A stretch of DNA of 33,449 bases from an uncultured Bacteroidales bacterium (GTDB lineage: Bacteria; Bacteroidota; Bacteroidia; Bacteroidales; UBA4417), in NCBI GenBank assembly GCA_903864265.1, contig CAIPFN010000123.1, forward strand, positions 1-33,449, read 5' to 3'. The notes under the pieces are model-generated. The model saw only the letters and a list, made by a program, of their open reading frames with translations. It made no database searches and was not told the origin of the DNA. Position 1 is the stretch's first letter. The number at the start of each line of letters is the position of its first letter. A program made the translations under genes and the position numbers. Positions 1-33,449 of the stretch are shown here, one piece after another.

Positions 1-523
1 CGGTTATACAATAATTATTTGTAAAGTTGGCGAAGATTGTCAGTCTTTTATAGATGCTTTTCTTATAATCAAGCGCTCCGCCAAAGGTTATAGCCGGGTA
101 TTGAGTACTTAAGTATTGAGTATTTTCGTCAGAAACCCAACTTTTAAAGTTAAAATGAGTAAGCCCGGTATATGCACTGATACCCAGACCGCTTAACAAC
201 TGATATCCAATTTTCAACCCTGACATGCCTGATTGATACTCAGTTCCATAATGATTATTATAATCATCAAGATCTTCCTGAAGATAAACATCCTGGAACT
301 TACCCTCAACCAGTGAATGATAGTTGGTTTGTTCAACAAGTTGAAGCTTTTGGGAACGGGTAAACTCGTAGTAGGGGGTAATAAAAAAGGCCCCTTTTTT
401 CGGAGCTATGATCCCAACCTCCGGGTTTGGGTATAAAGCCAGGCTTTCGGCGCCTGGCGACTGGGCACTGCCATTATGGTAAACCAGGCAGCAGAAAAGA
501 AAGAATAGTAGTTTTTTTATCAT
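1..523 (-). CDS. Exported outer-membrane-type protein, 3' end cut by window edge
   Basis: The reading frame is open from an ATG at 523-521 to the window edge (about 174 codons), so the C-terminus is missing. The product starts MIKKLLFFLFCCLVYHNGSAQ, a Sec signal peptide with a likely signal peptidase I cut after SAQ. The mature part has alternating aromatic/polar stretches (FFITPYYEF, GLKIGYQLLSGLGISAYTGL, AITFGGALDY) that look like beta-strands of an outer-membrane barrel. I do not recognise a family. The gene is divergent from the AraC-type regulator at 862, and a minus-strand TAAATTTG element (623-616) lies about 100 bases upstream of the start. A short direct repeat (ACTCAATAC twice) lies within the coding sequence near 100-124. 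The barrel role is inferred from strand pattern and leader only. Confidence 0.7.
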   Translation of the reverse strand, partial: MIKKLLFFLFCCLVYHNGSAQSPGAESLALYPNPEVGIIAPKKGAFFITPYYEFTRSQKLQLVEQTNYHSLVEGKFQDVYLQEDLDDYNNHYGTEYQSGMSGLKIGYQLLSGLGISAYTGLTHFNFKSWVSDENTQYLSTQYPAITFGGALDYKKSIYKRLTIFANFTNNYCIT

Positions 524-861
524 AGGTTTATTTATTGATTGTCAATGGGTTTTTCAGGGCGAATGTTTTAAGGAAAGCCTTGGTTATGTTTCTATAACTA
601 AGGGATATTTTATGGCAAATTTATCCGTAAAGTTTTATTGAGGGTGTCAAAAACGTAAATTAATTCACCAAAAACGTAAATATTATTACTCCAAAACCAT
701 GGGTTTAAAGGAATAAACGTAAATAAAACATACGATTCGTCCCTAATGCTTCTAATTTCACTTGGATATCAATCCTTTTAGAATTAGTTTTACGTTTTTC
801 TGCCTGTAGGAATATTATATTCATCAGGAAAGACCCACAAACCTATTGACCCTGCACCCAT
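524..861. promoter_or_regulatory. Divergent promoter region with phased AAACGTAAAT repeats
   Basis: This gap separates the minus-strand exported-protein gene from the plus-strand AraC-type regulator. It holds three direct copies of AAACGTAAAT at 651-660, 672-681 and 715-724, plus an inverted copy with one mismatch (TTTTACGTTT) at 788-797. Centre spacings are 21, 43 and 73 bp, all close to whole numbers of helical turns. A minus-strand -7-like element, TAAATTTG, sits at 623-616. If it starts transcription near 609, the nearest repeat is centred about 46 bp upstream, a usual activator position. The 21-bp direct-repeat geometry matches that of AraC half-sites. The adjacent regulator is the obvious candidate binder, by inference only. 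Confidence 0.5.
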
Positions 862-1992
862 ATGCTGAGGACCGCTATTTTACTTGCACCCTTTTTTGTA
901 AGTCTTTTCTGGGCTATTACCCTGGCTGGCGACAAAAAGAAATATGGCTCGCCCCGTTTGTTCCTTTCGAAGTTCATGGTTCTGGCAGGATTGATTTTTA
1001 TTTCCCATTTTCTATATTTTGCACCCTTGCCCGGACTTTATGTTTATTTTGATATACCTCTGGAATTGACAGGCTTGTTCATTTTTCCCCTGTATCACAT
1101 CTATTTCCGCTTGCTTACTGTGGATGAGAAATTTTCAGTAAAAGCCCATGGCCGGTATCTACTCCTACCCTTATTGGTAGGTATCACCTATAGCATAGGC
1201 GTCCTTATTACGCCTTTTGACGAATATAAAGAATGGTTATACCATCAAAGCGAGTTGAATGCAAGCGGGGCTATCCTGTTTTTGAATATAGCCCGAACTG
1301 CTATACAGTTTACCTTTATCCTTGTGTTGATATTGTCGTTGATTGGAAATCACAGGCTTATCCGAAAATATGGGCATAAGGCTGAGCAGTTTTATTCCGA
1401 TATACAGGATTCAAAACCACTGCACGCTAATATGTTAAATTACTCTATCCTGATTATGGGAGCTTTAGCCCTCTTTTTCTTCGTTTTGGGGCGGATTTTC
1501 CTTATGCCGAAGGATTGGCTGATCTATTCGGGATGGTCCATGTTTACTGTGGTGCTTTACACTATGGGCAATCTGGGCCTAAAGCAGAAAATGCTGAATC
1601 CATATTTTGAAAAGGCAGACCTGCCGGATGACGAGGCTTTGGCACATAAGCCCAATTTCAAAGACTGTAATAATCTGGCCGAGAAGATCACGATTGAATT
1701 CACCATAAACAAGATTCATCTTAACAATGAACTGAATATTTCGGACCTGGTAACAAAACTCGGATCTAACCGATCCTATATATCCTATATCATTAATCAC
1801 CAATTCAATCAAAATTTCAGTTCCTTTGTAAACAGCTATAGAATTGAAGAACTGAAGCTGTTGCTGGCTAAAAACCAGCAATATACGAATCAAGATCTGG
1901 CCGAAAACTGCGGCTTTGGTACCATTAACTCGATGAAGCGCTCCGTTTATTTAAAAACCGGCTTGTCGTTTCAGGATTTTAAAATGCTATAA
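862..1992 (+). CDS. Membrane-embedded AraC-family transcriptional regulator
   Basis: The 376-residue protein has about seven predicted membrane helices (near residues 3-22, 36-56, 66-84, 98-117, 136-161, 192-214, 219-240). A C-terminal AraC/XylS-type DNA-binding domain follows at about 277-374. The first helix-turn-helix covers LNISDLVTKLGSNRSYISYI (291-310) and the second lies around QDLAENCGFGTINSMKRS (344-361). The domain order, membrane sensor then HTH_18, is common in Bacteroidota. The start is the ATG at 862. An overlapping frame starting at 846 encodes no recognisable protein. The gene converges on the end of the PUL at 2209, so a role in controlling the PUL is possible but unsupported. 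The phased repeats upstream suggest autoregulation or control of the divergent gene. The sensed signal is unknown. Confidence 0.88.
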   Translation: MLRTAILLAPFFVSLFWAITLAGDKKKYGSPRLFLSKFMVLAGLIFISHFLYFAPLPGLYVYFDIPLELTGLFIFPLYHIYFRLLTVDEKFSVKAHGRYLLLPLLVGITYSIGVLITPFDEYKEWLYHQSELNASGAILFLNIARTAIQFTFILVLILSLIGNHRLIRKYGHKAEQFYSDIQDSKPLHANMLNYSILIMGALALFFFVLGRIFLMPKDWLIYSGWSMFTVVLYTMGNLGLKQKMLNPYFEKADLPDDEALAHKPNFKDCNNLAEKITIEFTINKIHLNNELNISDLVTKLGSNRSYISYIINHQFNQNFSSFVNSYRIEELKLLLAKNQQYTNQDLAENCGFGTINSMKRSVYLKTGLSFQDFKML

Positions 1993-2192
1993 CAAGGGGC
2001 ACCACGCTTGCTGAATCTTCATTATAAACAATTATATCCCAGTGATTTGAAAATCGGCGGGTACGGTTTTGTGTACTACAGATTTCCGTTTAAATAAAGT
2101 TTAGCATCTGTTTTAAGGCTTACCTGCCTGTAAAATATTTCTATAAAAGGGGGAAAAGCAAATCCCGGTTTTAAATTTTAACTCCAAAACTC

Positions 2193-2220
2193 AGAGCAAA
2201 TTGTAACATTATTTTGCTCT
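2193..2220. terminator. Weak hairpin between convergent AraC gene and PUL end
   Basis: AGAGCAAA (2193-2200) and TTTGCTCT (2213-2220) form a perfect 8-bp inverted repeat with a 12-base loop. The right arm overlaps the last three sense codons of the PUL's final gene, whose stop lies in the loop. No long T tract follows on either strand, so at best it is a weak terminator or 3'-end stabiliser. Confidence 0.3.
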
Positions 2221-4677
2221 CATTTCGATATAATCCGGATCCATCCCCGGTGTCCTCAGGCCCGCCACTTCATCGGCCATCAGTATAAAAACATTCCAGC
2301 ACAACCCACGCGTCGATGGCCACCAGCTATCGGTGGTAGTCCATTTGGTAGGGATAAATTCCTTGCTGAAGGGCCATTTGGGGTTCAGGTAGATCTCGGC
2401 CCAAACCCGGTTATCCATCAGGGCATTGGCCTTTGTCCAGCCATGTTTGAGCCCCACCACATAGGCGCAGTATTCGTCCCTGAACCAGCTGCCGCCGTTG
2501 TAGTAAAACCCATCGCTTTTGCCGTTGCTGTAGTTTTCTTCTCCAAATTTCTCGAATGGCTGATAGTCGCCGCTGAGATAGGCATATCCCGGTGCTTCTT
2601 TTATAACCCTCACGCAAATGGGCGCCGTGGTGCCATATTCAGGATGCGGCGAATTGGGAACTTTATTCAGTACGGGGATCTGATCGAGGTGATTTTGCAC
2701 CATTTCATCCGTGAGCATAGTACGGTTAAAGAGCCAGAGTGAAAAGAATTCCGGCTCCAGGTCGGTGAGGGTAATGATGTCGGGAAAATTACGATCGAAG
2801 AGCAGGTGTTTTCTTTCGGGATCGTAAAAATTCCGGTATTCTTTTTCGGCTTTCAGTATATATTCGTCCGAAATATCAAACCCAAGTTCTTTGATGGTTC
2901 GCAACGCTATGGCCAACATGCCCTGATTCACTCCAAGCCGGTCGGTTTTAGGGTTAAAATCCACTATGTCCACCTGGCTCAGCGAGAAATGGGACTGGCA
3001 TTTCCCATCGCGGTCGGCATCAAATTCATTCAATACATAATCGACGGCTTTTTTTATTTTTTCTTCGGGAAGTGTAACGCCAAAGCGGCGCTTATTCATC
3101 ATGGCCCAAATGAGCCATTCAATGGTAGCTTCGTTGTCCTTGGCTTCCACCGAACCCATAAAGGGCGTTATGATGGTACCTATGCCACCCTTATCCGTCT
3201 GGGTTTTGCCCCATTGTTCCCATATGGAAAGATTCAGGGCTTTGTTGTAAGTAGCTACACCGGCAAAAAACGAATCCCGGTTGTACATATCGGGTGCGTA
3301 GTTCATATTGGGCACGTTGAAAGGCGTAAAGTCCTTCGTATCGGTGATCCAGGTGAGCATGTTGAAGTTGGCGTAGAGTATTTTTTCGATCTGTGACCCT
3401 TTAAAGCCTTTTCCTTCGGCCAGGCGGGTCTGTGAGGAGATCATAAACTGCTGATGCGATTTCCAGGGTTCGGCAAAGATATAGGTGGTTTTCACTGTTT
3501 TTTCGCCCATCGGAAGCAGGTTATAGGGTTCAATTTGTGGCTTGTGTTCGGCAAACTGAAGGTCTTTGATCTGAAGCTGGCATTCCTTTCCCGATTGTGT
3601 GCCGATAAACATGGAGACGCTGTCATTTTCGATATAAGGCAGCAGTATACTTCCTTTAAAAAGCGTCCATTCGTTTTCCACAGCAGGGAAATTGTCAATA
3701 TATTTCACTCCGTCTTCCAGTTCTATGGCATTTTGCCCGTTTTTCACCCTGAACAGTTTCACTGCCACGCCGGTATTGCCTTTGCACCAGAATGAAATGG
3801 TGTAAATCTTCTGGTCATGCATGGGGGTAATAAAGTCGATGCCTGCCCTACCTCCGGCATGGCCGGCAATGGTGATGAGTCCGTTTGAGTTTTCAATTTC
3901 GGCATTGCCTTCTTTTTGAAATACATTGCTGGTTTTCAAGAGGGTTTCCGTACCGGCATCGAGGTTATACATTTCGCCGAAGGTTTGCCGGACATAATGT
4001 GTATTGACGGCTTGTTCTGAGCGGGTGGCAACGGAAAATAGATTGGGATCGGGTAAGCGGCGCATGCCTACAAATCCGCCCCCGCGACCGCTGAAACGGC
4101 GGCGGGTATTCCGGGTAAACTGATTTTTATAACCGGCGTCGGTTAAAAACCCTACAACAGTAGTATCGGACGTCACAAATCCGGCCGAGGGAAACATTTC
4201 ATGAATAAAGCCGCCGGGGAAATTATCGTATTCAAAGCTCACATACTTCTGCGGTTTTTCGGCCGGCCGTGCAGTTTCCTTTAATATGTAATACATGCCG
4301 GGCATGGATGGCTGAAACAGTTCTATGGTTTTTCGTATAACATTTTCATTCACAAGCTGGTAAGTAACGCTCACCGACAGGTTGGCATCAAAATCTTTGA
4401 TATACGAATTTCTTTTCAGGGTAATGCTCCTTTCGCCGCCGGCCCATTCCTGTCCGGTCCAGTGCGGGAAGCCCGTCTCGGTGCTCTGGTCAAGATTAAA
4501 CAGCTGAATGGAAAATTCTTCGGTATTGGTTAACAAAAGTTTAGTTCCGCTGTAAATATTAACATGAAAACCAGTCGTTTCGTCCCCTGCCACCCGCAGT
4601 GAAAGTGGCTGGCTGAAAACCGGGGAGATGGCAAGGAAGCCAATGAGGCAAAGCAAAAATACAGGGAATTTATTCAT
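2209..4677 (-). CDS. Secreted predicted six-hairpin glycoside hydrolase with inserted CBM-like domain
   Basis: The 822-residue product has a Sec signal peptide (cut near FSQ, residue 23). The order seems to be an N-terminal beta-sandwich (about 24-250), a second jelly-roll segment resembling a carbohydrate-binding module (about 255-378), and a C-terminal helical region (about 430-805) with the look of an (alpha/alpha)6 toroid. Motifs reminiscent of GH37/GH63/GH133-like enzymes include MYNRDSFF (464-470) and NGGSWFRDEY (727-736); D468 and D734 are possible catalytic acids. I cannot assign a GH family. It is the last gene of the PUL, 78 bp after the T9SS-secreted gene. It has no T9SS tail and no lipobox, so a periplasmic location is likely. 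Function as a glycosidase is inferred from fold-like features and context. Confidence 0.65.
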   Translation of the reverse strand: MNKFPVFLLCLIGFLAISPVFSQPLSLRVAGDETTGFHVNIYSGTKLLLTNTEEFSIQLFNLDQSTETGFPHWTGQEWAGGERSITLKRNSYIKDFDANLSVSVTYQLVNENVIRKTIELFQPSMPGMYYILKETARPAEKPQKYVSFEYDNFPGGFIHEMFPSAGFVTSDTTVVGFLTDAGYKNQFTRNTRRRFSGRGGGFVGMRRLPDPNLFSVATRSEQAVNTHYVRQTFGEMYNLDAGTETLLKTSNVFQKEGNAEIENSNGLITIAGHAGGRAGIDFITPMHDQKIYTISFWCKGNTGVAVKLFRVKNGQNAIELEDGVKYIDNFPAVENEWTLFKGSILLPYIENDSVSMFIGTQSGKECQLQIKDLQFAEHKPQIEPYNLLPMGEKTVKTTYIFAEPWKSHQQFMISSQTRLAEGKGFKGSQIEKILYANFNMLTWITDTKDFTPFNVPNMNYAPDMYNRDSFFAGVATYNKALNLSIWEQWGKTQTDKGGIGTIITPFMGSVEAKDNEATIEWLIWAMMNKRRFGVTLPEEKIKKAVDYVLNEFDADRDGKCQSHFSLSQVDIVDFNPKTDRLGVNQGMLAIALRTIKELGFDISDEYILKAEKEYRNFYDPERKHLLFDRNFPDIITLTDLEPEFFSLWLFNRTMLTDEMVQNHLDQIPVLNKVPNSPHPEYGTTAPICVRVIKEAPGYAYLSGDYQPFEKFGEENYSNGKSDGFYYNGGSWFRDEYCAYVVGLKHGWTKANALMDNRVWAEIYLNPKWPFSKEFIPTKWTTTDSWWPSTRGLCWNVFILMADEVAGLRTPGMDPDYIEMRAK

Positions 4678-4755
4678 ATATGTTATAGTGTCGGGGGGCG
4701 TAAATATTAAACTTGAGCCGGCTGTCGGCGGTAATCGAAGGAATAGAAGCCCTGG

Positions 4756-7700
4756 CTAAAGTATCATTATTTTCCGGCTTATTATGTGGCCGTCGTTCAA
4801 AACAATTCTAAGCAGGTGCAATCCGGGAGAAGCGCCGCGAACCTCGAGAGCCATACCTGAATCTTGTTTTTTAAGCTCTGATACCTTCACCGGTATTCCA
4901 TCAGCAGAGAAAAGGGAAATTTGTTCAGCTTTGAAAGCCCTTTTGAATTCAATGTAAATGACATCCCTTACCGGATTGGGATAGATGCGTTCGAGCAGGT
5001 CGTCCTCCGCAATTCCTGCGGGTGTGGCCCACTCATTCTTTAAATCGGCTATCTGCCGCACAGGGATCTCTTTATCCCACAATTTAACTTCATCCACGCT
5101 TCCCAGCAGGGCATATTGAACTTCCACATTATCCATGCGGCCTATGGTCAGGGGTTTGGTTGAAGCCTGTATGGTGCCGGAAAAGGATTTAAAAGTATCG
5201 AGTGCTCCGTCGATGTAGAGTTCCATGGAGTAGCCGGTATAGAGCGCAGTAACGTGATAATAACGGTTGAGTTCGATGGCAGCAGAGCCGTCGAGGTCGG
5301 CAACGCCGGTATTTGTTTTTACCGTCCACCGCAGCCTGCCTTCGGGTGTAATGGAGAGTTTGTATCGTTGTTGCCACGATCCATGCGAGATGATAAACCT
5401 TTCGGAACCCAACTGTTCGCATTTTACCCAGCAACTCATGCTCACGGCGTTCCCAAAGTTCAGATCGGCGTTATTTTCAGTATAAATGATATTGGATCCG
5501 GAGGTAAACCTGTAAGCCAGGGAAGGCATTCCTCGCGAATCGTTTGTTTTGGTAACTCCGGCAACCGTGGCATGGAAACGGTCGGCGGCGGCATTTTTAT
5601 TATCCGAATCAAAAGGATACCAGATCAGCGGAGTTTGGGTGGAGATGCTGGTGTCCTTAACCAGTGCTCCGGTAGTTACTATAGTCGAAAGCAAGTCCTG
5701 GTTGGTAACCTGTACCGTGATGGTGGCCACAGTGGCTGTTGGGGGCGCCTGCCAGGAAACAGAATTCCCTGAGGGTGTGCCCAGTACGCCTGATGAAGCA
5801 GTCCAGGCATACTGCAGTAGTTCGCCCGGGGCCGGCACGGACAGGGCCGTAAAGGTGTTCTGTTCGCCAATGGCGGTATATTTTGAAGTGGATTGTATGC
5901 CGTTTACTACGGGTGGTGTCGCAATGTGGGCCACTATCTGCAGATGAAGCGTGTCTTCAGCGGTCTGACCATTGGAGCTTACCCGGCATTTAAGCACCGG
6001 CTGCGATGGGGTTGAGGGGGCGGTGAGCTGAACCTGCGACTGGCCTTGACCGGCAATAAGTACATCGTCGAGGAACCATTCATACTGTACCTGGCTTCCG
6101 GAAGCAACATTTCCAGGCTGACAATACGCCGTAAAAACGGCATTTGTAACCACGGGGTTATGGTCGGTGGAAAGCGCTTTGATACGCAGTATTTCGGAAT
6201 AATCATTCTGGTAATGGTAATCGAGCACATCAGCCCCGGCATAAAGCTGTCCATTGTGTGATGCAGGAACCAGCCCGGATGTAAAAAGCCTAATCATCCT
6301 GGCTTCACCGGCAGGAATGGTTAATTGCATTGAACCTGTAGCTGCCGGTAAAAGGGTTGTTTCGGTGAGGGCTTCGTAAACTCCAAATGTGCCGGCCGGA
6401 AGAACGACGGTAACCTGCTTGCTTACTGATGTTGGGTTAAAATACAGGTATGAAGGCAATGCATTATCGCCATAGAAGTCGGTTTTGTTGAGGTCGATCT
6501 GAAGGATTTCGGGAATATTGGTAGTTTGAGTCACGGCCGCAAGGTATCCTACGCTGGATCCGCTGTAGAGCGACAGGTTGGTGGCGGCCCATCCGCCGCC
6601 TATGGCGTCGCCGGTAGCAAAGGGGGTTTTACCCAGCCAAAGCTGTTTCATGGATTCGTGGGGAATGCAGGCTGCAGGGTCATTGGCGGAGGCCCAGGCA
6701 TAAGAATCCTGTTGATTGGGTGGCAGGGCATTCCAGTAAAAAAGCCGGCTGGCGTTGGTGATATTCAAAATCCATTTGGCTATGGCCCGGGCATAGCGCT
6801 TGTCGTATTTAGGGAGAGGGGCCAGGGCTGCCGATTGCTGGAAGCCATTCATGATAAAAGCATAATCGTTTCCGCCGTCGTTGGCTTCGCCTATCAAACC
6901 AGAAACATCATTTCCGCCCCAGCTTCCGACAATGGAACCCCATCCCCTGAGGTTGCCCTTATCGAAGCACCAGTTGAGCATTTTCTGGATGGGATAATTT
7001 GTACGTTCAACCGCGTTCATATGTGCCGCTGTCAGAGTTCCGTAGGACAGCTGCAGTTCGTAGGATGGGTTGGAGGCGAAACCACCCAGGAAATCCATGG
7101 CCAGTTGAGCGCCTTCGAAATATTTTCGCCGGCCGGTTTCGTGGTATGCATTATAAAGCAGCCAGCTTATGCTCCCGGCCGATTCAGGCTCAGGAACGCT
7201 AACGGAAAGGGGCAGGCCGGTCGACAGGTTAAAGGCGCGGTAGTTCATATCAGGCAGCGCCCAGGGTGTTGTATGTCCACCCAGTTGGTTTACACAATAC
7301 AGCCAGCGGTCGGCAACCGTGGTGAACTGGGTGGAAAATTCAGGGGTGGCCTGGGGATATAAGGACTTTAACTGGTAGAAATACACGTTAGGCATTACAT
7401 CGTACCACCAGTCGTTTCCCGAGGTGGTTGAATAACCGTTCAGATACACATTCTGCCCGTTTTTCAGATTAAAAAAGTCTTTGGTTGAGGCAACCCAGTT
7501 TATCCCGTTCTGGTTGCTCTTATCAATGCCGGTAAGCGAAGCACCAATGATGGCGGGCATAATATTGATGCCTTCGGCCTGGTTGGCGTGGTCGGAAGCG
7601 CCCACATAGCTGTCGAGGAAAAGCGGAGTATTATCGGCATAATTGAATTGTCCCTGCGTACCCAGGCGCGACAAAGGCAGGTATTGCCCTGTTTTGCTCC

Positions 7701-7872
7701 TGTCGGAAACAAAGCTGTCGTAATCATGGGCCACCGTTTTCCAGTCCCTGATCTGCAGGGGTGCCGGTAAATCGGGCATCAGGCTGATGCGCGAAATGGG
7801 TAACTGCCCGCTTTGAGCAAATATGGAAAGGGAAAAGAAAATCAGGGCGGGAAGGAGAAGATAGCGTTTCAT
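4756..7872 (-). CDS. T9SS-secreted multidomain putative glycosidase with Ig-like and LamG domains
   Basis: The product is 1038 residues. A signal peptide (cut after FAQ, residue 20) is followed by a ~520-residue core (22-540) clearly homologous to the lipoprotein at 15848-17569. Shared blocks include GIDKSNQNG (115-123), DWWYDVMPNV (154-163), ITNASRLFY (371-379) and KTDFYGDN (463-470). Two Ig/PKD-like beta domains follow (about 545-650 and 651-740), then a LamG/concanavalin-like domain (745-935). The C-terminal type A T9SS sorting domain contains YPNPVRD (964-970). The helical pattern and conserved W/D/N residues suggest an (alpha/alpha)-barrel hydrolase or lyase, but I recognise no named family. 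T9SS export implies release outside the cell or attachment to its surface, and the added modules suggest binding to insoluble or complex glycan. It lies between the GH13 and six-hairpin genes of the PUL. Confidence 0.75.
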   Translation of the reverse strand: MKRYLLLPALIFFSLSIFAQSGQLPISRISLMPDLPAPLQIRDWKTVAHDYDSFVSDRSKTGQYLPLSRLGTQGQFNYADNTPLFLDSYVGASDHANQAEGINIMPAIIGASLTGIDKSNQNGINWVASTKDFFNLKNGQNVYLNGYSTTSGNDWWYDVMPNVYFYQLKSLYPQATPEFSTQFTTVADRWLYCVNQLGGHTTPWALPDMNYRAFNLSTGLPLSVSVPEPESAGSISWLLYNAYHETGRRKYFEGAQLAMDFLGGFASNPSYELQLSYGTLTAAHMNAVERTNYPIQKMLNWCFDKGNLRGWGSIVGSWGGNDVSGLIGEANDGGNDYAFIMNGFQQSAALAPLPKYDKRYARAIAKWILNITNASRLFYWNALPPNQQDSYAWASANDPAACIPHESMKQLWLGKTPFATGDAIGGGWAATNLSLYSGSSVGYLAAVTQTTNIPEILQIDLNKTDFYGDNALPSYLYFNPTSVSKQVTVVLPAGTFGVYEALTETTLLPAATGSMQLTIPAGEARMIRLFTSGLVPASHNGQLYAGADVLDYHYQNDYSEILRIKALSTDHNPVVTNAVFTAYCQPGNVASGSQVQYEWFLDDVLIAGQGQSQVQLTAPSTPSQPVLKCRVSSNGQTAEDTLHLQIVAHIATPPVVNGIQSTSKYTAIGEQNTFTALSVPAPGELLQYAWTASSGVLGTPSGNSVSWQAPPTATVATITVQVTNQDLLSTIVTTGALVKDTSISTQTPLIWYPFDSDNKNAAADRFHATVAGVTKTNDSRGMPSLAYRFTSGSNIIYTENNADLNFGNAVSMSCWVKCEQLGSERFIISHGSWQQRYKLSITPEGRLRWTVKTNTGVADLDGSAAIELNRYYHVTALYTGYSMELYIDGALDTFKSFSGTIQASTKPLTIGRMDNVEVQYALLGSVDEVKLWDKEIPVRQIADLKNEWATPAGIAEDDLLERIYPNPVRDVIYIEFKRAFKAEQISLFSADGIPVKVSELKKQDSGMALEVRGASPGLHLLRIVLNDGHIISRKIMIL

Positions 7873-7947
7873 GGTTAGTTGGATTGTATTGAGGTTCAGG
7901 GATTAGGGAATAGGTTTCAGGGATAAACAAATAATTTAGGTTTCCGG

Positions 7948-9570
7948 TTAATGGCGATAGATCAAAAAATCATTTGTTTTCAGAAGAGCTTTTCCCAGTA
8001 GGATTTTCGCTCCGGCGGGAAGTTCAATCTGCGTTTCGTTGCCAAAGTTAATGATAACAGTTATTCTATCCTCTTTATACGAACGGGTATACGTTATGAT
8101 TCCATTGATTAAATCCAGTTGTTCGTATATGCCGTACTGAAGGGTTTTCTCACGGTTTCTCAATGCCAGCAAGGACTTATAGGTGTTCAGGATGGAATTT
8201 TCCTGTTTGGCGGACTGCTGCACGTTGACCGTGCTGAAATTTTCATTCACCTTTATCCAGGGTTTGCCTGTTGTAAAGCCGGCCGCAGTGCTTTCGTCCC
8301 ATTGCATGGGACTGCGCGACTTATCGCGGTTTTGTTTGTTGCCTTCGGTAAGCGCTTCTTCCGGGGTTTTACCGGCCTGCAAAGCTATACGGTAGTGCGT
8401 CCGGCCCTGTATATCAGCAATTTCATCCACAGTTGAAGCCTTTATATTCTGCATTCCTATTTCCTCGCCATAGTAGATAAAAGGAACTCCTTTAGCCGTA
8501 AGCATCAGGGCAGCAAGGGCTTTGGCTCTTGATGCATCGTTGCCGGCCAGCCGATCCATGAGCCGTGGCATATCGTGGCTGCCAAAAAACAGGGTAGGGT
8601 AATCGCACATGCTTTTTTCCATGTTTTGAAGTTCATTAAAGATGCGATCCACCGAAAATTCAGGAATGCTTCCGAAATTAAAATTGAAGACCACATCCAT
8701 CAGATCGGGCGACTGATATTGAGTGAGCACCTCTAATTTATCGCTACCGATTTCCCCAACCACAAACCTGTTTTTATATTCATTAACCGTTGATTTCAGA
8801 ATTTTTATTGCGTTTTTCACCCCTGGCTGACTGATATCAAAGGCATGTTCCTGCCGGCCGTTGTTGCTGGGATTGTCGGATGCTATTCCATCGGTTGTAA
8901 GAAAGTTGATCACATCGAACCTGAAGCCGTCCACGCCCAGCTGGAGCCAGTAGCGGAGTACCTTCTGGATTTCCTGAACAACTTTGGGGTTCGACCAGTT
9001 CAGATCAGCCATGTGGACGTCGAACTTGTGATAATAATACTGGTTGGTGAGACTATCGGCCTTCCAGGCCGAGCCACCGAAAAATGATTCCCAGTTATTG
9101 GGTTTATCCTGCCAGATATAATAATCGCGGTAAGGGTTATCTCTGGATTTCCTGGATTCCTGAAACCATTTGCATTCGGTTGAAGTATGGTTTACCACCA
9201 TATCCATAATTACCTTTATTCCAAGCCGATGCGCTTCATCCAGAAAGCGTTGAAAATCGTCGGGCTTACCGTAAACGGTATCAATTGCATAATAATCCGC
9301 TACATCATATCCATTATCCACTTTGGGGGACTGCAGGAAAGGCGTGAGCCAGATTCCTCTGATGCCGAGGGACTGAAGATAACTCAAGCGGGAAGTCATC
9401 CCTTTAAAATCGCTGTAGCCGTTTCCATCGCTATCCTGGTACGACGGCATATAAACCTGGTAGAATACGGATTCGCGCCACCATGGAGTTTTTGCGGCCG
9501 GTTGACCGGATTGGGCTATTGCACCTGATGAAATGAGGAGAAGCAAAAATTTCAGGAGGTTACGTATCAT
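7948..9570 (-). CDS. Secreted GH13 alpha-glucosidase, predicted alpha-1,6-active
   Basis: The 540-residue protein has a Sec signal peptide (cut after AIAQ, residue 20) and a full GH13 (beta/alpha)8 domain. Visible are the calcium-loop motif DSDGNGYSDF (46-55), region I DMVVNH (123-128), region II GFRFDV with nucleophile D219, region III VGEIGS with acid/base E273, and region IV SHD with D333. The residue after the nucleophile is V220. In the oligo-1,6-glucosidase/isomaltase group valine here goes with alpha-1,6 preference, while alanine or threonine goes with alpha-1,4, so isomalto-oligosaccharides or dextran fragments are the inferred substrates. The usual NHD of region IV is SHD here. A C-terminal beta domain ends the protein. 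The gene follows the FIVAR/LamG lipoprotein after a 291-bp structured gap. Trehalose- or sucrose-type relatives cannot be excluded. Confidence 0.9.
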   Translation of the reverse strand: MIRNLLKFLLLLISSGAIAQSGQPAAKTPWWRESVFYQVYMPSYQDSDGNGYSDFKGMTSRLSYLQSLGIRGIWLTPFLQSPKVDNGYDVADYYAIDTVYGKPDDFQRFLDEAHRLGIKVIMDMVVNHTSTECKWFQESRKSRDNPYRDYYIWQDKPNNWESFFGGSAWKADSLTNQYYYHKFDVHMADLNWSNPKVVQEIQKVLRYWLQLGVDGFRFDVINFLTTDGIASDNPSNNGRQEHAFDISQPGVKNAIKILKSTVNEYKNRFVVGEIGSDKLEVLTQYQSPDLMDVVFNFNFGSIPEFSVDRIFNELQNMEKSMCDYPTLFFGSHDMPRLMDRLAGNDASRAKALAALMLTAKGVPFIYYGEEIGMQNIKASTVDEIADIQGRTHYRIALQAGKTPEEALTEGNKQNRDKSRSPMQWDESTAAGFTTGKPWIKVNENFSTVNVQQSAKQENSILNTYKSLLALRNREKTLQYGIYEQLDLINGIITYTRSYKEDRITVIINFGNETQIELPAGAKILLGKALLKTNDFLIYRH

Positions 9571-9684
9571 ATTTTTAAATTGGGGCAGCCATTCAAGATT
9601 GGGAAAGGCAGTTGATTCAAACCGGTGACAGTCAGTCCCGGGCTGTGCTTAGAGCGGGAGAGAGGGCTGGCGATTTAGATAAAG

Positions 9685-9781
9685 TTTTTGTGTCAGACAC
9701 CCCTTCGGGTATTTCATCTTTCAACTCCACCCTTCGGGTGTAATCAAATTCATACACCCGAAGGGTGTGCAGACACAAAAA
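9685..9781. repeat. Nested inverted-repeat structure inside the PUL
   Basis: The 15-bp arms CACCCTTCGGGTGTA (9728-9742) and TACACCCGAAGGGTG (9753-9767) form a perfect inverted repeat around a 10-base spacer. Each arm can also fold on itself (CACCC-TTC-GGGTG). A further CCCTTCGGG lies at 9701-9709. An outer pair, TTTTTGTGTC (9685-9694) and GACACAAAAA (9772-9781), encloses the whole block and adds U runs on both strands. It could act as a transcription attenuator or mRNA-processing hairpin separating the SusCD/SGBP part from the GH13 part, or it could be a dispersed palindromic element. No gene was seen in the surrounding gap (9571-9861). Confidence 0.65.
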
Positions 9782-9861
9782 AAGGGGAGGCCCAATGTCC
9801 CGCAAACCTATATGCAGGATTTATTGAGCCTTACCCCTAACACTTAAACCAAACCAATGAA

Positions 9862-10926
9862 TTAGGGCTTCTCGTCGTTGTACAGTTTCGAAACCTGTCC
9901 GTCAGCCAATGCGATGTTATAGATTTTCAGTTCGTCAATGGCACCTTTGAAGTAACCCAGGTTAGCAGCTGTTGTCCATGCCATGAAGTTAGCGGCAAGT
10001 TCAGCATCGGTTGCTACACCGCCTATGATAAACGGCTGAGGATCGGGTGAAGCCAGAGTCTGTGTGAGCGGGCCAATGCCTTTGCTGGCTTCGGTCCATG
10101 TTTTTGTGAGGGTACCGTTTACAAAGAACTTCAGTTCCTTGCTTGTTCCGTCGAGGGTAACAACAATATGGTTCCAAACATTAATTTTGATAGAGTTATC
10201 GGTTTCATTATCAGCATCCACGATTCCGCCATCCACTTTTTTGAATGTGAAGAAAGGTTTTCCGCCGTCCTGGGTCTGCAGTTTATAGCCGGTCCAGTAG
10301 TTTTGTGAAACGATATAGTTGTCAGCGCGCAGTACATCAGGTTTAACCCATACCGAGATGGATAAGTTAGCAGGAAGGAAAGCGGTGGTATAAGGAACTT
10401 CGAGGTGCCCTCCGCCTGAACAATATACAGCATGTCCCCCTTTAACACCGGCAACCCAGGTAGGAAGAGCGGCATCGGAGCCCATGATAACGGAGTTTCC
10501 TTTAAAGAAGGTAGCTACGTGTTTTACGGTTGAGAAAGCAGTAGCGGTAGTTCCGGTGCCTTCGTCGAAATGCCAGCCGGCATTCAGGTACAGTGCCTCA
10601 TTAATAAAGCCGTAAGCCTGTGAGTTGAGAGCAGCCATGGCCTGGGTTAAATTTGTAACCAGGTTGTCGATCTGAACCTGTGTGAGGGAAGTAGCAGCCG
10701 TTGTTTTTACAGTAGCCAGGGTAGCTTTGTAGGTGTCGATGGCAGCCTGTGGGTAATCGGCAGTGGTGGCAGCTGTAGCAAGAGCATCAGCCTGGGCGAT
10801 CAGGGCGGTGAGCGCGGTTTTGTCGCCTTCAACAATGCCGCTGTCTTTTTTGCACGATCCCAGGATCATTACTGAACTTACAAGAAGTACCAGCAGCAAA
10901 GATTGAAGTTTCATCAGATTTTTCAT
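9862..10926 (-). CDS. Surface glycan-binding lipoprotein (FIVAR + LamG)
   Basis: The 354-residue product is a lipoprotein: lipobox ILGSC with the modified cysteine at C25, followed by KKDSG. Residues 35-102 are an alanine/threonine-rich helical stretch of the FIVAR type. Residues 115-350 form a LamG/concanavalin-A-like domain (LNAGWHFDEGTG, LSISVWVKPD, FFVNGTL, GAIDELKIYNIAL). No hydrolase motifs are seen. Its place directly after SusC and SusD is that of a SusE/SusF-type surface glycan-binding protein, which would hold glycan at the cell surface for uptake. The LamG fold is shared with the T9SS-secreted protein of the same locus. The ligand is unknown. Confidence 0.82.
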   Translation of the reverse strand: MKNLMKLQSLLLVLLVSSVMILGSCKKDSGIVEGDKTALTALIAQADALATAATTADYPQAAIDTYKATLATVKTTAATSLTQVQIDNLVTNLTQAMAALNSQAYGFINEALYLNAGWHFDEGTGTTATAFSTVKHVATFFKGNSVIMGSDAALPTWVAGVKGGHAVYCSGGGHLEVPYTTAFLPANLSISVWVKPDVLRADNYIVSQNYWTGYKLQTQDGGKPFFTFKKVDGGIVDADNETDNSIKINVWNHIVVTLDGTSKELKFFVNGTLTKTWTEASKGIGPLTQTLASPDPQPFIIGGVATDAELAANFMAWTTAANLGYFKGAIDELKIYNIALADGQVSKLYNDEKP

Positions 10927-10945
10927 GTTTTTTTTGGTTTTAAGA

Positions 10946-11024
10946 ATTGATTTGGTGATTGATTTAGGTGGATTGATTTATTGAAGAGATTGAAGTGATT
11001 GATGCGATTGAAGGGATTGATTTA
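10946..11024. repeat. 9-bp ATTGA-containing tandem repeat upstream of SGBP gene
   Basis: ATTGA occurs at 10946, 10958, 10972, 10980, 10989, 10998, 11007 and 11016. The last five copies are exactly 9 bp apart, with unit ATTGAAGNG. The array lies in the 217-bp gap upstream of the FIVAR/LamG lipoprotein gene, so it would be in that gene's leader if transcribed from SusD. No coding function was seen. Confidence 0.7.
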
Positions 11025-11063
11025 GGGGTTTAGGTATTTGGTGGATTTCAGGTAAAAGGGGGT

Positions 11064-11073
11064 CTGACGTCAG
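11064..11073. promoter_or_regulatory. CTGACGTCAG palindrome in the SusD-SGBP gap
   Basis: A perfect 10-bp palindrome lies between SusD and the SGBP gene, 40 bp from the 9-bp tandem array. It could be an operator, but a palindrome this short can occur by chance and nothing else supports a role. Confidence 0.2.
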
Positions 11074-11143
11074 CATGAACCGGAGTGCAGATGCTTTATG
11101 CTATTTTTCCTTTGTCGTCTTTTTAAAATTCAATCGTTGGCTT

Positions 11144-12691
11144 TTAAGGCTTCAGGGCCTGGTTGGCATCTGATTCTTTTTGAGGGATGGGGAAATAGCG
11201 CTTGGTATCGTAGTTGAAGTCCACGCCCAGGGCTGTTTCGGCTACGGTTTTCCCCCAGCGCATCAGGTCGAAATAGCGGTGAAACTCCTGTGCCAGTTCA
11301 ACCCTGCGCTCGTTCCGGATGGCGGTAGCCAGCTGGTTTTTATCCAGGGTAGTGATATCGGCCAGCAGGTCGGCAGGTGGTGTTCCGTTGAAGCTGGCGC
11401 GGGCCCGTTGACGAACTTTATTGAGGTTGGCCCTGGCGGAATCGGCATTGCCGTTTTCATTAAAGGCTTCCGCTTTCATCAGCAGCAGATCGGCATAGCG
11501 CAGGTAGATGTAGTTAAGGTCGCCATCGCCTTTGAGAGCTGCCGAAACTTCCGAAAGCGGCTGCTGGTGTTTTTTGGTCAGGAAGCCGGTAGGCGACCAG
11601 GAAGCGCTGAAGAGATCGCCATTCAGCCAGGGCTGGCCGTCGCGGCCGATGGAAGCGTCGAGGCGGGGATCCACCTGGCCGGTAGTGCTTTTCTCAAAAG
11701 CATCGACCAGGCTTTGTGTGGGGGCATTGAAATAGTATCCTCCTTCGGCGGCAGGGGCAAACCATTGGTTCAATTGACTGCCTAAACCCGGATTCTGGTT
11801 GGCAAGGTGCTGGATCTCAAAAATGGATTCGCTGCTGTTTTCGTAGGCCAGTTTAAAATTGTTGGCATACTGTGGCAAGAGGTGGTAGATGCCCAGGGCG
11901 TCCACCTGTTGAAAGTACCCCAGTGCTGCCGACCATTTCTGCTGGTACAGGCTTGCTTTTCCGAGCATAGCCAGGGCAGCTCCTTTGGTAGCGCGACCTA
12001 TTTCAGCCGAATTGTATGATTCGGGCAATACCGTGGCTGCATCTGTCAAATCCTTCTCGATCTGCTGATATATGGCCGATACTTCGCTCAGGGGCACGTG
12101 TATGGTTTCCTGTGAAAGCTGCGGCAGCAGTTTGAGGGGAACTTTTCCGAAAACATTCACCAGGTTGAAATAGCTGTATGCCCTGATAAATTTGGCTTCG
12201 CCTATGATCCTGTTCTTCAGCACATCGTCCATGGGCACCGAAGGCACCTTATCGATCACGTTGTTGGCCCGGGCCACGGCTTCGTAGGCAAACTTCCAGT
12301 AATTGATGATGATCCCATTTGTTGAATTGGCGTTGAAGACATCAATATAAGTAATTTCAGCCTGGTCGCCGGGGTTGCCGCCTTTCACGGCATCGTCGGA
12401 GGCCACATCGCCAAATACCCATATGGCATTGTCGGGATTGGTGAAAGCCAGGGCATTGTAAGTTCCGTTTATAGCCTGAAGAGCCTGCTTGTCGTTCTGG
12501 TAATAGGTGTCGGACGAAAATTTGCCTTTCAGGTCTTCGGTGAGAAATTTAGTGCAGGCACCCAGGAAGGTTATGGTGATTCCAATCACAAAGATAGCTG
12601 AAAGTAACTTCAGGTTCTTCCTGTTGCTGAATTTAATGTTCATGAATTTATTCACGAAACTGCCCGAAATAGTGTTATTATTCCTTTTCAT
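11144..12691 (-). CDS. susD: SusD/RagB-family glycan-binding lipoprotein
   Basis: The 515-residue protein has the SusD layout: a lipobox (TFLGAC, cysteine 46 from the upstream start), the N-terminal FLTEDLKGKFSSDTYYQNDKQA segment shared by the family, TPR-like helices (YFNLVNVFGKVPL, LGKASLYQQKWSAAL), and the C-terminal RNERRVELAQEFHRYFDLMRWG block followed by YFPIPQKE near the end. It sits on the outer face of the outer membrane as the lid of the SusC channel and binds oligosaccharides before import. The SusC stop lies 11 bp upstream. The ATG at 12643 (MNIKFSNRKNLK) would give a more normal lipoprotein leader than the one at 12691 and may be the true start. Confidence 0.95.
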   Translation of the reverse strand: MKRNNNTISGSFVNKFMNIKFSNRKNLKLLSAIFVIGITITFLGACTKFLTEDLKGKFSSDTYYQNDKQALQAINGTYNALAFTNPDNAIWVFGDVASDDAVKGGNPGDQAEITYIDVFNANSTNGIIINYWKFAYEAVARANNVIDKVPSVPMDDVLKNRIIGEAKFIRAYSYFNLVNVFGKVPLKLLPQLSQETIHVPLSEVSAIYQQIEKDLTDAATVLPESYNSAEIGRATKGAALAMLGKASLYQQKWSAALGYFQQVDALGIYHLLPQYANNFKLAYENSSESIFEIQHLANQNPGLGSQLNQWFAPAAEGGYYFNAPTQSLVDAFEKSTTGQVDPRLDASIGRDGQPWLNGDLFSASWSPTGFLTKKHQQPLSEVSAALKGDGDLNYIYLRYADLLLMKAEAFNENGNADSARANLNKVRQRARASFNGTPPADLLADITTLDKNQLATAIRNERRVELAQEFHRYFDLMRWGKTVAETALGVDFNYDTKRYFPIPQKESDANQALKP

Positions 12692-12702
12692 ATGCCGTTA
12701 AA

Positions 12703-15700
12703 TTAAAATGTGATATCGATTCCAAGCATTACAGTCATTGCAGAGGGATAGGTTCCCCAGTCGATTCCGGCGGCGCGGTCGCCTTCGGACTTGGAATTGT
12801 CGCTCACGGTCATTTCAGGGTCGAGACCCGAATATTTGGTAAGCGTCAGCAGGTTGGTGCCCGAAACATATACCCTGGTCTTAGCCAATCCAATAGTTTT
12901 GAGGGCTTTTGCAGGGATGGTATATCCAAACTGCAGGTTTTTAAGCCTGAGGTAGGATCCATCTTCCAGAAAACGGGATGAAGGGGTTGCATTGTTCGAT
13001 TTGGATGTCCACGAAGCCCTGGGCTGGGTATTGGAAGTGCCATCGCCGGTCCAGCGCTGATCGAAATAGCGTTGGGTAACGGTAAACCCGCGGTAGAAAC
13101 CTTCTATATCCTGATTAATCTGCGAATAGATTTTATTCCCGTACGAACCCTGGAAGAACATGCTCATATCGAAGTCTTTATAGTTAGCCGAGAAATTAAT
13201 CCCCATTATTAATTTCGGAATGGAGCTGCCCATGTGTATTCTGTCCTTTTCGTCAATATGCCCGTCGCCGTTCTGGTCCTTGTATTTTACATCTCCGGGT
13301 TTGGGTTTGCCACCCAGTGCCAGTTGCGATGCGGAAAGCAGCACATCGGTTTCATTCTGGAATATCCCGTCCATTTCGAGCAGGTAGAACGAGCCTATGG
13401 GTTGTCCCACTTCAGTTCGGGTTGCGTCGATGCCCGATTCAATGCGGCCGCCGTAGAGAGGCGCATCCAGTTTAAGCACTTCGTTGTGCATAAAGGCAAG
13501 GTTTCCACCTATGGAATATCCCCAGTCTGTCTTGGTTTTACGGTAGGTGGCTTCGAGTTCGAGTCCCCTGTTCAGCACCGATCCGCTGTTGATCCAGGAA
13601 GGTTGGGCATAACCGGTCGAAGGGGGATTGGGTGCTTCCACCAGCATATTATCGGTAACTTTATAGTAGTAGTCGATGGAGAAGGCTAAAGCCCCTTTCC
13701 AGAGTTCGGCATCTATACCTCCGTTGTACTGGTTGCTGGTTTCCCATTTCAGGTCCGCGTTTCCCAGGGATGACTGTGCATAGCCCCCGTTGGATATTCC
13801 GCCGAAAGGATAGTTATAATAAGGTGAAATCCTGTCGCTGTAGGCATACAGTCCTATATCCTGGTTTCCTATCGCGCCGTAGCCTACGCGGAGTTTCAGG
13901 TTGGTGAGCCAGGAAATATCTTTGAAGAGGCTGGTTTGTTTGAGCACCAGTCCGGCTGAAACCGAATAGAAGGTTCCCCATTTATTATTTCCCGTGAAAC
14001 GGGACGATCCATCCCGGCGCAGGGTTCCCGAAAGATAATATTTTCCTGCATAGTCGTAGTTGATCCTGCCGAAAAATGAAGCAAGGGAGGATGCATATTC
14101 GTCCTGGCTGCTGATTTTGATGCCAAGGCCGTTTCCGATATAGATGAGTTCTTTCTGTTGTATAGGGAAGTCCATATCGCTGGCATACAGTGCTTTTCCG
14201 CTGTTTTTAACGGCTTCAAATCCTGCCATGGCCGAGATTGTGCTGGATTCGCCCAGCTTGGTTTCGTAATTTAAGACGCTGTTTTCGGTCCAGTTGGCGA
14301 CGCGTTCGCTGCCTATGCTCAGCCCGTTTTTGGCATTGATACGATCGAGTGTGCCCCAGGTAGGGGAGAAGCGCCGGCTGAATGAATTACGGTAATCCAT
14401 GCCCGCGTTGGTGGTGAACTTTAACTCGCTGGTGATTTTGGCGGTGAAATAGGCTTTGCCGAGGTAGTTGTCGTCTTTGCGGTTGTTTTCGTTCAGTGCG
14501 GCCATGCCAATGGGATTATACCCGTCGCCGAGGAAGGAGTCAAATTTCTGGGCTCCGAAGTATTCCGCCGGGCGGTCCACAAAGGTTCCGTCGGGGAAGC
14601 GGATGGGGATAGCCGGGTTGCGGAAGAAAGCATAGCGTATCACGCTGCCGCCGTTTCCGCCGGCACCGTCGCCCGAGCTACCGATGATATCAGTGCTCGA
14701 AATACCTGCCAGCATACTCACTCCCACGGTGAGCCATTTGCTGGCTTCCGTATTCAGGTCGAGGCGTGCGGTTCCACGGGTATAGCCCGAACCCCCGATA
14801 ATGCCTTTCTGTTTGAAAAACGAGGTGGACAACAGGTAGTTGGTGGTTTCATTTCCACCCGAGAGGGTAACTTCGTGCGAGTTGATAGGGGCGGTTTGAA
14901 GCAGTTCTTTTACATAGTTTACATTAGCGAAACCGGCGGCATCTTCGGTGCTGATCAGGCTGCGTTGCAGGCCTGCGGGAAGGAAGGCGTTGTCGTTGGT
15001 AGCCGCTTCGTTATAAATGGTGACATAATCTTTGGTGTTGACCATCTTGGTCAGCCTGGTGGCTTTCTGGAAACCGGTCTGGCCGCTGTAGGTAACCTTG
15101 GTTTTGCCCTTGCTTCCTTTTTTTGTGGTAATGAGTACCACCCCGTTGTTGGCACGCGATCCGTAAATAGCCGCCGAGGAAGCATCTTTGAGTACCGAGA
15201 TGTTTTCGATATCGCCGGGGGTAAGAATTTTAAGCGCGTCGGAAGTGGGTATGCCATCCACGATATACAGCGGCTCGTTGCCCGAGTTGATGGACCCGGC
15301 CCCGCGGATACGCACTGAGACTCCTTCGCCGGGAGCACCGGTATTTTGTGTAACCTGCACACCGGCAGCGCGTCCCTGAAGTGCCTGGGCAACGCCTGAA
15401 ACAGGCAGCATCGATAGCTCCTTGCTGTTCACTTTGGTGACGGCGCCCAGCACATTGCGTTTCTTGGTCGATCCGTAGCCTATAACCACAAGTTCATCCA
15501 GCATCACCTGCTCGGGATTGAGTTTTACGTCGATAATGGCCTGGTTGCCGGGGGTAATTTCTACCGTAGTGTATCCTATGTAGGAAAATAACAGTACCGA
15601 GCCGGCTTTCAGCTGATCCGCCGGCAGGCGGAACTTCCCATCCACATCGGTAGTGGTGCCCGAGGTGGTTCCTTTAATCTGAATGGTGACGCCGATCAGG

Positions 15701-15804
15701 GTTTCACCCGTTTTGGCATCCGTTACCGTTCCGGTGATGTTTCGCTGTGCGAACAGCGATACCGATGCCGAAAGGACCAATACAAGGAGTAAGAATTTTT
15801 TCAT
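12703..15804 (-). CDS. susC: SusC/RagA-family TonB-dependent outer-membrane receptor
   Basis: The 1033-residue protein has a signal peptide (cut near LFAQ, residue 19) and a carboxypeptidase-D-like regulatory domain (NITGTVTDAKTGETLIGVTI, from residue 22). A TonB-box/plug start DELVVIGYG and the SusC-type plug motif AAIYGSRANNGVVLITTKKG follow. The long beta-barrel ends in the terminal aromatic residue F (LGIDITF). It imports glycan fragments across the outer membrane using TonB energy together with SusD. The length is normal for the family. The gene starts 43 bp after the lipoprotein gene upstream, so one transcript with the preceding genes is likely. Confidence 0.97.
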   Translation of the reverse strand: MKKFLLLVLVLSASVSLFAQRNITGTVTDAKTGETLIGVTIQIKGTTSGTTTDVDGKFRLPADQLKAGSVLLFSYIGYTTVEITPGNQAIIDVKLNPEQVMLDELVVIGYGSTKKRNVLGAVTKVNSKELSMLPVSGVAQALQGRAAGVQVTQNTGAPGEGVSVRIRGAGSINSGNEPLYIVDGIPTSDALKILTPGDIENISVLKDASSAAIYGSRANNGVVLITTKKGSKGKTKVTYSGQTGFQKATRLTKMVNTKDYVTIYNEAATNDNAFLPAGLQRSLISTEDAAGFANVNYVKELLQTAPINSHEVTLSGGNETTNYLLSTSFFKQKGIIGGSGYTRGTARLDLNTEASKWLTVGVSMLAGISSTDIIGSSGDGAGGNGGSVIRYAFFRNPAIPIRFPDGTFVDRPAEYFGAQKFDSFLGDGYNPIGMAALNENNRKDDNYLGKAYFTAKITSELKFTTNAGMDYRNSFSRRFSPTWGTLDRINAKNGLSIGSERVANWTENSVLNYETKLGESSTISAMAGFEAVKNSGKALYASDMDFPIQQKELIYIGNGLGIKISSQDEYASSLASFFGRINYDYAGKYYLSGTLRRDGSSRFTGNNKWGTFYSVSAGLVLKQTSLFKDISWLTNLKLRVGYGAIGNQDIGLYAYSDRISPYYNYPFGGISNGGYAQSSLGNADLKWETSNQYNGGIDAELWKGALAFSIDYYYKVTDNMLVEAPNPPSTGYAQPSWINSGSVLNRGLELEATYRKTKTDWGYSIGGNLAFMHNEVLKLDAPLYGGRIESGIDATRTEVGQPIGSFYLLEMDGIFQNETDVLLSASQLALGGKPKPGDVKYKDQNGDGHIDEKDRIHMGSSIPKLIMGINFSANYKDFDMSMFFQGSYGNKIYSQINQDIEGFYRGFTVTQRYFDQRWTGDGTSNTQPRASWTSKSNNATPSSRFLEDGSYLRLKNLQFGYTIPAKALKTIGLAKTRVYVSGTNLLTLTKYSGLDPEMTVSDNSKSEGDRAAGIDWGTYPSAMTVMLGIDITF

Positions 15805-15847
15805 AGTATAAAAATTTGAATGAATTTCAATTTCAGTGACTTAAGAA

Positions 15848-17569
15848 TTATTTGTATGCTATTACCACATCTCCGGCTTTTACTTTTATCCCTTCGGCTT
15901 TCAGGTGCGTTCCGGCGGGAAGAACCACCACCAGCGCAGCCTCACCCGGAGGCAATTTGATGCTTACGTTCCCGGTGCTTCCCTGGGCCAGGTATTTTTT
16001 CGAAACAATGTCAAATAAATCCACACTGTTCCCGGCTGTATAGGTAACGGTTTTAGCCTCCGTATAAGGGTTATAGTACAGGTAAACGGGGTATTTGTTG
16101 TCGGCATAAAAGTCGGTGGCATTGCAGTCGAGGGCCAGTATGCCGTCAACATCCGTGGTGTGAACAATTGCTCCGAATACGCCGACTATAGAGGTGCTGT
16201 ACAGGCTGAACATGCTTTCCTTAGGCTGACCCTTCACCCATTTAGGGCCGTCGCCCGTTGAAACGGGTGACATTCCTTTCAGTACGGGTTTGTTATAATC
16301 GTCAATTTTTCTTACACCTTCATAGCCTATGATTCCGTGGGTGAGATCTTTCAGTTCCGGAAGCCACTGGTGGGCGGCGTCCGCCTGGTCGGGATAAAAC
16401 AGCCGGGATGCGTTAACCACGTTAAGCATATATTTGCCTATGATTTTGGCATACTGAGGTTCGTATTTCACCATGGGTACCAGGGGCCAGGCCATAGCCA
16501 CCGAATTCATAAAGAATCCGTAACCACCGCCGTCGGTAATACTTCCCTGCAGGCCTGAAACATCGTAGTCGCCCCATTTTTCGGCAATCACGCCCCAGCC
16601 GTAGCGGCCGTCCTTGGCCTGACAGCCATCGAAGGTCCAGTTCAGCAGCTTGGTAACATCGTATTTGGTGCCCTGTTCAGCATTGAGACGGGCAGCGGTA
16701 TAAGCCCCGAAAGGGAGCAGGATTTCATAAAAACGGCTTTCCTTCTCGTTCAGCAAAGCCTCGGTAGCCGTTTTGGCCCTTCGGAGGTAACGTTCGTCGC
16801 CGAATTTGTGATAAGCCGAATACAATACCCATGCATGGCCGCCGGCGGCATCCTGTTGCATGGGAACATTATTGACCATTCCCTTCATGCGGGCATAGTC
16901 GAAATAGGAATAGTTGTAGTTGCCATTCAGCACCGAATCGGCTTTGTAGAACTGGTCGGCAATGGAACGCTGAATAAATTCGGTGTTTTCAACTTTGGGA
17001 TAAAGAGCAGCTACCCCGTAGTATAACACATTCGGATACACATCGTACCACCAGTCGCGGCCGTAGCCCCCGCCGGCCATTGCCACGGCAGGGTTGGTGT
17101 TGTTCATGATGATATTCCACTTAGTGGTGCTGTTAAAATAGTTTTGAGCCATTTTAACAAAGTTATAGCCATTCTGGCATGTCTTGTCAATGCCCATCAA
17201 CCCGGCACTCAGCAGCGAATTCAGGGAGGTAAGCGCCTCGTGGAACTCGCCCTTGTTTTTAGAGGGTCCCTGGCGAACGTCGCCTATGACAGTATAAAGC
17301 CCGAAAGTCACCTGGTCGATGTTTCGCCTGGAACTGTCGTGCCATATCAGAGGACCAAAGGAAGCCTGAGTGTCGAAATCAAAAACCAGGCTGTCGAACT
17401 GCATGGTTTTTTTCTTCCAGTCGATAATTTTCAGGGGCTGTGGAAGTGCCGGCATCTGATCAACCCTGGCCAGGGAAGTCTGGGCTACAGGCATACCTGT
17501 TTGGGGATTGCAGGAATAAACTCCTGCAAGCAGCACCAGAACGAGTACTAGTATTGTTGCCTTTTTCAT
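15848..17569 (-). CDS. Lipoprotein of unrecognised putative glycosidase family (paralogue of T9SS-secreted protein)
   Basis: The 573-residue product has a lipoprotein-type leader with candidate cysteine C20 (GVYSC). The rest aligns along its length with residues 22-540 of the T9SS protein at 4756-7872: LPQPLKIIDWK (42-52), GIDKTCQNG (126-134), RDWWYDVYPNV (171-181), LLNWTFDG (308-315), VSGLQGSITDGGGYGFF (337-353), VVNASRLFY (384-392) and TDFYADN (485-491). The dense helices and conserved Asp/Trp residues suggest an (alpha/alpha) toroid. I recognise no GH or PL family. Its start overlaps the MFS stop by four bases (ATGA), so translation is probably coupled. Surface or periplasmic anchoring next to SusC suggests it acts on glycan at or just inside the outer membrane. 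Confidence 0.75.
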   Translation of the reverse strand: MKKATILVLVLVLLAGVYSCNPQTGMPVAQTSLARVDQMPALPQPLKIIDWKKKTMQFDSLVFDFDTQASFGPLIWHDSSRRNIDQVTFGLYTVIGDVRQGPSKNKGEFHEALTSLNSLLSAGLMGIDKTCQNGYNFVKMAQNYFNSTTKWNIIMNNTNPAVAMAGGGYGRDWWYDVYPNVLYYGVAALYPKVENTEFIQRSIADQFYKADSVLNGNYNYSYFDYARMKGMVNNVPMQQDAAGGHAWVLYSAYHKFGDERYLRRAKTATEALLNEKESRFYEILLPFGAYTAARLNAEQGTKYDVTKLLNWTFDGCQAKDGRYGWGVIAEKWGDYDVSGLQGSITDGGGYGFFMNSVAMAWPLVPMVKYEPQYAKIIGKYMLNVVNASRLFYPDQADAAHQWLPELKDLTHGIIGYEGVRKIDDYNKPVLKGMSPVSTGDGPKWVKGQPKESMFSLYSTSIVGVFGAIVHTTDVDGILALDCNATDFYADNKYPVYLYYNPYTEAKTVTYTAGNSVDLFDIVSKKYLAQGSTGNVSIKLPPGEAALVVVLPAGTHLKAEGIKVKAGDVVIAYK

Positions 17570-18819
17570 TTTTCTTCCGAATAAGAATCTTTCATAATAT
17601 TTTTAGCCAGCGGAATGGAAATCACCTGCAGTAAGGCCACAATGATAAGGGAATAGCGCAGTGCAAAGGTTTCGGAAACATAGAAAGCCAGGAAGATAAA
17701 CAAGCCCAGGCCGGTAACCCTGCCGGCGTACAAGCCGAACTCGTGGTTCAGGATATAAGCATATTTGTTGCGGTTTTCGCGTTTCGAAACCACGTCAATT
17801 ACCTTCATCATGATAGGATAATAAGCCAGGTCGTGCAGGGGCTGGAAGAAGACTTTACATAAAACGAAAACCATCACGCCTACCATCGAAAGTTCAATCC
17901 CGTTTACTACCGTTCCTATCACGAAAAGTATGATGCCTACCCCAAAAATCAGGATGCGGTGTTTAGGCTTGGCAAAGCGGCCCAGCATGTATATCAGTAT
18001 GGCTGTCAATCCGCCGCTGATCCCCTGTATGAGTCCCAGGGAGCCTTCTTTCCCTACATATCTCATGATCAGCATAGCCGGGGCGGTGACCAGGAATCCC
18101 TGCACCAGACCTTTTAAGGCTGCCAGTAAAATCTGTTTGTTCCAAAGCCTGTCGAAACGAAAATACAGGAAATCCTTCTGTACCGGGTTCTCGAATTTTC
18201 CCCGGGCCAGAGAGAAACAGGCCAGTATGGTAATCGCGAATACGATGATGGTGACCACGCGATACCCCTTATAGATATTGAAAACGATACCGAAAATCTG
18301 CATCCCGTCGATTGAAGCCAGCAAGGCGCCTATAGCCAGGGGGATGGTGATGTTGGCAATGGTAAAAAAGAAGGATTCGAGGCCGAAGAAATAATTCCGG
18401 TTTTCATCTTTGGTGGTGTTCAGGGCCATCAGGTAACGGTTGGTCCAGAAAAATCCGGATGCGGCACCGATTAAAGTACCCGAAACGATGAGCCCAAAAA
18501 GGGTTATGTCTTTCACGAACATCATCCCAACCATCGACAAGCCGCTCAGCAGTATGCCGAAACTATACAGGTGGGCCACCTTAAAGCTTTTCAGCAAAAA
18601 ACCGTTGGTCAGCGAAGTGATGATGATACCTGTATACATGGCTACCTGGAAGATGGCCACAAAACTGGTATCGGCAAAATACCTCATGATGTAGGCGGCC
18701 ATAAAGATCTCAACCACGGGCAATACCAATGCATACAGCATATTGGTGATCAGCAGCACACGCATATTGTGCGGCATGGAGAGGAAGTAGCGGAATTCGG
18801 TAGTCAGTTTGGCTATCAT
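17566..18819 (-). CDS. MFS sugar transporter
   Basis: The 417-residue protein is hydrophobic throughout, with about twelve predicted membrane helices in two halves. The middle loop (RGKFENPVQKDF, about residues 205-216) separates them as in major facilitator superfamily permeases. No signal peptide or ATP-binding motif is present. It begins 15 bp after the GH130 gene and overlaps the next gene by four bases. This pairing of an inner-membrane permease with a cytoplasmic phosphorylase suggests import of a small oligosaccharide for phosphorolysis. Substrate and direction cannot be read from the sequence. Confidence 0.85.
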   Translation of the reverse strand: MIAKLTTEFRYFLSMPHNMRVLLITNMLYALVLPVVEIFMAAYIMRYFADTSFVAIFQVAMYTGIIITSLTNGFLLKSFKVAHLYSFGILLSGLSMVGMMFVKDITLFGLIVSGTLIGAASGFFWTNRYLMALNTTKDENRNYFFGLESFFFTIANITIPLAIGALLASIDGMQIFGIVFNIYKGYRVVTIIVFAITILACFSLARGKFENPVQKDFLYFRFDRLWNKQILLAALKGLVQGFLVTAPAMLIMRYVGKEGSLGLIQGISGGLTAILIYMLGRFAKPKHRILIFGVGIILFVIGTVVNGIELSMVGVMVFVLCKVFFQPLHDLAYYPIMMKVIDVVSKRENRNKYAYILNHEFGLYAGRVTGLGLFIFLAFYVSETFALRYSLIIVALLQVISIPLAKNIMKDSYSEEK

Positions 18820-18834
18820 TGCGTGGGGAGGTGG

Positions 18835-19878
18835 TTAAATTAAAGTGGAAAGTATTTCGGAAATGGAAAGCCTGGCGCCGCATATCACTTCATCGCTTGC
18901 GCCGTAGTACATGAATATATCATCTCCTTTAATATAATGGCCGTTGGTGAAAACCACGTTGCCGAAAAACCCGGTCTGTTCATAGGTTTCAATCGGTTCC
19001 ATGATGGGCTCTATGCTTCTGGCGAGTACTATAGACGGATCGTTGATATCAAGCAGCAAGGCTCCCAGGCAGTAGCGGTGATCGCTGTTGGCGCCGTGAT
19101 AGATTTCGAGCCAGCCTTTTTCGGTGCGTATGGGTGCGGCACCGGCTCCCACGCGTGCCGAATCCCACATACCGGCACGAACGGTGGCAATACATTTATG
19201 CTTTCCCCAGTGGATCAGGTCGGGCGATTCGGCCAGCCAAATATAGTTCCCGCCCAGTTCGGGACTGCTGGGGCGGTGCAGGGCAAAATACTTACCGTTT
19301 ATCTTTTCGTCGAAGAGAGCGCAATCCTTATTGTGAGGGGGGAAAATCATGCCTTCGCGGCTGAAATTCTTCCAGTCGGTAGTCCTGATAAGGCCAACGC
19401 CCACGCCGAATTCCGAAACCTCGGTAAAGGAAAGACAAAATTCATCCTTCATGCTGGCTACCCGGCAGTCTTCGATGCCAAAAGTTTCAAGTTCACCTTT
19501 CCCGAAAATGGGCGGAAACCCATCGGGCTCATAAAAGGTGACTCCGTCGTCGCTGCAAACGAGCCGCAGATACGAAAGCGTAGTCAGGTAATCTTTTTTC
19601 TTGTAATTAATCACGCGTGGATCCGTGGCATCCAGGTCGGGATCGTTTTTATCGAAACTCAGTATGTCGATGCCACCTTTACTGTTGTATACAGGGAAGC
19701 TTATTTTGCCTTCTATCTGCTTAGGCCTTTCGGCGACACGCAACAGCAGCCACGTTTTTCCTTCAAACTGAAAAACACCCGGGTTCAGCAGGCAAAGTAT
19801 TTCCATACCTTCAATACCGGGTTTCAGATCGGCCGGACGAAGGAGTGGATTTTGAGGGAAACGTTTCGCGATATCCAT
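18835..19878 (-). CDS. GH130 family mannoside phosphorylase-type enzyme
   Basis: The 347-residue protein lacks a signal peptide, so it is cytoplasmic. It has the five-bladed beta-propeller motifs of GH130: LLLRVAERP (44-52), TDPRV (85-89), GIEDCR (134-139) with the catalytic Asp D137, KDCALFDEKINGKYFALHRP (184-203), GMWDSARVGAGAAPI (236-250) and YYGASDE (324-330). Conserved R47, R139, K184 and H201/R202 fit the phosphate-binding type, so it is more likely a phosphorylase than a hydrolase. Family members release mannose-1-phosphate from beta-mannosides such as mannosyl-glucose or beta-1,2/1,4-mannobiose; the linkage here is not decidable. It is the first gene of the PUL and has a minus-strand promoter-like element just upstream. 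Confidence 0.9.
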   Translation of the reverse strand: MDIAKRFPQNPLLRPADLKPGIEGMEILCLLNPGVFQFEGKTWLLLRVAERPKQIEGKISFPVYNSKGGIDILSFDKNDPDLDATDPRVINYKKKDYLTTLSYLRLVCSDDGVTFYEPDGFPPIFGKGELETFGIEDCRVASMKDEFCLSFTEVSEFGVGVGLIRTTDWKNFSREGMIFPPHNKDCALFDEKINGKYFALHRPSSPELGGNYIWLAESPDLIHWGKHKCIATVRAGMWDSARVGAGAAPIRTEKGWLEIYHGANSDHRYCLGALLLDINDPSIVLARSIEPIMEPIETYEQTGFFGNVVFTNGHYIKGDDIFMYYGASDEVICGARLSISEILSTLI

Positions 19879-19899
19879 AATGATTTTTTTTACAGATCA

Positions 19900-19907
19900 C
19901 AAAACTA
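19900..19907 (-). promoter_or_regulatory. Candidate -7 promoter element of the PUL
   Basis: On the minus strand the sequence reads TAGTTTTG, which fits the Bacteroidota -7 consensus TAnnTTTG. It lies 21 bp upstream of the GH130 start. No TTTG box was found at the ideal -33 spacing. Confidence 0.4.
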
Positions 19908-20044
19908 CACTCGAAAGCATCAAATCCGTGTCCGCCCTGTTCCTTATCTTGTCCTTTATAGTACAAAATGATGGCTTCAGGGCTAATATAAGCCCGGATT
20001 CAGGGAATAGTTCAATGCTCACCCTGCAATTTTTGCGCAGCGGG

Positions 20045-20058
20045 TGCAAACGTTTGCA
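20045..20058. promoter_or_regulatory. LacI/PurR-type palindromic operator
   Basis: TGCAAACGTTTGCA is a perfect 14-bp palindrome with the central CG typical of LacI-family operators and close to the PurR box core. It lies in the 525-bp divergent gap between the GH130-led PUL and the MEMO/AMMECR1 gene, about 138 bp upstream of the PUL's -7-like element. The rest of this gap (19879-20403) holds promoter-like elements but no gene. No LacI-family gene is in the window, so any regulator must be encoded elsewhere. Confidence 0.6.
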
Positions 20059-20254
20059 TGGAGGATGACGGCTTTTTTGTAAAATCGTACGGAAGCCTGT
20101 TTCGAAATACCTGAAAAGGAAATCATCCCTGGCGGGATGAAGGCTGAATTTGGTGATTCAAACCTGGTAACATCCTTACCCTGGAGACAGGCCCGGATAA
20201 ATCGTTTGTGCCACCGGGTCCGGAACTTCAAGCAGATTTCAATACCAACAGTGG

Positions 20255-20262
20255 TATTTTTG
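20255..20262 (+). promoter_or_regulatory. Candidate -7 promoter element for the AmmeMemoRadiSam cluster
   Basis: TATTTTTG fits TAnnTTTG and would give a leader of about 135 bases before the MEMO/AMMECR1 start. No well-spaced -33 TTTG was found, so this is only a candidate. Confidence 0.3.
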
Positions 20263-20403
20263 TAGCAAATAACAGCCGTATGTTATTATTCCGATCGGCA
20301 ACAGCTGCGAGACCTGTAACATGAACCAGGTTAACCAATAAATTATTTTGCAATTTGAACCGGTATTTCATAACTTTATAGTGTTGAATCTCCATCATTG
20401 CAC

Positions 20404-21939
20404 ATGCGATCCATCAACCTTCATATTAAACATATTCTGCTGGCCATACCGCTGTCATTTTGCCTGTTCAGTACATGCCAGCCGAACACCAACCCCAACG
20501 TAACCATGAAAGCGCCCGATACCATACAAAACCGTCAACCGGCTGTGGCAGGACAGTTTTATCCTGCCGACCCTCTCGAAATACAGCGAATGCTGAAAGG
20601 TTTTTTTGCAAAGGCCCCTGCCCGGCCAACCGACCTTGATGTGCTGGCCATCATTTCGCCCCATGCAGGCTATGTGTTTTCAGGTGAAGTGGCTGCTGCT
20701 GCCTTTAACCAGGTGGATCCTGCCAGGGTATACAAAACCATTTTTGTGCTGGGTTGCAGTCACCGGAATTCATTTCCGGGAGCTTCCGTTTACAGTATAG
20801 GAAATTACATTACGCCCTTCGGAATGGTGAACACAGACCTGGAAGTAGCCCGGAAACTGGTGGCCGAAAACAAGGTTTTATCTTTCGATCCTCAATACCA
20901 GGAGTCGGAGCATAGCATTGAGGTTCAGATTCCTTTTCTGCAGTATCACCTGGAACAGGAGTTTAAAATTGTCCCGATTTTGCTGGGAACCCAGGATCCC
21001 GTCGTTTGCGAAAAGATTGCCAAAGCGCTAAAGCCCTATTTTTCGCCCGAAAACCTGTTTGTCATCAGCACCGATTTCTCTCATTACCCTGCCTATAAGG
21101 ACGCCTTTACTGCCGACCAGCACATTGCCGATGCCATAGTGACCAACAACCCCGAAAAATTGCTCACGGCTGTTGAATCCTGCAGCCGTCAAAAAGTGGA
21201 GAACCTGGTTACCGGATGCTGCTCCTGGCCTTCGGTGCTCACGCTCATGTATCTCACCGAACAAATGCCCGGTATAACTTACAGGCAGATTCTGTATAAA
21301 AATTCAGGGGATACATACTACGGCGATAAGACTCGAGTGGTTGGATATTACGCCCTGAGCGTACTGCAGCAAAAGCAAAACACCCTCATGATGACTGACG
21401 CCGATAAAAGCGAGCTGCTGCTGTTGGCGCGCAACACCATTTATACCCATCTGCATGAAGGCGTGATTCCTCCGGTAGATACAGCCACACTTTCGGCTAC
21501 GCTTCTCAGTAAGGCCGGCGCATTTGTAACCCTCAAGCGGGCTGGTGATCTCCGCGGTTGCATAGGACACTTCGAAGCCGATAAACCCTTGTATAAAATC
21601 GTACAGCAAATGGCCGTAGCATCCGCAACCCAGGATTATCGTTTCGACGCTGTTACCCTTGCTGAGCTGGTGTCCGTTGATATTGAAATTTCGGTGCTGA
21701 CCCCTATGCATAAAATCAACAATGTAAAAAACATCAGGCTTGGCACCGACGGCATTTATATTAAAAAAGGAAGCAGGAGCGGGACTTTCTTACCCCAGGT
21801 GGCCAGCGAAACCAAATGGGACCTGGAAGAATTCCTGGGTCACTGCTCCCGCGACAAAGCCGGGATTGGATGGGATGGATGGAAAGACAAGGATGCTGAA
21901 ATATATGTTTACCAGGCGTTTGTGTTTGGCGAGAAGTGA
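20404..21939 (+). CDS. MEMO + AMMECR1 fusion protein with lipoprotein-like leader (AmmeMemoRadiSam B/A)
   Basis: I chose the ATG at 20404 over an upstream TTG; the product is then 511 residues. A hydrophobic leader ends in FSTC (C25), a possible lipobox. Residues ~44-322 are a MEMO domain: SPHAGYVFSG (H87), GCSH (H120), ESEHSIEVQIPFLQ (H170), STDFSHY (D224, H227) and GCCSW (C272), matching the His/Asp/Cys cavity of human MEMO1. Residues ~335-505 are an AMMECR1 domain with its signature LRGCIG (383-388). The two domains often occur as separate genes or as this fusion beside a radical SAM enzyme. Their biochemical role is not established. What stands out is the leader, which predicts export. 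The next two genes, on the same strand, complete the cluster. Confidence 0.93.
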   Translation: MRSINLHIKHILLAIPLSFCLFSTCQPNTNPNVTMKAPDTIQNRQPAVAGQFYPADPLEIQRMLKGFFAKAPARPTDLDVLAIISPHAGYVFSGEVAAAAFNQVDPARVYKTIFVLGCSHRNSFPGASVYSIGNYITPFGMVNTDLEVARKLVAENKVLSFDPQYQESEHSIEVQIPFLQYHLEQEFKIVPILLGTQDPVVCEKIAKALKPYFSPENLFVISTDFSHYPAYKDAFTADQHIADAIVTNNPEKLLTAVESCSRQKVENLVTGCCSWPSVLTLMYLTEQMPGITYRQILYKNSGDTYYGDKTRVVGYYALSVLQQKQNTLMMTDADKSELLLLARNTIYTHLHEGVIPPVDTATLSATLLSKAGAFVTLKRAGDLRGCIGHFEADKPLYKIVQQMAVASATQDYRFDAVTLAELVSVDIEISVLTPMHKINNVKNIRLGTDGIYIKKGSRSGTFLPQVASETKWDLEEFLGHCSRDKAGIGWDGWKDKDAEIYVYQAFVFGEK

Positions 21940-22116
21940 GAGGACTGAAGGGCAGAAGTGGTGAAGTTGAAAAGGGCTACGCGTTATTTTATCCCGAAGA
22001 CTTGAGGCAACCTGCCTCTATGCTGCATTCAGTGCCCCGATGACATGGCAGGTGCTTTTTACGCTTTTACCGTTTTTAAAAACCCGCTGAACGCAACATC
22101 CGTACACAGTAGTTTA

Positions 22117-22124
22117 TACTTTTG
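22117..22124 (+). promoter_or_regulatory. Candidate -7 element just upstream of the spermidine-synthase-like gene
   Basis: TACTTTTG fits TAnnTTTG and ends 9 bp before the ATG at 22134, so a transcript from it would be nearly leaderless. A short hairpin (GAGGCA/TGCCTC, 22004-22018) without a T tract lies in the same gap. The gene may have its own promoter as well as read-through from the MEMO/AMMECR1 gene. Confidence 0.3.
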
Positions 22125-22133
22125 TCCATCATA

Positions 22134-24704
22134 ATGCCGGATACGCCGTATTCCATTGTTACTATCAGCATACTGTGCCTGGTATTTTATGGCATATCCC
22201 TGGCTTTAATCAGGCCGGGCATCATAACTGCCGGAGGGCAGCGGAAATTCTGGAACACCTTGCTCCTGTTTTCGTTTTTTATAGCCGGGGGCATAGGCTT
22301 ATTTCTAGCCATTGCGGTCAACTTCAAAATCAATCTTCCTTTCGCCGGCAGCCTGCTGGTTTGGCATGTCGATTTTGGAACAGCCCTTGCCCTGATGGCC
22401 GTATTTCATTTTTCGTGGCATATAAAGTATTACCTCTCCCTTTTTAAACCCGGAAGCAAGTCAATGAATGATGTTCCGGGCTCCGGTCCGGTTTTTTCGC
22501 TGCCGCAGCACAAAGCCGGGTTTAACCTGCTGATCCTCCCTTTCAGCCTGGGGTTTACCAGTATGGCCACCCAGCTGATCCTGCTTCGTGAGTTGTTATC
22601 GGTATTTAACGGCAACGAATGGATTATCGGCATTGTATTGGCCAACTGGATGGGGCTCACCGGCCTGGGTGCACTGGCGAACCGAAACAAAAGCGGGCGG
22701 CTTGGGCTGAAAGGAATTATGACAGGTTTGTACCTGCTGGCAATTATCCCGGGCTTTACACTCTTTCTGCTCGACTGGATAAGAAATATTATACTTCCCA
22801 CGGGAAGCTATCCTACGAGCTGGCAAATTTTAAGCGGAACCAGCCTGCTGTTGATGCCCTTCTGCCTCATGTCGGGCTGGCTTTTCGGGGCGGTAAGCCT
22901 GAACCTGTCGCATGGGCCGGCTAAAAATGCAGTGAGCCTCGTGTATGGATGGGAAACCGCGGGAAGCATTACTGCCGGGATACTTTGCAGCCTGGTACTG
23001 GTATTCTTTTTCGAGCCCTTTCAAAGTATGTCCGTTGTCCTTATGATTAACAGCATACTTTTGTTTTTCGGCAGCAGGAATAAGATTTTCCCGCTCCGGA
23101 AAAAAATCAGCCTGTATGTGCTCCTGGCTTCCGGTATAACACTGGCCGTATTGGTCTCAAAGCTGGATAGGACCGCCCTGCAGTTTCTTTTTCCCGGGCA
23201 GGAAATCGTCACTTTCAAAGATACGCCTTACGGGAAACTGGCAGTGACTGAACAGGCTGGGCAACTCAATTTTTTTGAAGATAACACGCTGCTTTTTACC
23301 ACCAATAACATCACCCTGAACGAAGAAACCGTTCATTATACCCTGTTACAACGACCCTTGAGGGGGAACCTGCTGCTGCTGGGCGGAAGCATTTCGGGGG
23401 TGGCTGACGAATGTTTAAAATACCCCCTTAAAAGGCTCGATTGCTTTGAGATCAACCCTGCTATACCGGCAATGGGTAAAGTCTTTCATCGCTTGCCTAC
23501 GGATACGCGCTTTAAAATGCATACCGGGGATGCACGGCTGCTTTTAAAGCAGGATATGGTTGGAAAGACCATGCCGCATTTACAGGGACAGTCTCAGGCT
23601 GGGGAGACTGTTGCAGTGAATTATGATGCCGTAATCCTGGACCTGCCTCTGCCGGCTACCCTCCGGTTGAACCGGTTTTATACACTCGAATTTTTCGGTT
23701 TGCTGAAACGGCTGTTGCTGCCGGGGGGAATTCTTTCGCTGAGTCTTACGTCAACGGCTGATTACATGGGAAGTGATGCCTTAGCGGTTCAATCCACCAT
23801 GTACCAGACGCTCAGGGCTGAGTTTAACAATATACTGGTGATACCGGGCGGAAAAAATTATTTTCTTGCTTCCGACGGACCGCTTACAAGCGCGGTTTCG
23901 AAGCTTGCAGCAGCCAGAGGGATTGAAACGGCCTATGTGAATGAGTATTACCTGGATGATGTATCGTTGCTGGAACGTTCGGGCGAAGTGATGAAACGCA
24001 TTTCAGCCGATGCTCCGCTGAACCGCGATTTTAAACCGGTGGGCTGTTTCAGGCAACTTAAATACTGGCTCAGTTATCCGGGTAATGCCGGGTCCTACCT
24101 GCTGGCCCTGCCGGTGATCGTCCTTTTGCTGCTTGGCGGCATACGCTCCGGGGCAAGTACGGTGGCCCTGTTTACGGCCGGGCTAAGTTCATTTTCAATC
24201 GAAATCATTTTGTTGCTGAGCTACCAGGTTGTGTATGGATATATCTATGTGGCAACAGGAATTTTTATCACCTTCTTTATGGCAGGAATCGCCCTGGGGG
24301 TGCTGCTTTCACGCCGCTATTCCGGGAAACTCACCTTTATCACCTTAATATACCTGCAGTTGGCTTTACTGAGCATCATTTTTCTCAGCCTGGCTGTTTT
24401 GTACTCCTTCAGTCATTTCATGGTTTCGACGGCACTGATGCATATACAGTGCGGTATGCTGATCCTTTGTACGGCTGCAGTTACCGGGGCACTGTTTCAT
24501 GTGGCATCGTACCTGAAAACCGGAACTATACAAGAGGTGGCATCGGCTAACTATTCGGCCGACCTGTTTGGCTCAGCCCTGGGAGCGGCACTGGTAAACG
24601 TATGGATTATCCCGGTTTGGGGGCTGGTGAACTCCCTCTGGGTTGTGGCCGGGTTTAACGCCTTGGCCTTGATTATAATGACGGTAAAAAAGAAGCGCGG
24701 GTAG
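22134..24704 (+). CDS. Polytopic membrane protein with inserted spermidine-synthase-like domain
   Basis: I chose the ATG at 22134 over a TTG at 22122, giving 856 residues. The first ~105 residues hold three helices with H78, H92 and H96 (HVDFG, FHFSWH), a layout reminiscent of small cytochrome b domains. Next comes a membrane block (about 125-345), a soluble Rossmann domain (about 350-640), then more helices (about 645-850). The Rossmann part keeps LLLLGGSISGVADE, the acidic FEINP and YTLEFF as in spermidine synthases. However, GGGDGG has become GGSISG, and the second catalytic Asp of the DxxD motif is missing (LDLPLP). The membrane halves share a YxxDxxGSxxG-like motif (YGWETAGSITAG; YSADLFGSALGAAL). 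Aminopropyl transfer is therefore doubtful. It lies between the MEMO/AMMECR1 and radical SAM genes. Confidence 0.8.
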   Translation: MPDTPYSIVTISILCLVFYGISLALIRPGIITAGGQRKFWNTLLLFSFFIAGGIGLFLAIAVNFKINLPFAGSLLVWHVDFGTALALMAVFHFSWHIKYYLSLFKPGSKSMNDVPGSGPVFSLPQHKAGFNLLILPFSLGFTSMATQLILLRELLSVFNGNEWIIGIVLANWMGLTGLGALANRNKSGRLGLKGIMTGLYLLAIIPGFTLFLLDWIRNIILPTGSYPTSWQILSGTSLLLMPFCLMSGWLFGAVSLNLSHGPAKNAVSLVYGWETAGSITAGILCSLVLVFFFEPFQSMSVVLMINSILLFFGSRNKIFPLRKKISLYVLLASGITLAVLVSKLDRTALQFLFPGQEIVTFKDTPYGKLAVTEQAGQLNFFEDNTLLFTTNNITLNEETVHYTLLQRPLRGNLLLLGGSISGVADECLKYPLKRLDCFEINPAIPAMGKVFHRLPTDTRFKMHTGDARLLLKQDMVGKTMPHLQGQSQAGETVAVNYDAVILDLPLPATLRLNRFYTLEFFGLLKRLLLPGGILSLSLTSTADYMGSDALAVQSTMYQTLRAEFNNILVIPGGKNYFLASDGPLTSAVSKLAAARGIETAYVNEYYLDDVSLLERSGEVMKRISADAPLNRDFKPVGCFRQLKYWLSYPGNAGSYLLALPVIVLLLLGGIRSGASTVALFTAGLSSFSIEIILLLSYQVVYGYIYVATGIFITFFMAGIALGVLLSRRYSGKLTFITLIYLQLALLSIIFLSLAVLYSFSHFMVSTALMHIQCGMLILCTAAVTGALFHVASYLKTGTIQEVASANYSADLFGSALGAALVNVWIIPVWGLVNSLWVVAGFNALALIIMTVKKKRG

Positions 24705-24747
24705 GGATTTTTAAAGCCCGATCAGGGAAAAACGCTGTCATGTTTTG

Positions 24748-24755
24748 TATTTTTG
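24748..24755 (+). promoter_or_regulatory. Candidate -7 element upstream of the radical SAM gene
   Basis: TATTTTTG fits TAnnTTTG and lies 24 bp before the ATG at 24780, inside the 75-bp gap after the membrane-protein gene. It might give the radical SAM gene a separate transcript. Confidence 0.3.
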
Positions 24756-24779
24756 CAAGCTGTTTCATGCTCGTTGGCG

Positions 24780-25913
24780 ATGAAAAGACGCACATTCATC
24801 CTTTCCGGTTTGGCGACGGCAGCCTGCCTGCTCTGTCGCGATGAAATGCTGCTGGCCGGAATTGACATATTTCACGGCATGGCTCCTGCGGACCCGCTCT
24901 GGAAATGGAGCCGCGAAGCATACCATTACAAATTGACTCCGCGCGGTATCGAATGCACCAACTGCCCGAACCAATGCACGCTCAGGCGCATGGAAACCAG
25001 CAAATGCCGTAACCGCATCAACGTCAGGGATAAGTTGTATTCCATCGCCTATGGTAATCCCTGCGCAGTGCATATCGATCCTATTGAGAAGAAGCCGTTT
25101 TTCCACTTTCTTCCATCCACAACTGCTTTCTCCATAGCAACGGCGGGGTGTAATTTTGCTTGTCTGAATTGCCAGAACTGGGAAATCTCGCAGAAAAGTC
25201 CAAAAGAAACCTCCAATGCCGACCTAATGCCAGCCGCCGTGGTGGAAGCCTGTCAGCAAAACAAATGCGAAAGCATCGCCTACACCTACTCCGAACCCAC
25301 GGTGTTTTATGAATACGTCTACGATACCGCCCGCCTCGCCCGTGAAAAGGGGATTAAAAACATTTACAAATCGAATGGTTATATTAACGAACAGCCCCTC
25401 AGGATGCTGTGCAAAGTGATCGATGCCGCCAATGTCGATCTGAAAGGCTTCTCGGAGGCAACCTACCTGAAGCTGAATGCAGGCAAACTGGCTCCTGTTC
25501 TACGTTCCCTACAGGTACTGAAGGAGGAAGGTGTATGGCTCGAAATCACCAACCTGGTTATTCCCTCGTGGACTGACGACCTGAAAACCATACGCGACAT
25601 GAGTAAATGGCTGGTGGCCAATAAAATGGAGGATTGCCCCCTGCATTTCAGCCGGTTTTCACCCTTATACAAGTTAATCCAGCTGCCGGCCACACCCCTG
25701 TTAACCTTGCAGCAGGCACGCGAAGCCGCCCTGGATGCCGGAATGAAATACGTGTATGTGGGGAACTTGCCCGGTTCGGAGCTCGAAAATACGAATTGTC
25801 CGAAATGCCTGAAAACGGTAGTGGAACGTAAAGGCTTCAGGGTAACCCAAAACCATATTAAAGGCGGGAAATGTATGTACTGCGGGGAAAAGATTCCGGG
25901 AGTCTGGACCTGA
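24780..25913 (+). CDS. amrS: AmmeMemoRadiSam radical SAM enzyme with twin-arginine leader
   Basis: An upstream TTG (24753) is in frame, but the ATG at 24780 gives 377 residues starting MKRRTFILSGLATAACLLC, which has a twin-arginine motif (RRTFIL) and a hydrophobic stretch. The radical SAM motif CNFACLNC (C124, C128, C131) binds the 4Fe-4S cluster. An N-terminal cysteine set, C59, C62, C66 and C76 (CTNCPNQC...C), and a C-terminal set, C340/C343 and C365/C368 (CPKC, CMYCGEKIPGVW), match this family. The latter looks like a zinc- or iron-binding ribbon. Family members occur with MEMO and AMMECR1 proteins, and the reaction is not known. Tat export would carry a folded metalloprotein across the membrane, but a non-cleaved anchor is the alternative. 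Confidence 0.92.
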   Translation: MKRRTFILSGLATAACLLCRDEMLLAGIDIFHGMAPADPLWKWSREAYHYKLTPRGIECTNCPNQCTLRRMETSKCRNRINVRDKLYSIAYGNPCAVHIDPIEKKPFFHFLPSTTAFSIATAGCNFACLNCQNWEISQKSPKETSNADLMPAAVVEACQQNKCESIAYTYSEPTVFYEYVYDTARLAREKGIKNIYKSNGYINEQPLRMLCKVIDAANVDLKGFSEATYLKLNAGKLAPVLRSLQVLKEEGVWLEITNLVIPSWTDDLKTIRDMSKWLVANKMEDCPLHFSRFSPLYKLIQLPATPLLTLQQAREAALDAGMKYVYVGNLPGSELENTNCPKCLKTVVERKGFRVTQNHIKGGKCMYCGEKIPGVWT

Positions 25914-26061
25914 TAGATTGACAGCTATAAATCTTGTTCTTCTTCTTTGTTTGCCTTACCGATTAATTCCTGCTATCCACCCCAACAAAACCGGCCTGTC
26001 ACCTGTTTAAGCTTTCATTCCCGTCGTTCACAGTTTACTTTTACCGAAAAACCAAAACCAT

Positions 26062-26976
26062 ATGCAAACCATTTTAGGATCAGGCGGTATCATTGCCAAT
26101 CATCTCGCCAAATCATTACCCGTTTATACCAACAGCATCAGGCTGGTAAGCCGCAACCCGAAAGCAGTATCAGGCAAGGAAGAACTTATGTCGGCTGATC
26201 TTACTTCGGCCGGGGAGGTCAGCAAGGCGGTAAAAGGTTCGGAAGTAGTGTACCTCACGGCCGGACTGCAGTACGATTTAAAAACCTGGCAGGAAAAATG
26301 GCCGCTGGTAATGCAAAATGTGATCCGTGCCTGTGAGGAATACGGCGCCCGGCTGGTATTTTTTGACAATGTATATATGTATGGGAAAGTAGTGGGCCCC
26401 ATGACCGAAGCCAGCCCGTTTAACCCCTGCAGCCGTAAAGGAGAGGTGAGGGCTAAAATTGCGCGAATGTTACTGGATGAAGTCAGCAAAGGCACCTTAA
26501 CGGCACTTATTGCCCGGGCCGCAGATTTTTATGGCCCCGATACCATGAACAGTTTTCTCAATATGATGGTTTTCGAAAACATGAAGAAAGGGAAAAGCGC
26601 CCAGCTCATGATCAACAAAAACCTCAGGCACTCCTTTACCTATACCCCCGATGCAGGCAAAGCTACTGCCCTGCTTGGAAATACGCCTTCCGCCTTTAAC
26701 CAGACCTGGCACCTGCCAACGGATAAAAATGCCCTCACCGGACAGCAGATAGTTGAAATTGCGGCTCAGGCCCTCAACATCAAGCCTAAGGTGATGGTTC
26801 TGCCCAGGCTGATGATTCAAATGGCAGGGATTTTCAATCCAATCATTAAAGAAAGTGTGGAAATGTTGTATCAGTACGATTCTGAATACCTTTTTGATTC
26901 AGGAAAATTCGACAAGGCATTTACTTTCATAAAAACACTTTACGCTGAGGGCATCGGCAATTCAGTGAGAACCTAG
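26062..26976 (+). CDS. SDR-family NAD(P)-dependent epimerase/reductase
   Basis: The 304-residue cytoplasmic protein has an extended/atypical short-chain dehydrogenase fold. A glycine-rich start (GSGGIIANHLA, residues 6-16) replaces the usual GxxGxxG and is followed by VSRNP. YMYGK, about residues 110-114, is the probable Tyr-x3-Lys pair, after LVFFDN. RAADFYGP is typical of the family. The substrate is unknown. The start is the ATG at 26062; the gene lies 148 bp after the radical SAM gene and ends in front of a shared terminator. There is no sign that it belongs to the AmmeMemoRadiSam cluster beyond orientation. Confidence 0.85.
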   Translation: MQTILGSGGIIANHLAKSLPVYTNSIRLVSRNPKAVSGKEELMSADLTSAGEVSKAVKGSEVVYLTAGLQYDLKTWQEKWPLVMQNVIRACEEYGARLVFFDNVYMYGKVVGPMTEASPFNPCSRKGEVRAKIARMLLDEVSKGTLTALIARAADFYGPDTMNSFLNMMVFENMKKGKSAQLMINKNLRHSFTYTPDAGKATALLGNTPSAFNQTWHLPTDKNALTGQQIVEIAAQALNIKPKVMVLPRLMIQMAGIFNPIIKESVEMLYQYDSEYLFDSGKFDKAFTFIKTLYAEGIGNSVRT

Positions 26977-27022
26977 CTGAATTCGCAGGGCAGAGTGTAA
27001 ATATGAACAGTGATATTTTCAA

Positions 27023-27054
27023 AAAAAAAGCACCTTCCGAAAGGTGCTTTTTTT
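27023..27054. terminator. Bidirectional terminator between convergent SDR and threonine dehydrogenase genes
   Basis: AGCACCTT (27029-27036) and AAGGTGCT (27041-27048) form a stem with loop CCGA. Seven A's precede it and seven T's follow, so on either strand the hairpin runs into a U tract. It lies between the two convergent stop codons and would stop transcription from both sides. Confidence 0.92.
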
Positions 27055-27075
27055 ATTCAGGAAGTCAATAATTCT

Positions 27076-28038
27076 TTATATCAGCACTTTGTCCTTTTTC
27101 TCATAGATGGCGCGGAGCATATCTGTAGTCATTTTCTCCAGGTTCCAGTTCGGTTTCCATCCCCATTCGCTTCGGGCACAGGTATCGTCCATGCTGTTCG
27201 GCCACGAATTGGCAATTGCCTGTTTGATGGGTTCAACATTATAATCCAGTACGAACTCGGGTATATGTTTTTTTATCTCGTTTGCAATCATTTCAGGGTC
27301 GAAGCTCATGGCCGTGACATTAAATGAATTGCGGTGAACCAGTTTGGACGGATCGGCTTCCATCAGGTTAACGGCGGCTTCCAGGGCATCGGGCATATAC
27401 ATCATGTCGAGGAAAGTCCCCGCACTCAGCGGACTCGTATACCGGCCATGCTTAACGGCTTCATAAAAAATTTCAACGGCGTAATCCGTGGTTCCTCCCC
27501 CGGGCATGGTTACATTGGAGATAATCCCCGGAAAGCGGACCGAACGGGTATCGACACCGAACTTTTTGAAATAATAATCGCTTAATAATTCCCCGGTTAC
27601 CTTGGTAATCCCGTACATGGTCTGGGGGCGCTGGATGGTATCCTGAGGAGTATGATCGTGCGGGGTGTTGGGCCCGAAAGAGCCGATAGAACTGGGGGTG
27701 AACAGGGCGCATTTGTATTCGCGGGCTACCTCCAGGCAATTCATCAGTCCGCCAACGCCGATCTGCCAGGCCATCAACGGCTTGGTTTCGCCCACAGCCG
27801 AAAGGATGGCTGCCAGGTTATAGATGGTATCAATCTTATATTTCTTAACCAGGTCGGCTACTTCCTGGGCTTCAGTAACATCCACGTATTCGGCTGGTCC
27901 TGAGTGGAGCAGTTCACCTGAGGGTTCCGGACGGAAGTAACCGGCAACCACACTGCTGTTTCCATAAATTTTCCGGAGTTTCATAGTAAGCTCCGAACCT
28001 ATCTGGCCTACCGCTCCTATGACGAGTATATTCTTCAT
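27076..28038 (-). CDS. L-threonine 3-dehydrogenase, SDR type
   Basis: The ATG at 28038 gives 320 residues; an in-frame TTG lies just upstream. GAVGQIGSEL (8-17) binds NAD, and Y142/K146 (MYGITKVTGE) form the catalytic pair with the SS of TPSSIGSFGP. The blocks RFPGIISN and the SFDP-containing C-terminal region match the epimerase-like threonine dehydrogenases, not the zinc-dependent MDR type. The enzyme oxidises L-threonine to 2-amino-3-ketobutyrate. The divergent neighbour at 28447 encodes the ligase that cleaves this product with CoA to glycine and acetyl-CoA, which supports the call. A minus-strand TAATTTTG element lies at 28090-28083. Confidence 0.93.
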   Translation of the reverse strand: MKNILVIGAVGQIGSELTMKLRKIYGNSSVVAGYFRPEPSGELLHSGPAEYVDVTEAQEVADLVKKYKIDTIYNLAAILSAVGETKPLMAWQIGVGGLMNCLEVAREYKCALFTPSSIGSFGPNTPHDHTPQDTIQRPQTMYGITKVTGELLSDYYFKKFGVDTRSVRFPGIISNVTMPGGGTTDYAVEIFYEAVKHGRYTSPLSAGTFLDMMYMPDALEAAVNLMEADPSKLVHRNSFNVTAMSFDPEMIANEIKKHIPEFVLDYNVEPIKQAIANSWPNSMDDTCARSEWGWKPNWNLEKMTTDMLRAIYEKKDKVLI

Positions 28039-28082
28039 GTGCAAATTTCAATTGTATTGTTAAACGATTCACAAAAGTGCGG

Positions 28083-28090
28083 CAAAATTA
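28083..28090 (-). promoter_or_regulatory. Candidate -7 element for threonine dehydrogenase
   Basis: The minus strand reads TAATTTTG, fitting TAnnTTTG, 44 bp upstream of the ATG. The 408-bp divergent gap (28039-28446) otherwise holds a CGGTTAACCG palindrome (28251-28260), the plus-strand element at 28274 and no visible gene. Confidence 0.4.
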
Positions 28091-28273
28091 AACAAATTTG
28101 CTTACCTCAGCCGTTATTTAACCTTATCCTGAAAATAAATTTAATTAATTGATGTTCTGTGATTTAGAATTGCAATCCTGCCGCCTTTCGCGCAAGGGAA
28201 TGGGCGGTTGTGCCCCTGGTTCAATTAAGTATAACATTTTCAAGTTCATCCGGTTAACCGTTCCAATAATTTT

Positions 28274-28281
28274 TACCTTTG
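28274..28281 (+). promoter_or_regulatory. Candidate -7 element for glycine C-acetyltransferase
   Basis: TACCTTTG fits TAnnTTTG and lies 13 bp after the perfect palindrome CGGTTAACCG (28251-28260), a possible operator in the -33 region. The leader to the ATG at 28447 would be about 160 bases. Confidence 0.4.
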
Positions 28282-28446
28282 CGGCCTGATTAAAATGCTT
28301 TTACAGCCATCGGGAGTGTATTTTTAAATGAAATGATTCCAAATAGTTCAGGATTTCAGATTTCAAAATATAAATAGCTTCACCCGGAATCTTTACAGTG
28401 GTTTAATCAAACCCCCGCATAACAGAATCTAAACAATCACGATACC

Positions 28447-29679
28447 ATGTACACCAAATTTCAGGAACACCTCAGTAAAGAGCTTGCCGGGATCAAGGAA
28501 GCCGGATTATTTAAAAACGAACGTATCCTTGTTTCGCCCCAGGGGGCCGAAATTACGATCAGTTCCGGCGCTAAAGTGCTTAACTTCTGCGCCAATAACT
28601 ACCTGGGACTTTCCAACAGCCCTCAGTTGATAGCAGCAGCCAAGGAAGCGCTCGATACCCATGGTTACGGCATGTCGTCGGTTCGTTTTATTTGCGGTAC
28701 CGGCGATCTGCATAAAGAACTGGAAAAGAAAATTGCTGACTTTTTTGGTATGGAAGATACCATTCTTTATGCCGCATGCTTCGATGCCAATGGCGGTGTT
28801 TTCGAACCCTTGCTGGGTGAAGAAGATGCCATTATCAGCGACTCACTGAACCATGCCTCCATTATTGATGGCGTTCGCCTTTGTAAAGCGGTACGTTACC
28901 GGTACAATAATGCCGATATGGCCGACCTTGAAGTGCAGTTGCAGGCAGCCCAGGCGCAAAAGCACCGCCTGATTGTTACCGACGGTGTTTTTTCGATGGA
29001 TGGCAATGTAGCCCCACTCGACAAGATATACGAACTGGCGAATAAGTACAATGCCATGATTATGGTTGACGAATCGCACTCGGCAGGCGTAGTGGGCCAG
29101 ACTGGCCGGGGTGTTACCGAGCAGTTCGACCTGAAAGGTAAGATTGAAATCATTACAGGTACTTTAGGAAAAGCCTTCGGCGGAGCCATTGGCGGATTCA
29201 CCACGGGTAAAAAGGAAATTATTGATATGCTGCGTCAGCGTTCGCGTCCATATCTTTTCAGCAACTCTATACCTCCAATGGTAGCTGCTGCCGGTATCCG
29301 CATGGTGGATATGATGAGCGAAACCAATGAATTACAGGACAAACTTCACGATAATACGGCCTATTTTGTTAAAAATATGCTGGCTGCCGGCTTCGATATC
29401 AAGCCTACCCAAAGCGCCATTTGTGCCGTGATGCTGTACGATGCCAAGCTCAGCCAGGAAATGGCGGCCAAACTGCTCGATGAAGGCATTTATGTGATTG
29501 GTTTCTTTTTCCCGGTTGTGCCTAAGGACAAAGCCCGCATCCGTGTGCAGATTTCAGCCGCCCACGAACGCGAACATCTCGATAAATGCATTGCCGCCTT
29601 TACCAAGGTTGGAAAAGAACTGGGGGTCATTAAAGGACAGGATAGCGGTTGTGGCTGCGGCTGCAGTTGTGGAAACTAA
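28447..29679 (+). CDS. kbl: Glycine C-acetyltransferase (2-amino-3-ketobutyrate CoA ligase) with Cys-rich tail
   Basis: The 410-residue protein is a PLP-dependent alpha-oxoamine synthase. The PLP lysine is K242 (TGTLGKAFGG), H136 lies in SLNHASI, and D208/H211 in VDESHSAG bind the cofactor. It joins or splits glycine and acetyl-CoA to and from 2-amino-3-ketobutyrate, the second step of threonine breakdown, matching the divergent threonine dehydrogenase. The core ends near LGVIKG, as usual for the family at about 395 residues. It then runs on into GCGCGCSCGN (401-410) with four cysteines in alternate positions, an unusual metal-binding-like tail. A strong terminator follows 20 bp after the stop. 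Confidence 0.94.
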   Translation: MYTKFQEHLSKELAGIKEAGLFKNERILVSPQGAEITISSGAKVLNFCANNYLGLSNSPQLIAAAKEALDTHGYGMSSVRFICGTGDLHKELEKKIADFFGMEDTILYAACFDANGGVFEPLLGEEDAIISDSLNHASIIDGVRLCKAVRYRYNNADMADLEVQLQAAQAQKHRLIVTDGVFSMDGNVAPLDKIYELANKYNAMIMVDESHSAGVVGQTGRGVTEQFDLKGKIEIITGTLGKAFGGAIGGFTTGKKEIIDMLRQRSRPYLFSNSIPPMVAAAGIRMVDMMSETNELQDKLHDNTAYFVKNMLAAGFDIKPTQSAICAVMLYDAKLSQEMAAKLLDEGIYVIGFFFPVVPKDKARIRVQISAAHEREHLDKCIAAFTKVGKELGVIKGQDSGCGCGCSCGN

Positions 29680-29698
29680 ACACTGCCCCGATTATAAT

Positions 29699-29730
29699 AA
29701 AAAAGGCTGCCGTCAGGGTGGCCTTTTTTT
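29699..29730 (+). terminator. Rho-independent terminator after kbl
   Basis: The arms 29699-29711 and 29717-29729 pair over 13 positions (two G-U wobbles) around the loop GTCAG. The right arm ends in a run of seven T's. It closes the kbl transcript. Confidence 0.9.
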
Positions 29731-29807
29731 GTTTCCCGCCAAAGCCCGCTCGAAAAGAACCGGCCGATAAGGCTTCTTTGAAATATCTGCATAAAGCCGG
29801 CATTATT

Positions 29808-29815
29808 TATTTTTG
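29808..29815 (+). promoter_or_regulatory. Candidate -7 element for the metallo-hydrolase
   Basis: TATTTTTG fits TAnnTTTG, 55 bp upstream of the ATG at 29871 and downstream of the kbl terminator, so a new transcript probably begins here. Confidence 0.45.
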
Positions 29816-29870
29816 GTGAATCTATATAAAGTACATTTGATGACTTCAAAAAATTAAAACAATCAGGGAT

Positions 29871-31271
29871 ATGAAAATTAAATTTATTGGCGCGGCCCGC
29901 GAGGTAACGGGAAGTAAACATCTCATCACCACCGAAAACGGGAAAAGAATATTACTCGACTGCGGAATGTTCCAGGGCAAAGGCCTGGAAACCGATGGCA
30001 TGAACCGGAACCTGATGTTCGATCCGGCTAAAATCGACCATGTTATACTCACCCATGCACATATTGACCACTCGGGACTGATCCCGTATATTTACAAACT
30101 TGGATTCCGGGGCTCGGTAATTTGTACCAGCGCCACCCGCGATCTTTGCGCCATTATGCTGGCCGACAGCGGGCACATACAGGAGGGTGACGTGAAATGG
30201 TTTAACAAACGCCGTATTCAGAAAGGGCTGGCCCCGGTTGACCCTATTTACACCGAGGTGGATGCACGGGCCTGTATGGAATTGTTTATCACGGTGGCTT
30301 ACGGCCGCAAGTTTAATATTGATGCCAACACCAGGGTGAAATTTACCAACACCGGTCATATGCTGGGAAGCGGAACGGCTCTGCTCGAGATCAGCGAGAA
30401 TGGAAAAACCACCCGAATTGCCTATACCGGCGACATCGGAAGGCCGGCAAGCCGTATTTTAAGAGCGCCGGAGCCATTCCCTCAATGCGACTACCTGATT
30501 ACGGAAGCAACCTATGGCAACCGGCTTCATCCGCACCTGCAGGAGGCTGAAGGGGAACTTTTAAGGGTGATACGCGAAACCTGCGTTGAAAAAGGCGGCA
30601 AAGTAATCATTCCTTCATTTGCCATAGGCCGCACCCAGGAAGTGGTGTATGCACTCAATAATTTTTTCAACCAGGGGTTGTTGCCCAAAGTGAATATTTA
30701 TGTCGACAGCCCGCTGGCGGTAAATGCTACCGATATATTCAGGCTTCACACCGATATACTGAATGCGGATGTGGCGCATGTAATGCTCACCGATCCTGAT
30801 CCCTTTGGCTTTAATTCGCTGTATTACATCAAAAGCCCGGATGAATCGAAGAAGCTGAATTCCAACAATAGGCCCTGTGTCATCATTTCGGCTTCGGGTA
30901 TGATGGAAGCCGGGCGGATCAAACATCACCTGGCCAATAATATTGAGAATCCTAAAAATACCATACTTGCCGTTGGATATTGCTCACCCCGTACGCTGGG
31001 TGCACGAATACTGGATGGCGCCGACGAAGTTTCAATTTTTGGGGTTCGCCATCCGGTGAAAGCAAAGGTCGAAAGGATTGAGGCTTTCAGCGGACATGGC
31101 GATTCGGTTGAAATGGCCGATTTCCTGGCTTGCCAGGATACGTCAAAGGTTAAAAAAGTTTTCCTGGTGCATGGCGAATACGAAGCTCAGCTGGCCTATA
31201 AAAACACCCTCGAAAAAAGAGGTTTCTCCCATATTGAAATACCGGTTGCAGGCGAAGAAACGGAATTGTAG
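29871..31271 (+). CDS. MBL-fold beta-CASP metallo-hydrolase (RNA-processing type)
   Basis: The 466-residue cytoplasmic protein has the metal-binding THAHIDHSG (61-69), followed by GHMLGSG and YTGDIGR of the metallo-beta-lactamase fold. A beta-CASP insert covers the middle (VIIPSFAIGRTQEV, VYVDSPLAVNATDIF-like region, VIISASGMMEAGRIKHHL). The C-terminal RMMBL-type domain holds EAFSGHGD, where the usual histidine-aspartate motif FSGHAD has G for A. This is the architecture of bacterial CPSF73/Ysh1-like nucleases, so RNA cleavage is likely but not proven. It appears to be transcribed alone. Confidence 0.9.
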   Translation: MKIKFIGAAREVTGSKHLITTENGKRILLDCGMFQGKGLETDGMNRNLMFDPAKIDHVILTHAHIDHSGLIPYIYKLGFRGSVICTSATRDLCAIMLADSGHIQEGDVKWFNKRRIQKGLAPVDPIYTEVDARACMELFITVAYGRKFNIDANTRVKFTNTGHMLGSGTALLEISENGKTTRIAYTGDIGRPASRILRAPEPFPQCDYLITEATYGNRLHPHLQEAEGELLRVIRETCVEKGGKVIIPSFAIGRTQEVVYALNNFFNQGLLPKVNIYVDSPLAVNATDIFRLHTDILNADVAHVMLTDPDPFGFNSLYYIKSPDESKKLNSNNRPCVIISASGMMEAGRIKHHLANNIENPKNTILAVGYCSPRTLGARILDGADEVSIFGVRHPVKAKVERIEAFSGHGDSVEMADFLACQDTSKVKKVFLVHGEYEAQLAYKNTLEKRGFSHIEIPVAGEETEL

Positions 31272-31311
31272 CGCCCCGGGAACCGGTTTATTTACTCATC
31301 AGGCTGCTTTC

Positions 31312-31347
31312 CTCTGCCCGTCAGCCGGCTTTGGCCGGCGGGCAGAG
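31312..31347. repeat. GC-rich REP-like palindrome downstream of the metallo-hydrolase gene
   Basis: CTCTGCCC (31312-31319) pairs with GGGCAGAG (31340-31347), and GCCGGC (31324-31329) pairs with GCCGGC (31334-31339). There is a GTCA bulge and a TTTG loop. No T tract follows. It is much more GC-rich than its flanks, as expected for a dispersed palindromic element or a transcript-end stabiliser. The rest of the 289-bp gap contains only the promoter-like element at 31484. Confidence 0.65.
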
Positions 31348-31483
31348 AATGCAGTCAAAAGAGCTGAATGCCGGATTGTACTGTTTTAAAACCATGCCGA
31401 CGGCAAAACTTTGTTTTTCATGCCATATTCTGTACAATGGGTTAAAAAATACTGCCCTCGGTAAAGTCCATCCTGTTTGTTTG

Positions 31484-31491
31484 TAAATTTG
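31484..31491 (+). promoter_or_regulatory. Candidate -7 element for the Gfo/Idh/MocA gene
   Basis: TAAATTTG fits TAnnTTTG, 70 bp upstream of the ATG at 31561. No ideal -33 box was found. Confidence 0.35.
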
Positions 31492-31560
31492 AATGCAACA
31501 TCCATTCGTTTGCACCCTGTATTCAGGTCAAAACATCCATTGGTATTTATTTAAAAGAGT

Positions 31561-32634
31561 ATGCAAAAAGAAAAAAAAACAGCACAGGGTATTCTGAGTA
31601 CATTAAATGTCGGAATTGTGGGATTTGGCTTGTCGGGGCAGGTTTTTCATACTCCATTTATAGATGCAAACCCCCATTTTAATCTCCATACCATAGTATC
31701 GAAAGGAACCCTGGCCGGCGATATATATCCCCAGGCGCATATTACTTCCTCAATGGATGAGATGTTAGCCAATCCCGCGATTGACCTTGTGATTATCTGC
31801 TCGCCCAATGCCATGCACTTTGCGCATGCCGGGGCAGCCATGCGGGCGGGCAAGCATGTTGTAGTTGAAAAGCCATTTACCGTGAGTTCAGCAGAAGCGG
31901 AGAGCCTGATAGAAATTTCCCGGAGTACGGGCAAAAAACTGTTTCCGTTTCACAACCGCCGTTGGGACAGCGACTTTCTGACCCTGAAACTCATTCTGGA
32001 ACAGGGATACCTTGGGAAAGTGGTAGAGTTTGAGTCGCGTTTCGACAGGTTCACGCCCGAAATCACGCGTGCCGCCTGGAGGTATGAGCAGGAAGCCGGA
32101 GGAGGAACCCTGTTTGATCTGGGCATTCACCTGATTGACCAGGCCGTGAGCCTCTTTGGTTCGCCTGAGGGGGTTTTTTGCCGCTTATTCAACCAGCGCC
32201 AGGGAAGCATCAACGACGACAGTTTTGACCTGAAGCTGATATACCCTGATCTGAACGTAACTCTCAAAGCCAGCGTGTTCGTAAAAGAGCCGGGGCCCCG
32301 CTTCCAGGTACACGGCACATGCGGTTCGTTTGTAAAATATGGTCTGGATACCCAGGAAGCCATGCTGCGAAAAGGGAAAAAGCCCGGAAGCCGGGGTTTT
32401 GGCGTGGAGCCGGCTAAAAACCGGGGAATACTGAATGCCGAGGCGTTCGGGAAACAATTCCGGGGGCCGTTTGTAACCGTTACTGGTAACTATATGGCGT
32501 TTTTTGATAATGTGTATTCTGTTTTGACTGAGGGAGATGAGGCTGTTGTAAAACCTGCTGACGCATTAGTGAACATCCGTATCATTGAAGCAGCAAAAAA
32601 AAGCCAGGAAGAACAGAAAATCATACATTTATAA
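31561..32634 (+). CDS. Gfo/Idh/MocA-family NAD(P)-dependent oxidoreductase
   Basis: The 357-residue cytoplasmic protein opens with a Rossmann motif, GIVGFGLSGQVFH (18-30). The family signature EKPFTV (103-108) carries the conserved lysine, and the C-terminal beta-sheet domain includes GGGTLFDLGIHLID, with the catalytic-type histidine. Relatives oxidise or reduce hydroxyl groups of sugars, inositols or related compounds; the substrate here cannot be told. The start is the ATG at 31561. It has no close partner gene in the window, and a gene-free repeat region follows. Confidence 0.9.
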   Translation: MQKEKKTAQGILSTLNVGIVGFGLSGQVFHTPFIDANPHFNLHTIVSKGTLAGDIYPQAHITSSMDEMLANPAIDLVIICSPNAMHFAHAGAAMRAGKHVVVEKPFTVSSAEAESLIEISRSTGKKLFPFHNRRWDSDFLTLKLILEQGYLGKVVEFESRFDRFTPEITRAAWRYEQEAGGGTLFDLGIHLIDQAVSLFGSPEGVFCRLFNQRQGSINDDSFDLKLIYPDLNVTLKASVFVKEPGPRFQVHGTCGSFVKYGLDTQEAMLRKGKKPGSRGFGVEPAKNRGILNAEAFGKQFRGPFVTVTGNYMAFFDNVYSVLTEGDEAVVKPADALVNIRIIEAAKKSQEEQKIIHL

Positions 32635-32820
32635 GTGCATCGTCAAAACCCATCCGGACTTACAGTCTGAGTAAACCATTATTATTGCCGCCAGGCTGGG
32701 CGAAAAACGGATCGTTTTTGAAAATTGGGGAGTAAATGAAAAATTACTGTTTTAACGCTTCCTGTTTTTTGAAGGATTTACTTTTGATTTAATTTTTTGG
32801 TAACTATTCACCCCATTTAA

Positions 32821-32943
32821 GCCACAGATTCACAGATTATTAGCTATGAGCATTATGATTATAAAGCAATAATTTCACAGATTTATAGTTTTTCAACTGC
32901 CAAAGGCAGTTAAAAAATTTAACTAAATCTGTGAATCTGTGGC
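32821..32943. repeat. MITE-like element with 18-bp inverted arms and internal hairpin
   Basis: GCCACAGATTCACAGATT (32821-32838) is the exact reverse complement of 32926-32943. The 87 bases between hold a third CACAGATT (32876-32883) and a hairpin, AACTGCC-AAA-GGCAGTT (32895-32911). The whole 123-bp unit resembles a non-coding dispersed palindromic element. No target-site duplication is evident. Confidence 0.75.
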
Positions 32944-32987
32944 AATTATACATTTGATTTTTTCAATTAGGGGCTGAATATTTACAT

Positions 32988-33023
32988 TTTTTGTTCTTTT
33001 GAGATGTCACAAAAGAACGAAAA
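32988..33023. repeat. Hairpin with 14-bp arms (TTTTTGTTCTTTTG / CAAAAGAACGAAAA)
   Basis: The two arms (32988-33001 and 33010-33023) are complementary apart from one G-T pair, with the loop AGATGTCA. It lies 45 bp after the MITE-like element. It may be a dispersed repeat or a terminator remnant; no gene ends here. Confidence 0.6.
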
Positions 33024-33090
33024 CCCAGATAACTATTAGGCCCAGGCTATATGTAAATTTCTCACAGATATACTCCTTGAAAAATCTTGC

Positions 33091-33112
33091 TATCACAATA
33101 GCTATAGTGATA
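33091..33112. promoter_or_regulatory. Near-perfect 22-bp palindrome, operator-like
   Basis: TATCACAATAG (33091-33101) and CTATAGTGATA (33102-33112) are reverse complements except at one position. The size and symmetry suit a dimeric regulator's operator, but no gene start lies nearby inside the window. Confidence 0.35.
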
Positions 33113-33339
33113 AGCTTGATAAGTTTGAACAACATCCTGATCGCAAATAAAACTTTGCTTTGCAACGCATATACCCGAGTTGCTTAGTTTCGGCTACCTC
33201 TATTGTGAAATTTCTATTAGTCCGCTCCCAACACCGTAAAAATAATTGAAATGAGCCAAATGCCTGTCCGGAAATGTTGCCATAAGTACTTATTTTCTTA
33301 GCAGGGATCGGCATTAGAAAAATATGTTAGCGGTTCTTG

Positions 33340-33446
33340 GACGGAGGTATGTGCGGAAGGCATGTGCGTAGCAATACACAGCAACGACAAATGCCTGGAC
33401 TTGTTGCCATCTTTCATGCCTTGTATTGCGAGGAAATACCTCCGTC
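33340..33446. repeat. Long imperfect inverted repeat at the window edge
   Basis: GACGGAGGTAT (33340-33350) pairs with ATACCTCCGTC (33436-33446). Inside are further complementary pairs: AAGGCATG (33358-33365) with CATGCCTT (33415-33422), GCAATACA (33371-33378) with TGTATTGC (33422-33429), and GCAAC with GTTGC. The middle pairs cross, so alternative folds compete. The element may extend past the window. It could be a mobile-element end or a cassette recombination site; no open frame was seen in it. Confidence 0.6.
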
Positions 33447-33449
33447 ATA

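Follow-up and report, generated by a model that had tools for sequence, protein, structure and literature searches.

A putative extracytoplasmic variant of the AmmeMemoRadiSam system in Bacteroidota, with a Tat-type leader on the radical SAM enzyme and a conserved MFS-like membrane partner

The window, a stretch of 33,449 nucleotides from an uncultured Bacteroidales bacterium, encodes at positions 20404-25913 a MEMO-AMMECR1 fusion, a polytopic membrane protein and a radical SAM enzyme, in this order and all on the + strand. MEMO, AMMECR1 and radical SAM proteins co-occur as a named system, AmmeMemoRadiSam (TIGR04335/TIGR04336/TIGR04337; amrA, amrB, amrS). The initial annotation had recognized three consecutive genes on one strand, and matches to Pfam and NCBIfam bear this out: the three AmmeMemoRadiSam families lie close together here, all above their curated cut-offs (228 bits against a cut-off of 26 for TIGR04336, 168 against 99 for TIGR04335, and 340 against 220 for TIGR04337). 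The locus nevertheless differs from the known system in that MEMO and AMMECR1 are fused behind a predicted Sec/lipoprotein leader, the radical SAM enzyme carries a predicted Tat leader, and a dedicated membrane protein is placed between the two. The canonical AmmeMemoRadiSam proteins found in some of the same genomes (L064, L066) are separate and leaderless.

The first gene (20404..21939, + strand) joins AmmeMemoRadiSam proteins B and A in a single chain (Pfam Memo, E = 6e-56; AMMECR1, E = 9e-51). Its MEMO domain spans 20536..21354 (+ strand) and its AMMECR1 domain 21424..21927 (+ strand; PF01871, residues 341-508). Human MEMO1 coordinates its metal with H49, H81 and C244 (PMC11081632). In a pairwise alignment, His87 and His120 of the MEMO domain pair with H49 and H81, and Cys273, which is invariant among the relatives and lies beyond the span of that alignment, probably matches C244. 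The chain opens with a predicted Sec signal of the lipoprotein type (residues 1-24, 20404..20475, + strand), MRSINLHIKHILLAIPLSFCLFST, followed by Cys25. The leader, MRSINLHIKHILLAIPLSFCLFSTC, which runs on into QPNT, is lipoprotein-like with T at -1, making the lipobox, LFSTC, non-canonical. The lipobox cysteine is kept in the same-genus orthologues L191-L195 (FFSNC, FFSNC, FFTQC, LSSAC and VSSAC, the last two being a good fit to a lipobox), and MEMO-AMMECR1 is probably a lipoprotein in this genus. The leaders of the MEMO proteins at L002, L004 and L069 are devoid of this cysteine and end in AQ or SQ, resembling SPI sites. A hydrophobic Sec-type leader, mostly with a Kyte-Doolittle (KD) hydropathy of 2.3-3.4, is found on every complete MEMO-AMMECR1 fusion adjoining the membrane gene, and in a held-out set from the order of the window leaders are present on all 28 of 28 MEMO proteins.

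The radical SAM enzyme (24780..25913, + strand; ATG at 24780) is assigned by TIGR04337, and carries the cluster motif C124-x3-C128-x2-C131 (25149..25172, + strand), which is invariant in alignments A2, A5 and A8. About residues 1-27 (24780..24860, + strand) form a twin-arginine, Tat-type leader, MKRRTFILSGLATAACLLC, which contains an S/T-R-R-x-F-L-K-like motif and a moderately hydrophobic h-region. Leaders were assessed by motif, hydropathy, charge and conservation. The combination of x[KR]R.F and a hydrophobic stretch is found in 38/38 complete radical SAM proteins encoded beside the membrane gene and in 0/61 encoded elsewhere, paralogues from the same genomes included (Fisher p = 3e-28, which is descriptive only, as the rows are related). 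In the 38 proteins this stretch is weakly hydrophobic (mean KD 1.45), which is Tat-like. In a held-out test within the order of the window, with the prediction fixed beforehand, the leader was present in 32/34 proteins and at 29/29 loci. The leader-bearing enzymes, that of the window among them, cluster together in a quick tree, and leaderless second copies exist in the same genomes (L064, L066, L070, L073, L075). TatC is present in the genome of the window and in 27/27 near-complete genomes. In an AlphaFold2 model of the enzyme (pLDDT 72), a leader helix of residues 3-18 precedes a barrel-like core.

Both leaders had been proposed in the initial annotation, and both kinds are retained in L191-L195, contrary to its refuting condition that close orthologues would lack them. 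In these orthologues the leader of the radical SAM enzyme begins right after the ATG, with in-frame stops shortly upstream. The starts are thus not mis-called, ruling out a start-codon artefact. Synonymous changes are furthermore found within the leader between close pairs, one misaligned row of that comparison being left aside.

The second gene (22134..24704, + strand; ATG at 22134) encodes a polytopic membrane protein, which models as an MFS fold with a spermidine-synthase-like domain inserted between its halves, behind an N-terminal histidine module (AlphaFold2, mean pLDDT 74). The N half (residues 128-352, 22515..23189, + strand) and the C half (residues 654-855, 24093..24698, + strand; delimited by the model and structural alignment) each have seven helices. 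Together, the membrane part resembles POT/MFS transporters such as PepTSo (4uvm; VIA-align, Z 24.6 over 367 residues), from which it differs by the soluble domain between the halves and an identity of only 12%; it also aligns to SV2A (Z 25.3). The inserted domain (residues 357-622, 23202..23999, + strand) aligns to SpeE (1uir, Z 26.4, rmsd 3.1 over 278), and Pfam Spermine_synth matches at 25.6 bits, slightly above its cut-off. As an aminopropyltransferase the domain is degenerate: the window has GGSISG at the GGGDG site and DLPLP at the D-x-P-D-P site, with loss of the second acid. The GGGDG aspartate is missing from 39/39 relatives and, in nearly all of them, so is the first aspartate of D-x-P-D-P, whereas the catalytic acids are intact in 24 membrane spermidine synthases of the same class. 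An active polyamine synthase is rejected on these residues; the nucleoside-binding positions are conserved. Positive charges are divided 23 to 7 in the protein of the window, with four of the seven flanking the inserted domain, and 17.4 to 9.2 in the 39 relatives, by which the positive-inside rule predicts the domain to lie outside the membrane. Membrane spermidine synthases that keep their catalytic residues follow this pattern too (10.4 to 4.0), so the outer placement is not specific to this set. These synthases, annotated as “fused MFS/spermidine synthase” (PRK03612, NF037959), likewise have seven helices ahead of an aminopropyltransferase-fold domain, but the proteins described here have a second, seven-helix MFS half behind it, have lost the catalytic acids, are linked to an exported radical SAM enzyme and in some cases carry the additional histidine module. 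The protein of the window falls below the cut-offs of both PRK03612 and NF037959; L068 passes the latter.

The N-terminal module (22134..22439, + strand) consists of three helices with the pattern H78-x3-G82-x9-H92-x3-H96. This H-x3-G-x9-H-x3-H spacing is shared with DUF4405 and prokaryotic cytochrome b561, but the profile matches of the module, with E-values of at best 0.012 for DUF4405 and 0.004 for Ni_hydr_CYTB, do not reach the cut-offs. Sub-threshold DUF4405 matches recur in 6/8 further members, mostly across the whole profile, and a search of the module against PDB sequences gave no match. The earlier lead of SAM binding and redox histidines in one protein is only half borne out: the nucleoside-binding positions and the three histidines (H78 19/19, H92 19/19, H96 18/19) are conserved, but the module is borne by about a third of the relatives in the order of the window and is absent from most homologues, and its resemblance to DUF4405 stays sub-threshold. 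The DUF4405-bearing 910-aa ORFs of the genus, considered as paralogues of the membrane gene, do not match its profile.

The arrangement is repeated in >80 genomes from several classes of Bacteroidota, in agreement with the expectation of a conserved gene order and of a membrane gene kept beside MEMO-AMMECR1 and the radical SAM gene. The link between the membrane gene and the leader-bearing enzyme holds at about 65 loci, and also when the two are unlinked: in G773 and G765 a leader-bearing radical SAM enzyme is still encoded elsewhere in the genome. The plasmid matches looked at were leaderless or unannotated. Based on these patterns, the locus probably represents an extracytoplasmic variant of AmmeMemoRadiSam, with the exported radical SAM enzyme and its membrane partner as the core. 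A narrower reading, that these two proteins alone are the functional unit and that MEMO-AMMECR1 serves a separate function, being linked and often but not always co-exported, appears rather unlikely but draws on several loci. The pair occurs without MEMO at L155, L157-L161, L270 and L276, with leaderless MEMO and AMMECR1 encoded elsewhere in the case of L155 and L157-L161. At L156, the same kind of membrane protein is found next to a Tat-leadered enzyme of another radical SAM family (P0001, PflX-like). Conversely, Segatella L197, L062 of G139 and several genomes of the same genus encode a signal peptide on the MEMO-AMMECR1 fusion, whereas their radical SAM enzyme is leaderless and the membrane gene is missing. 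These MEMO-less loci and exported MEMO proteins with unexported enzymes indicate that a common compartment for all three parts is not required. Against a two-part unit stand the three-gene set, which is the commonest arrangement, the co-occurrence of its families as a named system, and G804 (L218, same genus), in which MEMO, AMMECR1 and radical SAM domains form a single ORF behind one Sec-like leader.

As to where the extracytoplasmic variant proposed here would work, the initial annotation offered two options, outside the membrane or anchored by the leaders at its inner face. Four independent signals point to the outside, which we consider very likely, with the proviso that the parts are not always exported together. 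First, Tat consensus positions are conserved among the 38 leaders (F in 36, K/R at +6 in 25), and positive charge is found only ahead of the hydrophobic stretch (net +2.7, as against -0.24 behind it), which would orient the enzyme outwards. Second, the partner MEMO-AMMECR1 proteins have Sec leaders, either SPI with a +1 Q or with a lipobox. Third, the topology of the membrane protein places the spermidine-synthase-like domain outside. Fourth, some radical SAM relatives (L063, L065, L147, L150, L151) have a CXXCH motif between leader and core, and heme-lyase genes in their genomes; the enzyme of the window has no CXXCH in this position. The alternative, in which the leaders serve to anchor the proteins in the membrane with their catalytic domains facing the cytoplasm, near SAM and low-potential electrons, could draw on the replacement of RR by KR in 23/38 leaders, the lack of clear AxA cleavage sites, and the short h-region. 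Radical SAM chemistry is, moreover, otherwise known from the cytoplasm. An anchored arrangement is still improbable, as it runs counter to each of the four signals and gives the consensus F and K/R no role. A reading of the membrane protein as a common membrane-bound polyamine synthase that is no more than a neighbor accords with its aminopropyltransferase fold and PRK03612-like N half but is extremely improbable given the loss of catalytic acids and the association with leader-bearing enzymes, even when unlinked.

An extracytoplasmic location suggests a division of labor in which the iron-sulfur cluster of the radical SAM enzyme would be inserted in the cytoplasm, the folded enzyme exported via Tat to act at the outer face of the inner membrane, and MEMO-AMMECR1 exported via Sec. 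A point against this scheme is that no periplasmic SAM is known to us. The membrane protein, as the obligatory partner of the exported enzyme, may unite a carrier of the MFS type with a degenerate, outward-lying aminopropyltransferase domain, and the two could handle SAM-derived nucleosides, either by moving SAM outward or by taking up 5'-deoxyadenosine. This role is put forward tentatively. Electrons might arrive via the histidine module in the protein of the window, or via c-type heme in the CXXCH-bearing relatives, and the MEMO metal site might act on the radical SAM product. The combined scheme, in which an MFS-type carrier that binds SAM/nucleosides with its outer domain serves a Tat-exported enzyme, and heme in a membrane module or an attached heme of the c type supplies the electrons, is correspondingly speculative.

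We know of no radical SAM enzyme that works outside the cytoplasm, and an extracytoplasmic set would therefore add a new working place for this chemistry. SAM and reducing power would then have to reach the outer side of the inner membrane, for which the conserved membrane partner is an evident candidate. In humans, MEMO1 and AMMECR1 are linked to disease, and their molecular function is not settled. Parts that are separated from cytoplasmic metabolism would narrow the choice of substrate to an envelope lipid, a glycan, a protein or an exported metabolite. Among 5.39 million open papers, AmmeMemoRadiSam receives passing mentions only and the term “periplasmic radical SAM” is not in use; PMC7159879 cites Burroughs et al. 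2019 for Memo-AMMECR1 systems, and that work may mention exported forms. The leaderless paralogues in the same genomes provide a built-in control.

The set consists of three genes on the + strand within window positions 20404-25913. The first encodes a MEMO-AMMECR1 fusion of 511 aa (beginning MRSINLHIKHILLAIPLSFCLFSTC). The second, from an ATG at 22134, encodes a polytopic membrane protein of 856 aa with a spermidine-synthase-like domain, and the third, from an ATG at 24780, a 377-aa AmmeMemoRadiSam radical SAM enzyme (TIGR04337, 340 bits; beginning MKRRTFILSGLATAACLLC). Gaps of 194 and 75 bases separate the membrane gene from the fusion and from the radical SAM gene, respectively. The neighbours on either side (15848-19878 and 26062-31271) look ordinary and include a GH130-type phosphorylase, an MFS transporter, NAD epimerases, a class I/II aminotransferase, an MBL/beta-CASP nuclease, and an unassigned protein that bears a leader and matches C5-epimerase below threshold. 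At a single other locus (L003:11874-13642), the set is adjoined by a Tat-leadered DUF362 protein and a DUF6599 protein.

This three-gene set is no isolated oddity. The identical order of all three genes occurs in 3 metagenome-assembled Bacteroidota contigs, with 36-39% identity of the membrane protein. When 245 genomes from another class of the phylum were searched with a profile of the membrane protein, 35 carried it, and the weaker matches were other spermidine synthases. Of 15 additional genomes from the window's genus, 5 have it too, as do about 46 of 198 from its order. The distribution is nevertheless patchy, as an earlier class-wide sample queried with the single protein returned, besides the window itself, only ordinary spermidine synthases.

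The radical SAM enzymes that adjoin the membrane gene share a Tat-type N-terminal leader. An x[KR]R.F motif followed by a weakly hydrophobic stretch is found in 38 of 38 complete N termini (F replaced once by Y and once by L), with a mean net charge of +2.7 before the hydrophobic stretch and -0.24 after it. Leaders of same-genus orthologues are MNRRIFITTSLASAAC, MNRRTFISTGIVSAAC, MNKRDFIKAGIAGLGC, MDKRVFIKSVFAAAGC and MDKRAFIKSGLATVGC. None of 61 other members of the radical SAM family carries such a leader; several of these 61 share a genome with a leader-bearing copy, and some of those several adjoin separate MEMO and AMMECR1 genes that are also leaderless (loci L064 and L066). The leader was predicted in writing before any of 40 fresh loci from the window's order was read. 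In this held-out set, 32 of 34 complete proteins bore the leader; the two exceptions were each a second copy following one with a leader, and the prediction thus held at 29 of 29 loci. In a protein tree the leader-bearing members cluster, with three long-branched leaderless rows falling inside. Where the membrane gene stands alone, in two genomes, a leader-bearing radical SAM enzyme is found elsewhere in both, and TatC is present in all 27 near-complete carrier genomes and in the window's own. Tandem radical SAM genes, in two or three copies, adjoin the membrane gene at L256, L259, L270 and L276, some with all copies leader-bearing.

The MEMO-AMMECR1 fusion likewise carries a hydrophobic leader, in 28 of 28 complete proteins from the held-out loci. 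These leaders are of the Sec type, more hydrophobic than those of the radical SAM enzymes, and end in a lipobox-like (LSSAC, VSSAC, SSCTAQ) or SPI-like manner with Q after the cleavage site, a pattern typical of Bacteroidota. H87 and H120 of the window's MEMO align directly with H49 and H81 of human MEMO1, where H49, H81 and C244 are metal ligands (PMC11081632). Cys273 is invariant and probably matches human C244; with two aligned ligands and this cysteine, a redox or oxygen-dependent MEMO step acting on the radical SAM product is possible.

An AlphaFold2 model of the membrane protein (mean pLDDT 74) has 3 + 7 helices, a soluble domain (357-622) and 7 more helices. The modelled soluble domain resembles SpeE structures (1uir, Z 26.4), and the membrane part matches the MFS proteins PepTSo (Z 24.6 over 367 residues) and SV2A (Z 25.3). 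Of the loop Lys/Arg in the window's protein, 23 fall on the far side from the soluble domain and 7 on the near side, four of which flank the domain. The family averages are 17.4 vs 9.2; a held-out set, under a segmentation that misses one C-terminal helix, gives 14.6 vs 8.0. Because Lys/Arg are richer in the loops opposite it, the spermidine-synthase-like domain is predicted to lie outside the membrane. Membrane spermidine synthases that retain their catalytic residues (L006-L030) have a charge pattern that likewise puts the enzyme domain outside (10.4 vs 4.0). The domain keeps the glycine-rich loop as well as E439 and D466, which correspond to the ribose-binding Glu and the adenine-proximal Asp of SpeE. 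GGGDG has lost its Asp in every member compared, and the D-x-P-D-P acids are mostly lost or changed. With the catalytic acids largely gone and the loop, E439 and D466 retained, a polyamine synthase appears unlikely and a nucleoside-binding domain plausible.

The first 102 residues of the membrane protein form a three-helix histidine module in which H78 and H92 are conserved in 19 of 19 sequences and H96 in 18 of 19. The spacing of these residues, H-x3-G-x9-H-x3-H, is like that in cytochrome b561 and DUF4405. Among eight further members, six have sub-threshold DUF4405 matches, most of them spanning the full profile. Cytochrome b561 is matched by one member of the family (E 0.004). Heme b in this module is plausible. 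The module is absent from most of the wider family, including the same-genus orthologue L193. ORFs of about 910 aa with an N-terminal DUF4405/cytochrome-b-like part (L186, L188 and L189, of the same genus and order) lie close to Tat-leader genes and ferredoxin-like partners; considered as kin of the membrane gene, they proved unrelated to it. In another branch, the radical SAM enzyme itself has a CXXCH motif between leader and core (L063, L065, L147, L150 and L151; lost in L142), and genomes bearing it contain heme-lyase genes. Attachment of c-type heme happens outside the cytoplasm, and a heme c at this motif, if real, would therefore independently support export. A radical SAM enzyme with heme c would be unusual.

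In the working that we propose, the radical SAM enzyme would fold with its cluster before Tat export, MEMO-AMMECR1 would be exported via Sec, and the membrane carrier would sit between; these export and topology steps have support in the sequence features. We infer that SAM would be supplied, or 5'-deoxyadenosine cleared, by the carrier together with its outer domain, and that heme modules would supply electrons. The three families are themselves known (TIGR04335-7). No description of exported members or of the membrane partner was found in the literature searched, mostly outside subscription journals, and the set could possibly be the first extracytoplasmic radical SAM system.

Loci that depart from the pattern indicate what forms the unit. 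The radical SAM gene is paired with the membrane gene alone at L155 and L157-L161; MEMO-AMMECR1 is encoded in leaderless form elsewhere in these genomes. Conversely, gut Bacteroidales (Segatella hominis, L197; genome G139, L062) and some same-genus genomes have MEMO-AMMECR1 with a signal peptide, a leaderless radical SAM enzyme and no membrane gene. Such pairs without MEMO, and signal-peptide-bearing MEMO-AMMECR1 in company with a leaderless enzyme and no membrane gene, mark the radical SAM enzyme and the membrane protein as the tight unit. The leaderless enzyme, which adjoins the fusion on the S. hominis plasmid/chromid (L197:2408-4825), also lacks the C-terminal part. In the same-genus genome G804 (L218:6285-8798), MEMO, AMMECR1 and radical SAM are joined in one open frame of 838 aa that carries one Sec-like leader; the membrane gene does not adjoin it. 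The frame is either a natural fusion or an assembly error and, provided it is not the latter, argues for joint action of all three. At L156:411-3948, the same kind of membrane protein adjoins a radical SAM enzyme of a different, PflX-like family, which also has a twin-arginine leader (VTRRYFLEST).
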